Assembly (NCBI RefSeq): GCF_900104615.1
Contig: NZ_LT629939.1
Span: 771,476-835,475, forward strand
Length of the DNA: 64,000 nucleotides
Direction: 5' to 3'
Source of the DNA: Merdimmobilis hominis
GTDB taxonomy: Bacteria; Bacillota; Clostridia; Oscillospirales; Ruminococcaceae
The notes below the pieces were generated by a model, which worked only from the letters and a program-made list of their open reading frames with translations, did no database searches and was not told the origin of the DNA. Below, piece after piece: positions 1 to 64,000 of this stretch. The number at the start of each line of letters is the position of its first letter. The first letter of the stretch is position 1. A program made the position numbers and the translations under genes.

Positions 1-168
1 CTTTTCAAACTCCGAAACAGTGGGCTTGGGCATCACGAGGGAAAGGACCCCAAACAGCCCCAGCAGGCCCACACACAGGCCGATGTTGAGGGCGGAGGCC
101 AGGACCGGGTAATCCTCCGGTTCCTCCTGGGCGCGGCGCGCCCGGCGCTTGTGAGAAAAATGTGCCAT
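1..168 (-). CDS. N-terminal part of a secreted/membrane-anchored partner of the MBOAT acyltransferase (DHHW/AlgX-like, partial)
   Basis: The reading frame starts at an ATG ending at 168, preceded on the minus strand by GGAGGGAGAGCC, and runs off the left edge of the window. Only the first 56 residues are visible. They form a basic N-terminus (AHFSHKRRARRA), then one hydrophobic segment around residues 24-46, then MPKPTVSEFEK. The gene begins 12 bases after the stop of the MBOAT gene, so the two are co-transcribed. In Firmicutes the gene after an AlgI-type MBOAT is usually a DHHW or AlgX/DltD-like esterase-fold protein that completes O-acetyl transfer outside the membrane. That assignment comes from context and topology, because the catalytic region is not in the window. 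Confidence 0.6.
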   Translation of the reverse strand, partial: MAHFSHKRRARRAQEEPEDYPVLASALNIGLCVGLLGLFGVLSLVMPKPTVSEFEK

Positions 169-180
169 GGCTCTCCCTCC

Positions 181-1596
181 TTAAAAGCGGAAATACAGAA
201 ATGGGTTGTAGCTCTGCCCCGCCAGCTGGGCGATGCAGACGATGAGAAGAATGACATTCATCACCGGCTGCACATACAAGAGAATGTCCTGCTTGCGGCT
301 TTCCAGCCTGGAGAAATACCGTTTAAACCACCGCACCAAGGGCAGGCAGAAGGCAATAGCCAATAGGAACCAGAAGATGTTGTTGAAGAAGAGAAGGCGG
401 GTGGAAACATCCCCCAAGGGGTTGCCGGACAGGCCGAACATCACCCCTAAGTAGGCCCAGACCCGGCTCATGTCGGTGAAGTAGAAGAACACCCAGCCGG
501 TGAGCATGACCACCAGGAAATACAGATGGGAAAACACCGCCGGCAGCCGGTCCAAGGCCCTGAGGAGGAATGCTTTCTCAATCATAATCAAGAAGCCGTA
601 AAACAGGCCCCAAAGCACAAAGTTCCAGCTGGCCCCATGCCACAGGCCGGTTGCAAACCAGACAATGAAGGTATTGATGTAGGTGCGGGCCGCTCCATGG
701 CGGCTGCCCCCTAAAGGGATATAGAGGTAATCCCGGAAAAAGCCCCCCAGAGACATGTGCCACCGGCGCCAAAACTCGGTGGCAGAGGTGGAGATGTAGG
801 GGTAGTTGAAGTTTTCCGCATAGTGGAAGCCGAACATTCGCCCCAGGCCGATGGCCATGTCGGAGTAGCCGGAGAAGTCAAAGTAAATTTGCAGTGCAAA
901 CAGGATAATGCCATACCACGCCCCCGCCACCGACAGGGTGGAGAGGTCGCCATCCATAAACCGGCCCACTAAGCTGCCAGCGTAGTTGGCCACAATCACC
1001 TTTTTGGAAAGGCCCAAACAGAACCGGGTCAGCCCGTCGCTGAAATCGTGAATGGTCACCTTGCGGTCCTCAATCTCCGCGGCCACCTGGCTGTACCGGA
1101 CAATAGGCCCAGCCACCAGCTGATGGTAGCAGGAGACAAACAAGAGGAACTTGCCAAAGCTCCGCTGGGCCTTGACCTCCCCCCGGTAGACGTCGATGAC
1201 ATAGGAGATGGTCTGGAAGGTATAAAAGGAAATGCCGATGGGCAAGGAGAATCCCGGCACCGGCAGGGATAGGCCCAGCAGCGAGTTGATGGTACTGACC
1301 AAAAAGCCGCTGTATTTGAAGATGCCCAAAAGGCCCAGGTTCAGCACCAAAGAGGAGATCACTGCCCGTTTGGCCTTGGGGGTGCCCCGGTATTTTTCCG
1401 CATACAGGCCGTGGAAGTAGTCGATGGCCGCAGAAAAGAGCAGGAGGGTGATCCACACCGGTTCGCCCCAGGCGTAGAAAAACAGGGAAAAAGCCACTAA
1501 AACCGCGTTTCGATAGGTGAGGCTCCGGGAAGAATAATAAAACGCCAAATTCAGCGGAAAAAACAAACAGAGGAAAAATAAGTTGGCAAAAACCAT
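181..1596 (-). CDS. MBOAT family membrane-bound O-acyltransferase (AlgI-like)
   Basis: This 471-residue polytopic membrane protein carries the MBOAT signatures. FWRRWHMSLGGFFRDYLYIP lies around residues 275-294, and ATGLWHGASWNF around 315-326 contains the conserved catalytic His at about 320. AlgI/DltB-type proteins move acyl groups (usually acetyl) across the membrane onto extracellular polysaccharide or cell-wall polymers. The length is typical for AlgI-like proteins in Firmicutes. The ATG at 1596 follows AAAGGAGACAATC. A TTGCGA-16-TATAAT promoter lies just upstream, and the next gene, 12 bases downstream, is its likely periplasmic-type partner. The polymer that is acylated cannot be told from the sequence. 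Confidence 0.93.
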   Translation of the reverse strand: MVFANLFFLCLFFPLNLAFYYSSRSLTYRNAVLVAFSLFFYAWGEPVWITLLLFSAAIDYFHGLYAEKYRGTPKAKRAVISSLVLNLGLLGIFKYSGFLVSTINSLLGLSLPVPGFSLPIGISFYTFQTISYVIDVYRGEVKAQRSFGKFLLFVSCYHQLVAGPIVRYSQVAAEIEDRKVTIHDFSDGLTRFCLGLSKKVIVANYAGSLVGRFMDGDLSTLSVAGAWYGIILFALQIYFDFSGYSDMAIGLGRMFGFHYAENFNYPYISTSATEFWRRWHMSLGGFFRDYLYIPLGGSRHGAARTYINTFIVWFATGLWHGASWNFVLWGLFYGFLIMIEKAFLLRALDRLPAVFSHLYFLVVMLTGWVFFYFTDMSRVWAYLGVMFGLSGNPLGDVSTRLLFFNNIFWFLLAIAFCLPLVRWFKRYFSRLESRKQDILLYVQPVMNVILLIVCIAQLAGQSYNPFLYFRF

Positions 1597-1629
1597 GATT
1601 GTCTCCTTTAATTGTACAGACTATCTATT

Positions 1630-1657
1630 ATTATAGCCTAGTTTTGGTAGATCGCAA
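1630..1657 (-). promoter_or_regulatory. SigA-type promoter of the MBOAT operon
   Basis: On the minus strand TTGCGA (1657-1652), a 16-base spacer and TATAAT (1635-1630) lie about 35 bases before the MBOAT start. Confidence 0.65.
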
Positions 1658-1863
1658 GGGAATTTCCAAGAATTTCGCCTTTCTCCCCCTTGTTTTCCCC
1701 CCAGACTCTGAAGGGTAAAATCCCCTTCCCTCCCACGGCGGCGGAAGGGAGGAGGTTTTGTGCCCAAACGGCCCTTTGCCCCGCATGATTCCGCCGGAAA
1801 CCGGCAAATATAGGGATAGAACCGCCTTTGAGAACTTTTCTTTTCCTTTTATTCCTGCTTTCC

Positions 1864-1892
1864 TTGATTTACCTTCCAAATTGCGGTAAAAT
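1864..1892 (+). promoter_or_regulatory. SigA-type promoter of the DMT transporter gene
   Basis: TTGATT (1864-1869), a 17-base spacer and TAAAAT (1887-1892) lie about 75 bases before the transporter start. The rest of the 1658-1966 gap shows only a GC-rich imperfect hairpin near 1720-1755 and no gene. Confidence 0.55.
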
Positions 1893-1966
1893 CACATAGG
1901 AAACTCCCTTTGCCTCCATCCGGTGCAAAGGGCATTGCCTATGGACTCAGAAAAGGAGTGTGCCCC

Positions 1967-2818
1967 TTGTCCCAAACCCAATCCCGCGGCATCTTCTACA
2001 TGCTGGCTTGCGCCTTCTTGTGGAGCATCGGCGGGCTGTTTATCAAACTCATCGACTGGAACCCCTTTTTCATTGCCGGGGCGCGCAGCTTGATCGGCGC
2101 GGCGGTGCTGATGGTGTACATGAAGCTGGCCCATCTTTCTTTAAAAATCAACCGCCGGTCCATCGTCAGCGGCATCGCCCTGTGTTCGGTGTTTTTCTGC
2201 TATGTCACCGCCAACAAGCTGACTACTGCCGCCAACACGGTGGTTCTCCAATACACCAACCCGGTGTTTGTGGTGCTGCTCAGCTCCCTGTTCCTCCACC
2301 AGAAGTTCTCCCGCCGGGATCTCTTCTTGGTGGGCACCGTTTTCTTTGGAGTGGCCCTCTCCTTCCTGGACGGCATGGATGCCGGTGGATTTTTGGGCAA
2401 TCTGCTGGCCCTTTTCAGCGGCTTCTTCCTGGCAGTGCTGTTCTTAAACTCCGCCCGGTGCGAAACCGCCAGCGACAGCATGAGCGGCATCTTGTTGGGA
2501 CAGCTGTTTGCCGCCCTGTGCGGCGCACCTTTCCTATTTTTAGACCCTCCGGCCTTTACCACGACCTCGGTGGCCAGCATCCTCATCCTGGGGGTGTTCC
2601 AGCTGGGCCTTCCCTATGTGTTTTACGGGATCGCCAGCCGGACATGCTCCCCATTGATCTGTTCTGTGCTGGCCGGGGTGGAACCCCTGCTCAACCCGCT
2701 GTGGGTTTTTGTGGTCATGGGGGAGCGCCCCAGTGTCACCGCCCTCATCGGCTGCGGCATCGTTGTGGTCACCATCACCGTCTGGTGTGTGCAGAACGCC
2801 AAACTGGCACAATCTTAA
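1967..2818 (+). CDS. EamA/DMT superfamily transporter
   Basis: This protein of about 283 residues has ten predicted membrane helices arranged as two EamA repeats (roughly residues 10-135 and 145-280). The first begins with the typical YMLACAFLWSIGGLFIK. DMT proteins export or exchange small metabolites such as amino acids, nucleosides or drugs, and the substrate here is not evident. I place the start at TTG 1967, eight bases after AAAAGGAG. An in-frame upstream start at 1910 has no ribosome binding site and would add a non-conserved hydrophilic stretch. The next gene starts 49 bases downstream on the same strand, so a shared transcript is possible. Confidence 0.9.
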   Translation: MSQTQSRGIFYMLACAFLWSIGGLFIKLIDWNPFFIAGARSLIGAAVLMVYMKLAHLSLKINRRSIVSGIALCSVFFCYVTANKLTTAANTVVLQYTNPVFVVLLSSLFLHQKFSRRDLFLVGTVFFGVALSFLDGMDAGGFLGNLLALFSGFFLAVLFLNSARCETASDSMSGILLGQLFAALCGAPFLFLDPPAFTTTSVASILILGVFQLGLPYVFYGIASRTCSPLICSVLAGVEPLLNPLWVFVVMGERPSVTALIGCGIVVVTITVWCVQNAKLAQS

Positions 2819-2867
2819 ATCCAATCAATAACCCGCTTGACCGCGGGATTCTGGAGGTTGAATCCCT

Positions 2868-3671
2868 ATGAGTTACCTTGTCAACGACGGCAAACATGAA
2901 GTCATCACCGTGGATGGGGCCGATTACCGCCGGCTGTGCATCCGCACCCATGTCATCACCGATCAGGACAACATATTGGATGTTGTGGAAAAATATGTCA
3001 CCCCCTCCCTCCAGCCGGGGGACATCATCTTCATCACCGAAAAAGCGGTGGCCTGTACCCAGCGCCGGGCTATCCCCATGAAGGATATCCACCCCCGCCC
3101 CCTGGCCAAATTCCTCTGCAAATTTGTGCTGAAAACCCCCTATGGCATCGGCCTTGGCATCCCAGAGACCATGGAGATGGCCCTCCAGGAGTGCGGCACC
3201 ATCCGCATCCTATTCGCTGCGGCGGTATCCGCTGTGGGCAAGCTGTTCGGCATCCGGGGCTGGTTCTACAAAGTAGCTGGGTACAAAGCCCGCTCCATCG
3301 ACGGCCCCTGTGACTACACGCTGCCCCCTTACAACGAGTATGTGGTGCTGGGCCCCGCCGACCCAGACAAAGTGGCCAAGGAAATCAGCGACCGGATGGG
3401 TGCGCCAGTGGCCATCACCGATATCAACGACCTGGAGGGGCAGATTTTGGGCACCTCCTCGCCGGACATGGACCGGGATTGGCTCTGCAAGATTCTGAAG
3501 GACAACCCCCTGGGCCAGTCCACCCAGCAGACCCCTATGGGCTTGATCCGCAAGGTGGTGGAGGCTGCCGCCCCACAGGAAGCCCAGAATCCCGAGACCC
3601 CTTCTGTAGAAGAGGAGTCCCAGGAAATCCCCGATGGCATGCCCGCCCCTGCGGAGGGCTCCGCCGAATAA
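2868..3671 (+). CDS. Coenzyme F420-0:L-glutamate ligase-like (CofE-like) protein
   Basis: This 267-residue protein resembles the CofE/FbiB N-terminal ligase fold. PGDIIFITEKAVACTQRRAIP lies near residues 51-71, GPCDYTLPPYNEYVVLGP around 145-163, and AVAITDINDLEGQILGTS near 180-197. In methanogens and actinobacteria CofE adds glutamates to F420-0. Clostridia are generally not known to make F420, and no other F420 gene is in the window, so the true substrate is probably different. The last 45 residues are a Pro/Glu-rich tail that is unlikely to be part of the fold. The start is supported by CTGGAGG seven bases upstream, and a bidirectional terminator follows. Confidence 0.8.
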   Translation: MSYLVNDGKHEVITVDGADYRRLCIRTHVITDQDNILDVVEKYVTPSLQPGDIIFITEKAVACTQRRAIPMKDIHPRPLAKFLCKFVLKTPYGIGLGIPETMEMALQECGTIRILFAAAVSAVGKLFGIRGWFYKVAGYKARSIDGPCDYTLPPYNEYVVLGPADPDKVAKEISDRMGAPVAITDINDLEGQILGTSSPDMDRDWLCKILKDNPLGQSTQQTPMGLIRKVVEAAAPQEAQNPETPSVEEESQEIPDGMPAPAEGSAE

Positions 3672-3681
3672 TGCAAAAACA

Positions 3682-3722
3682 AAAGGCATCCTGCCCCTAT
3701 GGGAGCGGGATGCCTCTTTTAT
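3682..3722. terminator. Bidirectional terminator between the CofE-like and VOC genes
   Basis: The stem AGGCATCCtgc...gcGGATGCCT is flanked by A-rich sequence on the left and CTTTTATT on the right. It can end both converging genes. Confidence 0.75.
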
Positions 3723-3727
3723 TGGCC

Positions 3728-4093
3728 CTATTTCCGGCAGAGGCAGAAGGGATGCCCCGAAGGGTCCAGCAGGGTGACAAAGTCCTCCCCCCCAAACTGA
3801 GCCCCCGCCTTTACAGCGCCCAGGGACAAGGCCCTCTCCACTGCCTGGGGAAGGTCTTCCACCTGGAAGTCAAAGTGCATCTGTTTTTGCTGCTTCCCCT
3901 CTTCTTCCGGCCAGATGGGGCGGGTATACCCTTCCAGCTGCTGGAACAAAAACACCACGCCGCCGCTTCGCACTGCGGGATGTCCATAGAGTTCGCACCT
4001 CTCCCACCCCAGCAACGAGGCATAGAATTCCCGCAGGCTTTGCTCGTCGCCGCAGTCCACCATGACATTCCCCAAAACAACTTCTGCCGCCAT
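3728..4093 (-). CDS. VOC (glyoxalase/bleomycin-resistance fold) family protein
   Basis: This is a 121-residue single-domain protein of the vicinal-oxygen-chelate fold. It has MVDCGDEQSLREFYASLLGW at the N-terminus, a central HFDFQVEDLPQAVERALSLGA, and a C-terminal LLDPSGHPFCL. These match the standard beta-alpha-beta-beta-beta halves of small VOC proteins, which may be dioxygenases, isomerases or drug-binding proteins. No substrate can be named. I choose ATG 4093 because GGAGAGGGGG lies upstream of it. A longer frame to 4111 would start inside that ribosome binding site. It lies downstream of pdp in the same orientation with a 94-base gap. Confidence 0.85.
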   Translation of the reverse strand: MAAEVVLGNVMVDCGDEQSLREFYASLLGWERCELYGHPAVRSGGVVFLFQQLEGYTRPIWPEEEGKQQKQMHFDFQVEDLPQAVERALSLGAVKAGAQFGGEDFVTLLDPSGHPFCLCRK

Positions 4094-4187
4094 ATTCGGC
4101 CCCCTCTCCAAAGAAACTGCTTCCGACTGGATGGCGCAGCAACCCTCGGAAAATTGTCATATCTTGATTTAATTCTACAAATAGTAT

Positions 4188-5516
4188 TTACTCTTCGTAC
4201 CGTGTGACACCGGAGCCATCCACCTTCGCGTGGATCAGAGGAGGCACTACCGGTTTTTCCCTCCCGACGGAGAGCGCCGCCAACAAGGTTTTTTCTGCCT
4301 CCCGCGCCTTCTTCCCATCGCCGGTGAGAAGGAGGGCTAAGGGCTCCCCTTCCTCCACCCGGTCGCCGATATTTTTGTAGAGAAGGATGCCGGCGCTGTG
4401 GTCGATGGGGGCGTCTTTGACCTCCCGGCCAGCCCCCAGCATCACTGAGGCAATGCCCACCTGCTGGGTGTTGATGTGGGTGATGTACCCACCCTTAGTG
4501 CAGCGGACCTCATACTCCACTGCCGCCCTGGGGAATTGTTCCGGATGGTCGATGTAGCTGGGGTCTCCCCCTTGGGCCTGTACCATCTCCCGCAATTTTT
4601 CAAGCGCCCGGCCAGAGGACACCGCCTCTTTTACAAGCTCTACGCAGTCCTCATGGCCCCCCTTGCCCGCCAGCTCCAGAAGGCCAGCGGCCAGCTGGGT
4701 GCAGACCTGGGTCAAGTCGGCGGGGCCCATCCCTTGCAAGGTGTGGATGGCCTCCACCACCTCCAGGGAGTTGCCCACCGCGTGGCCCAAAGGACGGTCC
4801 ATGTCGGTGATCAGCGCAGCGGTGGTGCGGCCCACGTGGCTGCCGATCTCCACCATAATCTTGGCCAGGTCGATAGAATCCTCCACCGTCTTCATAAACG
4901 CCCCCGAGCCGGTCTTCACATCCAGGAGGATGCAGTCGGCCCCGGCGGCGATCTTCTTGCTCATGATGCTGGCCGCAATGAGGGGCTTGCTCTCCACCGT
5001 GGCGGTGACATCCCGCAGGGCGTAGAGCTTTTTGTCCGCGGGGGCCAGGTTGCCGGACTGGCCTACCACACAGACCCCCACCTGGTTGACAATGCGGGTG
5101 AACTCCCCCTGATCCATGCTGGTGCGAAGGCCGGGGATGGATTCCATCTTGTCCACGGTGCCGCCGGTGTGGCCCAGGCCCCGGCCGGACATCTTGGCCA
5201 CTGGCACCCCGCAGGAGGCTACAATGGGGGCGATGACCAGGGTGGTCTTATCCCCCACCCCACCGGTGGAGTGTTTATCCACCTTGACCCCCTGGATGGA
5301 GGAGAGGTCCACCACGTCTCCGGAGTGGGCCATGGCGTCGGTGAGGATTGCCGTCTCCTTTGGGTTGAGGCCTCGGAAGTAGATTGCCATCATCATTGCA
5401 GCCAGCTGGTAGTCGGGGATGGAGCCATCCACCACCCCGTCCACCAAAAAACGGATCTCCGTCTCAGTCAGTATACCACCATCCCGTTTCTTCTGGATGA
5501 GATCGTACATGCGCAT
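4188..5516 (-). CDS. pdp: Pyrimidine-nucleoside phosphorylase
   Basis: This 442-residue enzyme cleaves uridine, deoxyuridine or thymidine with phosphate to the free base and (deoxy)ribose 1-phosphate. The anion- and nucleoside-binding signature KHSTGGVGDKTTLV and the loop SGRGLGHTGGTVDK lie around residues 80-125. The C-terminal all-beta domain ends with GEPLALLLTGDGKK. Length and motifs fit the Gram-positive Pdp type rather than longer archaeal forms. ATG 5516 (MRMYDLIQKK) has GGGAGGTG seven bases upstream, while the longer in-frame extension lacks a ribosome binding site. It is the last gene of the bmpA/ABC transporter unit, which gives it imported nucleosides as substrate. Confidence 0.95.
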   Translation of the reverse strand: MRMYDLIQKKRDGGILTETEIRFLVDGVVDGSIPDYQLAAMMMAIYFRGLNPKETAILTDAMAHSGDVVDLSSIQGVKVDKHSTGGVGDKTTLVIAPIVASCGVPVAKMSGRGLGHTGGTVDKMESIPGLRTSMDQGEFTRIVNQVGVCVVGQSGNLAPADKKLYALRDVTATVESKPLIAASIMSKKIAAGADCILLDVKTGSGAFMKTVEDSIDLAKIMVEIGSHVGRTTAALITDMDRPLGHAVGNSLEVVEAIHTLQGMGPADLTQVCTQLAAGLLELAGKGGHEDCVELVKEAVSSGRALEKLREMVQAQGGDPSYIDHPEQFPRAAVEYEVRCTKGGYITHINTQQVGIASVMLGAGREVKDAPIDHSAGILLYKNIGDRVEEGEPLALLLTGDGKKAREAEKTLLAALSVGREKPVVPPLIHAKVDGSGVTRYEE

Positions 5517-5551
5517 GCAAAACACCTCCCAAAAAGTGAAGCAATGAGGAT

Positions 5552-5584
5552 GCCGCCGGGGAGCCAGTGAGGCTCCCCGGCGGC
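5552..5584. other. Perfect 14-bp intergenic hairpin between permease and pdp
   Basis: GCCGCCGGGGAGCC is separated by AGTGA from its exact complement. The T-run lies only on the plus-strand side, so this is not an obvious terminator for the minus-strand operon. It may stabilise or separate the mRNA segments of the permease and pdp. Confidence 0.6.
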
Positions 5585-5605
5585 CTTTTTCGCGTTTCAA
5601 ATTCC

Positions 5606-6535
5606 CTACCGGACACCCTTTTCATAGGGGGTGCCGCTGGCTTTTGGCGCCGCCGAACGTCCCACAAACAACACCAGGACCACAATGGTCAGCACATAGG
5701 GCAACATGGACAGCAGCTGGGGCGGGATGTTGACCGTCCCGCCGCCCAAAAGCACCACCAATGCCTGGGCGAAGCCAAAAAGCAGGCAGGCCAGCACCGA
5801 CCCCTGGGGGGTCCATTTGCCGAAGATCACCGCCGCCAAGGCGATAAATCCGTGGCCGCTGATCACGGTGGGGGAAAAGATGGAAACCACCGCTAAGCTT
5901 TGTGCCGCACCGCCGAACCCGGCCAACACGCCGGAGAGGATCACCGCAATGTACCGGATGCGGTAGACGTTGATGCCCAGGGTATCCGCCGCCGCGGGGT
6001 GTTCCCCCACTGCACGGATGCGCAGGCCCCATTTGGTCTTGTACAGGATAAACCACAAAAGGACCGCAATACCCATAGCAAGAAGGACGGTGATGTCCAC
6101 ATTTAAGTTTCGCAGGATTTGGTTCTCTGTATCCCCCAAAAGCCAGGTAAAGGCTTTGGGCATCTTATTGGGCACCGGCTTGGTCATAGTCGCCCCATCG
6201 AAGAAGATGCGGGAGAGGAAGAGGGCCGCGCCCAAGCCGATAAAATTGAGGGCCACGCCGGAGATCGTCTGGTTGGCCCGGAAGCTGACGCAGGCGATGG
6301 CGTGGAAGAGGGCCAAAAACCCGCCGGCCAACCCAGCGCACAAGAACCCCAGCCAAGGGTTTTGGGAGAAATAACCCACCGCCGCGCCGGTGAAGGCGCC
6401 GATGACCATCATCCCCTCCAGGCCGATGTTGACCACGCCGGAGCGCTCGGACAACACGCCGCCCAAGGAGGTGAAGATCAGCGGGGCGGAGTACATCAGT
6501 GTGATGTTAATTGCCAGAGTCAGTGTGAGAAGCAT
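5606..6535 (-). CDS. Nucleoside ABC transporter permease (second subunit, NupQ/YufQ-like)
   Basis: This 309-residue polytopic permease of the BPD_transp_2 family has TSLGGVLSERSGVVNIGLEGM near the N-terminus, a hallmark of BMP-type nucleoside importers. It has about eight to ten hydrophobic helices and ends in a basic tail. It should form the membrane channel with the permease encoded just upstream. I use ATG 6535 (MLLTLTLAIN), preceded by AGAGAGGGGG, so the gene overlaps the previous permease by 29 bases and is translationally coupled to it. A longer frame starting at 6610 has no support. Its context is bmpA, the ATPase and Pdp, which point to nucleoside uptake. Confidence 0.93.
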   Translation of the reverse strand: MLLTLTLAINITLMYSAPLIFTSLGGVLSERSGVVNIGLEGMMVIGAFTGAAVGYFSQNPWLGFLCAGLAGGFLALFHAIACVSFRANQTISGVALNFIGLGAALFLSRIFFDGATMTKPVPNKMPKAFTWLLGDTENQILRNLNVDITVLLAMGIAVLLWFILYKTKWGLRIRAVGEHPAAADTLGINVYRIRYIAVILSGVLAGFGGAAQSLAVVSIFSPTVISGHGFIALAAVIFGKWTPQGSVLACLLFGFAQALVVLLGGGTVNIPPQLLSMLPYVLTIVVLVLFVGRSAAPKASGTPYEKGVR

Positions 6536-7655
6536 GGCGTTTTCCCCCTCTCTTTGCCAGTTTGTCCGCCAGGACGCGGAACATGGTGGACATCGCAATG
6601 AAGAACACAATGGTGCCGATCACAATGTTGATGACCTCGCTGGGAGCCCCGGTGGTGGACTGGATCGCCGAACCACCGTATTTCAACCCGCCAAACAAAA
6701 GCCCGGAGAAGATGCACCCGATGGGGGAACTGTTGGCGATCAGCGCCACCGAGATGCCGTCGAAGCCATAGCCCTCCTGGGCCGCCAGCATGCTGATGCG
6801 GTGAGGCATGACGCCGGTCATCTGCAAGGCCCCTGCCAGGCCCGCTAAGGCCCCGGCAATAAACATGGAGTGCATGATGTTCCGATTGACGTTGATCCCG
6901 GCGAACCGGGCCGCGTCGCTGTTGAAGCCCACCGACCGCAGTTCAAATCCCTTACAGGTGCGGTTGAGGACGAACCAGACCAGCAACGCCGCCAAAATGG
7001 CGAATAAAATCCCGTAGTTGAGGTCGGTTTTTAACACCACATCCGCCAAGGTGGGGTTGGCCAAAAGAGCCTGCCGCCCCTCCTCAGTGGCCTTGTAGTT
7101 GCCCAGCACCATGGACCAGGCGGAGCGCTGCACCTCGTAGGAAGCTTCCGCTCCCGGTTTTTTCAGCCAGGGCATCTGGATCATAAAATTGTTGAAGTAC
7201 AAGGCGATCCAGTTGAGCATGATGCAGGTGATGACCTCGTTGATGCCGAATTTAGCCTTGAGGAAGCCGGCAAAGCACCCCCACAGCCCAGCGGCCACCA
7301 TGGCGGCCAGAACCACCGCCAAAAAATGGAGAACCGGAGGGAGGCTCAGCTTGGCGCCAACCAGAACGGCGGCCACGCTGCCGATGATGTACTGGCCCTC
7401 TGCCCCAATGTTGAAGAGGCCGGTTTTAAAGGCGAACGCCACCGACAGGCCGGTGAGGATAAGGGGGGTGGATTTGATCACCACCTGGGCCATGTATTTG
7501 GGCTTGGAAAAGATGCCCCGAAACATGGCGGCATAGGCCTCAAGGGGGTTATACCCCGCCACTGAGAGAACCACAGCCCCCACTACAAACCCCAGAACAA
7601 TGGAGATGACGATGGAGGTCAGGGGTTTTTTCAGCCATTTCTGCACAGTGTCCAT
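6507..7655 (-). CDS. Nucleoside ABC transporter permease (first subunit, NupP/YufP-like)
   Basis: This 382-residue permease of the BPD_transp_2 family shows FNIGAEGQYIIGSVAAVLVG around residues 87-106, and a conserved loop EVQRSAWSMVLGNYKATEEG in the middle, typical of the larger permease of BMP-type transporters. It has about ten membrane helices. The ATG at 7655 overlaps the TGA stop of the ATPase gene in a TGATG arrangement. AGGAGGTGG supplies the ribosome binding site. A GTG one codon earlier is possible but too close to the site. It forms the transmembrane heterodimer with the following gene. Confidence 0.93.
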   Translation of the reverse strand: MDTVQKWLKKPLTSIVISIVLGFVVGAVVLSVAGYNPLEAYAAMFRGIFSKPKYMAQVVIKSTPLILTGLSVAFAFKTGLFNIGAEGQYIIGSVAAVLVGAKLSLPPVLHFLAVVLAAMVAAGLWGCFAGFLKAKFGINEVITCIMLNWIALYFNNFMIQMPWLKKPGAEASYEVQRSAWSMVLGNYKATEEGRQALLANPTLADVVLKTDLNYGILFAILAALLVWFVLNRTCKGFELRSVGFNSDAARFAGINVNRNIMHSMFIAGALAGLAGALQMTGVMPHRISMLAAQEGYGFDGISVALIANSSPIGCIFSGLLFGGLKYGGSAIQSTTGAPSEVINIVIGTIVFFIAMSTMFRVLADKLAKRGGKRHASHTDSGN

Positions 7656-9184
7656 CACTTTCCACCTCCTGCCATTTTCAGCCCGATTTCGTTTTCATCT
7701 GCTCCTTTGGCGTCAATGACATCCACAATGGAGCCGTCATAGATGATGGCGATGCGGTCGGAGAGGTCGATGACCTCATCCAGCTCCAGGGAGATGAGCA
7801 GCACCGCTTTGCCTTTGTCCCTCTGTTCCACCAACGACCGGTGGACATACTCGATGGCGCCCACGTCCAGGCCCCGGGTGGGCTGTACTGCGATGAGTAG
7901 GTCAGGGTCGTTGGTCACCTCCCGGCCAATGATCACCTTCTGCTGGTTGCCGCCGGAAAGGCCGCGGGCCAATTGCCCTTCACAGCCGGTGGGCCGCACA
8001 TCGAACTTTTCAATCAGCTCCTTAGCGAATTTGTTGATCGCGCCCAGTTGGAGCACCCCTTTTTTGGAAAAGGGCGCCTTGTGGTAATTTTCCAGCACCA
8101 TATTCTCCGCCACAGTGAAATCCAGCACCAAACCGTGTTTGTGACGGTCTTCGGGGATGGTGGAAATCTTGTGGTTGATGGTGTTCAGGGGGGTGGTGTT
8201 CTGAATCTCCTGCCCCAGAATGGAAATGGTACCGCCCTTGGCTTTCACCAGGTTGGTAATGGCCTCCACCAGTTCTTTCTGGCCATTTCCATCGATGCCA
8301 GCCACGCCCAGAATTTCCCCCCGGCGCACCGAGAGGGATAGGTTTTTAACCTTGTCGATCCCCCGGCTGTCGGAGACAGTCAGCCCTTCTATCCGGAAGA
8401 TTTCCTCCCCCGGGTGGGCCTCCCCTTTTTCAATGTGCAGGTTGACTGCCCGGCCCACCATTTTGGAGGCCAGTTCCTCCTCGGTGGTATCGGACACTTT
8501 CACCGTGTCGATATACTGCCCCCGGCGGATGATGGTGCACCAATCGGAGGACTGCTTGATCTCCCCCAGCTTGTGGGTGATGATGATGATGGTTTTCCCA
8601 TCTGCCACCAGCTTGTGCATAATCTCAATCAGCTCGTGGATCTCCTGGGGGGTGAGGACGGCGGTGGGCTCATCCAAAATAAGGATGTCCACCCCGCGGT
8701 AGAGGGCCTTGAGGATCTCCACCCTCTGCTGCATCCCCACCGAAATGTCCTCTATTTTCTCGTCAGGGTCCACCAAGAGGCCGTATTTCTCGCTCAGTTC
8801 CAAAATCTCCTGCCGGACCGCCTTGGTGTCAATGGTGCCCAAAGCACCGGTTTTCTCACTGCCCAGGATGATGTTCTGGGCTACGGTAAAGGGTTCCACC
8901 AACATAAAGTGCTGGTGTACCATGCCGATGCCCAGCTCAATTGCTTTGTTAGGACTGGTGATCTGCGCCGGTTTTCCGTTGATGAGGATTTCGCCCTCCT
9001 CCGCCTGGTAAAGGCCGTATAACACATTCATCAAGGTGGATTTACCCGCTCCATTTTCCCCCAACAGGGCGTGGACGGTGCCTTTTTGAACCTCCAAATC
9101 CACCTGGTCAAGGGCGCAGAACGAGCCGAAGTATTTTGAGATGCCTTTCATCTGTACCGCATAACGGTTCGCATCCTGCTCCAA
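7655..9184 (-). CDS. Nucleoside ABC transporter ATP-binding protein, two-domain (NupO/YufO-like)
   Basis: This 509-residue ATPase has two fused nucleotide-binding domains. The first (residues 1-245) has Walker A GENGAGKST, signature SVGMQQR and Walker B ILILDEPTAVL. The second (255-505) has a degenerate Walker A GIDGNGQKE and signature GLSGGNQQK. This layout is that of sugar/nucleoside importers of the RbsA class. The start is a TTG preceded by GGAGGAGGAATCAAT. No ATG in frame gives a complete N-terminal domain. A terminator separates it from bmpA upstream, so the transporter core is probably made at a lower level than the binding protein. Confidence 0.94.
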   Translation of the reverse strand: MEQDANRYAVQMKGISKYFGSFCALDQVDLEVQKGTVHALLGENGAGKSTLMNVLYGLYQAEEGEILINGKPAQITSPNKAIELGIGMVHQHFMLVEPFTVAQNIILGSEKTGALGTIDTKAVRQEILELSEKYGLLVDPDEKIEDISVGMQQRVEILKALYRGVDILILDEPTAVLTPQEIHELIEIMHKLVADGKTIIIITHKLGEIKQSSDWCTIIRRGQYIDTVKVSDTTEEELASKMVGRAVNLHIEKGEAHPGEEIFRIEGLTVSDSRGIDKVKNLSLSVRRGEILGVAGIDGNGQKELVEAITNLVKAKGGTISILGQEIQNTTPLNTINHKISTIPEDRHKHGLVLDFTVAENMVLENYHKAPFSKKGVLQLGAINKFAKELIEKFDVRPTGCEGQLARGLSGGNQQKVIIGREVTNDPDLLIAVQPTRGLDVGAIEYVHRSLVEQRDKGKAVLLISLELDEVIDLSDRIAIIYDGSIVDVIDAKGADENEIGLKMAGGGK

Positions 9185-9317
9185 ATTGATTCCTCCTCCT
9201 ATTCCGGCAAAAGCCGGAAGAATTTCCCCGTATTCTGTATTCAGTATACCTGATCTTGCGGCAAAAATCTATTGCTTTTGATGAAATTCCTGTTGGAAAG
9301 GATGACCAAGCACACAA

Positions 9318-9349
9318 AAAGGCAGGGGACCCACCGGCCCCCTGCCTTT
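9318..9349 (-). terminator. Terminator/attenuator between bmpA and the transporter ATPase
   Basis: On the minus strand AAAGGCAGGGG pairs with CCCCTGCCTTT and is followed by TTTG. Partial read-through would give high BmpA and lower ABC subunits, as is common for lipoprotein-first operons. Confidence 0.8.
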
Positions 9350-9366
9350 GTTTTTGAAACGTGAAA

Positions 9367-10446
9367 TTATTTGGCCAAGGATTCGATAAACGCGTTGAAG
9401 GTATCCTCGCTGTAGGGAGGAACGATCTCTTCGGAGACGATCTTCTCCTCCAGGACAATGGTGTCGGCCAAAACATCCTCAGGAACATTCTTTTCAGAGG
9501 TGGGAGCGATGCCTGCACAACCCTCTTTGATGCCGAACACCAGGGTCTGGCCGCCCAGATCCTTGCCGTCGATCATGTCCTGGATGACGATATTCATGGC
9601 TTTGCCCACCATCTTCATGGCGGAAGTCAGCACGTTGTCAGGAGCCAGATGGTTCTGATCCTGGTCGACGCCGATGACCCATTTGTCGTTCTCTTTGGCG
9701 GCTTCGATAACGCCGACGCCGACGTTGCCCGCCGCGTGGAAGACGATGTCACAGCCCTCAGCATACATCTTCTGGGCGATGGATTTGCCAAGGCCAGAAT
9801 CGCCGAAGCTGTTGGCATACTGCACATCAACGGCAATCTCTTTATCCAGCTCTTTTGCCGCATAGGCGACGCCGGCGCGGAAACCGTACTCGAACTGGTC
9901 GATGGTCTCGCTCTTCATGCCGCCCACAAAGCCGACTTTGTCAGTCTCGGTGACCTTACCGGCGATGTAGCCAACCAGGAAGGAAGGCTCCTGCGCACGG
10001 AACAGAACGCCGATGGTGTTTTTGGGGGCATCCGCACCGAAGTCGGAATCCACCAGGGCATACATAGTTTCGGGGTTCTTGGCCGCCGCATCCATAACAG
10101 CGCTCTGCAGCATAAAGCCAACGCCCCAGATCAGGTCGTGACCTTCATCGGAGAGGATTTCCAGGTTGGGGCCGTACTCTGCTTCCTGTTTGGATTCGAT
10201 ATACTTGACCTCGATCCCCATGTCCTTCTGAGCGGTCTGCAGGCCTTCCCAGGCGGACTGGTTGAAGGACTGGTCGTTTACGCCGCCCACGTCGGTGACC
10301 ATGGCAGAGGAGAATTTGACTTCCTCGCCGCCCTCGGGGGTGCTGGAAGACTCGCTGCCAGTGGAGGAAGAATTCCCACCGCCGCCGCAGCCTGCCACCG
10401 TCAGCACCATGGCCGACGCCATCAGGATTGCAAGTAACTTTTTCAT
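9367..10446 (-). CDS. BMP family nucleoside-binding lipoprotein
   Basis: This 359-residue lipoprotein has a signal peptide ending LTVAGCGGGG, with lipobox AGC (Cys about 20), then a Ser/Gly-rich linker. The mature domain has the BMP-family motifs SAMVTDVGGVNDQSFNQSAW and GKVTETDKVGFVGGMKS, and ends with a purine-binding-like domain. BMP proteins bind nucleosides outside the membrane and deliver them to the ABC permeases encoded next. It has its own TTGCAA-17-TATATT promoter and an AAATGGAGGTAAAC ribosome binding site. A terminator follows the gene. Its neighbours pdp, cdd, deoB and deoD support a nucleoside role over other BMP ligands. Confidence 0.94.
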   Translation of the reverse strand: MKKLLAILMASAMVLTVAGCGGGGNSSSTGSESSSTPEGGEEVKFSSAMVTDVGGVNDQSFNQSAWEGLQTAQKDMGIEVKYIESKQEAEYGPNLEILSDEGHDLIWGVGFMLQSAVMDAAAKNPETMYALVDSDFGADAPKNTIGVLFRAQEPSFLVGYIAGKVTETDKVGFVGGMKSETIDQFEYGFRAGVAYAAKELDKEIAVDVQYANSFGDSGLGKSIAQKMYAEGCDIVFHAAGNVGVGVIEAAKENDKWVIGVDQDQNHLAPDNVLTSAMKMVGKAMNIVIQDMIDGKDLGGQTLVFGIKEGCAGIAPTSEKNVPEDVLADTIVLEEKIVSEEIVPPYSEDTFNAFIESLAK

Positions 10447-10500
10447 TTTCCGTTTACCTCCATTTGTTTGGAATGGTTTTCACGTCTCACGACTATTACC

Positions 10501-10529
10501 AATATACCCTATCCCAGGAATCTTTGCAA
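10501..10529 (-). promoter_or_regulatory. Promoter of the bmpA-ABC-pdp unit
   Basis: TTGCAA, a 17-base spacer and TATATT on the minus strand, about 55 bases before the bmpA start. It divides the salvage region into two transcription units. Confidence 0.65.
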
Positions 10530-10631
10530 GAAAGTTACAGGATTTTTACTAAAATTTAACCGTTTGTCATTTTAAAAATCTATCCAAAATCCTTATTGCA
10601 TCAATGAAATTTATAGGGAATTGGGACGAAT

Positions 10632-11057
10632 TCAACGCCCCATATCCTCCTCTGCAAAGGAAAAAGGCAGCAATTCTGCCAGGGTGTGGACCTGAAAATC
10701 CTCCACATCCCTGCATAATATTACCTGCATGTCACCTTTGTCAAACTCCCGCAGCACCTGCCGGCACACCCCGCAGGGGGACACATACCGGGAGAGAGGG
10801 GCCTTCTCCCCCACCGGGCCGGCAGCTATGGCGATGGCCAAAAACTCCCGCTCCCCTTCCGAGACCGCCTTGAACACCGCTGTGCGCTCAGCACAGTTGG
10901 AGGGGGTATAGGAGGCGGATTCCACATTGCAGCCGGTATACACCTTGCCGGATTTGGTTAAAAGGGCGGCACCCACCGCAAACCCGGAATAGGGCACATA
11001 GGCAAATTCCCGGGCTGCCAGGGCTGCTTCAATCAAAGGCTGGTACTCCATTTTCAT
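10632..11057 (-). CDS. cdd: Cytidine deaminase
   Basis: This 141-residue enzyme deaminates cytidine and deoxycytidine to uridine and deoxyuridine. It is the short, homotetrameric three-cysteine type. The catalytic motif is GCNVESASYTPSNCAER, with Cys55 as zinc ligand and Glu57 as proton shuttle. PCGVCRQVL supplies the other ligands, Cys95 and Cys98. The start can be ATG 11057 or ATG 11051; AAGGGGG lies directly before the first and six bases before the second, so the shorter form is quite possible. The gene begins five bases after the deoB stop and is co-transcribed with deoB and deoD. Confidence 0.95.
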   Translation of the reverse strand: MKMEYQPLIEAALAAREFAYVPYSGFAVGAALLTKSGKVYTGCNVESASYTPSNCAERTAVFKAVSEGEREFLAIAIAAGPVGEKAPLSRYVSPCGVCRQVLREFDKGDMQVILCRDVEDFQVHTLAELLPFSFAEEDMGR

Positions 11058-11062
11058 CCCCC

Positions 11063-12229
11063 TTACCGCAGCACTTGGGGCAGAAAGGAGGTCCCGTCGG
11101 TCTCCCCCTGTGCCCCCAGATAGTCGAGTACTGTCGCGGCGATATCCGCAAAGGTGGGCCGGGTGCCCAAGTTTACCCCGGCTTTGATCCGGTCGCCGAA
11201 GATCACCATGGGGGTGTATTCCCGGCTGTGGTCGGTGCTGGGTGTGGAGGGGTCACAGCCGTGGTCAGCGGTGAGGATGACTACATCCCCCTCCCGGAGT
11301 TTCCCCATCAGGCGGGCCAGATCCCGGTCAAAGGCAGTGGCCGCAGCGGCGTAACCATCCACATTGTTGCGGTGGCCGTAGACCATGTCAAAATCTACCA
11401 GGTTGACAAAGCAGAGGCCCTCGAAGTCCTCCCCTGCCAAGGCGATAGCCTGTTCCATGCCGTCGGCGTTGTCTTTGGTGCGGGTGAACCGGGAAATCCC
11501 CTTCCCGGCAAAGATGTCGTAAATTTTACCCACCCCGATGGTCTCCTTGCCCGCCCGGCGCAGATGGTCCAGCATGGTGTCCCGGGGGGGCATCAGGGAA
11601 AAGTCGTGGCGGTTGCTGGTCCGCTTGTAGTCGGGGTATTGCCCCACAAACGGACGTGCAATGACCCGGCCCACCCCGTGCTCCCCTTGGAGGAGTTCCC
11701 GGGCGATTTCACAATCCCGGTAGAGCTCTTCCAGAGGGACGACCTCCTCATGGGCGGCAATCTGGAACACGCTGTCTGCTGAAGTGTAGACGATGAGGGA
11801 CCCGGTCTTCTCGTGTTCCCGCCCGTAGTCCAGGATCAATTGGGTGCCGGAGTAAGGCTTGTTGCAGAGGGTCCCTCGGCCAGTGCGCCGCTCAAACTCT
11901 TCGATGACCTCCAAGGGGAAGCCGTCGGGGTAGGTGGGCAGCGGCCGGGGCGAGACCATCCCGGCGATCTCCCAGTGGCCGATGGTGGTGTCCTTGCCCT
12001 TGCTTTTTTCTGCCATCCGGGCATAGGAGCCGGTGGGGGCGGGCTCTTTTTCTCCACAAGTTACCCCATCAATGTTGAAAAAGCCCAGCTTTTTCAGGTT
12101 GGGAGTGTCAAATTCCGGGGAAGCGGCAATGGCCGCCAGGGTGTTGCTCCCGGCGTCACCATACTCCGCCGCATCGGGTAGCTCGCCGATGCCAAAGCTG
12201 TCCAGCACAATTAAAAACAGCCGTTTCAT
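11063..12229 (-). CDS. deoB: Phosphopentomutase
   Basis: This 388-residue enzyme of the alkaline-phosphatase superfamily interconverts (deoxy)ribose 1-phosphate and 5-phosphate. The N-terminal metal-binding motif is LIVLDSFGIGELPDA, with Asp9 as a metal ligand. The middle has KGKDTTIGHWEIAG, whose Thr is the phospho-acceptor in this family. The C-terminal metal site is DVVILTADHGCDPSTPSTDHSRE, read here in two parts. It follows deoD with 19 bases between them and precedes cdd. It takes the sugar phosphates made by DeoD and Pdp. ATG 12229 has GAAAGGAAG upstream. Confidence 0.96.
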   Translation of the reverse strand: MKRLFLIVLDSFGIGELPDAAEYGDAGSNTLAAIAASPEFDTPNLKKLGFFNIDGVTCGEKEPAPTGSYARMAEKSKGKDTTIGHWEIAGMVSPRPLPTYPDGFPLEVIEEFERRTGRGTLCNKPYSGTQLILDYGREHEKTGSLIVYTSADSVFQIAAHEEVVPLEELYRDCEIARELLQGEHGVGRVIARPFVGQYPDYKRTSNRHDFSLMPPRDTMLDHLRRAGKETIGVGKIYDIFAGKGISRFTRTKDNADGMEQAIALAGEDFEGLCFVNLVDFDMVYGHRNNVDGYAAAATAFDRDLARLMGKLREGDVVILTADHGCDPSTPSTDHSREYTPMVIFGDRIKAGVNLGTRPTFADIAATVLDYLGAQGETDGTSFLPQVLR

Positions 12230-12248
12230 ATTGGTTTCTTCCTTTCGG

Positions 12249-12956
12249 TTATTCCGCTATTTCCAAAGCGATCTCCATCATCTGGGTGAAGGTGTTCTGC
12301 CGCTCCTCGGCGGTGGTCTCCTCCCCAGTGAAGGGGCAGTCGGAGATGGTCAGCAGGGTCAGCGCATTCTTGCCCGCCCGGGCGGCGTTCATGTAGAGGC
12401 CGGCGGATTCCATCTCCACCGCCAGTACTCCCATCTTCTGCCATTTCAGGAGAGGAGCGGACTCGTCGTAAAAGATGTCGCTGGACAGCACGTTGCCCAC
12501 CTTGACCGGCAGGTTCCGGGCACGGGCGGCATTTACCGCCTTCTCCACCAGGGAATAGCTGGCAATGGGGGCATAGGTGCCCGGCAGCTCATACTGGGCG
12601 GCATAGTTGGAGTTGGTGCAGGCCCCCATGGCAATGACCAGGTCCCGCATTTTCAAGCTGGGGTCGATGGCGCCGGCGGAGCCCACCCGGATGATGTTCT
12701 CGACCCCGTAGAAGTTGTACAGCTCATGGGAGTAGATGCCGATGGAGGGCACCCCCATGCCGCTGCCCTGGACTGAGACCCGCTTGCCTTTGTAATACCC
12801 GGTGTATCCGTACATCCCCCGGACGGTGTTGTAGCAGACCGGATCGGTCAAAAAGGTCTCCGCGATAAATTTGGCCCGCAGGGGGTCGCCGGGCATGAGG
12901 ACAGTGGATGCGATGTCACCGGCTTTCGCCGCGTTGTGCGGGGTTGGAACTGCCAT
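12249..12956 (-). CDS. deoD: Purine nucleoside phosphorylase, DeoD type
   Basis: This 235-residue enzyme cleaves purine (deoxy)nucleosides with phosphate. The hexameric bacterial DeoD type is shown by [18 protein letters not shown] near the N-terminus, the phosphate-site [16 protein letters not shown] and the nucleoside-site MESAGLY. The length is exactly typical. The start has ATAGGAGGTATTTATC upstream. It is the first gene of deoD-deoB-cdd, with two candidate promoters and a leader hairpin upstream. Confidence 0.96.
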
Positions 12957-13013
12957 GATAAATACCTCCTATCAATCAATGCCATTGTTCGTATAGATTC
13001 TCTTTCTAACTTT

Positions 13014-13043
13014 AATATACCACAAAATCTTCATAAACTGTAA
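13014..13043 (-). promoter_or_regulatory. Proximal candidate promoter of deoD
   Basis: TTACAG, an 18-base spacer and TATATT on the minus strand, about 60 bases before the deoD start. It lies downstream of the leader hairpin and would bypass it. Confidence 0.4.
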
Positions 13044-13085
13044 GAATTGCGGTGCGGCCCCTCAAAATTGCGTTGCCGCTGTGTG

Positions 13086-13121
13086 GCAAAAAGCAATTTT
13101 CTTCCCCAATAATTGCTTTGC
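13086..13121 (-). terminator. Terminator-like hairpin in the deoD leader
   Basis: On the minus strand GCAAAGCAATT and AATTGCTTTTTGC form a stem around ATTGGGGAAGA, ending in a short T-run. It sits just after the distal promoter and before the proximal one, so it may attenuate deoD expression. Confidence 0.4.
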
Positions 13122-13125
13122 GATT

Positions 13126-13154
13126 ATTGTATCACAGCTGTTGTGGCAGGTCAA
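13126..13154 (-). promoter_or_regulatory. Distal, strong promoter of deoD-deoB-cdd
   Basis: TTGACC, a 17-base spacer and TACAAT on the minus strand, about 170 bases before deoD. It is close to consensus. Confidence 0.65.
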
Positions 13155-13207
13155 AAGCTTTCCCCGGCGTCCCTCATTTTCATCTTCTAAACCAAGGTGC
13201 CGGGGCA

Positions 13208-13239
13208 TAAAAAGGCCGGGGGTTTTGCCGCCCCCGGCC
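13208..13239 (-). terminator. Terminator of the Rnf-like operon
   Basis: On the minus strand GGCCGGGGG and CCCCCGGCC close a short loop and are followed by TTTTTA, seven bases after the last gene of the operon. Confidence 0.9.
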
Positions 13240-13245
13240 GCTGCG

Positions 13246-14508
13246 CTATTTTAAATCGTAGGTTCCCTCTGGGTCGTATAGGATATAGCTGTTGAGCCCA
13301 TTGTCCCGCAAAGCCCGCAACTGCTCCTCTACCTGGGCCCGGCCATAGGGTTCGCCGGCCAGCCAGGAGGCGGTGTAATCCTGTAGGATGGCGATAGTCC
13401 CCGCCTGAGGCCCTATGTGCTCCAAGAGGAAATTGACGATCTCATAGGGCTTTTGCACCGGGTTTTCGATCCGCTCCTCCCCCAGCTGGAACCAAGCGCC
13501 CAGCATGGCGGGGGACAGGTCGATGACCCCACGGTCCCGGATCAGCGCTGCCGGGTCCTCCCCGTAAGCGTCGCCGGTGAGCATGGTGCCGGAGAACACC
13601 TGGACCAGCACCCGGCAATCGCGGCCTGCTAGCCGTTCGCTCACCCGGTCAGCAAACTGGGTGAGCACCTCCTGCCGGCTTCTGCCGCCGGTGTCCCCAT
13701 AGGTGGCCAACTCCAAGCTGTAGCCGGTGGGGAACTGGACCGAATCCAGGATGATGATCTCAAATCCCTTTTCCGCCGCTTCATAAGCGATGTCGGAGAT
13801 ATAGTTTTGGGCATCCAGGCTATAAGGGTTGAGCCAGGGCTTCCCCCCGTTCTGCAGGGAATTGTCAATCCAGTTGGTCTGGGTGCCCTGGTATTTCACC
13901 GCGCTGTCCGCCATGGAGCGGGGGGCGGTCTTGTCTTGGAAAGCGGACACCCGGCCGATGGGGGTATAGCCCCGGTCCTTGAGCTTTTTCACCAGCCAGG
14001 CCGCATCCACAGCCTGTTCCGATTGGGCGCCGTTTGCCGCCACCTGTTCCAAGCTGCTTTGGTAATGGACCACGCCATTGGCATCCTTCAAATCCACCAG
14101 TACTGCGTTGATATCCGACCCCTGGAGGCTGTCCAAAAACCGGTCTGCGAGCAGGTCGCTCTGCTGGTAGGCGGCGGGCATATACACCCCACGGATCTCC
14201 CCCAGCACCGTCACTGGGGGATGGTTTTCCTCTGGCTGGGAGGAGCTCCCCTCTTCCGGCTGGGATTCCTGGGGCAAGGGTTCCGGGGTTTCCGGAGCGC
14301 TCTGAGACTGGGTAGGCTGTTGGGAAGGCTCCAGCGTAAGCCCCATGATAAAATTGTATACAGGGGTGTACAAAAGCCAACCCAACCCGGCTACTACCGC
14401 CAACAGGACGACCACCAATGCCGTCTCCGGCAGGGTTGCCCTCCGATTGCGGCCGCGGCCGCTCCAGTTGATTTTTTGATGCCGTTTGATCTTCTGGGGT
14501 TTTGCCAT
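13246..14508 (-). CDS. Membrane-anchored putative glycoside hydrolase-like TIM-barrel protein (DUF4015 type)
   Basis: This protein of about 420 residues begins with a basic cytoplasmic stretch (KPQKIKRHQKINWSGRGRNRR). It continues with one membrane segment (about 30-50), a Ser/Pro/Glu/Gln-rich linker (70-105), and a barrel-like domain starting GEIRGVYMPAAYQQ. Later motifs include NAVLVDLKDANGVV, GYTPIGRVSAFQDKTAP and GFEIIILDSVQFPTG, which follow the order of beta strands in DUF4015 putative glycoside hydrolases. The activity of that family is not well established. ATG 14508 has GGAGGTGG upstream. It is the last gene of the Rnf-like operon, 24 bases after rnfA. That placement is unexplained. 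Confidence 0.75.
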   Translation of the reverse strand: MAKPQKIKRHQKINWSGRGRNRRATLPETALVVVLLAVVAGLGWLLYTPVYNFIMGLTLEPSQQPTQSQSAPETPEPLPQESQPEEGSSSQPEENHPPVTVLGEIRGVYMPAAYQQSDLLADRFLDSLQGSDINAVLVDLKDANGVVHYQSSLEQVAANGAQSEQAVDAAWLVKKLKDRGYTPIGRVSAFQDKTAPRSMADSAVKYQGTQTNWIDNSLQNGGKPWLNPYSLDAQNYISDIAYEAAEKGFEIIILDSVQFPTGYSLELATYGDTGGRSRQEVLTQFADRVSERLAGRDCRVLVQVFSGTMLTGDAYGEDPAALIRDRGVIDLSPAMLGAWFQLGEERIENPVQKPYEIVNFLLEHIGPQAGTIAILQDYTASWLAGEPYGRAQVEEQLRALRDNGLNSYILYDPEGTYDLK

Positions 14509-14532
14509 GGAACCTTCCACCTCCAGTCTTGG

Positions 14533-15123
14533 TTATGCGGGGAGCTGATGGCCAATCAGCCCGTAGATGGACAGGCTGATGATGCCGATATACACCAGAA
14601 GGATGGGCAGCCCTCTAAACACTTTGGGAATGTCCATCATCTGGAATTGTTCTTGGGCGATGTAGAGAAGCAGGAGGGCGCCGGTGTACCCGATGCCGGA
14701 ACCCAAGCCAAAGCCGATCCAACCGCCCAGGCTGTACCGCTCAGAGGCAGCCACCAGGAGAGCCCCAAAAGCCGCGCTGTTGAAGGCTGCGCGGGAGAGT
14801 TCCCCCTGATATTGGGCGAGGAGACCCGGCGCCTTTTTGGCGAGTCCGGCATAGCTTCCAAAATAGAGTATGCAGATACAGAGCAAAAATGCGATGCTTC
14901 TTACATACAGGGGCAGCCCGAAGGGTTTTAGCAGGGTGTCCACCGCCCAGCACAACACGCTGGATAAGGTGGTGATGCCGGTGACCAGCGCCCCGAACAC
15001 CACCAAATCCTGGGGGGCGGACTCCCCCAGATGGAACGGCCCCAAACCGCGGGCAAAGACCACGTTTTCCAGGGCAATGGCCGTCAGCGCGGCCACAAAA
15101 AAATCAGCGAGCAGTTGCAACAT
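14533..15123 (-). CDS. RnfA/NqrE-like membrane subunit lacking the iron-sulfur cysteines
   Basis: This 196-residue protein has six membrane helices and aligns end to end with RnfA/RsxA (about 193 residues). It shares ALENVVFARGLGPF for the first half-helix and FRGLPILLVYIGIISLSIYG at the end. In canonical RnfA two cysteines, one in LGLCPF and one in TTNCAVLG, hold half of a [2Fe-2S] cluster shared with RnfE. Here the first is deleted (GLG-PF) and the second is Ser (FNSAAFG). The family fold is clear, but electron transfer by the usual route looks impossible. It follows rnfE by three bases. Confidence 0.82.
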   Translation of the reverse strand: MLQLLADFFVAALTAIALENVVFARGLGPFHLGESAPQDLVVFGALVTGITTLSSVLCWAVDTLLKPFGLPLYVRSIAFLLCICILYFGSYAGLAKKAPGLLAQYQGELSRAAFNSAAFGALLVAASERYSLGGWIGFGLGSGIGYTGALLLLYIAQEQFQMMDIPKVFRGLPILLVYIGIISLSIYGLIGHQLPA

Positions 15124-15126
15124 GGC

Positions 15127-15819
15127 CTATCCCTCCTTTGCAGCGGGCCGCGGCCGGCGGCGTTTGGGGGGCGGGGCGGCCTCCCGGTTTTCTCGAACAA
15201 TATAAAATTGCTTAATCAGCCGGTCTGCCCAGCGGAAAAAGGCGGAGAGAAACCCCACCACAAGGAATCCAAAAAAGGGCAGTAGCAATCCGCCGGACGT
15301 AAAGGGGACCGGGACTGCTTTCCCCCACAGGGTGCCAGAACCAAACAGCTCCCGGAAAGCAGACAGAGGCACCGCCACCACCGCAAATCCTAGGGATTGC
15401 ATCGCCCCGTCCAAAAGGGCATACTGGGGTTTGACCTGGGGCGCGTATTGCATAGCGCGGGTGATCATCAGGGAGTTGACCGCCAGCAAGGGGAAGTAAA
15501 TCCCCATGGAGTCGAAGATGCTGGGACTGATGTACCGGATGAACAGGGCCGCAACCTGTAAGGCTGCCATAGCGGTGACAACGCATGCCGGCATCCGGGC
15601 CATCTTGGGGATTTGGGGGCTGAACACACAGGCCACCCACATGGCGGGCACCATAGAGCAGAACATGGCCAGAGAGAGGGCCACCCCGCTCCGCAGGCTG
15701 GTCGTACCCATGATGGCGATGGGAAGGGCCAGGCCGCACAGGAGTACCGGGTTCTCCGATAGCACCCCACGGGTCAGGGCCATGGCATCCCTATGCCTTC
15801 TGAGATTTGTCAGTTTCAA
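15127..15819 (-). CDS. RnfE/NqrD-like membrane subunit lacking the iron-sulfur cysteines
   Basis: This protein of about 230 residues matches RnfE/RsxE. It has SENPVLLCGLALPIAIMGTT in the first half-helix, YFPLLAVNSLMITRAMQYA in the second, and AFRELFGSGTLWG in the loop before the last helices. In canonical RnfE the Cys of GLCP and the Cys of TNC bind the [2Fe-2S] cluster. Here they are Leu (GLALP) and Ser (VNS). A different Cys lies four residues before the first site. The C-terminus is long and basic (PPPKRRRPRPAAKEG). The start is TTG 15819 with GGAAGGAGG upstream, giving a 29-base overlap with rnfD. Confidence 0.82.
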   Translation of the reverse strand: MKLTNLRRHRDAMALTRGVLSENPVLLCGLALPIAIMGTTSLRSGVALSLAMFCSMVPAMWVACVFSPQIPKMARMPACVVTAMAALQVAALFIRYISPSIFDSMGIYFPLLAVNSLMITRAMQYAPQVKPQYALLDGAMQSLGFAVVAVPLSAFRELFGSGTLWGKAVPVPFTSGGLLLPFFGFLVVGFLSAFFRWADRLIKQFYIVRENREAAPPPKRRRPRPAAKEG

Positions 15820-16783
15820 CGCGGCGCCTCCTTCCCTCGCTGTGGATGGATTCATTTTTCAGGTCGATGGCAAAGGAGAAGGCGTTCATCAGCAAAATGG
15901 CGAACACCGCCGTCTCCTCGTAGCCCCCCGCCCGGCGGAAAAGCATAGCCGCCACGCCGCAGAGCACCCCGTAAAAAATTTTGGAGGTCTCCCGTTTGGG
16001 GGTGGTGGCCGGGTCGTTCAGCAGGAACACCGCTGTCAGCAGCAGACTGCCGCTGGTCAGCTCCATCAGGATGGACTGGACCGCCCCCATTCCCGACCGG
16101 GGCAGCACCAAGGCAAACACGGCCGACGCCCCCAAAAAGGCAAGGGCCGGCTTGATGTCGATGACATTGATCAGCGCAAGGCATATCAGACAGGCAATCA
16201 AAAGTAAGATGTTAGTGGCTCCCATAGAGCCGGGCATGCTGCCCAGGAAAATCTCCATGGTGCTGAATTTGGGAATCCCCCCCAGCTGAAGCGTCTGGGC
16301 GGCGGACTGGGCCGCTTTCACCGTGAGGACTGGGTCAAGGGCCAGCTTTCCCATAGGGGCAGGGTAAGTGAACATTGCCACTGGGAAACAAACTGTGGCA
16401 AAGGCGATGCCCGCCGCAGCCGGGTTAAAGATATTCTGCCCCAAACCGCCGAAGGGATGCTTGGCCACTGCAATGGCGAACACCCCTGCCGCAACCACAA
16501 TCCAATAACTGATGGAGGCAGGCATAAACAAGGGGATCAACATGCCGGTGACTATGCTGGAATAATCCCACAGGCAGATTTTCCGCCCTGCCAGCCGGGT
16601 GCAGAGCAGGTCGGTCGCCAGGCAGGTGACCACCGAAAGAACCCCCAGAACCAAAGCGCGCATGCCGTAGAAGAAGGTCCCCATAAAATAGAGGGACCCC
16701 AGGGCGCAGATCACATAGAACATCACCGTGGCATTGCTGTCCTGGGAACGGATGTGGGGCGGGCTACTGGGCATCAGTTTCAT
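15791..16783 (-). CDS. RnfD/NqrB-like membrane subunit with covalent-FMN motif
   Basis: This 330-residue protein has nine to ten membrane helices. The N-terminal SPPHIRSQDSNATVMFYVI, the central HPFGGLGQNIFNPAAAG (about 109-125) and PGSMGATN (184-191) are RnfD hallmarks. Thr190 sits where RnfD carries FMN in phosphoester linkage, so this subunit probably is flavinylated. That needs an ApbE-type transferase, which is not in the window. The late motif FLLNDPATTPKRETSK corresponds to the conserved TDP-TSP loop. ATG 16783 has AGGAGGTCACCT upstream and overlaps the rnfC end by 20 bases. Confidence 0.88.
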   Translation of the reverse strand: MKLMPSSPPHIRSQDSNATVMFYVICALGSLYFMGTFFYGMRALVLGVLSVVTCLATDLLCTRLAGRKICLWDYSSIVTGMLIPLFMPASISYWIVVAAGVFAIAVAKHPFGGLGQNIFNPAAAGIAFATVCFPVAMFTYPAPMGKLALDPVLTVKAAQSAAQTLQLGGIPKFSTMEIFLGSMPGSMGATNILLLIACLICLALINVIDIKPALAFLGASAVFALVLPRSGMGAVQSILMELTSGSLLLTAVFLLNDPATTPKRETSKIFYGVLCGVAAMLFRRAGGYEETAVFAILLMNAFSFAIDLKNESIHSEGRRRRVETDKSQKA

Positions 16784-17831
16784 AGGTGACCTCCTTCCCC
16801 GCCTTGGCGAGCCGTTCCACTTTTCCGGTGAAAATGATGGTGGAAAGGTCCAGCTTGGCCGGGCAGACATAGCTGCAAGTCCCGCAGCCGATGCAGCGCT
16901 CCAGGTCAAACCGGTCGATGTACTTCATCTTTTTGCGGGTGATAAACTGGTAGAGATAATAGGGTGAAAGTCCCTGAGGGCAGACCTTGGTGCAGCGGCC
17001 GCAGCCGATGCAGGTGTACCCCACATGCTTGCTGTACTCCCGGAAGGCGATGAGCCCCCGGGTGGTGGGGCCCACCAAAGTTTTCTCCGGGTCCAGCACG
17101 CCGTAGCCCATCATCGAACCACCGGCGACGATCCGGGTGGGGTTCTGGGCCAGGCCGCACCGCTCCAGAAGCTGCATAGCTGTCATGCCGATGGTGACTT
17201 CCAGGTTCATTGGGTTGGCGATGCAGTTGCCGGCCACCGTGACAAAACAAGTATCCTGTTTCCGGTTTTGGTAAACGGCCCGCCAAAGGTGAATCATAGC
17301 GCAGGCCCCCAGCAGCAGGGTGTTTTTATCCTGCAACTGTCGGTTCGCCCGGTATTCCGCAGGGTAGCCCCCGGTGATCCGGTGGACGGGGAGTCCAGCG
17401 ATCTCCTGGGGGATTTTGGTTTCCACATCCATCAGGTGCTTATAAATGGCCACAAAGCTCTCCTGGGCGCCCAGGGCTTTTTGAGCCAGGCGCGCCCCTC
17501 CCGCCATTTGATCCCCCAGCTGGATGGCTGGGCAGAGCTGGCTGGAGATATAGGGCTCGTCGTCGATGGCATCCACTGCCAGGACGGAAATTCCCTGGCT
17601 TCTGCCCTGCCGGAGCTTCTCCCACAGCGGCATGCCGTCAGATTCATCGATGATGCCCGCCTCCTTGGCGATGGTGATGATCTCCTCTGCGGTCAGGGCA
17701 TCGGGGTCGGCAGCTGGTTCCCGCTCCATCAAAGCCGATGGGCCTGGGCTGGTAAATTCCTGCAAATTCCGGGAAAGAGCTGGCTCTTTATGCTGTTCCA
17801 ACACGATTCCACGGGTAAAAATATCTTCCAC
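16764..17831 (-). CDS. RnfC-like subunit, N-terminally short, with two [4Fe-4S] motifs
   Basis: This protein of about 355 residues ends with two cluster motifs, CIGCGRCTKVCP and CIGCGTCSYVCP, as in RnfC. Ahead of them, RIVAGGSMMGYGVLDPE matches the RnfC loop GGPMMG. Canonical RnfC starts with a GGxHP barrel-sandwich region and a GGAGFPT/NGAECEPYLT flavin- and NADH-binding module. Here the first is missing, and the second reads IDESDGMPLWEKL and DAIDDEPYISSQL, so NADH oxidation by the usual site is doubtful. The start is GTG 17831 with AAAGGGGGAG nine bases upstream. A frame open to 17873 has no ribosome binding site. It is the first gene of the operon. Confidence 0.82.
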   Translation of the reverse strand: MEDIFTRGIVLEQHKEPALSRNLQEFTSPGPSALMEREPAADPDALTAEEIITIAKEAGIIDESDGMPLWEKLRQGRSQGISVLAVDAIDDEPYISSQLCPAIQLGDQMAGGARLAQKALGAQESFVAIYKHLMDVETKIPQEIAGLPVHRITGGYPAEYRANRQLQDKNTLLLGACAMIHLWRAVYQNRKQDTCFVTVAGNCIANPMNLEVTIGMTAMQLLERCGLAQNPTRIVAGGSMMGYGVLDPEKTLVGPTTRGLIAFREYSKHVGYTCIGCGRCTKVCPQGLSPYYLYQFITRKKMKYIDRFDLERCIGCGTCSYVCPAKLDLSTIIFTGKVERLAKAGKEVTYETDAQ

Positions 17832-17918
17832 GAAACGATACTCCCCCTTTCTAGGGTTTCCAATATCCCACATTTGGGCAATAACGCCGCATTTGAGGCG
17901 GCGGAAGGTGGTTGGGTT

Positions 17919-18494
17919 ATGTATTTTGAGCGCCTAGACGGCAACAAACTGCGGGTGCGGCTCACCGCGGAGGACCTGGAGGAATTCCTGGTCACCTACG
18001 ACGGGATGGACTATGCCGATTCCGCCACCCGCATGATGGTCAGCGAGATCCTGAGCCGCGCCCGGCTGGAGTGCGGCTTTACCCCTGGGGATGGGCGGCT
18101 TCTCATCGAGGCCTATCCCGGCGAGGAGGATGGCTGCACCCTCCTCTTTACCGCCGTTCCCCCTCCCGGACGCCCTGCTCTGGGGAAAGGGGGGTTCGGC
18201 CCCCTGGTCTACGCCTTCGAGGACATCGACACGGTGATCGACGGGTCGGTTAGGCTGTTCCGGCTGTGCTGCCACCGGATTTATAAAAGTTCCCTGTACC
18301 GAATGGACAAGGGCTACCGGATGATTCTCTACCCCTTGGACCGCACCGGCTCCCGGGCCTCCACCCTGCTGGCTGAATACGGCGAACTGGCCGGGGAAGG
18401 CCCCGCCGCCGCCGCTGTGGTGGAAGAACACGGCGCACCGGTCATCCTGGGCAATGCCATTGACAAACTCTCTTATTATTTTGCCCGGGGATAG
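17919..18494 (+). CDS. mecA: Adaptor protein MecA-like
   Basis: This 191-residue protein has the MecA architecture. The N-terminal domain is FERLDGNKLRVRLTAEDLEE, followed by an acidic middle and a C-terminal ClpC-binding-like domain containing LVYAFEDIDTVIDGSVRLF. MecA proteins bring substrates to the ClpCP protease, for instance competence regulators in Bacillus. The actual clients here are unknown. ATG 17919 is preceded by GGAAGGTGGTTGGG. The gene is divergent from rnfC with 87 bases between them, and its last 19 bases overlap the end of the converging rpe gene. Confidence 0.88.
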   Translation: MYFERLDGNKLRVRLTAEDLEEFLVTYDGMDYADSATRMMVSEILSRARLECGFTPGDGRLLIEAYPGEEDGCTLLFTAVPPPGRPALGKGGFGPLVYAFEDIDTVIDGSVRLFRLCCHRIYKSSLYRMDKGYRMILYPLDRTGSRASTLLAEYGELAGEGPAAAAVVEEHGAPVILGNAIDKLSYYFARG

Positions 18495-19150
18495 GCCGCC
18501 TGAGCGCTCTCCCGGATGGCGGCCACTGCCTGCCGGTAGTCGGGTTTGCCAAACACCGCCGACCCAGCCACCAGCACATTTGCCCCATTTTGGGCCACAA
18601 TGGCAGCGGTTTCCCCATTGATTCCACCGTCCACCTGGATGTCCATGGAAAGGCCGCGGGCATCACACTCCCTGCGGATGGCGTTAACTTTGGGCATCAT
18701 GTCCCCCATAAAGCTCTGGCCGCCGAAACCGGGCTCCACGGTCATCACCAGAACCAGGTCCACCTGGTCCAGGTATGGGAAAGCCGCCTGGGCCGGGGTT
18801 CCCGGTTTCAGGGCGATGCCCACCTTTTTGCCCAGCCCCTTGATGGCCGCAATGGTCTTGTCCGGGTCGCTGTCGCTCTCCAGGTGGAATACAATGAGGT
18901 CGGCGCCGGCTTTGGCGAAGTCCTCTGCATACCGCAGGGGGTCGCTGATCATCAGGTGGACATCATAGAAGGCGGGAACTGCCTTGGATAAGCACTTGAG
19001 GATGGGCGCACCCAGGGTCAGGTTGGGGACGAAGTGGCCATCCATCACGTCGATGTGAAGCATGTCCGCCCCAGCGTCCACAATGGCCTTCGCCTCGTCG
19101 GCCATATGGGCAAAGTCACAGGATAGCATGGAGGGGGAAATCTGTATCAT
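18476..19150 (-). CDS. rpe: Ribulose-phosphate 3-epimerase
   Basis: This 224-residue TIM-barrel enzyme interconverts ribulose 5-phosphate and xylulose 5-phosphate. SPSMLSCDFAHMADE opens the barrel, LHIDVMDGHFVPNLTLG carries metal ligands His and Asp, and VMTVEPGFGGQSFM and IQVDGGINGETA complete the metal and phosphate sites. The length is typical. ATG 19150 has CAGGAG upstream, while a TTG further out has none. A TTGACC-17-TAAAAT promoter precedes it. The 3' end overlaps mecA on the other strand. Confidence 0.96.
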   Translation of the reverse strand: MIQISPSMLSCDFAHMADEAKAIVDAGADMLHIDVMDGHFVPNLTLGAPILKCLSKAVPAFYDVHLMISDPLRYAEDFAKAGADLIVFHLESDSDPDKTIAAIKGLGKKVGIALKPGTPAQAAFPYLDQVDLVLVMTVEPGFGGQSFMGDMMPKVNAIRRECDARGLSMDIQVDGGINGETAAIVAQNGANVLVAGSAVFGKPDYRQAVAAIRESAQAAYPRAK

Positions 19151-19206
19151 AAAAACGTCTCCTGTCAAATAAAATACTGGCCGCAGCGCAGATTTAGACG
19201 CATACT

Positions 19207-19235
19207 ATTTTAAACCACAGGGCGCAAAAGGTCAA
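19207..19235 (-). promoter_or_regulatory. Promoter of rpe
   Basis: TTGACC, a 17-base spacer and TAAAAT on the minus strand, about 55 bases before the start. Confidence 0.7.
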
Positions 19236-19613
19236 CTGCGGCACCCCCATCCCCCACGCCAGCCAGGGAAAATTTACAAATTATTCGGTTTTTCCTTGTC
19301 AAATGCGGATAAAATCCGGTGTGGCTTGTCCCATCACCCAAAGCCGGGGCCCAGTTGGGCCCCGGCTTATTTGGATGCGGCAGAGTTGGTTCCGTATGGC
19401 TCTTCCTGGGCAACAATTGCCACCCTTGCGGACCCCGCCGCTTGTTGGGGTACCCTCCATCCTATGCGGGAACCGCCCCGGCGCTCCCTTGGCGGGATGG
19501 ACGGAGGGCCCCCGTTTTCCAGAGGAAGCCGTCTTTTTCCACAATCCCAGTGGAGGCAGGAGGGGGGAACCTCCATTTCCTTCCCCGAAAAATTTTACAC
19601 GTTTTGGAAAAGG
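19236..19613. other. Intergenic stretch without a recognisable gene
   Basis: I see no supported coding frame. The one clear structure is a 13-bp palindrome at 19341-19368 (AAGCCGGGGCCCA and its complement with a two-base loop), without a strong T-run on either strand. The remainder is GC-rich and unremarkable. Confidence 0.5.
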
Positions 19614-19646
19614 CAGACAAAAAGCCGGCCCCCAAAGGAGACCGGC
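19614..19646 (-). terminator. Terminator of the RR-HK-htrA unit
   Basis: On the minus strand CCGGCC pairs with GGCCGG and is followed by CTTTTTG, about 20 bases after the htrA stop. Confidence 0.8.
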
Positions 19647-19662
19647 CGGAATTTGTAGAGCC

Positions 19663-21111
19663 TTATTTGCTGGCGGGGCTCACGGTGCCATCGCCGTTGT
19701 CGCTCATCAGGGTGACCGAGACCTCAAAGGTCCGTCCTCCCACGCTGGAGTTGGAGCGGCGGTAGATAGTCAATTTCACCTTATCGCCGGGTTTAAAGCC
19801 ATCCAGCACCTGGCTGATATCGTCCGCCGAAGCCACCGCCGTGCCGTTGACCTGGGTGATAATGTCCCCTGGGACCACGTTCTTAGAGGCGATGTCGGCA
19901 TTGGGGTCCACCGATAAAATGTGAACGCCGGTGGGGACGCTGTACATCCGGGAGAGTACCGAATCAATGGGTTCACCGGTGATACCCAGCATGGGGCGGC
20001 CGGTGACTTTGCCATTGGTAATCAGCTGCTCCACGATAGGCAGGGCGTCGTTGATGGGGATGGCGAAGCCGATGCCCTCATACCCTTCGTTGACATACTT
20101 GGCGGAGTTTATGCCGATGACCTGGCCAAATTCATTGACCAAGGGGCCGCCGGAATTGCCGGGGTTGATAGCCGCATCGGTCTGAAGGAAGCGCATGGTA
20201 TAGCCGTTTTCACTCTTGACAGCCCGATCCAGGGCGGAGATGATACCCTGGGTGGTACTGCCTGCCAGCTGCATGCCGGTGGGATTGCCGATGGCCACCA
20301 CCCGTTCCCCTTCCTCCACCTGGTCGGAGTTGCCGAAGTCGGCATAGGTCAGGTTCTGGGCCTCAATTTTAATCACTGCGATATCCGTCCGGGTATCGGA
20401 ACCGATGAGAGAGGCAGAGTACTCCTCCCCGTTATCCAGCACCACCTTGATGCCCACAGCCTTCTCCACCACATGGGCATTGGTGAGGATATAGCCATCG
20501 CTGGTCATGATAATACCGCTGCCCGCACCGGAGGAGGCAAAGCTGTTGTTCCCCTGGTAGGTGACGATGCCAACCACCGAGGGCTTCACCTTTTTGATGA
20601 TCTGGGTGGTGGTCAGGCTGCCGTCCGCCGCAGCCTGTTCGCTGGTGGCAGGTTTCTCTTGGATGGAGAGGCCGGGCATCTGGGTCTGGCTGGAACTGGA
20701 ATCGACATTTTTCTGATCCCGGTCGCCCACCATGCTGTAGACGCCGTATCCGGCAAAGCTTAAGACGCCGATGGCCAGCACCACACAGAGGATCGACGCA
20801 AAGACGGTGAACCCGCGGGAGCGTTTGGCCCGGGCTTTGGGCGGTTCGGAGGCACTTTCATAGTCTGCGAAATTCCATTTGTATTCCTCCCGGTCGGCAG
20901 AAGAGCCACCTGCCCAGCCCGCATTGGGGTTGTATTGGTATGACGAACCCTGCTGCTGGTTCCCCGGCCCCCAGCCGGGCTGCTGGCCGTTTGCACTGGA
21001 ATTGGGGCCGTATGGGCCTTCCCCTGATGCGGTAGAATCCTGAAAACCGTTCTCATCCTTTGGGGTATCCCCTTCAAACGGGTCGCGGTCGTTGTAATTG
21101 GTATCACTCAT
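19663..21111 (-). CDS. HtrA/DegP-like membrane-anchored serine protease with PDZ domain
   Basis: This 482-residue protein has a long Asn/Gly/Gln-rich hydrophilic N-terminus (about 1-100) and a membrane segment FTVFASILCVVLAIGVLSF. A trypsin-like domain follows, with the triad in TNAHVVEKAV (His), TRTDIAVIKI (Asp) and NPGNSGGPLVNE (Ser). A C-terminal PDZ domain begins at MLGITGEPID and contains PGDIITQVNGTAV. Such proteins degrade misfolded proteins on the outer face of the membrane. ATG 21111 has AAAGGGAG upstream. It follows the response regulator and histidine kinase genes, like other cell-envelope-stress operons, though a separate promoter in the 157-base gap is possible. Confidence 0.94.
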   Translation of the reverse strand: MSDTNYNDRDPFEGDTPKDENGFQDSTASGEGPYGPNSSANGQQPGWGPGNQQQGSSYQYNPNAGWAGGSSADREEYKWNFADYESASEPPKARAKRSRGFTVFASILCVVLAIGVLSFAGYGVYSMVGDRDQKNVDSSSSQTQMPGLSIQEKPATSEQAAADGSLTTTQIIKKVKPSVVGIVTYQGNNSFASSGAGSGIIMTSDGYILTNAHVVEKAVGIKVVLDNGEEYSASLIGSDTRTDIAVIKIEAQNLTYADFGNSDQVEEGERVVAIGNPTGMQLAGSTTQGIISALDRAVKSENGYTMRFLQTDAAINPGNSGGPLVNEFGQVIGINSAKYVNEGYEGIGFAIPINDALPIVEQLITNGKVTGRPMLGITGEPIDSVLSRMYSVPTGVHILSVDPNADIASKNVVPGDIITQVNGTAVASADDISQVLDGFKPGDKVKLTIYRRSNSSVGGRTFEVSVTLMSDNGDGTVSPASK

Positions 21112-21268
21112 GGTGGTTACTCCCTTTCCTGACTGCGGATCAGTCAATCTCGTTTGCTCTTATCTGAGCTACTGGTATCAGTATAACCCGCAATTTTGAA
21201 TGTAAAAATAACATCTTTTGAAAATTGGGAAAACGTTTTTGACAGAAACTTTTAACAGGAGCACCCCG

Positions 21269-22738
21269 CTACTTCCCTTTTTCCCCCTTGCGGAAGATGG
21301 ATTGGCCATTTTTTTGGTGGAGGGTAGGCAGGCTGAAGACAAATTCACAGTACTCCCCTTCCACGCTGCGGACCATAATATCCCCAGAGTGGAGGTTGAT
21401 GATAGACCGGACAATATGCAGGCCGAGGCCCACTCCGTTTTTGTCCAGGCTGCGGGATTTGTCGGTCTTGTAAAACCGGTCGAATACCCGGGGGACTTCC
21501 TCTTTGGTCAGCCCCTGGCCGGAGTTTTTCACCCCAATGTAGGTCATGGCGGTATCCACTGTGTAGCTGAATTCGATGTACCCACCCTCATTGACAAACT
21601 TCACCGCGTTGTCAATCAGGTTGTACACCACCTGATGGATCAGGTCGGGGTCAGCTTCCACCATGATTTTATCCACATCCAAGCCGCGGATATCCAAGCG
21701 CTTTTCCTCAATAGCCTTCTCAAAGGTGAACACCGTGCGGCAGACAATGTCGTTGATGTCCACCGGCACCGGCTTGATCACCATCTCCCCCGCCTCGATC
21801 TTGGCGATGTTGAGCATGGATTTGATCAGCCGGGAAAGGCGCTTGACCTCCTCTGAGACAATGGTCAGATAGTGGCGCTGCTTCTCCTCTGGGATGGTGC
21901 CGTCCAGGATGCCGTCGATAAAGCCGCTGATGGTGGTCATGGGGGTTTTCAGTTCGTGGGAGACATTGGCGATGAAGCTGCGGCTGGTCTGGTCCTGTGC
22001 CGCCAGGCTGGAAGCCATAGTGTTGAAGGCCATAGCCAGCTTGCTCACCTCGTCATACCCCTCCACCGGCACCCGCACTGCAAAGTCCCCCTTGGAAAAG
22101 CTTTGGGTGGCGTCGGCCATCTCCCGCAGGGGACGGACCAGCCGGTCGGTGACAAAGTAGATGACAATAAAAGAAAGAGCCAGCACCGCAATGGCGCTGA
22201 ACAGGAACATCTTGAAAATCTCCAGGAGGAAGGAGGTCATGCCTTCGGCGCTGGTAGAGGCAAATACCACCCCTATCACCGAGCCATCCTGTGCTTTAAT
22301 CGGGCGGCCCACTGTATAATATGGCTCGCTGTAGATTCCGCCGAGACTGCCCATTTCCCGGTATTCCCCTTCCCGGGCTTCCTCCATAATCTTTTCACTG
22401 ATCATATAGGTGGTGTGGATGCAAGAGGCCCGGTGGGTGCAGATCAAGGTCTTGCCGTACTGGTCCACTAGGAAGATGTCGGCGTCGATGGCATTTCCCA
22501 GGATAGAATATCCGGACATGGCCCTGGTGGAGTCCACATAGTAGCCGCCTTCCCCTTGGGTGGTGACGTTGCTGGTGATGGCCACTGCCTGCACCACGTT
22601 GCGGCTGAGCAGGTCAAACTTATCATTTTTAAAATACTGGGAAGCAAAGACCAGCAACACCACCCCGAGGATGGAGATGCTGGCCAGAATGATGGACAAA
22701 CAGACGGTGAAGAATTTAGAAAACAGGCTTTTTTGCAT
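21269..22738 (-). CDS. Two-component sensor histidine kinase
   Basis: This 489-residue kinase has two membrane segments (about 10-32 and 172-195) around an extracytoplasmic sensor domain. A HAMP domain starts at TDRLVRPLREMADATQSF. The HisKA motif is FIANVSHELKTPMTTISGF (phospho-acceptor His). The HATPase_c domain has NLIDNAVKF, DRFYKTDKSRS and GVGLGLHIVRS. The signal it senses is unknown. It starts six bases after the response regulator stop and is followed by htrA, so it probably responds to envelope stress. Confidence 0.95.
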   Translation of the reverse strand: MQKSLFSKFFTVCLSIILASISILGVVLLVFASQYFKNDKFDLLSRNVVQAVAITSNVTTQGEGGYYVDSTRAMSGYSILGNAIDADIFLVDQYGKTLICTHRASCIHTTYMISEKIMEEAREGEYREMGSLGGIYSEPYYTVGRPIKAQDGSVIGVVFASTSAEGMTSFLLEIFKMFLFSAIAVLALSFIVIYFVTDRLVRPLREMADATQSFSKGDFAVRVPVEGYDEVSKLAMAFNTMASSLAAQDQTSRSFIANVSHELKTPMTTISGFIDGILDGTIPEEKQRHYLTIVSEEVKRLSRLIKSMLNIAKIEAGEMVIKPVPVDINDIVCRTVFTFEKAIEEKRLDIRGLDVDKIMVEADPDLIHQVVYNLIDNAVKFVNEGGYIEFSYTVDTAMTYIGVKNSGQGLTKEEVPRVFDRFYKTDKSRSLDKNGVGLGLHIVRSIINLHSGDIMVRSVEGEYCEFVFSLPTLHQKNGQSIFRKGEKGK

Positions 22739-22744
22739 TCTGCA

Positions 22745-23437
22745 TTATTCCTTCACTTCAAATTTGTAGCCCACGCCCCAAACGGTTTTTAGGCTCCATT
22801 GGTCGGAGACGCCCTCCAGCTTTTCCCGCAGGCGCTTGACGTGGACGTCCACTGTCCGGGAATCCCCGTAGTATTCAAAGCCCCAGACCTCGTCCAACAG
22901 CTGATCCCGGGTGTAAACCCGGTTGGGATTGCTGGCCAGGTGGTAGAGGAGCTCCAGCTCCTTGGGCGGAGTGTCCACCACCTTGCCATCCACCTTCAGT
23001 TCATACTTGGTCATGTTGACCACCAGCTTGTCGTAGCTGACTTCTTTGATGTCGTTCTCGGCCGAAGATTTGCCAGTGCGGCGCATGACTGCCTTGATCC
23101 GGGCTATGATCTCCTTGGCGTCAAAGGGTTTGACCACATAGTCATCCGCCCCCAGCTCCAGGCCTAGGACCTTGTCAAAGGTCTCGCCTTTTGCGGTGAT
23201 CATGATGATGGGGCAGTTGCTTTTTTTCCGGATCTCCCGGCAGACCTGCCAGCCGTCCAGCTTTGGCATCATGATGTCCAGAAGCACCATGTCTGGGCTG
23301 TCAGCAGAGAAGCGGGCAAGGGCCTCTTCCCCATCCCCGGCCACCGACACGGTGTACCCCTCTTTTTCCAAATAGAGCCGCAACAGCTCCGCTATGTTCC
23401 GGTCGTCGTCCGCAACAAGAATTTTACCCATCGACAT
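22745..23437 (-). CDS. OmpR/PhoB-family response regulator
   Basis: This 230-residue protein has a receiver domain with acidic pocket VADDDRN, phospho-acceptor Asp in MVLLDIMMPKLDGW, and Lys in MITAKGE. A winged-helix DNA-binding domain follows (about 130-228) with NRVYTRDQLLDEVWG and SRTVDVHVKRLREK. It is phosphorylated by the kinase encoded next and should control transcription, perhaps of the following htrA. ATG 23437 has GGAAGGTAG eight bases upstream. A perfect TATAAT lies near 23521-23526 on the minus strand but without a good -35 box. Confidence 0.95.
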   Translation of the reverse strand: MSMGKILVADDDRNIAELLRLYLEKEGYTVSVAGDGEEALARFSADSPDMVLLDIMMPKLDGWQVCREIRKKSNCPIIMITAKGETFDKVLGLELGADDYVVKPFDAKEIIARIKAVMRRTGKSSAENDIKEVSYDKLVVNMTKYELKVDGKVVDTPPKELELLYHLASNPNRVYTRDQLLDEVWGFEYYGDSRTVDVHVKRLREKLEGVSDQWSLKTVWGVGYKFEVKE

Positions 23438-23593
23438 GGCAATCTACCTTCCTTTTCTCATTCTATGGCGCGCGGGGCAAAAAGTCGGCTATCCCGCGGT
23501 TTTTCCCTGTTTTATTCTTATTATACAATACTTTGCGATGGAAAGGTGAATAATTTTTGAACCTTTTCCCCCCTCGGAGTAAACGTGTGGTTG

Positions 23594-23622
23594 TTGAAAA
23601 AACTGGGCGCACACAGTATAAT
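23594..23622 (+). promoter_or_regulatory. Promoter of ychF
   Basis: TTGAAA, a 17-base spacer and TATAAT, about 65 bases before the ychF start. Confidence 0.7.
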
Positions 23623-23688
23623 AGGATTTAATATTCCCCCTTGCCCGCCGCCATGCGGGCAGGCAGGGAAATAATCTGGAGGAAAACA

Positions 23689-24786
23689 ATGAAATTAGGT
23701 ATTGTGGGGCTGCCCAACGTGGGCAAAAGCACCCTGTTTAACGCAATTACTAACGCCGGCGCACAGGCCGCAAACTACCCCTTCTGCACCATTGAACCCA
23801 ACGTGGGTGTGGTGGCTGTCCCCGACTACCGGCTGGACAAGCTGGCCGAAATGTATGAACCGGACAAATACACCCCGGCGATGATTGAGTTTGTGGATAT
23901 CGCCGGCCTGGTCAAGGGAGCCTCCAAAGGCGAGGGCTTAGGGAACAAATTCCTCTCCCACATCCGGGAGGTGGACGCCATCGTCCACGTGGTCCGCTGT
24001 TTTGAGGATGGGGAGATCGTCCACGTGGACGGCTCCATCGGCCCCAAACGGGACATTGAGACCATCAACCTGGAACTGATCTTCTCGGACATCGACATTG
24101 TGGACCGGCGGATCGACCGGGCCTCCAAAGCTGCCAAAGGGGATAAAAAATTCCTGGCAGAGGTGGAGATGCTGGAACGGCTGAAACACCATTTAGAGGA
24201 GGGCCTCTCCGCCCGGGGGTTTGAACTCCTTTCCGACGCGGAAAAGGAAATCTTCTCCGACATTCCCCTGCTCTCCGCCAAGCCCATCATCTACGCTGCC
24301 AACATGAGCGAGGGCGACTTCTCCGGCAATGTGGAGGAAAACCCCTTCTACCAGGAAGTCCAGGAGATCGCCGCCGCAGAGAAAAGCCAGGTCCTGCCCA
24401 TCTGCGCCAAGCTGGAAGAGGACATCGCCGACATGTCCCGGGAGGACAAGCTCATGTTCCTGGAAGAGCTGGGGCTGGAAAAATCCGGCCTGGACCGGCT
24501 CATCCAGAAATGCTACGAACTCCTGGGCCTCATCTCCTACCTGACCGCCGGCAAACAGGAGGTCCGTGCCTGGACCATCACCCGGGGCACCAAGGCCCCC
24601 CAAGCCGCCGGTAAAATTCACAGCGACTTTGAAAAGGGATTCATCCGGGCAGAAATCGTCTCCTTTGACGACCTGATGGCCTGCGGCTCCATGGCCGCCG
24701 CCAAAGAAAAGGGCCTTGTCCGCCTGGAGGGCAAGGAGTATGTGGTCCAGGATGGGGACATCATCCTCTTCCGATTCAACGTGTAA
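23689..24786 (+). CDS. ychF: Redox-regulated ribosome-associated ATPase/GTPase YchF (OLA1 family)
   Basis: This 365-residue P-loop protein has G1 GLPNVGKSTLFNAIT at the N-terminus, G3 DIAGLVKGASKGEGLGN around residues 68-84, and a C-terminal TGS domain ending KEYVVQDGDIILFRFNV. YchF/OLA1 proteins hydrolyse ATP in preference to GTP because the usual NKxD motif is changed (here YAANMSE). They bind ribosomes. ATG 23689 has CTGGAGGAAAACA upstream. A frame open to 23641 adds nothing conserved. The next gene follows after 31 bases. Confidence 0.96.
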   Translation: MKLGIVGLPNVGKSTLFNAITNAGAQAANYPFCTIEPNVGVVAVPDYRLDKLAEMYEPDKYTPAMIEFVDIAGLVKGASKGEGLGNKFLSHIREVDAIVHVVRCFEDGEIVHVDGSIGPKRDIETINLELIFSDIDIVDRRIDRASKAAKGDKKFLAEVEMLERLKHHLEEGLSARGFELLSDAEKEIFSDIPLLSAKPIIYAANMSEGDFSGNVEENPFYQEVQEIAAAEKSQVLPICAKLEEDIADMSREDKLMFLEELGLEKSGLDRLIQKCYELLGLISYLTAGKQEVRAWTITRGTKAPQAAGKIHSDFEKGFIRAEIVSFDDLMACGSMAAAKEKGLVRLEGKEYVVQDGDIILFRFNV

Positions 24787-24817
24787 TACCCGCCCTCTTG
24801 CGAAAGGAGAGCCCCCC

Positions 24818-25432
24818 ATGATCAACCTGGAACGCACCGAAGTCATGAACCTTCACAACGCCATCCGCGGCGCCCGCAACCCTATGAACAGCTGGGACCG
24901 CAGCGACAGCTCCTTTGAGGACGGGCGCTTTGTCCTCGGCCCCAACGACCTGGATCTGGCTGCCCGCCTCTGCCGCAGCGGCAGCGACCACCGCAAGTTT
25001 ATCCGGCAGATTTTTGTTTCAGTGGACATCACTGCCCCCCTCTATTGGTGGAAAGAGTTTGACACCTACAAGGTGGGGACGGTGGCCAACTCCACCAGTA
25101 CCATGCACAAAATCCACGCCAAGCCCTTCTCCCGGGAGGATTTCAGCTGCGACCACATGAATCCCCAAACCCTGGAGCAGATGGATAGGGTCATCGCCTT
25201 TTTGGAGGAGCTGCGCCAGCAGTACCAGAAAACCAAGGACAAGGACATCTGGTACAGCATCATCCAATTTTTGCCCTCCAGCTACAACCAGATGCGCACC
25301 GTCACCATGAACTATGAAAACCTGGTGGGGATGGTGCGTTCCCGGAAAAACCACAAGCTGCAGGAGTGGCACGACTTCTGCCATTGGGCAGAGACCCTTC
25401 CCTACGCCAAAGAACTAATCCTTTTTGAGTAA
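24818..25432 (+). CDS. Conserved protein resembling the ThyX fold but without the ThyX motif
   Basis: This 204-residue protein starts MINLERTEVMNLHNAIRG, with AAAGGAGA seven bases upstream. By eye it follows the order of elements in flavin-dependent thymidylate synthase ThyX. RKFIRQIFVSVDITAPLYWW matches the strand leading to the ThyX motif, LPSSYNQMRTVTMNYENLVG matches the LP-TxxxWTVNARSLxNF region, and RSRKNHKLQEWHDF matches the R-x-H-x-QWE helix. The catalytic RHRxxSxNExSxRY motif is replaced by KEFDTYKVGTVANSTSTMHK. No known function. It lies downstream of ychF and ends at a strong terminator. The ThyX relationship is my inference and needs a profile or structure comparison. Confidence 0.6.
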   Translation: MINLERTEVMNLHNAIRGARNPMNSWDRSDSSFEDGRFVLGPNDLDLAARLCRSGSDHRKFIRQIFVSVDITAPLYWWKEFDTYKVGTVANSTSTMHKIHAKPFSREDFSCDHMNPQTLEQMDRVIAFLEELRQQYQKTKDKDIWYSIIQFLPSSYNQMRTVTMNYENLVGMVRSRKNHKLQEWHDFCHWAETLPYAKELILFE

Positions 25433-25435
25433 AAT

Positions 25436-25469
25436 AAAAAGCCCAGCCGGATTTGGCTGGGCTTTTTCT
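25436..25469. terminator. Bidirectional terminator between the ThyX-like gene and corA
   Basis: AAAAAGCCCAGCC and GGCTGGGCTTTTT surround a six-base loop. It can end both convergent genes. Confidence 0.9.
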
Positions 25470-25478
25470 ATGATACAA

Positions 25479-26423
25479 TCAGCTGAACATTCCTTTTTTC
25501 ACCAGTGCGATGGCCACCAAAATGGTGAGCACCACCGACAGGAGGATGGGCATCCAAAACACCGGGAAAGGCAGCCCTTCCACATTCATGCCGTAGAAGC
25601 TGGACACCATAGTGGGGATGGCCATCAAAATGGTGATGGAGGTGAGGATTTTCATGACGATGTTCAGGTTGTTGGAGATGATAGAGGCAAAGGCATCCAT
25701 CGTCCCCGACAAGATGCCGGAGTAGATGTTGCACATCTCAATGGCCTGCTTGATCTCGATGAGCACGTCCTCCAGGATGTCCTGGTCCTCGTCGTAGAGC
25801 TTGATGATCCGTCCGCGAAGGATCTTCTCCATGGTGATCTCATCGGATTTCAGGGAAGTGGAAAAGTAAACCAAGGATTTTTCCAGCCCCAAAAGCTGGA
25901 TCAGCTCCTTGTTGCGCATGGACTGGTGCAGCTGCTTTTCGGTGGAGCTGGAAATCCGGTCAATCTGCTTCAGATACAACAGAAACCGGCTTGCCACCCG
26001 CAGCAGGATGGTGAGCAGGAACCGGGTCTTCTGGGCGGTTTGCAGGTTTTTCACCGCGCCGTTTTCCATCTGCTCAATGACGGCAAACTCCTTTTGACAG
26101 ATGGTGACCACAAACTTTTCCGCTAGGATGATGCCGATGGGCATGGTGGTGTAGAGGATGGTCTTCTCCTCTTGGGAATCGGTGACCGAATCGTCCACCA
26201 CTGGCACGTCCACAATCACCAGGGTCTGGTCCTCCTCCGCCTCAATGCGGGAGGATTCCTCCTCATCCAGCGCCGAGCGGACAAAGCCGGAGTCAAGGCC
26301 CAGTTCCTCCACCAGATAGGCGACCTCCTGTGGGTCGGGCGCTACGGCGGAAACCCAGCACCCATCCTCCGGGGCGGAGAGCCGGGTGATCCGGCCATCT
26401 ACAGTTTTAAAATAGTTCAGCAT
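25479..26423 (-). CDS. CorA-family divalent cation transporter
   Basis: This 314-residue protein has a large cytoplasmic N-terminal domain, a long helix region, and two C-terminal membrane helices. The signature YGMN sits in SSFYGMNVEGLPFP after the first helix, and the protein ends IALVKKGMFS. CorA channels take up Mg2+ and sometimes Co2+ or Ni2+. Close homologues in Firmicutes vary in ion choice, so I do not name the ion. ATG 26423 has GAGGGGGAG upstream. A strong promoter 390 bases upstream is followed by a terminator-like hairpin, suggesting regulated read-through. Confidence 0.92.
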   Translation of the reverse strand: MLNYFKTVDGRITRLSAPEDGCWVSAVAPDPQEVAYLVEELGLDSGFVRSALDEEESSRIEAEEDQTLVIVDVPVVDDSVTDSQEEKTILYTTMPIGIILAEKFVVTICQKEFAVIEQMENGAVKNLQTAQKTRFLLTILLRVASRFLLYLKQIDRISSSTEKQLHQSMRNKELIQLLGLEKSLVYFSTSLKSDEITMEKILRGRIIKLYDEDQDILEDVLIEIKQAIEMCNIYSGILSGTMDAFASIISNNLNIVMKILTSITILMAIPTMVSSFYGMNVEGLPFPVFWMPILLSVVLTILVAIALVKKGMFS

Positions 26424-26434
26424 ATGTCTCCCCC

Positions 26435-26518
26435 TCAAATTGGGCGGACACTTACAAGGTGAGCGCCGCCTGGTATTTTTGCTTTCCTCTGCCTTTGGCT
26501 GCCAGGGTCGGGATTCAC
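26435..26518 (-). CDS. Possible 27-codon leader ORF before corA
   Basis: A GTG at 26518 has a strong AAAGGAGGT ribosome binding site six bases away and opens a frame of 27 codons (VNPDPGSQRQRKAKIPGG and so on). It stops 11 bases before the corA start. The peptide has no recognised domain. It could be a leader peptide coupling translation to corA, or chance. Confidence 0.3.
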   Translation of the reverse strand: MNPDPGSQRQRKAKIPGGAHLVSVRPI

Positions 26519-26686
26519 GGCGCCACCTCCTTTCCTACAAAAGCCACTGCAAAGCTGTGTGCCTCCGGTCCTGCCCGGGGCCGCTTTTTTCCAGCGGCGG
26601 TGAAAAATCACGTGCTTTTGGGGCAAACCTCCCCCAAAATGTGGTATTCTACCAAATAGGGCGGAACGGCTTATCCGCCCATACGC

Positions 26687-26806
26687 AAAAAACGGCCGTG
26701 GGGACGATTCCCCGGCCATCCCACAAGCGGTGGCCCCCCATGGGGAGTTTTGGCAGGCCGCCCAGCCAATATGCCGGCGGGCCCCTGCTTCTTCCACAGC
26801 TTGCCT
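26687..26806 (-). ncRNA. Candidate ~120-nt small RNA or regulatory leader upstream of corA
   Basis: Transcription from the promoter at 26813-26841 would start near 26806 and meet a terminator hairpin (GGCCGGGGA...TCCCCACGGCCGTTTTTT, ending 26687). The RNA would begin with the hairpin CCACAG-GCAAG-CTGTGG, and then carry two more GC-rich stems. It does not match features I know of SRP RNA, 6S, M-box or T-box. It may be an attenuated 5' leader of corA or an independent small RNA. Confidence 0.45.
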
Positions 26807-26812
26807 GTGGTT

Positions 26813-26841
26813 ATTATACCAATCTCCAACCGTGATTGCAA
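26813..26841 (-). promoter_or_regulatory. Strong promoter upstream of the corA leader
   Basis: TTGCAA, a 17-base spacer and TATAAT on the minus strand. There is no gene start nearby on this strand other than corA, 390 bases away. Confidence 0.7.
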
Positions 26842-27069
26842 GAGAAATACCGGGATTTTCCCGCAAAAATCCCCTTTTTAATACAAAATTCCGGTTTTAA
26901 TCCCCCAAAATGAAGCCGGACGCCGTTTTTCACCCGATTGATGGCAATTTCCCGATTTTGATTCCCATGGAATTGGGCCCAAACGCCCGGCTGGATTCCC
27001 ATGGGTGTTTTGGGCAAAAAACGGGAAAGACTAGTGAATGTTTCCCATTTGTGCGAAAGGAAGTTTTTT

Positions 27070-28851
27070 ATGGGTGTCATCTCCCTTTTATTGGTTTGGG
27101 ATGGGGTTTCCGCCATCCTCTCCTCCGTGCTGGGCCTCTACCTGGCGCTGCCCGATTTCCCCTACCATTGGCAGTACGCCCTGGGGACGCTGTTGGTGGC
27201 CTGGGTATTCTTTGCCCTCTTCGGTGCTTACCGGCGCAAACTGCGGCCCTCCATTTTCGCCATGCCCCTGCGGCTGGTGGGTGCCAGTTTGGCGGCAGGG
27301 TTTTCCCTCTCCCTCCTTTCAGGGGAATGGGGGGTGACGCCGGCGGTGCTCGTCCTGACCTTTACCCCCCTGTGCGCTCTGGCACTCGCTGGGCGGATCC
27401 TCCTCTCCAAGGACCGGCCCCAGCGCCAAGGGCCCATGAGGGCGGCGGTTTACGGAGCCGGGGAGCTGGGTTGCCTCCTGGTGGATCGGTTTGGCGGGAT
27501 GCAAGGCCCCCGGCCGGTGCTCTTCCTGGACGATGACCCGGCGAAAAAAGGGACCCGCTACAAAGGGGTGCGGGTAGTGGGTGGGCTGGAAACCCTGCCC
27601 CGTTTGGCGGGCAAGGTGGATTGCCTTGTTGTGGCTATTGACCAGCTCTCCCCCCGGAGGCTCAAAAAGGCCATCCAGCTGGCGGCGGCCCAAGGTCTTC
27701 CCCTCAAGCGGTTCGGGCTCTTTGACCAGCAGGAGGAAATGTCCGCCGCACGGCTGGGGGAGATCCACCCGGAGGACCTCCTCCGGCGGGAAGCAGTAGC
27801 TCTGGATGCCACCCCCTTGCGCGCCTTGCTCGCCGGGAAAACAGTGCTGGTCACCGGCGGTGCGGGTTCCATAGGGTCGGAACTCTGCCGCCAAACCCTT
27901 CAGCTGGGGGCGGATCATCTCGTCGCGTTTGACATTTCGGAAAACGGACTCTTCCAGCTTGGCAGAGAGCTCTCTTCCCTCTACCCCGCTGACCGTTACA
28001 CCTTGGAAGTGGGCTCGGTGCGGGACAAGAGCCGTATGAACCAGCTGATGGAACAATACCGCCCAGCCATCATCCTTCACGCAGCGGCCCACAAACACGT
28101 GCCCATGATGGAGGCCTGCCCCAGCGAAGCGGTAAAAAACAACCTCCTGGGCACCAAGACCGCGGCCGAGGCGGCGATTGCCGCGGGGGCGGAGCTGTTC
28201 GTCCTCATCTCCACCGACAAGGCGGTCAATCCCTCCAGCGTCATGGGGGCCACCAAACGGGGGGCGGAGCTCTGTTTGCAGCTGTTGTGGGGGCGGCATC
28301 CCGCCACCCGGTTCTGCGCGGTGCGGTTCGGCAATGTGCTGGATTCCCAGGGGAGCGTGGTGCCCATCTTCCGGGAACAGATCGCCCGGGGAGGCCCGGT
28401 GACCGTCACCCACCGGGAGATGCGCCGATATTTTATGACCATTCCGGAGGCGGTGCAGCTGGTGCTCCACGCCGCTGCCCTCAGCCATGGCGGGGAGACC
28501 TTTGTCCTGGATATGGGGGAGCCGGTGGCCATCTACGACCTGGCCTGCGACATGATCCGCCTGTGCGGCTACCGCCCCCACCAGGATATTGAAATCCAGT
28601 TCACCGGCCCCCGCCCTGGGGAGAAACTGCTGGAAGAACTGGAACTCCCGGAGGAGGAAACCCACCCCACCTCCTGCCCTCGGATCACCGCCTTTTCCTG
28701 GAGGGAATGGGCTTCCCCAGCAGCGGAGGGGCTGTTTGAGAAGCTCAAGGAAGCCGCCTCTGCCGGGGACGGTTCCCAGGTGCTCGCCCTGCTCCACCAA
28801 CTGGTGCCCACCTACCGGTGTCCTCCTATCCAAGAGGAGCACACCATGTAA
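27070..28851 (+). CDS. CapD/FlaA1-like NAD(P)-dependent nucleotide-sugar 4,6-dehydratase, membrane-bound
   Basis: This protein of about 593 residues has four N-terminal membrane segments (about 5-110), a CoA-binding-like Rossmann domain (about 120-240), and a catalytic short-chain dehydrogenase domain. NAD binding is at VTGGAGSIGSELCRQ. The catalytic region is LISTDKAVNPSSVMGATKRG, where the family uses Met-Lys in place of Tyr-x-x-x-Lys. The C-terminal GPRPGEKLLEEL is typical. These enzymes make UDP-4-keto-6-deoxy sugars for capsule, glycan or S-layer glycosylation. ATG 27070 has AAAGGAAG upstream. An ATG at 27001 has no ribosome binding site. No other glycan genes are next to it. Confidence 0.9.
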   Translation: MGVISLLLVWDGVSAILSSVLGLYLALPDFPYHWQYALGTLLVAWVFFALFGAYRRKLRPSIFAMPLRLVGASLAAGFSLSLLSGEWGVTPAVLVLTFTPLCALALAGRILLSKDRPQRQGPMRAAVYGAGELGCLLVDRFGGMQGPRPVLFLDDDPAKKGTRYKGVRVVGGLETLPRLAGKVDCLVVAIDQLSPRRLKKAIQLAAAQGLPLKRFGLFDQQEEMSAARLGEIHPEDLLRREAVALDATPLRALLAGKTVLVTGGAGSIGSELCRQTLQLGADHLVAFDISENGLFQLGRELSSLYPADRYTLEVGSVRDKSRMNQLMEQYRPAIILHAAAHKHVPMMEACPSEAVKNNLLGTKTAAEAAIAAGAELFVLISTDKAVNPSSVMGATKRGAELCLQLLWGRHPATRFCAVRFGNVLDSQGSVVPIFREQIARGGPVTVTHREMRRYFMTIPEAVQLVLHAAALSHGGETFVLDMGEPVAIYDLACDMIRLCGYRPHQDIEIQFTGPRPGEKLLEELELPEEETHPTSCPRITAFSWREWASPAAEGLFEKLKEAASAGDGSQVLALLHQLVPTYRCPPIQEEHTM

Positions 28852-28858
28852 AAGAACA

Positions 28859-28890
28859 AAAAAGAGGATGGCTAACGCCATCCTCTTTTT
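28859..28890. terminator. Bidirectional terminator between the CapD-like gene and ppa
   Basis: AAAAAAGAGGATGGC and GCCATCCTCTTTTT with a four-base loop, between two convergent genes. Confidence 0.9.
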
Positions 28891-28913
28891 CTCTCATTCA
28901 TCCGCGCGGGGGG

Positions 28914-29444
28914 TTATCGGCAAAAATTTTCGATATAGCTCTCAATCGCCTGAGAGATCACCTCAATGGCGGCATCCCGGCCTTTGGCCTCCTCCACCGC
29001 GGTCTCCTTGCCTTCCAGGGACTTGTACACCTGGAAGAAGTGGGACATCTCACTGAAAATATGGGTGGGCAGTTCGGAGATGTCCTTGTAGCCGTTGTAG
29101 GTGGGGTCGTCAAAGGGGATGGCGATGATCTTCTCATCGTGGCGGCCGTTGTCAATCATGGAGATCACCCCGATGGGGTAGCAGCGGACCAGGGTGAGAG
29201 GATCGATGGCCTCGGAGCAGAGAACTAGCACATCCAAAGGGTCCCGGTCGTCGCCATAGGTCCGGGGGATGAAGCCATAGTTGGCCGGATAATGGGTGGA
29301 GGTATACAGCACCCGGTCCAGCATGATGAGGCCGGTTTCCTTATCCAGCTCGTACTTCTTCTTGCTGCCTTTTTCAATCTCAATGACCGCCATAAAATCT
29401 GTGGGGGAGACCCGCTTGGGATTGATGTCATGCCAAATGTTCAT
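28914..29444 (-). CDS. ppa: Inorganic pyrophosphatase, family I
   Basis: This 176-residue soluble pyrophosphatase hydrolyses PPi to phosphate. Catalytic residues are in IEIEKGSKKKYELDKETG, YGFIPRTYGDDRDPLDVLVL (the metal-binding aspartates) and DEKIIAIPFDDPTY. The length fits prokaryotic family I enzymes. The ATG at 29444 has only a weak GGTGGAA ribosome binding site. A frame open far upstream carries no conserved sequence. A consensus promoter lies 100 bases upstream, and a bidirectional terminator follows. Confidence 0.95.
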   Translation of the reverse strand: MNIWHDINPKRVSPTDFMAVIEIEKGSKKKYELDKETGLIMLDRVLYTSTHYPANYGFIPRTYGDDRDPLDVLVLCSEAIDPLTLVRCYPIGVISMIDNGRHDEKIIAIPFDDPTYNGYKDISELPTHIFSEMSHFFQVYKSLEGKETAVEEAKGRDAAIEVISQAIESYIENFCR

Positions 29445-29544
29445 ATCGTTCCACCATTTCTCCGGCGGCCTAGTTTCGGCACTGTCCGCCGCCGGACAGA
29501 CAGGCCCACGCATTTTTCTGGGGGCAGATCGTTGCCACATCCTT

Positions 29545-29573
29545 ATTATAAGAAAAACGGCGGGCGATTTCAA
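29545..29573 (-). promoter_or_regulatory. Promoter of ppa
   Basis: TTGAAA, a 17-base spacer and TATAAT on the minus strand. The -35 box touches the stop codon of the upstream sigma-like gene. Confidence 0.7.
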
Positions 29574-29869
29574 GGGAGATTGTATTTTTGCAGGGCGATA
29601 CAGCCTTTGGCAAACCCTTGGAGCCGTTTTTTCGCCCCCTGAACCCGGCGGCAGGCAGCGGAAGGGCTGACCCCCAGCCGCTCCCCCACCTGGGCGAGGG
29701 TCAGGCCCTCTCCGTAATACAGGGTGATAGCTTCCCTCTGGCGGGCGGTCAGCTGGGTTTTCATCCCCTCCTGCAAAATGGCGCGGTAGAACTGGCGCTG
29801 GCGGCGGTTGTCCTCCCCCGTGGGCTCGGTCAGGTGGTCCAGGCTGTCGTATAAGGCGACCCGTCTCAT
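29570..29869 (-). CDS. Small sigma-70 region 4-like HTH protein
   Basis: This 99-residue protein consists mainly of a sigma region 4 type helix-turn-helix. LTARQREAITLYYGEGLTLA, then QVGERLGVSPSAACRRVQGA, recalls the end of group 4 sigma factors and phage late regulators. No region 2 is present, so it cannot be a complete sigma factor. The ATG overlaps the stop of the preceding small gene (TGATG), so translation is coupled. Similar two-gene sets occur in phage and mobile DNA of Firmicutes, but I cannot assign a specific role. Confidence 0.6.
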   Translation of the reverse strand: MRRVALYDSLDHLTEPTGEDNRRQRQFYRAILQEGMKTQLTARQREAITLYYGEGLTLAQVGERLGVSPSAACRRVQGAKKRLQGFAKGCIALQKYNLP

Positions 29870-30066
29870 CAGCGCTTGCCCAGATACCGGGCGATCTGCC
29901 CCATCGCCCAGTTGAGGTCTGCCACTTCCTCCCGCAGCATGCGGATGCGGCGATCCAGCCCATGGGAATCCCCCAGTTCCCCGGGCGGCGGCTGGGCAGA
30001 AAGCTGGGCAATCCGTTCCAGCAGCATCCGCCGGGATTCCCGGTACTCCTCCAAAAGGCGGCGCAT
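29869..30066 (-). CDS. Small helical protein coupled to the sigma-like gene
   Basis: This 65-residue protein (MRRLLEEYRESRRMLLERIA at the start) is almost wholly predicted helix, with a second helix in DRRIRMLREEVADLNWAMGQ that suggests a short coiled coil. AAAGGAGGAGGTGCCA sits directly before ATG 30066. An in-frame start at 30087 would lie before that site. Its stop overlaps the start of the sigma-like gene. No domain is recognised. It may act with the following HTH protein. Confidence 0.5.
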   Translation of the reverse strand: MRRLLEEYRESRRMLLERIAQLSAQPPPGELGDSHGLDRRIRMLREEVADLNWAMGQIARYLGKR

Positions 30067-30164
30067 TGGCACCTCCTCCTTTCCCATTGGTATGGCTTCA
30101 TCCTACCGGAAAGAGGGCGTACAAAACGGTTTGTCCTCCATGGGATTTCGTAACAATTTGCCCG

Positions 30165-30193
30165 TTGTTTCTGGGGGGAAAGTGTGGTATTGT
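30165..30193 (+). promoter_or_regulatory. Candidate promoter of the patatin-GNAT gene
   Basis: TTGTTT, a 17-base spacer and TATTGT. It leaves a leader of about 240 bases before the gene, in which I recognise no known RNA motif. The remaining 30067-30438 gap shows no other gene. Confidence 0.4.
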
Positions 30194-30438
30194 TAAAAAA
30201 TAGTGGCAGTGTTTTATAGCATCCGGAAGGCCGGCTGTTTTTGCCCATCTGGCTTCCCCTTTCCAAGAGCTGTATGAAGGAAGATGGAGGCAGATTGGCC
30301 CCTATGTGGTCCAAAAAACACGGCGACATGGGCGGTACAAACCCATTGATTTTCTCCCTCCTCCACCAGCTGGATGGGGGATTGCAGCAGAGGCGGGGGG
30401 CATTCCCTCCGGCTTCGCTTAGAAAGGATGAGACAACA

Positions 30439-32331
30439 TTGAAACGAGCTATTGTATTGGGCGGGGGCGGTTCCCGCGGCTCCTACCAGATCGGCGTCTG
30501 GGAGGCCCTGCGGGAGCTGGGCATCGATTACCAGATCGTCACCGGCACCAGCATCGGCGCCCTCAACGGCGCGCTGATGGTTCAGAACGACTTTGAAGCG
30601 GCCAAATCCATGTGGGAGACCATCCGATACGACTCGGTGCTGGGCTCGGTGTCGGAAGGGGATTTTGAATCTCTGGAAGGGGCTTCTAAAATTTTCAAAA
30701 GCTTCCTGCGGGATGCGGTCTCCAAAGGGGCGCTGGACATCGGCCCCTTGGAAAACCTGGTGCGCACCCATTTAAAAGAGGATGTGGTGCGCTCTTCCCC
30801 CATTGAGTTCGGCCTGGTGACAGTGGAGTTCCCCACCATCAAAGAGGTGGAGTTGACCAAGGAGGAAATCCCCGACGGGATGATGGCGGAATACCTGCTC
30901 GCCTCTGCCGCCTGCTTCCCCGCCTTTGAGACCCGCAGGATTGAAAACAGCAAATACATCGATGGCGGGTACCGCAACAACCTGCCCATCGATATGGCTG
31001 TAGAACTGGGCGCCAACGAAATCATCGCAGTGGAGCTGAAATCCATCGGCTTTATCCCCAAGCTCCAGGCCGGCGACGTGCCGGTGCGGTACATCCGCAG
31101 CTACTGGAATCTGGGGATTTTCCTCAACTTCGACAGCCCCCGCATCCTGCGCAACATGCGCCTGGGGTACCTTGACACCATGCGCTCTTATGGCAAAATC
31201 GAAGGGGTGGCCTACGCTTTTCCCCTGGGTTCCGCCCAGGCTAACTATGAGGCCATGAGGCCTGTCCTCCAAGAGATGGGCGCTTACCTGGATTTTGACG
31301 TCTCCCGCCAGGCCCGCAACCCCATGGAAAAACTGGTGAAGCTCCGCCTCTCCCGCCACCTGAAAGACGGCAAGCGGCTGCGGTTTGATTCCCCCCGGGT
31401 GGTGCAGCGGGCGGCGGAGATCGCCGGCGAGGTCCTTTCCCTTCCCCCAGCCCGGATGTATGAGTGGGAGGAGTTCAACACCCAGTTGATGGAACAGATG
31501 GATCAGCTGGAGCGGGTCTCGGTGGAAAAGCTGGAAACCTTAGTCCGCACAGTGCGGGACGCCCGCTCCGCCGCCGGTCTGACCGAGGAAATCAAATCTC
31601 TGGATGTGCGGCAGATCGCCGCCCTGTTCTGCGACTGGATAGACGAAGCCTGGAACGGCGGGAAAAATTACCTCTGGCTGGCCGCAGCCGCTGCCCCCAA
31701 GGAGTTTATCGCCGCCGCTTATCTCTATGGGCTGTATCTGCGCCGCCAAGGGGTTACGGGGAAGAGCATGGTCACCCTGGACACCAGACAGGTGGTGCTG
31801 AAGCCCCTGACCATCCGGGATTTAAACCGAGTCCACCAGCTGGCCAGCGACCCGGAAGTGGCCAAGAACATGCGCTTTTCGGTCCATAAGTCCCTGGAGG
31901 AGACCCGCCAGATGGTAGAGGAGTACCTGGCAGGGGCCAAAGACGGCAGCAAGTTCCCCTTCACTGTTTGGGCCAAAGAGGACGGCAGGTTTGTGGGGGT
32001 GTTTGTCATCAAGGGCGACCACCTGGAAGAGCGCCCCGGCGAGTATGAGATGACCGCCTTCTTCGGAAAAAACAGCTGGGGCCACGGCTACCTCACCGAG
32101 ATTCTGGGGGCAGCCGCCGATTTCGTCTTCACTCAGCTGGATGGGGTCTGTCTGCGGGGCTATGTGCTGGAGCGGACCATCGGTTCCCAAAAGGCACTCC
32201 AGCGCAACGGCTTTGTATTGGAGCGGGAGATTTTCCGCGATGGGATGCCCTGCAAGCTCCAAGTCCACAAGATGGATCGCAGCCTGTATGAAGAGCTGCG
32301 CGGCCATGCAACTGAAGCATCGGGCAAATAA
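30439..32331 (+). CDS. Patatin-like phospholipase fused to a C-terminal GNAT acetyltransferase domain
   Basis: This 630-residue protein has two enzyme domains. Residues 1-300 are a patatin fold: oxyanion motif GGGGSRGSYQIG, nucleophile GTSIGALNGA (Ser) and the Asp of IDGGYRNN. A helical linker (about 300-440) follows. Residues about 450-620 form a GNAT domain: VVLKPLTIRDLNRVHQLASD, then FGKNSWGHGYLTEILGAAAD, where the acetyl-CoA loop is expected, then GSQKALQRNGFVLEREIF. Patatins cleave acyl esters of lipids, and GNATs acylate amines. Fusion of the two suggests a lipid-linked role that I cannot define. The start is TTG 30439 with AGAAAGGATG upstream. A longer frame lacks conserved sequence. 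Confidence 0.85.
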   Translation: MKRAIVLGGGGSRGSYQIGVWEALRELGIDYQIVTGTSIGALNGALMVQNDFEAAKSMWETIRYDSVLGSVSEGDFESLEGASKIFKSFLRDAVSKGALDIGPLENLVRTHLKEDVVRSSPIEFGLVTVEFPTIKEVELTKEEIPDGMMAEYLLASAACFPAFETRRIENSKYIDGGYRNNLPIDMAVELGANEIIAVELKSIGFIPKLQAGDVPVRYIRSYWNLGIFLNFDSPRILRNMRLGYLDTMRSYGKIEGVAYAFPLGSAQANYEAMRPVLQEMGAYLDFDVSRQARNPMEKLVKLRLSRHLKDGKRLRFDSPRVVQRAAEIAGEVLSLPPARMYEWEEFNTQLMEQMDQLERVSVEKLETLVRTVRDARSAAGLTEEIKSLDVRQIAALFCDWIDEAWNGGKNYLWLAAAAAPKEFIAAAYLYGLYLRRQGVTGKSMVTLDTRQVVLKPLTIRDLNRVHQLASDPEVAKNMRFSVHKSLEETRQMVEEYLAGAKDGSKFPFTVWAKEDGRFVGVFVIKGDHLEERPGEYEMTAFFGKNSWGHGYLTEILGAAADFVFTQLDGVCLRGYVLERTIGSQKALQRNGFVLEREIFRDGMPCKLQVHKMDRSLYEELRGHATEASGK

Positions 32332-32371
32332 AAACATCCCCAGGCCGTCAAGGCCTGGGGATGTTTTTTTA
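32330..32371. terminator. Bidirectional terminator between the patatin-GNAT gene and the amino-acid transporter
   Basis: AAACATCCCCAGGCC and GGCCTGGGGATGTTTTTTT with a short loop, between two convergent genes. Confidence 0.9.
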
Positions 32372-33097
32372 CGCGTTGAGGACTTTGCTCAAAAACTCTT
32401 TGGTGCGGGGGTTCTGGGGGTTGCCGAAGATGTCTTGGGGACTTCCCTGCTCGGCGATGACACCGCCGTCCATAAACAGGACCCGGTCGGAGATCTCCTT
32501 GGCAAAGCCCATCTCGTGGGTGACGATGACAATGGTCATCCCTCCCACTGCCAAGTCCCGGATGACCTCCAGCACCTCCCCTACCATCTCAGGGTCCAGG
32601 GCGCTGGTAGGCTCGTCAAAGAGCATCACATCCGGGTTCATGGCCAAGGCGCGGACAATGGCAAGCCGCTGTTTCTGCCCGCCGGAGAGCCGCTTGGGGT
32701 ACTCCTGAGCCTTGCTTTCCAGCCCCACCTTGGCCAGCAATTCCATGGCCATCGCTTCTGCCTCATCCTTTGGCATCTTCTTCACCAGGATGGGGGCCAG
32801 GGTGATGTTTTCCAGCACGCTCTTGTGGGGGAAGACGTTAAAGTGCTGGAACACCATGCCCATTTTCTGGCGGTGCTTGTCGATGTCCACCCCTTTGGCG
32901 GTGATGTCCACCCCTTCAAAGAGGATTTGGCCCTCCTCTGGTTTTTCCAGCAGGTTTAGGCAGCGCAGGAAGGTCGACTTGCCGCTTCCCGATGGGCCGA
33001 TAATGGAGACAACTTCCCCTTTGTGGATCTCTTCATTGATCCCCTTGAGGACGTGGAGCTCCCCGAAATATTTGTGCAGATTGGTTACCTTAATCAC
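32369..33097 (-). CDS. Polar amino-acid ABC transporter ATP-binding protein (GlnQ/ArtP-like)
   Basis: This 242-residue ATPase has Walker [15 protein letters not shown], signature [12 protein letters not shown], Walker [15 protein letters not shown] and the switch His in IVTHEMGFA. The closest family is that of glutamine/arginine/lysine uptake (3.A.1.3). It overlaps the permease gene by eight bases, so the two are coupled. It is the last gene of the cluster and powers uptake by one or both of the binding proteins encoded upstream. Confidence 0.95.
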
Positions 33098-33758
33098 CGC
33101 GGCTCATTCTCCTTTCCAGCAGCACCACACCCTTGGAGAGGGTAAAGGTCAAACAGAAGTAGATCATTGCGACGATCATCAGCGGTTCCAGCGTCAGGTA
33201 CAAAGCGCCCTTGATGGTGGCCTGCACCGTCATCAGCTCCCCGACGAAGAAGGTGGAACCCAGGGAGGAATCTTTGACGATCATGATGAACTCGTTGCAC
33301 AGGGCGGGCAGGATGTTCTTGATGGCCTGGGGGAGGATGATTTCCCTCATGGTCATAGAACTGGAGAGGCCCAGGGAACGGGCCGCCTCCGCCTGGCCCA
33401 CATCCACCGCTTGGATGCCGGCGCGGATGATCTCAGACACATAGGCCGCGCTGTTCAGGATCAGCGCCAGGATGACGCAGTACAGCGGCTGGATGTCCAT
33501 GTGAAGGAGCTCTGGAAGCGTCAGATAGGACAGGGTGATCTGCAGCAGCATGGGGGTGCCGCGGATCACTTCCACATAGGCGGCGGCCACCCACCGCAGC
33601 GGTGCGAAATTGACCCGCCTGGCTAGGCAGATCAAGGAGCCTAGGATGGCCCCAAACAGCACGGTGAGGAACGCCATATACAGGGTCACGCCGGTGCCCT
33701 TGACGAACATCATGCCGTACCGGGATAATAAGCTAATGATGGTTGTGATGGTTTCCAT
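33090..33758 (-). CDS. Polar amino-acid ABC transporter permease (HisM family)
   Basis: This 222-residue permease has about five membrane helices and the coupling EAA motif [21 protein letters not shown] near residue 150. The N-terminal [17 protein letters not shown] is typical of amino-acid permeases of the HisMQ type that work as homodimers. Only one permease gene is present, which fits. A hairpin separates it from the binding-protein gene upstream, and the ATPase gene overlaps its end. Confidence 0.94.
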
Positions 33759-33806
33759 CTGTTATACCCACCTCTTTATGGAAGTCTTTTGCCGGCAAAG
33801 AACCGA

Positions 33807-33837
33807 TCCCCCGGAATGAGGCTCATCCCGGGGGGAC
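33807..33837 (-). other. Intercistronic hairpin between binding protein and permease
   Basis: TCCCCCCGGGATGAG and CTCATTCCGGGGGA-type arms form a GC-rich stem without a T-run. It may protect the binding-protein mRNA and lower permease expression. Confidence 0.45.
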
Positions 33838-33864
33838 CGCGTTTGCCTTGGCAAAGGACAAGAT

Positions 33865-34749
33865 TTATTTCTGGTCTTGCTGCTGGGAGAGCGCCAACTC
33901 CTGAGCATCGGCCAGCCACTGCTCATACAGGTCTTTTTCCTGGGTTTCCTCAATAATCCGATTGATCTCAGCCACCAGTTCCGGGTTGCCCTTGGGGATG
34001 GCCACTGCGGAACCGTCGTTTTTTAGCTCCCAGGGGATGTCGGCCATCATCAGGTTGTCATAGGTCTCGCAGTAGCCATCGCCGGTGATGTTGGCGATGA
34101 CCAAAGCGTCGATCTTCCCAGCTTGGAGCTGCATGACCCCGTCGCCCAGTTTGGCGATGGGCACAATGTTGGCGTCGGGCATCTTCTCCTTGGCGCCTTC
34201 CATCTGGATGGAGCCGTTCTGCGCTCCCACCTTAACCTCCGGTTTGTTGAGATCCTCCACCGATTGGAACTTCTCTGCGTTCTCTTTAAGGATCATAATG
34301 CCCTGCTGGCTGGTTTTCTTATAGGGGATGGAGAAGTCCATCTTCTCAGCCCGCTCCGGTTTGGAGGCGATGCCAGAGATGGCAATATCGCATTTGCCTT
34401 CGGAGACGGCGGCCAAAACCGAGTCAAAATCCATGGGCTGGATCACCAGCTCCACTCCAAGGGAGTCGGCGATGTACTTGGCCAGTTCAATATCCGAGCC
34501 CACATACTGCTCGTCTCCCTGGCCCATCTTCTCCAGGTCGATGAACTCATAAGGGGCGTAGTCCGGGCTGGTGACAAAGACCAGCTTGCCGGAGGATTTG
34601 ATCTTCTCCAGGCGGTCAACCCCGCCGCTGGAAGACTGGCTGGACCCTTCGGAAGGGGTGCTGCTGGAATTTCCCTCGCCATTGCTGCAGCCGGCCAGGA
34701 CAGAGGTCATGGTCAGGGTGGCGAGAATCAGAGCAAGAAGCTTTTTCAT
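33865..34749 (-). CDS. Polar amino-acid ABC transporter substrate-binding lipoprotein (copy 1)
   Basis: This 294-residue lipoprotein has a signal peptide with lipobox VLAGCSNGEG and a Ser/Gly-rich linker. Its SBP_bac_3 domain includes VTSPDYAPYEFIDL, QPMDFDSVLAAVSEGKCD and ASKPERAEKMDFSIPY. The family binds arginine, lysine, histidine or glutamine. ATG 34749 has AAAGGAGATTGTC upstream. The promoter TTGATT-17-TATAAT carries a TGTATACATATTCA box right after the -10. The gene closely matches copy 2 along its whole length, so it is a recent duplication. Confidence 0.94.
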   Translation of the reverse strand: MKKLLALILATLTMTSVLAGCSNGEGNSSSTPSEGSSQSSSGGVDRLEKIKSSGKLVFVTSPDYAPYEFIDLEKMGQGDEQYVGSDIELAKYIADSLGVELVIQPMDFDSVLAAVSEGKCDIAISGIASKPERAEKMDFSIPYKKTSQQGIMILKENAEKFQSVEDLNKPEVKVGAQNGSIQMEGAKEKMPDANIVPIAKLGDGVMQLQAGKIDALVIANITGDGYCETYDNLMMADIPWELKNDGSAVAIPKGNPELVAEINRIIEETQEKDLYEQWLADAQELALSQQQDQK

Positions 34750-34800
34750 ACGACAATCTCCTTTGAGCGATACTATCATGGATTGGGCGATTCCCCATCT

Positions 34801-34842
34801 TGAATATGTATACATTATATACGCATATTTATAACAAATCAA
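34801..34842 (-). promoter_or_regulatory. Promoter of binding protein copy 1 with an ArgR-like box
   Basis: TTGATT (34842-34837), a 17-base spacer and TATAAT (34819-34814), followed by TGTATACATATTCA (34814-34801), which resembles the ARG-box half-site TGAATwwwwATTCA. A distal palindrome ATTATGCA/TGCATAAT lies at 34944-34966. Confidence 0.6.
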
Positions 34843-35005
34843 GTGGTTTTTTTCACAAGTTCACCCGGGGTTTCTTTGGCGTTTCTATGGTTTTTACACA
34901 ACTTTCACCCAATCTTCGCCAACCGGTCAAAACCATAGGCAAGATTATGCAGAATATTTGCATAATATGTGGGAGGTCTCCGCCCCATCTGCTCCTGCAA
35001 AGACT

Positions 35006-35036
35006 GGCGGGAAGACCCATACAGGGCCTCCCCGCC
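35006..35036 (-). terminator. Terminator after binding protein copy 2
   Basis: GGCGGGGAGGCCC and GGGTCTTCCCGCC form a GC-rich stem-loop, followed by AGTCTTTG on the minus strand. The T-run is weak, but this hairpin would make copy 2 monocistronic. Confidence 0.55.
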
Positions 35037-35046
35037 GGCAATGGGA

Positions 35047-35928
35047 TTACTCTTCTTTCTGCTGGGCGGCGAGGACCTGGGCCTCCTCCAGCCACTTCTC
35101 ATACAGGCCCTGTTCCTTCACATCGCCGATGATGCGGTTGATCTCCTCCAACAGTTCCGGGTTGCCCTTGGGGATGGCTACGGCGGAACCGTCGCTGAAC
35201 AGATCCCAGGGGATGTCGGCCATCATCAGCTCAGGGTAGCTGTCGCAATACCCTTGCCCGGTGGTAGTGGAGATGACCAGGGCATCGATCTTGCCGGATT
35301 GCAGCTGCAAAATACCGTCCCCCAGCTTGGCAATGGGCACAATATTGGAATCGGGCAACATCTGCTGGGCGCCTTCCATCTGGATGGAGCCGTTTTGGGC
35401 CCCCACTTTGACCTCTGGTTTGTTGACTGTTTCAACAGAGGTGTAGATTCCGCTGTCCTCTTTGCGGATCATGATGCCCTGGCTGTTTTCTTGTTTGTTC
35501 TTATAAGGGGTGGAGAAATCCATCTTTTCAGCCCTCTCCGGCTTGGAAGCGATGCCGGAAATGGCCATATCGCATTTGTTTTCGGTGACCGAAGCCAGAA
35601 CCGAATCAAAGTCCATAGGGTGGATTTCCAATTCCACCCCCAGCTCTTGGGCGATGTACTTGGCCAGTTCAATGTCCGCACCCACATATTGGTCATCCCC
35701 CTGGCCCATTTTATCCAGGTCAATGAATTCATAGGGGGCATAATCCGGGCTGGTGACAAAAACAATCTTCCCCGCCTGTTTGATTTGTTCCAACCGGTTC
35801 TGCCCTGCAGAGGAACTGGGATTGGAGGCGGAGCTGGATTCCCCAGCACCGGAGTTGCTGCATCCGGCCATGGTTGCAGCCAGCGCCAAGGAAGCAAGGG
35901 TAAGGGCGAGCAGCTGTTTCATCTTCAT
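35047..35928 (-). CDS. Polar amino-acid ABC transporter substrate-binding lipoprotein (copy 2)
   Basis: This 293-residue lipoprotein has lipobox ATMAGCSNSG and the same SBP_bac_3 domain as copy 1. It shares VTSPDYAPYEFIDL, HPMDFDSVLA, ASKPERAEKMDFS and EVKVGAQNGSIQMEGA. Differences cluster in the linker and around YKNKQENSQGIMIRKED. ATG 35928 has AAAAGGAGAATCC upstream. Its own promoter and box (TGTATATAAATTCA) parallel those of copy 1. It has no permease of its own nearby, so it probably feeds the same transporter with a different affinity or ligand. Confidence 0.94.
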   Translation of the reverse strand: MKMKQLLALTLASLALAATMAGCSNSGAGESSSASNPSSSAGQNRLEQIKQAGKIVFVTSPDYAPYEFIDLDKMGQGDDQYVGADIELAKYIAQELGVELEIHPMDFDSVLASVTENKCDMAISGIASKPERAEKMDFSTPYKNKQENSQGIMIRKEDSGIYTSVETVNKPEVKVGAQNGSIQMEGAQQMLPDSNIVPIAKLGDGILQLQSGKIDALVISTTTGQGYCDSYPELMMADIPWDLFSDGSAVAIPKGNPELLEEINRIIGDVKEQGLYEKWLEEAQVLAAQQKEE

Positions 35929-35978
35929 AAGGATTCTCCTTTTTTGTTGGGATGCCAACCCAGTGGGGATGGTCTTGT

Positions 35979-36020
35979 TGAATTTATATACATTATATAT
36001 ACATATTTATTCTATATCAA
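35979..36020 (-). promoter_or_regulatory. Promoter of binding protein copy 2 with an ArgR-like box
   Basis: TTGATA (36020-36015), a 17-base spacer and TATAAT (35997-35992), followed by TGTATATAAATTCA (35992-35979). A distal pair TTGCAT/ATGCAA lies at 36072-36097. The layout copies that of the other binding-protein gene. Confidence 0.6.
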
Positions 36021-36258
36021 GAGCTTTTTCCACCAAATAGCCGTAGATAAAAGAATATTTCTCTATATACATTGCATAATTATTCTATAAAATGCAATTC
36101 CCCTGTCATTTTCGAAATCCAAATCTTCCACAGTGAACAATTCCTGTCAAAAGTTCCCCTTCAAAACCGCGGACCCATAGGCTTTTCTCTGGCACTCCTT
36201 TGCCCTGTGCCGCATGGGCGCCTTCCAAGCGGGGCAAACTACTGGTGAGGTGATATGC

Positions 36259-36414
36259 ATGTCTTATGTCAGCCCCAAGATGCGCCCCCGGTTTGAGACC
36301 CTCTCGGTGGATCTAAAAAATGAAATTCTCCGGCGGGATGTCCGCATTGAGACCCTCCACGACCTGATCGCCGTCTTGGAACAGATTGTGCAGGATGGGG
36401 AAACTGCTCCTTAA
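36259..36414 (+). CDS. Small conserved clostridial protein (51 aa), unknown function
   Basis: The 51-residue product begins MSYVSPKMRPRFETLSVDLK and is mostly helical, ending LIAVLEQIVQDGETAP. I recognise it as a short protein conserved in gut Clostridia without known function. ATG 36259 has GGTGAGGTGATATGC upstream. An in-frame start at 36214 lacks a ribosome binding site. It is a single gene bounded by the SBP promoter on one side and a large hairpin on the other. Confidence 0.55.
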   Translation: MSYVSPKMRPRFETLSVDLKNEILRRDVRIETLHDLIAVLEQIVQDGETAP

Positions 36415-36467
36415 CCGGGGTTCTTTCCCCTTTGGCAGAGATCGCCCGGCCAAGTTCCAAAACAGGG

Positions 36468-36519
36468 CATAACAAATCCCTCCGTCAAACGGGAAGACTG
36501 ACGGAGGGATTTGTTATGC
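36468..36519. terminator. Large perfect inverted repeat (21-bp stem), probable bidirectional terminator
   Basis: GCATAACAAATCCCTCCGTCA and its exact complement flank an 11-base loop. It lies between two convergent genes. Neither side has a strong T-run directly after the GC core, so the AU part of the stem may take its place. Confidence 0.6.
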
Positions 36520-36531
36520 CAATGGATCTGC

Positions 36532-37083
36532 CTATCCCCTAGATTTTTGGCTCTTATGGGCCTGCAAATATTTGGCGGGCATACTCTCTACCAAAAGCTT
36601 GGCCATCTCCTCTGGAGGCTGAGCCATGCCGTCTGTAATCCATTCGGTAATCATCTGGGTGATCCCAGCAGCGGTGAATCGGATGGTAAACAGCATGGCG
36701 TCGTCACAGCGCTCCCGGCCACCCGCCATCCGCAGAAGGTTGTTTTGGCAACGCAGATAATACCCGTTATAAAAAGAATTGCATCCCGATGTAGTGATCA
36801 CCTGTTGATAAAAAGTCTTGCTCCGGGCCATAAGCCGCAAGCAGACCACCCAGACATGGGTAATATCTGCATCCACGTCAATGAGTTCAAAAGCCAGACG
36901 GGTTTTTTCCTGATGAGTCCAGTCAATCAAATCGTATATATCCCGGAAATGGCGGTAGAAGGTCTGCCGGGAGAGGCCGCTTTCCTCAACAAGGTCAGTC
37001 ACCCGAATTTTTGCAATGGGCTTTTGCTCCATAAGCCGTTCCAATGCTTCCGAAAATGCCCGTTTCGACTGTGCTTCCTTCAA
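36532..37083 (-). CDS. TetR/AcrR-family transcriptional regulator
   Basis: This 183-residue protein has an N-terminal HTH (KIRVTDLVEESGLSRQTFYRHFRDIYDLIDW, read in two halves) and a C-terminal ligand domain with ITEWITDGMAQPPEEMAKLL, as in the DhaS/TetR_C group. It is divergent from the M20 amidohydrolase gene, with palindromes in the shared region, so it probably represses that gene, its own gene, or both. The start is TTG 37083 after GGGAGATGAGGT. It resembles the regulator at 62788-63381 in layout. Confidence 0.9.
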   Translation of the reverse strand: MKEAQSKRAFSEALERLMEQKPIAKIRVTDLVEESGLSRQTFYRHFRDIYDLIDWTHQEKTRLAFELIDVDADITHVWVVCLRLMARSKTFYQQVITTSGCNSFYNGYYLRCQNNLLRMAGGRERCDDAMLFTIRFTAAGITQMITEWITDGMAQPPEEMAKLLVESMPAKYLQAHKSQKSRG

Positions 37084-37125
37084 ACCTCATCTCCCTTTCT
37101 CTGCAAATTGTGACATCTTTCTTGT

Positions 37126-37190
37126 ATTGTAACACACCTTTGGGCAAAGGGTCAATTCTATGAATTGTTTATGGAAAGAGAATCATAGAA
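37126..37190. promoter_or_regulatory. Shared control region of the TetR gene and M20 amidohydrolase gene
   Basis: On the minus strand TTGACC-18-TACAAT (37155-37126) drives the regulator. Its spacer contains the palindrome CCTTTG-CC-CAAAGG. Next to it, TTCTATGA (37156-37163) and TCATAGAA (37183-37190) form a second inverted repeat. Both are candidate operators for the TetR protein. Confidence 0.55.
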
Positions 37191-37236
37191 AATAGTATTA
37201 GGCTATTTAGCTAAACTAGAAATGGAGGTAGTTATT

Positions 37237-38628
37237 ATGTTCGGAAAAATTGCACAAGACGAAATCTTCGCCAAACAAGAAGAACTGATCGACCTGGCAA
37301 AAAAGATTTGGGAAAACCCTGAAATGAGTTTCCAGGAAGTCAAGGCCAGCCAATGGATTGCCGAATTCCTTGAAAAGGAAGGCTTTGCAGTAGAGCGCGC
37401 CTATGCCGGCGTACCCACTGCGCTTCGGGCGGTTTGGGGCAGTGGTAAGCCGGTGATCGGCTTCCTGGGGGAGTATGACGCCCTCTCCGCTCTGAGCCAG
37501 AAGGTCTCCACCCAGCGGGAAGCTGTTGTGGAAGGTGCACCTGGTCACGGATGCCAGCACAACCTGATGACTCCCGCCTGCATCGGCGCTGCTCTGGGGC
37601 TGAAAAAGGAGATGGAGGAAAAAGGACTTTCTGGTACTATTGTGGTATACGGCTGCCCCGCAGAGGAGGTTTTGACCGGTAAGGTCTTCATGGCCCGCGG
37701 CGGCGCCTTCCGGGAGCTGGATCTGGCTTTCTCCTGGCACGGCGGACCCTCCTGCGGCATGACCACCCTAGGCACCGTTACCACCGCTCTGAACAGCGCA
37801 AAATTCCACTTTAAGGGTGTTACCTCCCATGCGGCGGCAGATCCTCAAAACGGCCGCAGTGCCTTGGATGCTGTTCAGCTGATGAATATGGGCTGTGAGT
37901 TCCTGCGGGAGCATGTCACCGATGATGTGCGTATCCACTATGCCTTTACCGATGTCCCCAGCTCTCCCAATGTAGTTCCCGGCAAAGCCAGCGTTTGGTA
38001 CTTCTGCCGTGCTCTTTCCCGTGAAGCAGTGGAAGATGCTTATGCACGTATTGTCCGGGTTGCAGAAGGCGCTGCCCATATGACAGATACCCAGCTGGAG
38101 GTGGAGTTCACCGGTGGCTGCTACGAGATGCTGAACAACAAAGTTCTGTTTGAATTGTGCAACCAGGTGGTCAAAGATGTTGTCCCCACTGTCTGGAGCC
38201 AGGAAGATATTGACTTTGCTAAAGCCCTGAACGAGCAGAGCCCCATCTACCAGAAAATGATAGATTCCGGCAAGATCAAAGCAGGCACCCAGCTGGAAGA
38301 AAACCTGGTATTTGACATGAATGAGACCCTTGTGTCCGGCGGCGGCTCCACCGATGTCGCAGATGTACAGCATATTTGCCCCACTATGATGTTGACAACT
38401 CCCTCCAGTTGTATCGGTGCCCCTGGACACAGCTGGCAGAATGCCGCTTGCGCTGGTCATTCCATCGGCATGAAGGGGATGCTCTATGGCGCCCGGGTTA
38501 TGGCGGTAGCCGCTCTCAAAGCCGTAGAAGATCCTTCCATCATCCAAGCGGCCAAAGCTGAGTTTGAAGAAAAGACTGCTGGCCATCCCTATGTCTGCCC
38601 CATCCCGGAAGAGGTACCCGTTCCCTAA
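37237..38628 (+). CDS. M20-family amidohydrolase (AbgB-like)
   Basis: This 463-residue metallopeptidase has GFLGEYDALSAL, then APGHGCQHNLMTPACIGAAL with metal ligands, VYGCPAEEVLTGKVFM with the catalytic and metal Glu, LAFSWHGGPSC and the C-terminal HSWQNAACAGHSIGMKGM. This is the arrangement of p-aminobenzoyl-glutamate hydrolase subunit B and related aminoacyl hydrolases. The natural substrate is not certain. ATG 37237 has ATGGAGGTAG upstream, which excludes the earlier ATG inside that site. A TetR gene lies divergently upstream and a terminator follows. Codon use is slightly more AT-rich than neighbours. Confidence 0.9.
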   Translation: MFGKIAQDEIFAKQEELIDLAKKIWENPEMSFQEVKASQWIAEFLEKEGFAVERAYAGVPTALRAVWGSGKPVIGFLGEYDALSALSQKVSTQREAVVEGAPGHGCQHNLMTPACIGAALGLKKEMEEKGLSGTIVVYGCPAEEVLTGKVFMARGGAFRELDLAFSWHGGPSCGMTTLGTVTTALNSAKFHFKGVTSHAAADPQNGRSALDAVQLMNMGCEFLREHVTDDVRIHYAFTDVPSSPNVVPGKASVWYFCRALSREAVEDAYARIVRVAEGAAHMTDTQLEVEFTGGCYEMLNNKVLFELCNQVVKDVVPTVWSQEDIDFAKALNEQSPIYQKMIDSGKIKAGTQLEENLVFDMNETLVSGGGSTDVADVQHICPTMMLTTPSSCIGAPGHSWQNAACAGHSIGMKGMLYGARVMAVAALKAVEDPSIIQAAKAEFEEKTAGHPYVCPIPEEVPVP

Positions 38629-38637
38629 ACAACAGAT

Positions 38638-38673
38638 AAAAGCCGGCTTGCTTAACGCAAGCCGGCTTTTTTT
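38638..38673 (+). terminator. Terminator of the M20 gene
   Basis: AAAAGCCGGCTTGC and GCAAGCCGGCTTTTTTT with a four-base loop, about ten bases after the stop codon. Confidence 0.9.
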
Positions 38674-38903
38674 AAACCAGAATTTAAACTGCCCACCAAT
38701 GAAAAAATCCACCCAATCACAAGCCTAGATGGATTTTGGACTAAGGCGGCAAAATCGATTTTTGGGGTTGGACCAACCGGCCTTCTGGCCGGCGGCGCTT
38801 TTGCGCCGTAAATTCGGCGCGAAGCGGCGAATTGCGCAGGGCGGGCTTTGCCCACCTGAGCATTTAAATACCGGAGGGTGGAGCGACCAACGGGAGCGGA
38901 ACC
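38674..38903. repeat. Structured non-coding stretch downstream of tRNA-Thr, possible repeat element
   Basis: This block lies between the M20 terminator and the tRNA terminator. It is rich in small hairpins, such as GGGCAAAGCCC, CGGCGC...GCGCCG and CCGGCCAGAAGGCCGG. Open frames on both strands are compositional. It looks like a dispersed GC-rich intergenic repeat attached to a tRNA operon end, but copy number cannot be seen here. Confidence 0.35.
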
Positions 38904-38942
38904 CAAAAAGAAAGACACGCCATCGGCGTGTCTTTCTTTTTG
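38904..38942 (-). terminator. Terminator of the tRNA cluster
   Basis: AAAAAGAAAGACACGCC and GGCGTGTCTTTCTTTTT with a four-base loop. It begins directly after the CCA end of tRNA-Thr. Confidence 0.9.
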
Positions 38943-39016
38943 GAGCTGATGAACAGATTCGAACTGTCGACCTCTTCCTTACCAAGGAAGTGCTCTGCCT
39001 ACTGAGCTACATCAGC
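38941..39016 (-). tRNA. tRNA-Thr (GGT)
   Basis: Acceptor GCTGATG/CATCAGC, anticodon loop TTGGTAA, T-loop GTTCGAATC, and encoded CCA. Last tRNA of the cluster. Confidence 0.95.
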
Positions 39017-39301
39017 ATATGAAGTTGTCGGTCAACGTGTTTAATTATATCGGATTTGCCCCTATTTGTCAATAGCTTTTTTTCATTTTTTTTGACAATA
39101 TCTTTGCTTGTTTTCCATATCCTTTTTTGCTGTTCCGCCCGTAAGTACCACTTCCCTTTAATAATTGGGAAAAGCCTTCCCCAATGTTATATGCCGATTT
39201 TTCTTTGCGGTCCAAGGCAATCCCTGGCACGGAAGATCAAGTTAGGCGGTAGGCCACCAAACAAAAAAAGCCGCCTAAGCTTCTTCACTTAAACGGCTTT
39301 T

Positions 39302-39377
39302 TGGCAGGGGCAGAAGGACTTGAACCCTCGGCACGTGGTTTTGGAGACCACTGCTCTACCGACTGAGCTATACCCCT
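39302..39377 (-). tRNA. tRNA-Trp (CCA)
   Basis: Acceptor AGGGGTA/TGCCCCT, anticodon loop CTCCAAA, T-loop GTTCAAGTC, and encoded CCA. Confidence 0.95.
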
Positions 39378-39381
39378 ATAT

Positions 39382-39458
39382 TGGTGGGCCATCAGGGATT
39401 CGAACCCGGGACCGACCGGTTATGAGCCGGTTGCTCTAACCAACTGAGCTAATGGCCC
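39382..39458 (-). tRNA. tRNA-Met (CAT)
   Basis: Acceptor GGGCCAT/ATGGCCC, anticodon loop CTCATAA, and encoded CCA. It lacks the initiator features. An elongator Met is most likely, but a lysidine-modified Ile tRNA with CAT cannot be excluded by eye. Confidence 0.9.
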
Positions 39459-39513
39459 ATAAAACAAAGAAGAAAGAAGCTGTGGTACCGCCCAATGGCG
39501 ATACCACAACCAT

Positions 39514-39589
39514 TGGCTCCCCCTGTTGGGCTCGAACCAACGACCCTGCGGTTAACAGCCGCATGCTCTACCGACTGAGCTAAGGAGGA
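39514..39589 (-). tRNA. tRNA-Asn (GTT)
   Basis: Acceptor TCCTCCT/AGGGGGA, anticodon loop CTGTTAA, and encoded CCA. First tRNA after the rRNA terminator. Confidence 0.95.
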
Positions 39590-39671
39590 ATATCTAGTCA
39601 ACACAAATTATTATATCCAAACCTCCGTTGAATGTCAAGGATTTTTTTCAATTTTTATCAATACAAAAGAA

Positions 39672-39700
39672 AAAAGGGCTGTGCAAAAGCACAGCCCTTT
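39672..39700 (-). terminator. Terminator after the second 5S rRNA gene
   Basis: On the minus strand AAGGGCTGTGC-TTTT-GCACAGCCCTT followed by TTTTC. The downstream tRNAs need read-through or their own promoter. Confidence 0.85.
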
Positions 39701-39703
39701 GAT

Positions 39704-39818
<115 letters not shown>

Positions 39819-39920
39819 TTGTATAGAAAGCCTCAATATGAGGCGTTCTCACAAGACGCTGTGGCGTTTTCCACAGCTAAGAAGAACACAAACGACCACA
39901 TAAGTGGTCGTTTGCAGGAT

Positions 39921-40036
<116 letters not shown>

Positions 40037-40076
40037 TATATATCTGAAAGCTCCGCTAGGAAGCGATCATTCTTTT

Positions 40077-40151
40077 TGGTGACCCGTGCGGGACTCGAAC
40101 CCGCGTTGCTGGCGTGAGAGGCCAGAGTCTTAACCGCTTGACCAACGGGCC
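40077..40151 (-). tRNA. tRNA-Glu (CTC)
   Basis: Acceptor GGCCCGT/ACGGGTC, anticodon loop CTCTCAC, and encoded CCA. Located in the 23S-5S spacer. Confidence 0.94.
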
Positions 40152-40154
40152 GCA

Positions 40155-40230
<76 letters not shown>

Positions 40231-40262
40231 AGGGTTGGGTGAGCACAATACTCTGCACACTC

Positions 40263-40280
40263 AAAATTGAACAATGAAAC
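40263..40280 (-). other. 3' arm of the 23S rRNA processing stalk
   Basis: These 18 bases (AAAATTGAACAATGAAAC on the plus strand) are the exact complement of 43239-43256 at the other end of 23S. In the precursor RNA they form the long-range stem cut by RNase III or Mini-III. Confidence 0.75.
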
Positions 40281-40299
40281 TAAGAATCCAAAAGATTTT

Positions 40300-43132
<2,833 letters not shown>

Positions 43133-43238
43133 TTTATGCTTCGAATCTTTTGGTTCTGTTGTTTCCTCTGGCAATTGTAGTTTTGTTACCCAAATAAGAA
43201 AAATATTTGAATACTTCACTTTTACCTGATTTACAGAT

Positions 43239-43256
43239 GTTTCATTGTTCAATTTT
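43239..43256 (-). other. 5' arm of the 23S rRNA processing stalk
   Basis: Exact complement of 40263-40280. It lies about 105 bases before the mature 23S 5' end. Confidence 0.75.
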
Positions 43257-43288
43257 CAATGTACAGATTGCTTTTCTCAAGGAAAAGC

Positions 43289-43365
43289 TGGTGGGCTAAA
43301 GTGGACTCGAACCACCGACCTCACGATTATCAGTCGTGTGCTCTAACCAGCTGAGCTATTAGCCC
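43289..43365 (-). tRNA. tRNA-Ile (GAT)
   Basis: Acceptor GGGCTAA/TTAGCCC, anticodon loop CTGATAA, and encoded CCA. In the 16S-23S spacer. Confidence 0.96.
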
Positions 43366-43420
43366 ATGTTTGGTCAGACTCGGTTATTCCCTCGTCTCCC
43401 GCAGCCTTTTTTCAAGGCTT

Positions 43421-43496
43421 TGGTGGAGATGAGGAGGATCGAACTCCTGACCCCCTGCGTGCAAGGCAGGTGCTCTCCCAGCTGAGCTACACCCCC
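43421..43496 (-). tRNA. tRNA-Ala (TGC)
   Basis: Acceptor GGGGGTG paired with CATCTCC through wobbles, anticodon loop CTTGCAC, and encoded CCA. In the 16S-23S spacer before tRNA-Ile. Confidence 0.95.
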
Positions 43497-43559
43497 ATAT
43501 TGGCAGGAGCCTCGGAAATCTTCCGCTTCTCACCCTTTGAGAACTCAAAACGAGCCCTC

Positions 43560-43577
43560 AAAATCGAACAACATTTA
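43560..43577 (-). other. 3' arm of the 16S rRNA processing stalk
   Basis: It pairs with 45282-45299 over 18 bases with one G-U wobble. It is analogous to the 23S stalk and shares its sequence core. Confidence 0.65.
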
Positions 43578-43625
43578 ACTTTGATAATCCTTGCTGACCA
43601 GAGTAGATTCAACCGAATCTAAACT

Positions 43626-45145
<1,520 letters not shown>

Positions 45146-45333
45146 TGGTATTAAAAACCCTTCCGGGCTTATAATCATTTAACCAAGCTTTGTTAGCTCA
45201 ATTATCACGCTAGCGAATTTCTTCGCTTCGCAAAGTTTCTTTCGAAACTTCAAATTCATTTCAAGGGCTTATCTTGTAAGCTAAATGTTGTTCAATTTTC
45301 AAGGTCCGTTTGCTGTTCCCACAGCAGGTCTTT

Positions 45334-45590
45334 ATTATATCACACTGCTTCGCTCTTGTCAACACTTTTTTCAAAACTTTTTTCAGGCCGCCAGGCCCAA
45401 ATCCCTGTTTTGCTTTTTCAGTGCCGCCCTCACGAGACAGCCTTGATATCATATCACACTGTCTTGCATTTGTCAACACTTTTTTTGAAAACTTCTTTCA
45501 GGCCGCCAGGCCCGACCGCCGTTTCCTTTTGTCGTGTTGTCTCTCGCGAAACAGCTTAGTTATAATACCACACCCCTTCCCTTATGTCAA
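45334..45590 (-). promoter_or_regulatory. Three tandem rRNA promoters in a repeated module
   Basis: Each has TTGACA and an exact 17-base spacer. P1 has TATAAT (45362-45334), P2 TATGAT (45476-45448), and P3 TATTAT (45590-45562). P1 and P2 share the GTGTTGACA start and AGTGTGATAT spacer end. Each unit carries a CAGGCCGCCAGGCC block downstream, so the array arose by tandem duplication with a period of about 114 bases. The 16S stalk arm (45282-45299) and a box-A-like CTTGAAAATTGAACA follow P1. Confidence 0.85.
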
Positions 45591-45759
45591 CTCTTTTTTC
45601 GACAACTTTAGAAGAATATGCAGTTTATCTAAAATCATTCCCCTCAGAATAGAAAAACTGCCCGCAACACCTAAGAAAGCCATAGAAAAAGGGAGGGGAA
45701 AATTCTTCCCCATCCCCAATATCTATGATACATCTTTCCTTGACGGAGAGCGCCTTTTC

Positions 45760-46221
45760 CTATTTGTCTTTGCCCTCTATGTTTTTGATGGCCTGCTCCG
45801 GGGTGACATTGCCATACAGAATCGACAAAATCCCCTCGCCGTAGCGGTCCAGCATATAGAAACCGCAGTCGATGACCGTCTCCATGCTGTTGAGATCCAT
45901 CTCGATGGGGCCACAGCAGGTGGTAACTTTATAGCGGACCTCGCCGTCCTCAAAATCCATCTCAAAGTTGCCGTGAATCAGGCCATAATTGACCCGAGTC
46001 AAGTACTCTGCCATGGCAAGGCGTTTATCCACCGGGATCTTGATGGGGAAAATGGAGTAGGTGATGAAGGTCTTATCATTCTGCACATCTGTGATGACCC
46101 GGCAGCCGTCTACGACTTTCAAGCTCATCCGCATATAGAAGACATTTTCATCCTCATTGTAGTCGTATTTCCATCCCTGGGAATCGTAGTAGGCTTTGAC
46201 TGCTGTAGCAATGGCATTCAT
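45760..46221 (-). CDS. YbjN domain-containing protein
   Basis: This 153-residue protein has the YbjN/type III chaperone-like fold. MNAIATAVKAYYDSQGWKYD is at the start, VFYMRMSLKVVDGCRVITDV in the middle strands, and AMAEYLTRVNYGLIHGNFEM in the long helix. Members are small soluble proteins of unclear, perhaps sensory, function. ATG 46221 has TAGAGGAGAACATGCC upstream. It follows rqcH by 18 bases and is probably the last gene of the trmK-nif3-rqcH unit. The 170 bases after it show nothing clear before the rRNA promoters. Confidence 0.85.
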   Translation of the reverse strand: MNAIATAVKAYYDSQGWKYDYNEDENVFYMRMSLKVVDGCRVITDVQNDKTFITYSIFPIKIPVDKRLAMAEYLTRVNYGLIHGNFEMDFEDGEVRYKVTTCCGPIEMDLNSMETVIDCGFYMLDRYGEGILSILYGNVTPEQAIKNIEGKDK

Positions 46222-46239
46222 GGCATGTTCTCCTCTACT

Positions 46240-48000
46240 TTATTTTTCAGCCAAACGCTGCACAAGCTCCTCATCGGGGGTAACGATGGCGGTCTCATAG
46301 GTCTCATAGATCACCATGCCTGGCTTGGCTCCATTGGGCTTTTTGACATTTTTAATATAGGTATAGTCCACCGGGACACGGGTGGACTCCCGGGCTTTGC
46401 TGTTGTAGGCGGCAATCACCGCAGCCTCCTCCAAAGTGGAGTTGGGCACTTCCCGCCCGTCGCTGACCACCACGGTGTGGGAGCCGGGGATCTTCTGGGT
46501 GTGGAACCACACATCGTAGTTGCGGCTCTCCTTTAAGGTGAGCCGGTCGTTCTGCACATTGTTGCGTCCGCAGAGGATGGTAAACCCATCGCTGGACCGG
46601 TAACGCAATGGCGGGAGCTTCTCCTCTTTTTTGGCCTTTCCCTTTTGATGGCGCAGATAACCACCGTCCGCCAATTCCCGGCGGATAGCGTCCAGTTCCG
46701 CTTCGGTGCGTGCCCGAGCCAAGGAGTCGATCACTGCGTCGATGTACAACGCTTCCTGTTCCCCTTGGGCAATCAGTTCCACCAGCTTCTTCTCCGCCGT
46801 GTCCGCCTTGCGGTACTCGGTGTAATACTTTTGGGAATTCTGCACTGGGGTGAGCATCGGGTCCAAGGGGATGGCCACCTTGGGCATCCCCTCTTCATAA
46901 TAATTCTCCACCACCGCTTCCCGGTCGCCTTTCTGGATGGCATACAGGTTGGCGGAGAGAAGCTCTCCGTAGATCTTAAGAGTCTCCCGGTTTTTGCATT
47001 CCTTCAACTCTTCCCGCTGGGAGGCCAACTTCCGGGCGATCCGTTCAGAAATGTTGGAAAGGGTCCGCACCAGATCCCCAGACCGCTGGCGCATCCTCTC
47101 CAGGGTATCCCGGTTTCCGTAGAAGGCGTCCAGCAGCTGGCTGTAGGTGGGATAGGTCCGGCTTTGGAGGGCCGAGCCGTACTGGCGCACCTCAATAAAG
47201 GTGAAATCTTTGGGCCGGCCGGAAGGCTCCACCAGCAAGGTGGGTACCCCGGTGTGTTCCCGCAGCTGGCGGATGAGGGCGGCTAGATAGAATTCCAGCC
47301 GGGAAAGCTGCTCCTGCCCCAGCTGCTGCACCCGCAGATCCTCCCCTTGGCCAGCGAAATAAGCCATCTCCCGGCAGACCAAAGGGGAAAAACCCTCCAG
47401 CACCTCCAGCAGCCGCTTGGAGAGGAGGATCTCCTTCTGGGTGTCCAACACCGCTTCCACCACCTGGGGGGCAGTGCATTCCGGGAGGATCCGCTTCTCC
47501 GGGCGGGGGGGCAGCTCGTACACCATGCCGGGCAGCACCTGCCGCACCGAGGACATGGTAAGGTCGATCCGCTTCACCGCGTCGATAACCCGGCCGTCGT
47601 TCCCAATTAGAATAATGTTGCTGTGACGGCCCATGATCTCAATGGCCAAGGTGAGGACCACCTCGTCCCCCATCTCGTTGACCGCACTGAATTTCAGGTG
47701 TAGGATGCGGTCCATCCCCACCTGCTCCACCCCGATCAGCTTGGCCGAGCCCAAATGCTTGCGCATCAACATGCAGAACATGGGCGGGGCCTTGGGGTTT
47801 TCCATGGCCATCTGGGTGAAGTGGACCCGAGCGGTATCCGCCCCGGCACAGAGGAGCAGCCTCACCGTCTGCCCATGGGCTCGAAATGCCACTGCGATCT
47901 CCTCCCGGGAGGGCTGGTAGATCTTGTCCACCCGCGCCCCCAGAAGGACCTCTTGTATCTCATATGCGATTTGGCTCAGCATTGCGCCATCCAGCGCCAT
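46240..48000 (-). CDS. rqcH: Rqc2 homologue RqcH (NFACT family, ribosome-associated quality control)
   Basis: This 586-residue protein starts MALDGAMLSQIAYEIQEVLL and has an NFACT-N domain (1-200), a helix-hairpin-helix and long coiled-coil middle (280-430), and an NFACT-R domain with NYDVWFHTQKIPGSHTVVVS near 480-500. RqcH binds obstructed 50S subunits and directs C-terminal alanine tailing of stalled chains for degradation. Older names are FbpA or fibronectin-binding protein. ATG 48000 has AAAGGAGGCGAAGCCG upstream. It follows the Nif3-like gene by 48 bases. Confidence 0.95.
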   Translation of the reverse strand: MALDGAMLSQIAYEIQEVLLGARVDKIYQPSREEIAVAFRAHGQTVRLLLCAGADTARVHFTQMAMENPKAPPMFCMLMRKHLGSAKLIGVEQVGMDRILHLKFSAVNEMGDEVVLTLAIEIMGRHSNIILIGNDGRVIDAVKRIDLTMSSVRQVLPGMVYELPPRPEKRILPECTAPQVVEAVLDTQKEILLSKRLLEVLEGFSPLVCREMAYFAGQGEDLRVQQLGQEQLSRLEFYLAALIRQLREHTGVPTLLVEPSGRPKDFTFIEVRQYGSALQSRTYPTYSQLLDAFYGNRDTLERMRQRSGDLVRTLSNISERIARKLASQREELKECKNRETLKIYGELLSANLYAIQKGDREAVVENYYEEGMPKVAIPLDPMLTPVQNSQKYYTEYRKADTAEKKLVELIAQGEQEALYIDAVIDSLARARTEAELDAIRRELADGGYLRHQKGKAKKEEKLPPLRYRSSDGFTILCGRNNVQNDRLTLKESRNYDVWFHTQKIPGSHTVVVSDGREVPNSTLEEAAVIAAYNSKARESTRVPVDYTYIKNVKKPNGAKPGMVIYETYETAIVTPDEELVQRLAEK

Positions 48001-48048
48001 CGGCTTCGCCTCCTTTGCTTCATTTCATCGGCGGGAGAGAATCCCCCG

Positions 48049-49131
48049 CTATAGGGTTTTGGCGGGATCTTTCCCCGCCTGGGCGAGCAGGAACTCCACT
48101 CCGGGGAACGCCTCCTGCAATTTCTCCTGGAGTTTGGTGAGCACCGGCGCTTCGGTGGCATAGTGCCCGCCATCCACTAAGGTCAGCCCCAGGGACTGGG
48201 CGGTCAGCAGCTGGTCGTGCTTCACATCGCCGGTGACCAAGGCATCTGCCCCCAGCCGGGCGGCCAGCTCCACCAAATCCCCGCCGGAGCCTCCGCAGAC
48301 CGCCACCCGCTTCACCGGGCGGTTCCCTTCCACCAGGCGCACCCCGCCTTGGAGCCGCTCCTTCACAAATTGGGCAAACTCCCGGGGGGAGAAGGCGGTT
48401 TCCAGCTCGCCGATGCGGCCCAAAGATATGGTCTCCCGCACCGCCTGGTCTTCGAATAAGTCATAGGCCGGGACCTCATAGGGGTGGGTGGCTTTCATCG
48501 CCGCCACCACCGCGGGGATTTTGCTACGGGGGAGGATCATCTCCACCCGGGTCTCCTCCACCTGTTCCAGCCTGCCCACCTGCCCGATGTGGGGGCTTGC
48601 CCCCTCCAGGGGGAGGAAAGCCCCAACCCCGCCGGCGGAATAGGAACAGTGGCTGTAAGCGCCCAGTGCCCCCGCACCGGCATCCCCCATGGCTTTGGCC
48701 ACCTTTCCAGCCTCTGCCTCAGGGGTGAATACCACTATTTTAACATAGTTCTCTTGGGAATTTTCGAAAGGTTGAAGCTTTTGCAAAGACAGCATTTCTG
48801 CCAGGGCGTCGTTGACCCCGCCCTCGGCCAAATCCAGGTTGGTGTGGGCACAGAGAATCCCCACTCCAAGGCGGATGGCCTCATACACGGGGGTGCCCCG
48901 CTCCACCTTTTTTAAGGGGTGGAAAATCACCGGGTGATGGGAGAGGATCAATTGCGCTCCCTTCTGGGCTGCCTCTTCCACCACCGGGCCGGTGGCGTCC
49001 AGGGCGAGAACCACCCGCCCCACTTCATCCTCCGGGGAGCCCACCAGCAACCCGCTGTTGTCCCAGCTCATCTGCCGGGCAAAGGGGGCAAACCCGTCTA
49101 AAAAACTGTAGATTGCACCGATGGTTGTCAC
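48049..49131 (-). CDS. Nif3-like dinuclear metal centre protein (GTP cyclohydrolase I type 2 family)
   Basis: This 360-residue protein has the Nif3 metal ligands in ILSHHPVIFHPLKK and LCAHTNLDLAEGGVND near the N-terminus, and in DALVTGDVKHDQLLTA and LVDGGHYATE near the C-terminus. An inserted PII-like domain (VKIVVFTPEAEAGKVAKAMG) lies between. Function in bacteria is unsettled. The GTG start at 49131 overlaps the trmK stop in a GTGA arrangement, with GAGGAGGG upstream. This trmK-nif3 pair is widely conserved in Firmicutes. Confidence 0.94.
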   Translation of the reverse strand: MTTIGAIYSFLDGFAPFARQMSWDNSGLLVGSPEDEVGRVVLALDATGPVVEEAAQKGAQLILSHHPVIFHPLKKVERGTPVYEAIRLGVGILCAHTNLDLAEGGVNDALAEMLSLQKLQPFENSQENYVKIVVFTPEAEAGKVAKAMGDAGAGALGAYSHCSYSAGGVGAFLPLEGASPHIGQVGRLEQVEETRVEMILPRSKIPAVVAAMKATHPYEVPAYDLFEDQAVRETISLGRIGELETAFSPREFAQFVKERLQGGVRLVEGNRPVKRVAVCGGSGGDLVELAARLGADALVTGDVKHDQLLTAQSLGLTLVDGGHYATEAPVLTKLQEKLQEAFPGVEFLLAQAGKDPAKTL

Positions 49132-49826
49132 GCTTTTCCCTCCTCTATCCACTGTTCCAGCCGCCGGATCACCTGGCGGTATTCTGCCGCCTCGGCCTCT
49201 CTTCCCGATGATTTTTCCAGCCCTTCCGCCCGTTCGGTCAGGTTGGCGGCTACCCGCTCCAAGTAAGCCGAGGTATCCGGGGAATCCCCTTTTCGCACCC
49301 CGCCCACAAAGCTTTCCAGAGGGGAGAGCTCCCGCTGCTCCCCGGTGTATTCCACCGAAAAAACGGTGTACACAAACCGGCCGCTGCGCACCGCCTGTTC
49401 CAGCAGGATGGCATAGCCCTCCCGGGCCAGGAACCGGCGCAGGTGTTCCGGCTTGGTCATGGGCTGGAGCACCAGGTGGAACTGAGGCGATTTGAGCCAA
49501 TCCGCCCGGCGGATGATGTCGGCGATCAGGTCGCCTCCCATCCCGGCGATGATCACCTCTTGGGCGTCCTGGGGGCCGATGCCGGAAAGGCCGTCGGTGA
49601 GGACGCACCGGACCTTGCCCTCCAAACCGCAGCGGCGCACCGTCTCCCGGGATTTTTCCAAGGGCTGGGGGTTGATGTCGCAGGCGATGCCCCGGGGCAC
49701 AATCCCCTTAGCCGCCAAATAAGAGATCAGATAGCCGTGATCTGCCCCTACGTCCACCGCGGGACGGCCGGGCCGCACCAGGGCGGCAATGGCTGAAAGG
49801 CGGCTGTCCAAAACCGGATATTCCAT
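49128..49826 (-). CDS. trmK: tRNA (adenine-22-N1)-methyltransferase
   Basis: This 232-residue Rossmann methyltransferase has the SAM motif VDVGADHGYLISYLAAKG near residue 24, IACDINPQPLEKSRETV for motif II, and VIIAGMGGDLIADIIR, which contains the family's catalytic region. A C-terminal coiled coil (200-230) is typical of TrmK. It methylates A22 of certain tRNAs. It overlaps the Nif3-like gene by four bases. The start has a TAGGAGGACA-type ribosome binding site. Confidence 0.95.
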   Translation of the reverse strand: MEYPVLDSRLSAIAALVRPGRPAVDVGADHGYLISYLAAKGIVPRGIACDINPQPLEKSRETVRRCGLEGKVRCVLTDGLSGIGPQDAQEVIIAGMGGDLIADIIRRADWLKSPQFHLVLQPMTKPEHLRRFLAREGYAILLEQAVRSGRFVYTVFSVEYTGEQRELSPLESFVGGVRKGDSPDTSAYLERVAANLTERAEGLEKSSGREAEAAEYRQVIRRLEQWIEEGKA

Positions 49827-49851
49827 AGATTGTCCTCCTAAAGGGGCCCTG

Positions 49852-50061
49852 TTAAGGGCGGAACAAAAAATAGGCGTTCAGATTTTTCACCAGGGCCCCG
49901 CAGTCCTGTTTGTGGAGGCGGCAAGCTTGTTCCAACGTCTCCCGGGCGGCAGCCGGGCAGGTGCGGCAGTGCATTCCCAGCTGTTCCAGCAGGGCGGCCG
50001 GCCCTGCGTCCCGGTCCAGCACTTCTTTTACAATGGTGTCTTTGGTGATGGCTTTAGCCAT
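49852..50061 (-). CDS. DUF1858 domain protein
   Basis: This 69-residue protein (MAKAITKDTIVKEVLDRDAG at the start) carries the DUF1858 motif LGMHCRTCPAAARETLEQAC. Two cysteines in C-x-x-C are suited to bind a metal or form a disulfide. Proteins of this family often accompany hybrid-cluster and redox enzymes, but no such gene is next to it here. ATG 50061 has AAGGAAAGGGG upstream. It lies 25 bases before trmK and may be the first gene of that unit. Confidence 0.88.
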   Translation of the reverse strand: MAKAITKDTIVKEVLDRDAGPAALLEQLGMHCRTCPAAARETLEQACRLHKQDCGALVKNLNAYFLFRP

Positions 50062-50140
50062 GGGCTCGCCCCTTTCCTTTTGCTGCTTGTGGTTTCATTA
50101 TAAAGCCCCAAAGGGATGCCGTCAACCGAAGGAAAACGAA

Positions 50141-50173
50141 AAAAAGCGCCCCGCACTTGGCGGGGCGCTTTTC
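50141..50173 (-). terminator. Terminator of the zinc-ribbon gene
   Basis: On the minus strand AAAAGCGCCCCGCC and GCGGGGCGCTTTTTTT close a short loop, about 20 bases after the stop. Confidence 0.9.
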
Positions 50174-50189
50174 CAACCAATAGAAAAGG

Positions 50190-50465
50190 TTATTCCCCTC
50201 TTCTCTTGGCAAAGCACTCACTGCAGTAGACCGGGCGGTCTTCCCGGGGCTGGAAGGGGACTTTGCAAGGTTTGCCACACTCGGCACAGACGGCGTCAAA
50301 CATCTCGCGTTCCGGTTTGGCTGCATTTTTACGGGCGTCGCGGCAGGCTTTGCAGCGCTGGGGCTCATTGACGAAGCCCTTCTCGGCATAGAACTCCTGC
50401 TCGCCGGCGGTGAAGATAAATTCTTGCCCACATTCTTTGCATACCAGTGTTTTGTCAGTGTACAT
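50190..50465 (-). CDS. Zinc-ribbon protein
   Basis: This 91-residue protein has paired cysteines: LVCKECGQEF with RCKACRDARK, and VCAECGKPCKV with YCSECFAKRR. Together they make two zinc-ribbon units joined by a basic linker. The C-terminus KRRGE is basic. This small type, common in Firmicutes and Chloroflexi, is thought to bind nucleic acid or to serve a ribosomal role, without proof. ATG 50465 has GCGAGGTAGAAAAGC upstream. An in-frame extension to 50579 has no support. Confidence 0.85.
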   Translation of the reverse strand: MYTDKTLVCKECGQEFIFTAGEQEFYAEKGFVNEPQRCKACRDARKNAAKPEREMFDAVCAECGKPCKVPFQPREDRPVYCSECFAKRRGE

Positions 50466-50575
50466 TGCTTTTCTACCTCGCTTATGAATAGATGATATCG
50501 CCTTGCCCCCGTGTTGGGGTAAAGCTATGCGATCCAGCCCGCTTGGGCCAAATGCTACAAAGGGATGTTTCCCCC

Positions 50576-51169
50576 TCACCAGAGGGTGGTACGAAGCTTT
50601 CGCCGAACGCGTTGCAGGGCATTATCCACAGCTTTGGCAGTAGAGTTGGTAGCAAGAGCTATTTCCTGGTACGAATAACCGCTGAGATATTGTTTGAGTG
50701 CCGCTTGTTCAAACGGGGACAACAGGGTCGAAAGCTGTTCTCGCCAACGGGATAAGGATTCCCGTTGGATGAAGATCTCCTCCGGGTCGCTGCCCGGGCT
50801 GGGGATTGGCCGTTCCCCTTCTTCCAAAGGGAATCCCGGAAGCTTGGGTGCGCGTTTTTCCCGGCCCTGCGCCTCCATGGCTGTGAGCATCCGGTTGAGG
50901 GCACAGCGGCTGGCAAAGGTTTTAAACGCAGCCTCCCGCTGGGGATCATACCGGCTGATGGCAAAAAGGAAACCGATCAGTCCCTCCTGGAGAAGGTCTT
51001 CCCACTCCATGCCGACGGGACAGATAGACCGGGCCTGGCGCCGGAGCACAGGCAGGTAATGGGCGATCAGATACGCCGCCGCATCTTCATCTCCCCTTTG
51101 GGCCAAATAGGCGGCCTCTTGATCGGTATATGGCGGTTCTGCGGCAGCGCCGCGGCCGGTTTTCTCCAT
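50576..51169 (-). CDS. SigH-like RNA polymerase sigma factor
   Basis: This 197-residue sigma factor has region 2 (YLIAHYLPVLRRQARSIC, then EWEDLLQEGLIGFLFAISRY and FKTFASRCALNRML) and region 4 (LSPFEQAALKQYLSGYSYQE, then IALATNSTAKAVDNALQRVR). A linker rich in Pro and charged residues lies between. Region 2 is closest to SigH (Spo0H), which controls early sporulation and competence. A standard SigH ends with similar region 4 residues, but the gene neighbours here are not those of Bacillus sigH. A TTGACT-17-TACTAT promoter precedes it. Confidence 0.8.
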   Translation of the reverse strand: MEKTGRGAAAEPPYTDQEAAYLAQRGDEDAAAYLIAHYLPVLRRQARSICPVGMEWEDLLQEGLIGFLFAISRYDPQREAAFKTFASRCALNRMLTAMEAQGREKRAPKLPGFPLEEGERPIPSPGSDPEEIFIQRESLSRWREQLSTLLSPFEQAALKQYLSGYSYQEIALATNSTAKAVDNALQRVRRKLRTTLW

Positions 51170-51210
51170 AAAATTGTATCCTCAAGTTCATTGATCTCTC
51201 TGCACCTCTG

Positions 51211-51239
51211 ATAGTATACCCTGCCTTTGGCAAAGTCAA
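51211..51239 (-). promoter_or_regulatory. Promoter of the SigH-like gene
   Basis: TTGACT, a 17-base spacer and TACTAT on the minus strand, about 45 bases before the start. Confidence 0.7.
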
Positions 51240-51290
51240 TACTTTTCAGAAAATACCCGAAAAATATGCAAATTACCCCTTTTAAATTAG

Positions 51291-52643
51291 CTATAGTGTC
51301 ACATCCCGCACCCATCTCCCCCGCAGCACCCGAATGCAGGCAAAGGTGGATTTTAAAATCTCATCACACTTCAAAATCAGATAGACCACCAGGACCGGCA
51401 GCTTCCAAACCAGGCCAGCCAGATACCCCAAAGGGATGGCCACCACCCACATGAAGAAGACATCCATAAAGAGGACGAATTTCACATCGCCGCCGCCCCG
51501 CAGCACCCCCATCATCGAGACGCTGGACAGTGCTAAAAAAACGATGATCAAGCTCCCTACCCCCATGATGTCATAGGCATAGCCCTTGGTCACCTCTGAC
51601 ACATTGTAGAAATTGATGACAATGGGCCGGGCAAAAAAGACGATGGCTGAGGCTATCAGCCCAATCCCCAGCCCCATGGCTAGCAAGGTTTTGGCCCGCT
51701 CCTGAGCCTTGATGGGCTCCCCTTCGCCGATGGTGTGGCCGATGACTGCCGCCGCCGCATTGGAAAGTCCAATAATCGCCACAGTAGCCAGCTGGTTCAC
51801 CACGGAATAGATGCTGTTGGCCGCTACAAATTCTGTGCCCATCCGCCCAATGATCATTGTGACGGTGATGGCGCCGGAGGACCAAAGCACCTCATTGAAC
51901 ACCACCGGGGCCGCTGTCCCCACAAACCGGTGGACGACGTCTTTTTCCCACCCGGCCAAATCCTTGGGACGGAACCCGATCTTTTGATCCTTGACAAATA
52001 AGTAAGTCATCATAATGATAAATTCCAGAGCCCGGGAAATGGCGGTGGCGATGGCCGCACCGGAGATCCCCATGGCGGGGAAGCCCAGATGGCCGAAGAT
52101 CAGCACCCAGTTAAGGCTGGTGTTAACAACCAAGCTGGTGGCGTTGACCAATACCGCAATGGTCACGCTGCCCACTGAGCGGAACATACAAGCAGTGCTG
52201 GTGGTCATGGCGTAGAAGACTGCCACCCAGCCCATGATCTTCAGGTATTTGATCCCCTCGGCGATGACCGCCTCATCGGTGGTAAAGAAGGACATCACTG
52301 CACCGGGGGCAAACAGCGCCACCGCGGAGAAAATCAGCCCCACCACGAGCACTACCTTATACATCACCGAGAGGATGCTGCGAATCTTCTCAGTGTCCCC
52401 CCGGCCCCAATATTGGGCGATGAGCACGTTAGAGCCATTTGCTATGCCAAACCCAATGACCATCAGCATATAAAACAGCTGATTGGCCAAGGCTGCCGCG
52501 CTCATCTGAACTTCTCCTAGGCGGCCCAGCATCAAGGTATCCATCATACTGACCCCAAAGGTGATCAAGTTCTGCAGCATGATGGGGATTGCAATGGCTC
52601 CAAGCTTTTTATAAAATGTTTGATCCCGTACCAAAATGGACAT
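51291..52643 (-). CDS. MATE-family efflux transporter
   Basis: This protein of about 450 residues has twelve membrane helices arranged as two MatE repeats. MSILVRDQTFYKKLGAIAIP starts the first, with LITFGVSMMDTLMLGRLGEV near residue 25, and APVVFNEVLWSSGAITVTMI starts the second. MATE proteins export cationic drugs or metabolites against Na+ or H+. The starts at 52655 and 52643 are both possible. AGAGAGG lies directly before the first and 12 bases before the second, and the second gives the usual N-terminus. A leader with a terminator precedes it. Confidence 0.92.
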   Translation of the reverse strand: MSILVRDQTFYKKLGAIAIPIMLQNLITFGVSMMDTLMLGRLGEVQMSAAALANQLFYMLMVIGFGIANGSNVLIAQYWGRGDTEKIRSILSVMYKVVLVVGLIFSAVALFAPGAVMSFFTTDEAVIAEGIKYLKIMGWVAVFYAMTTSTACMFRSVGSVTIAVLVNATSLVVNTSLNWVLIFGHLGFPAMGISGAAIATAISRALEFIIMMTYLFVKDQKIGFRPKDLAGWEKDVVHRFVGTAAPVVFNEVLWSSGAITVTMIIGRMGTEFVAANSIYSVVNQLATVAIIGLSNAAAAVIGHTIGEGEPIKAQERAKTLLAMGLGIGLIASAIVFFARPIVINFYNVSEVTKGYAYDIMGVGSLIIVFLALSSVSMMGVLRGGGDVKFVLFMDVFFMWVVAIPLGYLAGLVWKLPVLVVYLILKCDEILKSTFACIRVLRGRWVRDVTL

Positions 52644-52726
52644 GTTGTCACGCATCCTCTCTTCACAGCCTGTAACTGGGGGCAAAGCCTTACTTGCGGG
52701 CTGATTCCACAAGTTATTCGAAATAC

Positions 52727-52862
52727 AAAAAGACTCCCTCCCCACGGGGGATGGAAGCCATCACAGCGACGGCAGAATTCCTCTATCAAACAGCCTTGCT
52801 CAAACCGGAAAAGCCTGTTTGCCGCCTCATTTCGGGAAGGATTTTTCGCCAACCACTATCTT
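52727..52862 (-). promoter_or_regulatory. Structured leader with terminator before the MATE gene (candidate riboswitch/attenuator)
   Basis: Between the promoter and the gene the minus strand folds into several stems and ends in CTTCCATCCCC-CGT-GGGGAGGGAG, followed by TCTTTTTG, a convincing terminator (52727-52757). About 105 bases of leader precede it. I do not recognise guanidine, preQ1, cobalamin or THF riboswitch motifs in it. Confidence 0.5.
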
Positions 52863-52868
52863 GCGGTT

Positions 52869-52898
52869 ATTATAGCATATCCCCTGCAGCTTTGGCAA
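52869..52898 (-). promoter_or_regulatory. Promoter of the MATE transcription unit
   Basis: TTGCCA, an 18-base spacer and TATAAT on the minus strand. Confidence 0.65.
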
Positions 52899-52964
52899 AT
52901 TCTCTCTTTTTCCACGGATCAGCCGCACCTTTCCTATGGGATGAGGGATTTTTTGTGAAACCAC

Positions 52965-52993
52965 TTGATTCTTTCGGAAAAATCCGTTATAAT
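52965..52993 (+). promoter_or_regulatory. Promoter of tRNA-Leu
   Basis: TTGATT, a 17-base spacer and TATAAT, ending 14 bases before the mature tRNA. Confidence 0.75.
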
Positions 52994-53007
52994 AATCCAA
53001 GTAAGTT

Positions 53008-53089
53008 GCCGGTGTGGCGGAATGGCAGACGCAAACGACTCAAAATCGTTCGGGAAACCATGTGGGTTCGAGTCCCACCACCGGCACCA
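53008..53089 (+). tRNA. tRNA-Leu (CAA)
   Basis: Class II tRNA of 82 bases with acceptor GCCGGTG/CACCGGC, anticodon loop CTCAAAA, a short variable arm CGGGAAACCATG, and encoded CCA. Confidence 0.94.
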
Positions 53090-53128
53090 CGTCGGAGCAA
53101 AGTCCGCTTTGTTCCGACGTCTTTTTAT
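53090..53128 (+). terminator. Terminator of tRNA-Leu
   Basis: CGTCGGAGCAAAG and CTTTGTTCCGACG with a four-base loop, followed by TCTTTTT. Between this and 53330 I see no gene. Confidence 0.9.
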
Positions 53129-53333
53129 GCCTACGGCCAAAAAGACGTCATCTGCCCACTCCCTTGCTCCTCCTCTCCAAATCGCAACCGCTGCGTTAGG
53201 TTGTGATTTGGGTTTCTTTTCCCACCACCCGAAGTCCTATAATGACACGTGTACCATTGGGGTATCCTTCAGGGTACTCCGATTTTTTATTGTCAATTTG
53301 TAAAATTTTCTTATATTGTTGCGATAAAAGCTC

Positions 53334-53361
53334 TTGTAATTTCGCTGTTAGTTGGTATAAT
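53334..53361 (+). promoter_or_regulatory. Orphan promoter on the plus strand
   Basis: TTGTAA, a 16-base spacer and TATAAT. No coding gene follows on this strand; the candidate small RNA does. Confidence 0.5.
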
Positions 53362-53367
53362 TTAAGT

Positions 53368-53433
53368 GGACACTATCCAATATCAAGGGAAAGCCCCCAG
53401 CCAGGTTCCATCGCCTGACTGGGGGCTTTTTTA
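53368..53433 (+). ncRNA. Candidate ~66-nt small RNA ending in a strong terminator
   Basis: The predicted transcript has about 23 unpaired bases (from GTGGACACTATCCAATATC), then a long hairpin (AGCCCCCAGCCAGG...CCTGACTGGGGGCT) and TTTTTT. The hairpin also serves as the 3' border of the converging amidase gene, so the RNA may be an incidental product. No coding frame. Confidence 0.35.
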
Positions 53434-54093
53434 TTCCAGGGTGATGTGATAAACCCCGTACTGCTTGAGCATCTCCCCCAGCTCTTGGAGGGAGATGGTC
53501 TTGGTGTCGGGGTTGGGCTTTCCCTCCTGAGGGGTGTAATCCTCCCCCAGGAACTTACAAGTAGCCTGCACCACCGCCTGGGCATATTCCTGGGCGTGCC
53601 CGGTGATCTCCCGCCGGTTGGCCTCGTTGGTGGCAAACCCCATCTCCAACAGCATGCTGGGCGGGATGGTATCCCGGTTGACCTTATAATCGTATTGAGG
53701 GCCATCCACATGGCCCCGGTGGACAGCCTGGGCCCGGTTGGAGGTGATCCCCACCCCTTTGAGGCCATCTACTACGGCTTGCCCCCAGTCCAGATAGGAT
53801 TTGGGGGCTTTGCTGTGTACCCAGACGCTGGGGCCGCTGGCCTTTTCGGAGACTGCACCGTCCATATGGATGGAAAGGAAGGCCGCCGCTCCCTCTGTCC
53901 CTTTGCACCGGTCATCCAGGGGGACATGGACATCCTCGGTTCGGGTCATGGCAACCTGGAAACCCTGGGTCTCAAAGGCTTGGGCCAGCACCTTGCTGAA
54001 CTCCAGCGCCAGTTGGGATTCATAGGGCGGGCTTGTCCCCGCCCCGGTGTCCCTGCCCCCATGGCCAGGGTCTAAGATGATTTTCTTACTCAT
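53431..54093 (-). CDS. N-acetylmuramoyl-L-alanine amidase (phage endolysin type)
   Basis: This 220-residue Amidase_3 enzyme hydrolyses the bond between muramic acid and L-alanine in peptidoglycan. The zinc ligands are His in KIILDPGHGGRDTGAG, a Glu expected within YESQLALEFSKVLAQ, and His in AAFLSIHMDGAV. The catalytic Glu lies in PSMLLEMGFATNEAN. Residues 185-220 form a tail with a possible peptide-binding motif (ISLQELGEMLKQYGV). It overlaps the holin gene by eight bases, so it is most likely a prophage endolysin that leaves the cell through the holin. Confidence 0.92.
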   Translation of the reverse strand: MSKKIILDPGHGGRDTGAGTSPPYESQLALEFSKVLAQAFETQGFQVAMTRTEDVHVPLDDRCKGTEGAAAFLSIHMDGAVSEKASGPSVWVHSKAPKSYLDWGQAVVDGLKGVGITSNRAQAVHRGHVDGPQYDYKVNRDTIPPSMLLEMGFATNEANRREITGHAQEYAQAVVQATCKFLGEDYTPQEGKPNPDTKTISLQELGEMLKQYGVYHITLE

Positions 54094-54523
54094 GGCCTTG
54101 TCCTCCTTTGTCCTGCAATTGGGCCAGCACTGTCTTTAAGATGGGCGGGATGTTGTTCCCCAGCTTGCCGTAGTTCTCCAGGATGGAGAGCAGTTCCCTT
54201 GCTATGTAAAACCAGATCACTGCTGTGCGGATGTAAGGCTCCCCGGCCCCCAGGAGGCTGTCCAGGAGGACACCTACCCCCACCAAGCCTAGCACCAGCA
54301 CCTTATTTACCCCGCCCCAGAACATCACCTGGCTGTCGGTGGTGTGGTTTTTGATGCTGGCCGCGAACCCCAGCACAAAATCCAGGGCCATAAAGGCGAT
54401 GAGGGCCTGGACCATCAGATCCCAGCCGCCTAGCAGGAAATTGGCGCAGGTGCCAAGGGCAGCCGCCAGGCTGGAAAAGGCCCGCCCAAAGGGGCCGTAG
54501 CTGTTTACCCGCAGATATGCCAT
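54086..54523 (-). CDS. Phage holin (toxin secretion/phage lysis holin family)
   Basis: This protein of about 145 residues has three hydrophobic segments and the Phage_holin_4_1 motif LIAFMALDFVLGFAASIKNH, with MFWGGVNKVLVLGLVGVGVL after it. Holins make pores that release the endolysin. I choose ATG 54523 because AAAGGAGG lies seven bases upstream, while ATG 54529 abuts it. It is between the XkdX-like gene and the amidase, the standard phage order. Confidence 0.9.
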   Translation of the reverse strand: MAYLRVNSYGPFGRAFSSLAAALGTCANFLLGGWDLMVQALIAFMALDFVLGFAASIKNHTTDSQVMFWGGVNKVLVLGLVGVGVLLDSLLGAGEPYIRTAVIWFYIARELLSILENYGKLGNNIPPILKTVLAQLQDKGGQGHE

Positions 54524-54536
54524 CTGCATCCCTCCT

Positions 54537-54671
54537 TTATTCTTTGTAGTCCTCGCCGGTGATTTCCTTGTACTGCCCCGCGGTGATTACCCCTTTTGCC
54601 ACCGCCACCGCCACCATCTGCTTGTTCCACAGCTTCCGCTCATAATTGCGTTTGATCATCTCAAAGGTCAT
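54537..54671 (-). CDS. XkdX-family phage protein (44 aa)
   Basis: The short product MTFEMIKRNYERKLWNKQMV continues through VAVAVAKGVITAGQYKEITG to DYKE. It fits the XkdX family (PBSX prophage), whose signature is a C-terminal I-T-xx-Q-Y-KEITG-x-DY. AAAGGAGGCGGGCGC precedes ATG 54671. Its function is unknown, but it sits between tail fibre and holin genes in many Firmicutes phages, as it does here. Confidence 0.85.
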   Translation of the reverse strand: MTFEMIKRNYERKLWNKQMVAVAVAKGVITAGQYKEITGEDYKE

Positions 54672-54685
54672 TGCGCCCGCCTCCT

Positions 54686-55030
54686 TTACAGGTTCATCAA
54701 ATTCTGGAATTCCATTGCCGCCGCGATCCGCTCCTCCGCAGAGGGTTCGTCGCTGGGGGTGTTCATAGCGATTTCGAAAGCTTCGATCACATCAAGAACT
54801 TCCTGATCCGTGGTACATTCCGAGAAATCAGCTCCCATATCTTCATACATTGCTTTCATTTGTCCTAATGTGCCAAAGAAACCACCATTGACTTCTCCAG
54901 CAGAGCAAAGAATTGTAATGCTGTCAAGTCCTGCCACAGGATAACGTTCAATCCATTGTTCAGGTGTTAAAACCTCACCAACTGGGGTGATAACGGGCGT
55001 TTTCTTATCCCAAATTGCATATCTAGCCAT
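54686..55030 (-). CDS. Phage tail-region protein of unknown function
   Basis: This 114-residue protein starts MARYAIWDKKTPVITPVGEV. It continues LTPEQWIERYPVAGLDSI and CTTDQEVLDVIEAFEIAMNT, and ends with an acidic Ser/Glu-rich helix. I recognise similar short proteins between tail fibre and XkdX genes of Clostridia prophages. No enzymatic motif. ATG 55030 has GGAGGATGAATACT upstream. The base composition is more AT-rich than the chromosome around it, like the next gene upstream. Confidence 0.65.
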   Translation of the reverse strand: MARYAIWDKKTPVITPVGEVLTPEQWIERYPVAGLDSITILCSAGEVNGGFFGTLGQMKAMYEDMGADFSECTTDQEVLDVIEAFEIAMNTPSDEPSAEERIAAAMEFQNLMNL

Positions 55031-55051
55031 AGTATTCATCCTCCTTTTTAT

Positions 55052-56227
55052 CTAAGCAGTGTAAACATATACATCGTCCCATTCTTGACCAGAATCAATC
55101 TGACCGCCAGCAAACAGAACATAATCACCTACAGAAGCACCAGCAGCACCACGAACTCCACGTTTCGCTTTTATCGTAGAAACTTTAGTAAGATTTATGT
55201 CATAGACGTCTATATATTCTGATATGTCCATATTAGGGCCACCACTATAACAGAATCCAGTTGAGAAAAAGACATGGTCATTTACAGAAGCACTAGTTAA
55301 TTGCTGTCTCGCTACACCTAAATTACTTAAGAATTTTTGTGTAAGGCTCCGGTCATATGATACTACTTGATTGGAAAAAGAACTTGCATAATTGTTAGCT
55401 TTATTTGGGTCTTTCCCACCAGCAAATATGGCATATTGACCTAATGAAGACCCAGTTAATTCAGCCACGCCATCCCTTAATTCAGAAACATTGATTTTTG
55501 TATATGTTGACTCATAAGCTTCTACCATTTTAGAAGCTCTTCCACCTCGGATAAATCCCCCAGCAAACAATGCATAACCCTCAGCTGAAGCCCCTGCTAA
55601 ATCAGCAACCCTGTTTACTAAAGGATCTACTTCCTTTTTAGTAAGATATTCGTCATAGGTACTCACATTGTTTACAATAGTACCTCCTTCATATCCATGT
55701 GTGAAAAAGATACGCCCAGAATAAGTAACAGAAGCAGAAGCATTTCTAATGCTGTCAATACCGTTTGAAAGAGTTTGCTTTGTTAGTGTTTGCGAATATA
55801 CTTGTAATTGTGTGCCAGTCCCTTGTGAGCCTCCTACAAAAACAGCTCTTTTTATTTCTCCAGTGGAAAAGTCAGCTAGCGAAGCACCTTTCATTTCAGC
55901 ATTTGGTTTTTCTAGAGGTGTAGCTAATTTCCTTGTTAGCGAAGAATTATAGCATACAACGGAATCGTAATAATCGTAATCGTCATTACGTCCACCAGCA
56001 AATATTGCATAGGTGCCTATACTAGCACTGGCAATATGAAAACTTGCATTGGGTAAAGTCCTAGTCCCATAGAACTCTGGGTTGCCACCTGTAAAAAACG
56101 GCCTCGCAACGCCGCTAACTCCGATGTATCCCTTTTTCACTTTGCGGGCCTTGCCGCCGGCGCCCAGGTACATCTTTTTCACCTTCCGGGCCCTGCCGTC
56201 AACGCCCAGATAAACCGCTTTCCCCAC
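55052..56227 (-). CDS. Phage tail/receptor-binding-like protein with seven kelch-like repeats
   Basis: This 391-residue protein has two parts. Residues 1-45 contain three copies of a Y-x-G-x-x-G-x-A-R-K-V-K-K unit (YLGVDGRARKVKK, YLGAGGKARKVKK and a last YIGVSGVARPFF), as seen at the start of phage tail adaptor proteins. Residues about 55-391 have seven kelch-like repeats ending YAIFAGG, RAVFVGG, RIFFTHG, YALFAGG, YAIFAGG, HVFFSTG and YVLFAGG. That number is right for a seven-bladed beta-propeller. It is the most AT-rich gene of the window. The GTG start follows AATAGGGGGTG. It probably binds a cell-surface receptor. Confidence 0.75.
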   Translation of the reverse strand: MGKAVYLGVDGRARKVKKMYLGAGGKARKVKKGYIGVSGVARPFFTGGNPEFYGTRTLPNASFHIASASIGTYAIFAGGRNDDYDYYDSVVCYNSSLTRKLATPLEKPNAEMKGASLADFSTGEIKRAVFVGGSQGTGTQLQVYSQTLTKQTLSNGIDSIRNASASVTYSGRIFFTHGYEGGTIVNNVSTYDEYLTKKEVDPLVNRVADLAGASAEGYALFAGGFIRGGRASKMVEAYESTYTKINVSELRDGVAELTGSSLGQYAIFAGGKDPNKANNYASSFSNQVVSYDRSLTQKFLSNLGVARQQLTSASVNDHVFFSTGFCYSGGPNMDISEYIDVYDINLTKVSTIKAKRGVRGAAGASVGDYVLFAGGQIDSGQEWDDVYVYTA

Positions 56228-56238
56228 TGCGTCACCCC

Positions 56239-56814
56239 CTATTGATACATCAAGTAGATGGTTCCGGTGGGCAGGGCGGAAGAACCTGCTGTCATGTCGG
56301 CTGTCCCCGCATAGATGTTCCGCACCTTTTGCTGGGTTATCTCCGGCGTACCGGAGATGGTCGCTTCCGGCATCGTCACCGGCCCGGTAAACTCCCCGCC
56401 TGTTGTGGGCATGGCGTCTACCTTGACCTGGGCAAGGTAGCAGCTCCCCCCGCTCACCGTCAGGGTCACCGGCACCCCCTGGTCCCACGCCCCGGCGGAG
56501 ATGGGCTCCTTGCCCTCCCCGGTGGTCAGGATGGGGTACAGGGTGTCGCTCCCGGCAAACTTCATCTGTAGGCCGTCGGTAGCCGCGGCGGGGCTTACAA
56601 ACTGCACCGTCAGGCCGTCCTTTTCCGCGGGCAGGCCGCCGGTCAATTCCAGCGTGCCCGATGGGCTCAGGGTTGCGGTGGCTGGATAGGGTGCCATGTT
56701 CCAATGGAGAACCTGCTCGTCCAGCTTTTGAGCATTTTGATTTAGGACAGCAATATCCGCCGCATCCTCATAGCCTGGAAGTGCCAGCCCCAAATTGGCT
56801 GTCTGTGTTGCCAT
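56239..56814 (-). CDS. Phage tail fibre-like protein
   Basis: This 191-residue protein starts MATQTANLGLALPGYEDAAD, then IAVLNQNAQKLDEQVLHWN, the usual head of short phage tail fibre proteins in Firmicutes. The middle forms beta-rich segments (LTVSGGSCYLAQVKVDAMPT) and the C-terminus reads ALPTGTIYLMYQ, typical of fibres that end near a receptor-binding tip. ATG 56814 has AAAGGAGAG upstream. Its stop lies 12 bases from the next gene start. Composition is GC-rich, unlike the following gene. Confidence 0.8.
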   Translation of the reverse strand: MATQTANLGLALPGYEDAADIAVLNQNAQKLDEQVLHWNMAPYPATATLSPSGTLELTGGLPAEKDGLTVQFVSPAAATDGLQMKFAGSDTLYPILTTGEGKEPISAGAWDQGVPVTLTVSGGSCYLAQVKVDAMPTTGGEFTGPVTMPEATISGTPEITQQKVRNIYAGTADMTAGSSALPTGTIYLMYQ

Positions 56815-56837
56815 AGGTTTTCTCTCCTTTCAAACTA

Positions 56838-56895
56838 TCAATTCTGTGCCCAGCCGTAGACACCGGGCTCGTAGGTGTTGGCGTCGATCTCACTT
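56838..56895 (-). pseudogene. C-terminal fragment of a phage tail protein
   Basis: On the minus strand, one frame reads EIDANTYEPGVYGWAQN and then a stop, just before the tail fibre gene. The end EPGVYGW is the hallmark C-terminus of carbohydrate-binding/XkdW-like phage tail proteins (x-x-W-x-PGVYGW). No coherent upstream coding remains, so the rest of that gene was deleted. Confidence 0.6.
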
Positions 56896-57251
56896 AATGC
56901 TTGCTTTGGTAACTCACCTTGGCCCCTTTGGGGGAAGCGCAGATGGAAAGTTTGCTGAAACTGTCATTGATACACTACACAGTAGGTCTCCACTGATAGC
57001 CTTATCTACTCACAGATCCTCGCGTTGGGAGAGGCTTTCCACCCGTCCCTCCCTCCAAGGTGATGTACAGGGTGGGGCGCTGTTTCGCGGACAGGGAACG
57101 GATAATCCATCTGAGCCATAGGTCCGAGCGTCCTCAGAAAAAAGGAACTGAACAGCGTTGCCGTCATCTCTGGAGAAGCCTCAATCACCTCCATCCTTTT
57201 CTTTATGTGATTGACACCCAACCGGGAGCCCCAGTGCGATAAGAAAAACAC
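56896..57251. other. Degenerate stretch at the prophage deletion border
   Basis: No supported frame: reading on from the tail-protein fragment meets a stop codon within about 25 codons upstream. The stretch probably contains the junction where most of the prophage was lost. Confidence 0.45.
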
Positions 57252-57268
57252 TAGGGAATCTATCCCTA
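57252..57268 (-). terminator. Short hairpin after the HTH gene
   Basis: TAGGGA-TAGAT-TCCCTA followed on the minus strand by GTGTTTTTC. It could be a weak terminator, or an operator palindrome. Confidence 0.4.
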
Positions 57269-57271
57269 ATG

Positions 57272-57499
57272 TCAGTATAGCGGATTAGGCGGCTGGTTTT
57301 CCGGCCCCCCTGATGGCTGGATTTCTTCCAATTTCAGTTCATAGCCCATAGTATACAGGGCATGGATCAGATCATAGTCCAGCCGGAAGGAACATCCGCA
57401 GCGCAGGCTGCTAACCCGTGCCCGGGACAGCCCTGTTGCCCGGCTGATGGTTCGGATGGGTTGTTTCTCAAAAAGCTCGGCTACTTCATCCAGTATCAT
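57272..57499 (-). CDS. Small helix-turn-helix protein
   Basis: This 75-residue protein has an HTH of the XRE or resolvase-like type: FEKQPIRTISRATGLSRARV, then SSLRCGCSFRLDYDLIHALY. It then has a short tail ending PSGGPENQPPNPLY. It probably binds DNA. ATG 57499 has AGGGGGCAGACAC upstream, so the longer frame to 57583 is not needed. It lies beside the phage remnant and may be one of its regulators. The role is not known. Confidence 0.55.
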   Translation of the reverse strand: MILDEVAELFEKQPIRTISRATGLSRARVSSLRCGCSFRLDYDLIHALYTMGYELKLEEIQPSGGPENQPPNPLY

Positions 57500-57941
57500 G
57501 TGTCTGCCCCCTGTCATTGGATCTATATGCACTTCGGTAGGGCAACCGGTGGTATCTCTAAATCTGTTCCCCACCTTTCTCAACAGGCAGTACCCCTTGG
57601 AAGCAATAATTTGGCATGCAGTTTTTCCTCCCTTGCCGCCCTGTTATGGATGGCATTTCATTTTGGTATGCCTTGATGATACTGGATGGCATGCGTCAAA
57701 ATAGTAGTTTCTTCTTTTTCCTATGGCATCCACTGTGGCTAGGCTTTTTGTTTACCCTTGTGGGCTTCTCCCCCATGGCAGTACCCGGATCCGTTAAATC
57801 CGACTTGGCGACTTGGCACAATTGGCCGGATAAGGGGGGCCCCCGCTATTGACCGGCGGCGAACTGTATACAAAAGGGCGAGAACATTGACCTCCAAGCG
57901 CAGGCTCGAAAGCCGCACACTGTGATCACCCCACATGGATA
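57500..57941. other. Intergenic stretch without a recognisable gene
   Basis: I see no ribosome binding site with a coherent coding frame on either strand and no RNA gene. Composition is mixed, with T-rich parts around 57700-57770. This may be decayed phage DNA. Confidence 0.4.
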
Positions 57942-57983
57942 AAAAAAGAACGACCTCTGTAAAAATAGAAGTCGTTCTTTTTC
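57942..57983. terminator. Terminator after the GLUG lipoprotein gene
   Basis: AAAAAGAACGAC...GTCGTTCTTTTT with an eight-base loop. T-runs on both sides. Confidence 0.8.
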
Positions 57984-58080
57984 CTATTTTTTAGATTTTC
58001 TAGAGGATTTTTCATCGGGCAACCCGTTTCTCCCCCGGCAACTGCCACAGAGGGATCCCCTAACATCTCCATATAGCAGA

Positions 58081-60177
58081 TTAAAATCCTGGGCCTTCTT
58101 CTGTAGCATCCAGGTATACCACCTGCATCTGGCCACCAGCTTGGCTCGGGTCAGGGACATACTCCACCGTTCTTCCATCCTGCTCCAGCTGTAGAATGAT
58201 GGGGACCTTCTCTTCCAGCAACAAGTAATCGCAATCCAGCCGCAGGGCGTAGCCCTTGGTCCGCCAAGCCAGTTTATCTTCTGCACTGGCCCGGTAGATC
58301 TCCTGCCGCCCTTCGGGGAAATCGGCGTACACCGCCACTTGGAAATCCTTGTGGATGGGGATGAGCAGCATCTTCCCCTCGCTGACATCTAAGGAGTCAC
58401 AGTCCTGCACATAGTTGTTGGTTCGCTCGTCCGGGTAATAGATCAGCGCAGCCAAGGTGTCTTTGTCAAAATCCACCACGCCCACCAAAGCCACCTTGCT
58501 GTTGTAGTTGGTGCCGAAAATACCGTTGTCCTTGGTATATCCCTCCGGGATGGATTCCTCCAGCTTTTTCCAATACTCCGCCTTTGGCAGGGCGGTCACG
58601 TCGATATAGCCGCCATAGTCGTCATCCACCAGGTCCCAGGCGCTGCCAGCATCCGCGTTGCAGTAGGAGTGGATGGTGGTGGCATACTCGCTGAGCCCAA
58701 TGAAGTTGCCCACCATGCTGGCATTGGTCATGGTGCGCACATTCACCGAAGCAAAACAGTTGCGGATGACGCTGCCCTGCTGGTGCCCGGCAAAGCCGCC
58801 CGCTACCCCAGAGACTGATCCCGGCTCATCCGCCCCAATGGACACTGTCCCTTTGGCGCTGCATCCCTCAAACCAAGCATGGCCTGCATACCCGGCAAAA
58901 CCGCCTGTCCCGCCGGTGCCAGTAACTTGCACGTCCACGTGGCAGTCCACCAGCTCCGCATTGCCGGTGCCGCCCACCATAGTTCCGCCTACCATACCGC
59001 CCACGTCGGATTTCCCGCTCACCTCCCCGGAGACGGTGCAGTGGTACATCCGCCCGGAAAAACTCCCTGCCAAGCCGCCTACACCGCTGTCTCCCCGGAT
59101 GGATAGATCCTTGAGGTGGAGGTTCTGAATCACTGCGGTTTGGGCGGTCCTGCCAAACAAGCCCACCGGGAGGCTGATCCCATTGGAGTCGGCTGGCTGG
59201 AAGGGGTGATCCATCGCCAAATGGGAGATGGTGTGCCCCTGGCCGTCAAAGGTGGCGGCAAAGGGGTTAACCCCCTTGTAGGAGAACCGCCGCACCACGC
59301 CGATGGGCTCCATCTTTACCCCGGACATGTCCAGGTCCTCTGTGAGGACAAAAGTGCTCCCCACATAGGTTTTATCCCCACAGTTGACCATCTTGCTCAG
59401 CTGTACCAACTGCTGCGGCGTGCTGATCTGGGTGAACTCCGGGCCGATGTCCGCCTGCACCTCCGTCAGCCGGTAGGCCCCAGCGGGGAACTGTTCCCCC
59501 AGGAGCGGGTTCTCCACCGCCGGCACAAACACAAAAGAGTAGGTGACATCCGGCAGGTCGATGCTGTCCACCCTGCGGCCCACCTGGATCTCCACGCCGG
59601 AACCGGTGTCCTTCACCTCCTGGAGGGACACCTGGTAGTCAGGCACCATCCCCTTCTTCACATAGGAGGAGCCATACACACGGCCGGTATACCCCCGCAG
59701 TTCTTCCGGAAGGATGGTTTTCCCCTCGTCACTAAACTCGGAATCGCAGTACACCAGTTCGGTATCCCCCAGATCGGCAGGCGCAGAGGCCCCAAACAGA
59801 ATCTGGGCATATCCGTCCAGCCATTCCTCTGGCAGGAGCATGTATTGGTGGTTTTCATCCCCTGCCAAAAACCGCTCCTCCCCCAGCTGCGCCTGGGCGG
59901 CATAGAAGCAAAACGCCGCCATCACATCCGGCTGGATCTCTTCAGGAGATGCAAAAGCTGCCCCGCCTGCCAGCGCCTCATAGGGGAGAATAAACTCCTC
60001 CAGCAGCCGCGATGCAACAGCCTCATCCACCTCAACGCCAGAAGAAGAGGAGCTGCCCTCCGCCTTCCCCGGATTCTCTTTGTCCGTGCGCTCCGCACAC
60101 CCGGCCAGCAGCACCGCCGCCGACAGGCAGACCGCCAGGATCTCCCAAAAGACCGGGTTTTTGCCTGGTTTTTTCAC
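58081..60177 (-). CDS. Large lipoprotein with GLUG-type repeats
   Basis: This protein of about 698 residues has a lipoprotein signal (LSAAVLLAGCAERT) and a Ser-rich linker. A first domain of about 200 residues (VEVDEAVASRLLEEFILPYE onward) follows. Residues about 265-520 contain at least five GLUG-like beta-helix repeats, such as GDSGVGGLAGSFSG, GKSDVGGMVGGT, TGGTGGFAGYAG and VSGVAGGFAGHQQG. The C-terminal 130 residues are a separate domain. GLUG repeats occur in cell-surface adhesins and proteases. GTG codons at 60189 and 60177 are both possible, and 60177 has the better spaced AAGGAAAGTGGTGAGA site. Single gene. Confidence 0.8.
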   Translation of the reverse strand: MKKPGKNPVFWEILAVCLSAAVLLAGCAERTDKENPGKAEGSSSSSGVEVDEAVASRLLEEFILPYEALAGGAAFASPEEIQPDVMAAFCFYAAQAQLGEERFLAGDENHQYMLLPEEWLDGYAQILFGASAPADLGDTELVYCDSEFSDEGKTILPEELRGYTGRVYGSSYVKKGMVPDYQVSLQEVKDTGSGVEIQVGRRVDSIDLPDVTYSFVFVPAVENPLLGEQFPAGAYRLTEVQADIGPEFTQISTPQQLVQLSKMVNCGDKTYVGSTFVLTEDLDMSGVKMEPIGVVRRFSYKGVNPFAATFDGQGHTISHLAMDHPFQPADSNGISLPVGLFGRTAQTAVIQNLHLKDLSIRGDSGVGGLAGSFSGRMYHCTVSGEVSGKSDVGGMVGGTMVGGTGNAELVDCHVDVQVTGTGGTGGFAGYAGHAWFEGCSAKGTVSIGADEPGSVSGVAGGFAGHQQGSVIRNCFASVNVRTMTNASMVGNFIGLSEYATTIHSYCNADAGSAWDLVDDDYGGYIDVTALPKAEYWKKLEESIPEGYTKDNGIFGTNYNSKVALVGVVDFDKDTLAALIYYPDERTNNYVQDCDSLDVSEGKMLLIPIHKDFQVAVYADFPEGRQEIYRASAEDKLAWRTKGYALRLDCDYLLLEEKVPIILQLEQDGRTVEYVPDPSQAGGQMQVVYLDATEEGPGF

Positions 60178-60344
60178 AACTCTCACCACTTTCCTTCTGA
60201 TTCATCCTTTTCCAAGGAGGATCGAGTCTCTTTCCTTCATTATAGCAAATCCACCGCCGCAAAGAAAGCCTCCTCTCCCCTTCCATCTCACGGAGGGAGC
60301 TTTCACCCACAGGATCAAGGCCAAACAAAAATCTCTGTCGGGCC

Positions 60345-60373
60345 TTGTGGTTTTCCCGTGGGAGAACTATAAT
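60345..60373 (+). promoter_or_regulatory. Promoter of the AIM24-family gene
   Basis: TTGTGG, a 17-base spacer and TATAAT, about 50 bases before the start. On the minus strand an ATTATA block at 60239-60244 marks a possible -10 of the lipoprotein gene. Confidence 0.65.
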
Positions 60374-60421
60374 GGGATTAAACCCGAATCGAGGAAACAC
60401 TGAATTGAACGGAGGGAACCG

Positions 60422-61195
60422 ATGTATCAGATTTCCAATTTTACAGACAACGATGATGTCAAAACCATTTCAAAGCTGGGGGCTTTTCAGGTCATTGAGT
60501 ACCAGCGGGATTTGAGCGTAACGCCTGATTCTGCGGTGACTGCCTACTACAGCGCACAGATGAATGTAAAAAAACGCCAGCTGGTCTGTGACCTCAGCAA
60601 GGCGCCGGTCACCATACAGGCGGGAGCCATGCAATGGATGGTTGGCAATGTCAGCGCCACCACCGGGGTCAAAGGGGTCGGGGATTTTCTAGGCAAAGCT
60701 GTACGGGGCAAAACCAGCGGCGAATCGGCGATCAAGCCAGAGTACACTGGAGATGGCATTTTGGTGCTGGAACCCACCTATAAACATCTCATTCTCATGA
60801 GCGCTGAGGACTGGGGCGGTTCTGTGATCCTGGACGACGGTCTGTTCCTGGCCTGCGAATCCAGCCTGGAGCACAAAGCGGTGATGCGGTCCAGCTTTTC
60901 TTCCGCTGTCGCCGGTGGGGAGGGCCTCTTCAACCTGAGCCTGAACGGGAGAGGCGTTTTCTGCATCGAGTCCAGCTGCCCTATGGAAGAGTTGATTGAA
61001 ATCACCTTGCAGAACGACGTATTGAAGGTAGACGGGAACTATGCCATCGCGTGGAGCAAAAGCCTGGAATTCACGGTGGAGCGTTCCGGCAAAAGCCTCA
61101 TCGGCTCCGCCGCATCCGGCGAGGGGCTGGTCAACGTCTACCGCGGCACTGGAAAAGTGCTGATGATGCCCACGGCAAAAATGCCCAACTTCTAA
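60422..61195 (+). CDS. AIM24/TerB-like beta-solenoid protein
   Basis: This 257-residue protein has the AIM24 fold. FQVIEYQRDLSVTPDSAVTA is in the first strands, GAMQWMVGNVSATTGVKG with the Gly-rich turn, and GEGLFNLSLNGRGVFCIESS and GKVLMMPTAKMPNF toward the end. Bacterial AIM24 proteins are soluble and of unknown function. The mitochondrial namesake is an inner-membrane organiser. ATG 60422 has AACGGAGGGAACCG upstream. Confidence 0.88.
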   Translation: MYQISNFTDNDDVKTISKLGAFQVIEYQRDLSVTPDSAVTAYYSAQMNVKKRQLVCDLSKAPVTIQAGAMQWMVGNVSATTGVKGVGDFLGKAVRGKTSGESAIKPEYTGDGILVLEPTYKHLILMSAEDWGGSVILDDGLFLACESSLEHKAVMRSSFSSAVAGGEGLFNLSLNGRGVFCIESSCPMEELIEITLQNDVLKVDGNYAIAWSKSLEFTVERSGKSLIGSAASGEGLVNVYRGTGKVLMMPTAKMPNF

Positions 61196-61244
61196 CAGGC
61201 TAACATAGCAATCAAAAACCATCGCCGCACAGAGCGGCAATTTC

Positions 61245-61306
61245 AAAAGGCGCCTGCGGGGCCCTTCCCAGTTACAGTGGGATTCGGCCTTGCAGGCGCC
61301 TTTCTG
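61245..61306. terminator. Terminator between the AIM24 gene and the GNAT gene
   Basis: AAAGGCGCCTGC and GCAGGCGCCTTT enclose a 36-base inner structure with its own hairpin. T-runs on both sides make it bidirectional. Confidence 0.75.
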
Positions 61307-61334
61307 CTTTTTAAATCAAGCGGTCATTGCCCCG

Positions 61335-61772
61335 CTACCGCAGAGGTTTGCAGAGGTTGAAGTGATCGTTCACAAACCCGCGGTTTTCATAAAACCGGTG
61401 GGTGGCTTTCCGGCGCACATTGGCGCAGACTTCCAGTTGGGTACAGCCCGCCGCCCGTGCTGCGGCTTCCACTGCCGCCATCAAAGCCACCCCCGCACCG
61501 GTACCCCGTGCCTCCTCCCGGACAATCAGCTCTTGGAGCTCCCCCACTGGGGACGCGTGGTGGAGCAGCTCCTCGATGTGGAGGCTGGCAAATCCTAAGA
61601 GCTCCTCCCCCCGGGCCGCTAAAAAATACCGGATGCGCTTCTCCGCCAGGTTGGTGCGGTATGCATGGCAGAAGCCGGGATAGGAAAGGCGGGTTTCCTC
61701 CAACTTGCAGATCATGTCATATACCGTATCCAGGTGTTCCTCTCCCGCAGGGAGGATGGTCAGTTCTTCCAT
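61335..61772 (-). CDS. GNAT-family N-acetyltransferase
   Basis: This 145-residue protein has the full GNAT fold. LTILPAGEEHLDTVYDMICK is at the start, LQELIVREEARGTGAGVALM is motif A, whose pyrophosphate-binding loop reads R-x-x-x-G-x-G, and TQLEVCANVRRKATHRFYEN is motif B. Substrate unknown. ATG 61772 has GGAAGGAG eleven bases upstream. A TTGTGC-17-TATAAT promoter lies 115 bases upstream. Confidence 0.9.
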   Translation of the reverse strand: MEELTILPAGEEHLDTVYDMICKLEETRLSYPGFCHAYRTNLAEKRIRYFLAARGEELLGFASLHIEELLHHASPVGELQELIVREEARGTGAGVALMAAVEAAARAAGCTQLEVCANVRRKATHRFYENRGFVNDHFNLCKPLR

Positions 61773-61885
61773 TATCTCAAGCTCCTTCCATCGATGCCGC
61801 CAGTTCCCTGGTGGTTTTCTCTCTTTGTGTCTGGTCGGTGCCCGCAGGGGAGATCCAGCGGGAAAGCAATCCGCTTTTACCGATA

Positions 61886-61914
61886 ATTATAGTGTATCCC
61901 TGTAAAAAGCACAA
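61886..61914 (-). promoter_or_regulatory. Promoter of the GNAT gene
   Basis: TTGTGC, a 17-base spacer and TATAAT on the minus strand. Confidence 0.55.
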
Positions 61915-62019
61915 TAACATAGGGCAGTTTCCCCGATAAACAACGGGAAAACCACTGTTTTTTCCCGGCCATGCACCGAACAATCCCCTTGCTGCATACC
62001 ATGCAGGGAGGTGATCCGA

Positions 62020-62730
62020 ATGGTTTCTATCTTTGTTCCCATGGCTTTGTGCAACCTTTTGTACATGACGCTCCACGTCACGACGGGAGGTTCTTTCCCC
62101 AAACCCTTGACCCCCAAGCAGGAACGGGAATGCCTGCAAAAAATAAAGGAGGGGGATGAGGAGGCCCGCAATACCCTGATTGTCCACAATCTGCGGCTGG
62201 TGGCCCACATCATCAAAAAGTATTACTCCAATGTCAAGGATCAAGACGATTTGATCTCCATTGGAACCATTGGCCTGATCAAAGCGGTTTCCACCTTTGA
62301 CTGTGACAAGGGCACCCGGTTTGCCACCTACACTTCCCGCTGTATTGAAAATGAAATCCTCATGTATTTCCGCAACAAGAAAAAATCGGCCCAAGATGTG
62401 TACATATCCGACCCCATCGACACCGACAAGGACGGCAATGCCCTGACCTTACTGGACATCATGGCCACCGATGACAACATTTTTGACATCATCGACCTGC
62501 GGATCAAATCCGACCGGCTGTATATCCTGCTCCAGCAGTGCCTGGAACCCCGGGACCGGCAGATTCTCGCCATGCGGTACGGCCTTTATGGGACCCCTCC
62601 CCTCACCCAGCGGGAAGTGGCCAAAAAGCTGGGAATCTCCCGTTCCTATGTATCCCGCATTGAAAAACGGGCAATTTTGGAACTTCGAGACCAATTTTAT
62701 GTGGACGATCCCACCCCCGCTCACAGCTGA
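62020..62730 (+). CDS. sigK: RNA polymerase sporulation sigma factor SigK
   Basis: This 236-residue sigma factor has a hydrophobic N-terminal pro-sequence (VSIFVPMALCNLLYMTLHVT), region 2 with QDDLISIGTIGLIKAVSTFD and RFATYTSRCIENEILMYFRN, and region 4 with LTQREVAKKLGISRSYVSRI. SigK directs late mother-cell transcription in sporulation. The hydrophobic start is the feature that anchors pro-SigK in the membrane until cleavage. The gene is uninterrupted here, so no skin-type element is present. ATG 62020 has GGGAGGTG seven bases upstream. It shows the host can form spores or did so recently. Confidence 0.95.
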   Translation: MVSIFVPMALCNLLYMTLHVTTGGSFPKPLTPKQERECLQKIKEGDEEARNTLIVHNLRLVAHIIKKYYSNVKDQDDLISIGTIGLIKAVSTFDCDKGTRFATYTSRCIENEILMYFRNKKKSAQDVYISDPIDTDKDGNALTLLDIMATDDNIFDIIDLRIKSDRLYILLQQCLEPRDRQILAMRYGLYGTPPLTQREVAKKLGISRSYVSRIEKRAILELRDQFYVDDPTPAHS

Positions 62731-62735
62731 GGCGC

Positions 62736-62783
62736 AAAAAAGCCAGGCGTACCCTTATAAGGGTACGCCTGGCTTTTTTATAT
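62736..62783. terminator. Terminator between sigK and the TetR gene
   Basis: AAAAAAGCCAGGCGTACCCTTATAAGGGTACGCCTGGC-type stem (17 bp) followed by TTTTTTA. Bidirectional. Confidence 0.9.
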
Positions 62784-62787
62784 CCCC

Positions 62788-63381
62788 CTATTCTGCTGCC
62801 AAGGGTTGGCAGAGGAATTTCATCCCCTGAACGGTGATCTTTTCAATAATGGTGGCCACTCGCTCAGGGGTCTGGGCCATGCCGGTATCCAGCCACTTGC
62901 GCAGCACCCCGATACATCCGGAAACCACATAAGCCCCATAAAATTCACGCTGTTCCATGGTGCTCTCTTTAAACAAGGCCATCCAGTCATGGATGCATTT
63001 TTGATAGATGATGTCGCTCAGTTCCTTGGTGAAGGACATATTTCCATTTTGGCTCAGCATCATCCGGCAGAGGCTGACGTTCTCGGCGATGTATTCAATC
63101 AAAGTCAAAATCATGGGAAAGGGGGTTCCGGCCACCTCCTCCGGGGTGTAGCGCTCCAAGATGCCCTTGACCTCCTGGGCGGTCTCCGCCTCAATCTGGG
63201 CATACAGGTCGTAGATGTCCCGGTAATGGAGATAAAACGTCCCCCGGTGGATGTCCACATAATCGGTCAACTCCCGCACCGAGATGTCCTTGATGTTCTT
63301 CTTCAGTAGCAGTTCCGACAGACCCTGCCGCAGGGCTTTTTTGGTTTTTCGGACCCGTCGGTCGTCATTTTTTGTGTTCAT
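62788..63381 (-). CDS. TetR/AcrR-family transcriptional regulator
   Basis: This 197-residue protein has an N-terminal HTH (KDISVRELTDYVDIHRGTFY, then LHYRDIYDLYAQIEAE) and a C-terminal domain with SGCIGVLRKWLDTGMAQTPE, the same type as in the regulator at 36532-37083. It is divergent from the MMPL exporter gene and probably represses it. ATG 63381 has GGAGGAGGTAAACTTTTT upstream, and a TTGACT-17-TATAAT promoter lies about 110 bases away. Confidence 0.92.
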   Translation of the reverse strand: MNTKNDDRRVRKTKKALRQGLSELLLKKNIKDISVRELTDYVDIHRGTFYLHYRDIYDLYAQIEAETAQEVKGILERYTPEEVAGTPFPMILTLIEYIAENVSLCRMMLSQNGNMSFTKELSDIIYQKCIHDWMALFKESTMEQREFYGAYVVSGCIGVLRKWLDTGMAQTPERVATIIEKITVQGMKFLCQPLAAE

Positions 63382-63488
63382 AAAAAGTTTACCTCCTCCA
63401 AAGGCGAGATAAAAGACAGATAGGAAAATTTTGTTTAGTATCGGACAAAACCATCCTTATTTGAATATGGTAAACTGTCCATAAGTTG

Positions 63489-63517
63489 ATTATAATGATT
63501 TTTGCCAAGATAGTCAA
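63489..63517 (-). promoter_or_regulatory. Promoter of the TetR gene, in the divergent control region
   Basis: TTGACT, a 17-base spacer and TATAAT on the minus strand. The same bases also offer a plus-strand TATAAT (63491-63496). An inverted pair TAAACTGT (63471-63478) and ACAGTTTA (63539-63546) flanks it and is a candidate operator. Confidence 0.65.
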
Positions 63518-63560
63518 CATTTGTTTATTAAACACTCTACAGTTTATAGGAGGTAATCGT

Positions 63561-64000
63561 TTGGAACGGGCTATCAAACAGATGCTAAAATGGCGGGGCG
63601 CAGTGCTGGCCCTTTTTTTGGGCGGCACAATCCTGTGTGGCGTCCTCACCACCATGGTCGGCATCAACTATGACTTGGTGGATTACCTGCCAGATGAAGC
63701 TCCCTCCACCATCGCCTTGGATGTGATGAATGAATCCTATGACAAAGCGGTACCCAATGTGCGGGTTATGGTGCGGGATGTCTCCATCCCCCAGGCTCTC
63801 TCCTACAAGGAAGAGATCGCCGCAGTAGACGGGGTGGAAGATGTCATCTGGCTGGATGACCAGGTGAATATCCAGGTTCCCCTAGAGATCCAAAGCGCTA
63901 AAACCGTGGAAGATTACTACAAAGACGGCAATGCCCTTTTTTCAGTAACGGTGGCCGATGAAAACCAGGAGCAGACCTTGGAAGCCATCCGGGCTATCAT
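63561..64000 (+). CDS. MMPL/RND-family transporter, N-terminal part (partial)
   Basis: The frame starts at TTG 63561 with ATAGGAGGTAATCG upstream and runs off the right edge. The visible 146 residues comprise a first membrane helix (AVLALFLGGTILCGVLTTMV), then NYDLVDYLPDEAPSTIALDV, and a porter-like extracellular domain. NxDLxxYLP is a signature of MMPL-type exporters in Firmicutes. It is divergent from a TetR gene, a common arrangement for regulated lipid or drug exporters. Confidence 0.88.
   Translation, partial: MERAIKQMLKWRGAVLALFLGGTILCGVLTTMVGINYDLVDYLPDEAPSTIALDVMNESYDKAVPNVRVMVRDVSIPQALSYKEEIAAVDGVEDVIWLDDQVNIQVPLEIQSAKTVEDYYKDGNALFSVTVADENQEQTLEAIRAI

Follow-up and report, generated by a model that had tools for sequence, protein, structure and literature searches.

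The window, the 64,000-nucleotide stretch of Merdimmobilis hominis DNA analysed here, carries on its minus strand a five-gene operon (13246-17831) encoding RnfC-, RnfD-, RnfE- and RnfA-like subunits followed by a DUF4015 barrel protein, the gene order given in the original prediction. Pfam and NCBIfam support these identities, with NCBIfam scores below the curated Rnf cut-offs. The RnfC-like subunit (16764..17831; 355 aa), recognized by Pfam/NCBIfam and by its motifs, has a GTG start at 17831 that is read from the sequence and from relatives and is preceded by a ribosome-binding-like AAAGGGGGAG. The RnfD-like subunit (15791..16783; 330 aa) has the RnfD fold, with its riboflavin ligands kept and its covalent-FMN threonine lost. 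Both cluster cysteines are lost from the RnfE-like subunit (15127..15819; 230 aa), whose TTG start at 15819 was likewise placed from sequence and relatives, and from the RnfA-like subunit (14533..15123; 196 aa). The DUF4015 protein (13246..14508; 420 aa) comprises an N-terminal helix, a linker and a TIM-barrel; its ATG start at 14508 was chosen from the sequence, and its models were built from a longer frame starting at 14520. Directly past this gene, on the same strand, lies a hairpin (13214..13239; 9 pairs, all G-C, then a T run) that by consensus match is intrinsic-terminator-like. The operon genes overlap or nearly abut, leaving no room for RnfB or RnfG, both of which are absent as proposed, and neither the gene list nor Pfam reveals an FMN_bind or NAD-binding gene in the operon.

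The [2Fe-2S] cluster cysteines of both A and E had been reported as gone, and this is borne out: the two columns hold Phe and Ser in A and Pro and Ser in E (the first E column reads Leu if the next Pro is aligned instead). At least three of the four cysteine positions, counted within ±2 residues, are found in 0/58 reduced A/E sets, while 15 of 16 canonical sets have all four; these counts leave out any locus whose fetched stretch did not contain the subunit, add L186 to the reduced sets and keep L193 as canonical. Cys1 of A is kept in none of the 58 reduced sets, and the two E positions are kept (within ±2) in 3 and 6 of them. Because relatives sharing roughly 27-53% identity show these losses too, the losses are more than chance, and recurrence of the pattern in other genomes rules out an assembly or frameshift artefact. 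Frameshifts in related strains, which would have counted against the prediction, were not found: every A match above 60 bits among the matches listed is free of stops, and the reduced D of G037, for which a stop within the frame had been flagged, proved to be an intact gene of 325 aa.

Relatives of the reduced set are present in three families of the order, the window's own among them. A 398-genome sample of the phylum yielded none beyond the order: its two reduced copies scored 460 and 345 bits and the best match from outside 257.8, in a search that may miss very divergent copies (with a similar profile, the lowest score of any reduced D was 277). In a class-wide search with an A profile, reduced copies of other families were not separable from canonical ones. 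The D tree (75 rows, built by a quick method after dropping L197, a duplicate of L074, and L189, L186 and L193) places the reduced set in a separate clade. D, E and A lie in this order on one strand in 39/39 fetched family loci, which come from 39 of 136 other matching genomes among the matches listed and are a non-random sample of mostly best-scoring and some lower-scoring matches. The conserved order, together with the motifs that are kept, agrees with the earlier view that the set is under selection; the reduced operon is an old paralogue and not a product of decay.

The window's genome also encodes, elsewhere, a complete rnfCDGEAB operon with ApbE, within which its only FMN_bind matches lie. 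Coexistence is usual, since 101/148 family genomes have at least three Rnf-Nqr genes including a canonical-scoring one; ApbE is present in 126/148. Such coexistence would suit a reading in which the four reduced subunits replace their counterparts within the complete complex and alter its activity. This is very unlikely: only weakly scoring (reduced-type) Rnf-Nqr genes are found in 15/148 family genomes, and the loss of A Cys1 (0/58) and near-total loss of the E cysteines would break a mixed cluster. Two of the 15 (G021 and G036) hold a second D, and their canonical set is probably unassembled, but three (G067, G086 and G101) are at least 90% complete, have a single D, and carry reduced genes without a canonical-scoring RnfA/E. 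The original prediction had asked whether RnfB and RnfG are encoded elsewhere; in the window's genome both are, in the complete operon, and this complex could lend subunits to the reduced set. Sharing of RnfB and RnfG is nevertheless unlikely, because G067, G086 and G101 have the reduced genes with neither canonical RnfA/E nor a second RnfD.

Two very small genomes (0.7 and 0.9 Mb, 97% complete) still encode D, E and A, dispersed over three loci, and searches of them found no canonical Rnf, ApbE or C; an early reading that they retain only D and E was discarded when a profile search found A too. This retention bears on whether the reduced set might be a decaying or nonfunctional duplicate. The many lost redox sites are what decay would produce, but the frames are intact, the gene order is conserved across genera at roughly 27-53% identity, selected motifs are strictly kept and even the tiny genomes hold on to the genes, so that this idea is already contradicted and scarcely credible.

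The RnfC-like subunit has lost its front and kept its clusters, much as first described. Two CxxCxxCxxxC motifs, corresponding to both [4Fe-4S] sites, are present in 38/38 reduced C proteins. The N-terminal domain is missing: the rnfC match begins at profile position 106, and none of 17 scanned C proteins, the window's included, matches PF13375, their hits at E 0.01 covering 19 other families. GGxGFPT is gone (0/38 reduced against 9/15 canonical, with the same pattern). For the second flavin/NADH motif, NGAECEPYLT, the claim of absence holds for the intact motif and fails for the segment, which is still there in altered form (DAIDDEPYISSQ in the window); ECEPY occurs in 0/38 reduced and 15/15 canonical proteins.

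C is itself dispensable in part of the clade. It is missing beside D in 22/60 reduced rows, supported branches of the D tree force at least three changes of state, and the C-bearing L069 nests inside the main C-less clade. No reduced-type C was found anywhere in the 22 C-less genomes, six of which are under 90% complete; their best match (183 bits) is canonical-like, whereas C scores 408 bits or more in five C-bearing control genomes. The riboflavin site of D shows a related pattern. The window D keeps the ligands (N120 and the D of NDPATTP), and riboflavin occupancy is predicted from these residues; the ligand pair (Asn plus Asp or Glu) is found in 36/38 C-bearing and 13/22 C-less rows. Loss of C and loss of the ligands are associated by Fisher's test (p 0.001), an association that in the tree comes down to only three independent pairs and is not significant there.

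These observations bear on whether the set is a new, true oxidoreductase, in which a cytosolic donor would feed electrons through both [4Fe-4S] clusters of C and the D riboflavin into an acceptor in the membrane, be it a quinone, a different lipid-soluble compound or a small molecule, with E and A structural only. Near-universal retention of the cluster motifs and riboflavin ligands where C is present argues for such an enzyme, as does the RnfD fold, which is supported both by sequence (PF03116 is the only Pfam match of the window D) and by the model (TMq about 0.8 to 8ahx, 9eri and 7zc6). A precedent for the acceptor is offered by Na+-NQR, whose electrons pass directly to ubiquinone in the membrane according to the part of PMC12174285 used here. 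Against it, C has been lost repeatedly with no counterpart found elsewhere in those genomes, D, E and A persist without it in the tiny genomes, and the DUF4015 gene is left unexplained; the oxidoreductase is judged unlikely.

The statement that D keeps its FMN threonine does not stand. The threonine of the GAT motif (T190 in the window) aligns with a canonical GET and not with the FMN site, which rules out an early reading of GAT as that site. In A. woodii RnfD the covalent-FMN threonine is T156 (as given in the portion of PMC11889175 consulted), which in the alignment falls within the canonical ATPLA motif; at this motif the window D has Ser-Ala-Ala (Ala-Gln-Ser-Ala-Ala), and A-[ST] occurs at the FMN site in 2/60 reduced against 15/15 canonical rows.

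T190 is conserved nonetheless, in 35/38 C-bearing and 17/22 C-less rows compared with 9/15 canonical ones, and from this conservation it could be a new flavin site. On that basis the complex might be an electron exporter, with the D flavin at the GAT threonine, an acceptor outside the cell and DUF4015 as the outside partner. GAT is present at this position in 32/60 reduced rows, a GAT or GAS ending is also found at 4/15 canonical FMN sites, and ApbE is widespread in the family. The exporter is still distinctly unlikely. The Asp that lies six residues before the FMN site in 15/15 canonical rows precedes the GAT site in only 1/60 reduced rows, ApbE already has another substrate in canonical Rnf, and no redox family matched DUF4015 in the Pfam/NCBIfam scan. 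Moreover, ApbE was not found in G101, G067 or G086, all of which keep D; among these three genomes, at least 90% complete and without canonical Rnf and ApbE, two (G101 and G067) have lost T190 and one has kept it, a weak link between lack of ApbE and loss of this threonine. Other ApbE-less genomes are mostly incomplete.

The last gene of the operon belongs to Pfam DUF4015 (PF13200; 158.8 bits against a cut-off of 27). Its model has one N-terminal helix, a low-complexity linker and a TIM-barrel domain, with Cthe_0052, Cwp19 and the PgaB C-terminal domain as the closest folds. The functional region of Cwp19 (GHL10, lytic transglycosylase) and the PgaB C-terminal domain, the best model matches by Z, share with DUF4015 a TIM-barrel glycan-acting fold (Cwp19: Z 23.1, rmsd 3.4, 281 aligned; PgaB: Z 22.8, rmsd 3.5, 290 aligned). 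PgaB acts on poly-GlcNAc. Unlike these proteins, DUF4015 falls in PF13200 with an N-terminal helix, and its candidate acid is not conserved in all members. This residue is acidic in 22/29 proteins with C present against 6/18 with C lost, in counts that ignore the tree; that it is catalytic is a guess from sequence. The model makes DUF4015 a probable cell-surface glycan-handling protein, most likely located outside the cell from its predicted topology, and GHL10/Cwp19-like cleavage of peptidoglycan is a candidate activity by fold match. DUF4015 follows D-E-A in 38/39 fetched family loci, but it is not a universal partner, because L075 and several family f5 loci lack it and none turned up next to D, E or A in the two tiny genomes. 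A lipoprotein adjoining A in one tiny genome was considered as a relative, and the DUF4015 profile gave no relation.

The original prediction is thus partly confirmed in what it observed and partly supported in its interpretation. The composition of the set, its losses, its retained parts and its distribution are established at the level of sequence. Judged from these features, the reduced set cannot perform the Rnf reaction by the known route, because it has neither B nor G, no [2Fe-2S] cluster, no FMN site on D and no NADH/FMN motifs in C, and it is unlikely to be an NADH:ferredoxin pump, as had been suggested. The repeated loss of C and of the redox sites favours a transport or envelope task in which redox chemistry is an optional contribution, while the strict [4Fe-4S] retention wherever C is present agrees with a true redox enzyme no less than with gating.

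The best explanation of the whole, held tentatively and at a little under an even chance, is an Rnf-derived D-E-A envelope or transport module gated by a short cytosolic redox arm. The module would derive from an rnf operon duplicated in an ancestor within the order. Selection would keep the D-E-A scaffold, which may move or handle something at the membrane with DUF4015, their joint task most likely lying outside the cell, in the cell envelope. In members with C, the two [4Fe-4S] clusters of that subunit and the D riboflavin would make up a short electron arm facing the cytoplasm, through which a cytosolic donor may gate or power the module; in members that have lost C, the riboflavin site would relax and the scaffold would work without it. 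The D-E-A core might instead be a non-redox transporter or envelope machine that lost its carriers stepwise, has a surface glycan partner and is independent of Rnf in the 0.7-0.9 Mb genomes, with B, G, the [2Fe-2S] cluster and the FMN site going first and C and riboflavin later; this is possible but doubtful.

Rnf is an ancient redox-driven ion pump in which the coupling of electron transfer to ion movement is still debated. A natural variant that is widely kept and lacks the known transmembrane route for electrons shows what the scaffold can do by itself, suggests that the Rnf membrane machine has been reused for a different job, and provides a ready counterpart for structural work. It also carries a warning for annotation: four of the five genes resemble rnf, and genomes with only the reduced set (G101, G067 and G086) could be mistaken for ones that conserve energy by Rnf.

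Among known systems, Rnf itself (rnfCDGEAB; RsxCDGEAB; ferredoxin:NAD+ oxidoreductase) has homologues of all four subunits, C, D, E and A, arranged in matching relative order, and shares with the reduced set both [4Fe-4S] motifs in C, the D riboflavin ligands (N123/D249 in A. woodii numbering) and the RnfD fold. Unlike Rnf, the reduced set lacks B, G, the cluster cysteine set and the FMN threonine of D, its C lacks the NADH/FMN motifs and the N-terminal domain and is itself lost in some relatives, and it carries the extra DUF4015 gene. Na+-NQR (nqrABCDEF) is described, in the part of PMC4014512 drawn on, as a neofunctionalised duplicate of the rnf operon that lost rnfB, and the reduced set is likewise an rnf operon duplicate without rnfB. 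NQR has its transmembrane electron path in common with Rnf, gained NqrF, and has an RnfC homologue, NqrA, that in the passages of PMC12174285 used here is without redox cofactors; by contrast, the reduced C keeps its [4Fe-4S] motifs, the transmembrane path is gone, and the operon has no NqrC (FMN_bind) or NqrF (NAD-binding) gene. The NQR/RNF-like flavinylation systems, as outlined in extracts of PMC8238504 and the preprint PMC10979944, consist of two subunits, a D-like protein fused to an NAD-binding domain (PF00175) and an FMN_bind protein. They resemble the reduced set in being reduced and RnfD/NqrB-based and, as far as those extracts go, in that the D-like subunit does not conserve its site of covalent FMN attachment; the reduced operon differs from them in having C, E and A and neither an FMN_bind protein nor an NAD-binding domain.

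The operon lies on the minus strand and comprises, by Pfam and NCBIfam assignment, genes for RnfC-like (C, 16764-17831), RnfD-like (D, 15791-16783), RnfE-like (E, 15127-15819), and RnfA-like (A, 14533-15123) subunits and a TIM-barrel protein, DUF4015 (13246-14508). In the window sequence all five genes overlap or nearly abut; a terminator-like hairpin (13239-13214) follows the DUF4015 gene, and the scores of the window genes against the Rnf NCBIfam models are under the curated cut-offs. Upstream are genes for a ribulose-phosphate 3-epimerase and, on the opposite strand, a MecA-family protein. Both are long-kept neighbors (window 17934-19168 and family loci), with the epimerase cluster present in 23 of 41 loci and the MecA cluster in 17 of 41.

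The window's genome has four Rnf-Nqr membrane genes, of which two are canonical and the other two belong to this operon. The canonical locus has the order ApbE, small membrane protein, C, D, G, E, A, B (ApbE and G assigned by family searches; B, a polyferredoxin, by eye); because this complete rnf operon is present in the same genome, the reduced operon is a paralogue. The canonical RnfG is a single 316-aa protein with two FMN_bind domains (8081-9031 of the canonical locus, L037), and no FMN_bind match was found in the genome outside that locus.

Losses in the reduced proteins were judged against canonical proteins from the same analysis. All four cysteine positions of A and E are present in 15 of 16 canonical sets, and none of 58 reduced A/E sets has three or more of them even within ±2 residues; position-exact, the first and second cysteines of A are found in 0 and 27 of 57 reduced proteins, and those of E in 1 and 0 of 58. 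In Acetobacterium woodii, RnfD is described as having its FMN site at T156 and riboflavin ligands at N123 and D249, and RnfA E88 and RnfE E115 as belonging to an ion-pair network (PMC11889175); these residues were located on the canonical proteins by motif. The FMN site motif A-[ST] of D occurs in 15/15 canonical vs. 2/60 reduced proteins, while E88 is kept in 1 of 57 reduced A proteins and E115 in 26 of 58 reduced E proteins. The ECEPY motif of RnfC is present in 15/15 canonical vs. 0/38 reduced proteins, an acidic [DE][DE][DEQ]P motif is found in 34 of 38 reduced C proteins and in no canonical one, and PF13375 was detected in none of 17 C proteins scanned at E 0.01. The reduced set cannot use the known Rnf route for transmembrane electron transfer.

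Both [4Fe-4S] motifs of C are retained in all 38 proteins, and the riboflavin ligands of D (Asn plus Asp or Glu) in 36/38 rows with C beside D (C-bearing) vs. 13/22 rows lacking it (C-less). This sequence pattern would fit an electron arm from C to riboflavin; the association is a lead, not a result, because the tree has only three independent pairs. The D model has the predicted RnfD fold (pLDDT 86), matching solved RnfD proteins, NqrB, and urea transporters, in that order. A GAT threonine of D, T190, is kept as well; it is distinct from the canonical FMN site. T190 could be a new flavin site, on which an electron exporter might be built; an Asp six residues ahead of the FMN site is present in 15/15 canonical proteins, with an equivalent at T190 in 1 of 60 reduced ones, and such an exporter is improbable. 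A new oxidoreductase with a membrane acceptor, which would draw on the clusters of C, is somewhat less improbable but still unlikely. In 10 of 41 loci (L046 14343-15530 and relatives) the operon has nearby a gene for an aldo/keto reductase with a ferredoxin-type domain, a possible electron source for C.

D-E-A is the retained part. The reading preferred here, tentatively and at a little under an even chance, is that it forms a membrane device for transport or an envelope-related task, in most cases with DUF4015 as its partner outside the cell. In the C-bearing form, a cytosolic donor would drive or gate this device, its electrons passing by way of the Fe-S clusters in C to riboflavin in D. In the DUF4015 model (pLDDT 84.5), a single helix (30-58) is joined to a barrel by a low-confidence linker. 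The closest solved structures are the uncharacterised Cthe_0052, the functional region of Cwp19 (Z 23.1, rmsd 3.4, 281 aligned), and the PgaB C-terminal domain (Z 22.8, rmsd 3.5, 290 aligned); Cwp19 is described as a peptidoglycan lytic transglycosylase (PMC6016235). These are likenesses of the fold of a predicted model and no proof of activity. One candidate acidic position of DUF4015 is acidic in 22/29 C-bearing vs. 6/18 C-less members.

C is absent beside D in 22 reduced rows, and supported tree branches force at least three changes of C state (losses, or loss and regain). No C of the reduced type was found elsewhere in these 22 genomes, six of which are <90% complete; five C-bearing control genomes gave at least 408 bits. 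Two tiny genomes (0.7 and 0.9 Mb, 97% complete), with one D each, retain D, E, and A scattered over three sites, two of which lie ~170 kb apart on one contig in G067; neither genome has a canonical-scoring Rnf-Nqr gene or an ApbE match. In another genome (G101, 1.0 Mb, 94% complete), C-D-E and A are on different contigs, and there is neither an ApbE match nor a canonical set. C and gene linkage are dispensable. Exchange of reduced subunits with a complete Rnf, such as the window's genome encodes, is very improbable. The gene after A in both tiny genomes (L208 3264-4727, L209 8131-9567) encodes a lipoprotein-like protein of ~480 aa and takes the place that DUF4015 has in larger genomes; the two proteins are 30% identical, with a weak FG-GAP match, and profile comparison found no relation to DUF4015.

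The reduced operon is old and retained. A-protein matches, canonical ones included, occur in at least 137 of 148 family genomes. At least three Rnf-Nqr genes including a canonical-scoring one were counted in 101 genomes, some of which may carry two canonical-like pairs; 21 have canonical genes only, 15 only weakly scoring reduced-type genes, and 11 none. Two of the 15 (G021 and G036) hold a second D, and therefore their canonical set is probably just unassembled. One family genome, G039, has six Rnf-Nqr membrane genes in three pairs, two of them canonical-scoring and the third weakly scoring. All 39 fetched family loci, mostly best-scoring, have D-E-A in order, 38 with DUF4015 after it and 24 with C before it. 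The set also occurs in two more families of the order: f5, as C-D-E-A in seven loci with DUF4015 absent from the fetched stretch and as D-E-A-DUF4015 in L187, and f79, as C-D-E-A-DUF4015 (L181). In a phylum sample of 398 genomes, D outside the order never exceeded 257.8 bits. In a quick-method tree of 75 D proteins, a long, supported branch (SH-aLRT 100, length 0.97) sets 59 of the reduced ones apart, and the L181 protein joins these at support 80.

Other unusual sets were met among relatives. L189 (G473:C12:260000-276000, ~4750-8650), from the same order, is reduced in a different way: it has ApbE-like, C, D, and G genes (identified by eye, with C and D from profile matches) whose NADH and FMN motifs look canonical. 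The stretch fetched contains no E, A, or B, and the set resembles the opposite half of Rnf, from NADH to the outside. In L186 (G582:C22), a secreted lipoprotein (5418-6191), which we take to resemble a CAP-domain protein, lies between D and E of a C-less reduced set and looks like another envelope-type partner. L111 (G228:C9, 7387-12850) is a second rnf set with all six genes, C, D, G, E, A, and B (G and B identified by eye). Its E has Gly for the second cluster cysteine, and in its A the first cysteine is displaced; the set is possibly an intermediate form.

Within the open-licence literature, no title or abstract describes the C-D-E-A-DUF4015 set, a scope that leaves aside subscription papers, so that absence is unproven; DUF4015 is mentioned there in one paper, in a supporting-figure legend. 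Na+-NQR is described as a neofunctionalised rnf duplicate without rnfB (PMC4014512), and in this the reduced set resembles it; unlike the reduced set, Na+-NQR is reported to retain a transmembrane path, and its RnfC homologue to have lost its cofactors (PMC12174285). NQR/RNF-like systems of only two subunits, one of D type and the other an FMN_bind protein, are also described (PMC8238504, PMC10979944).
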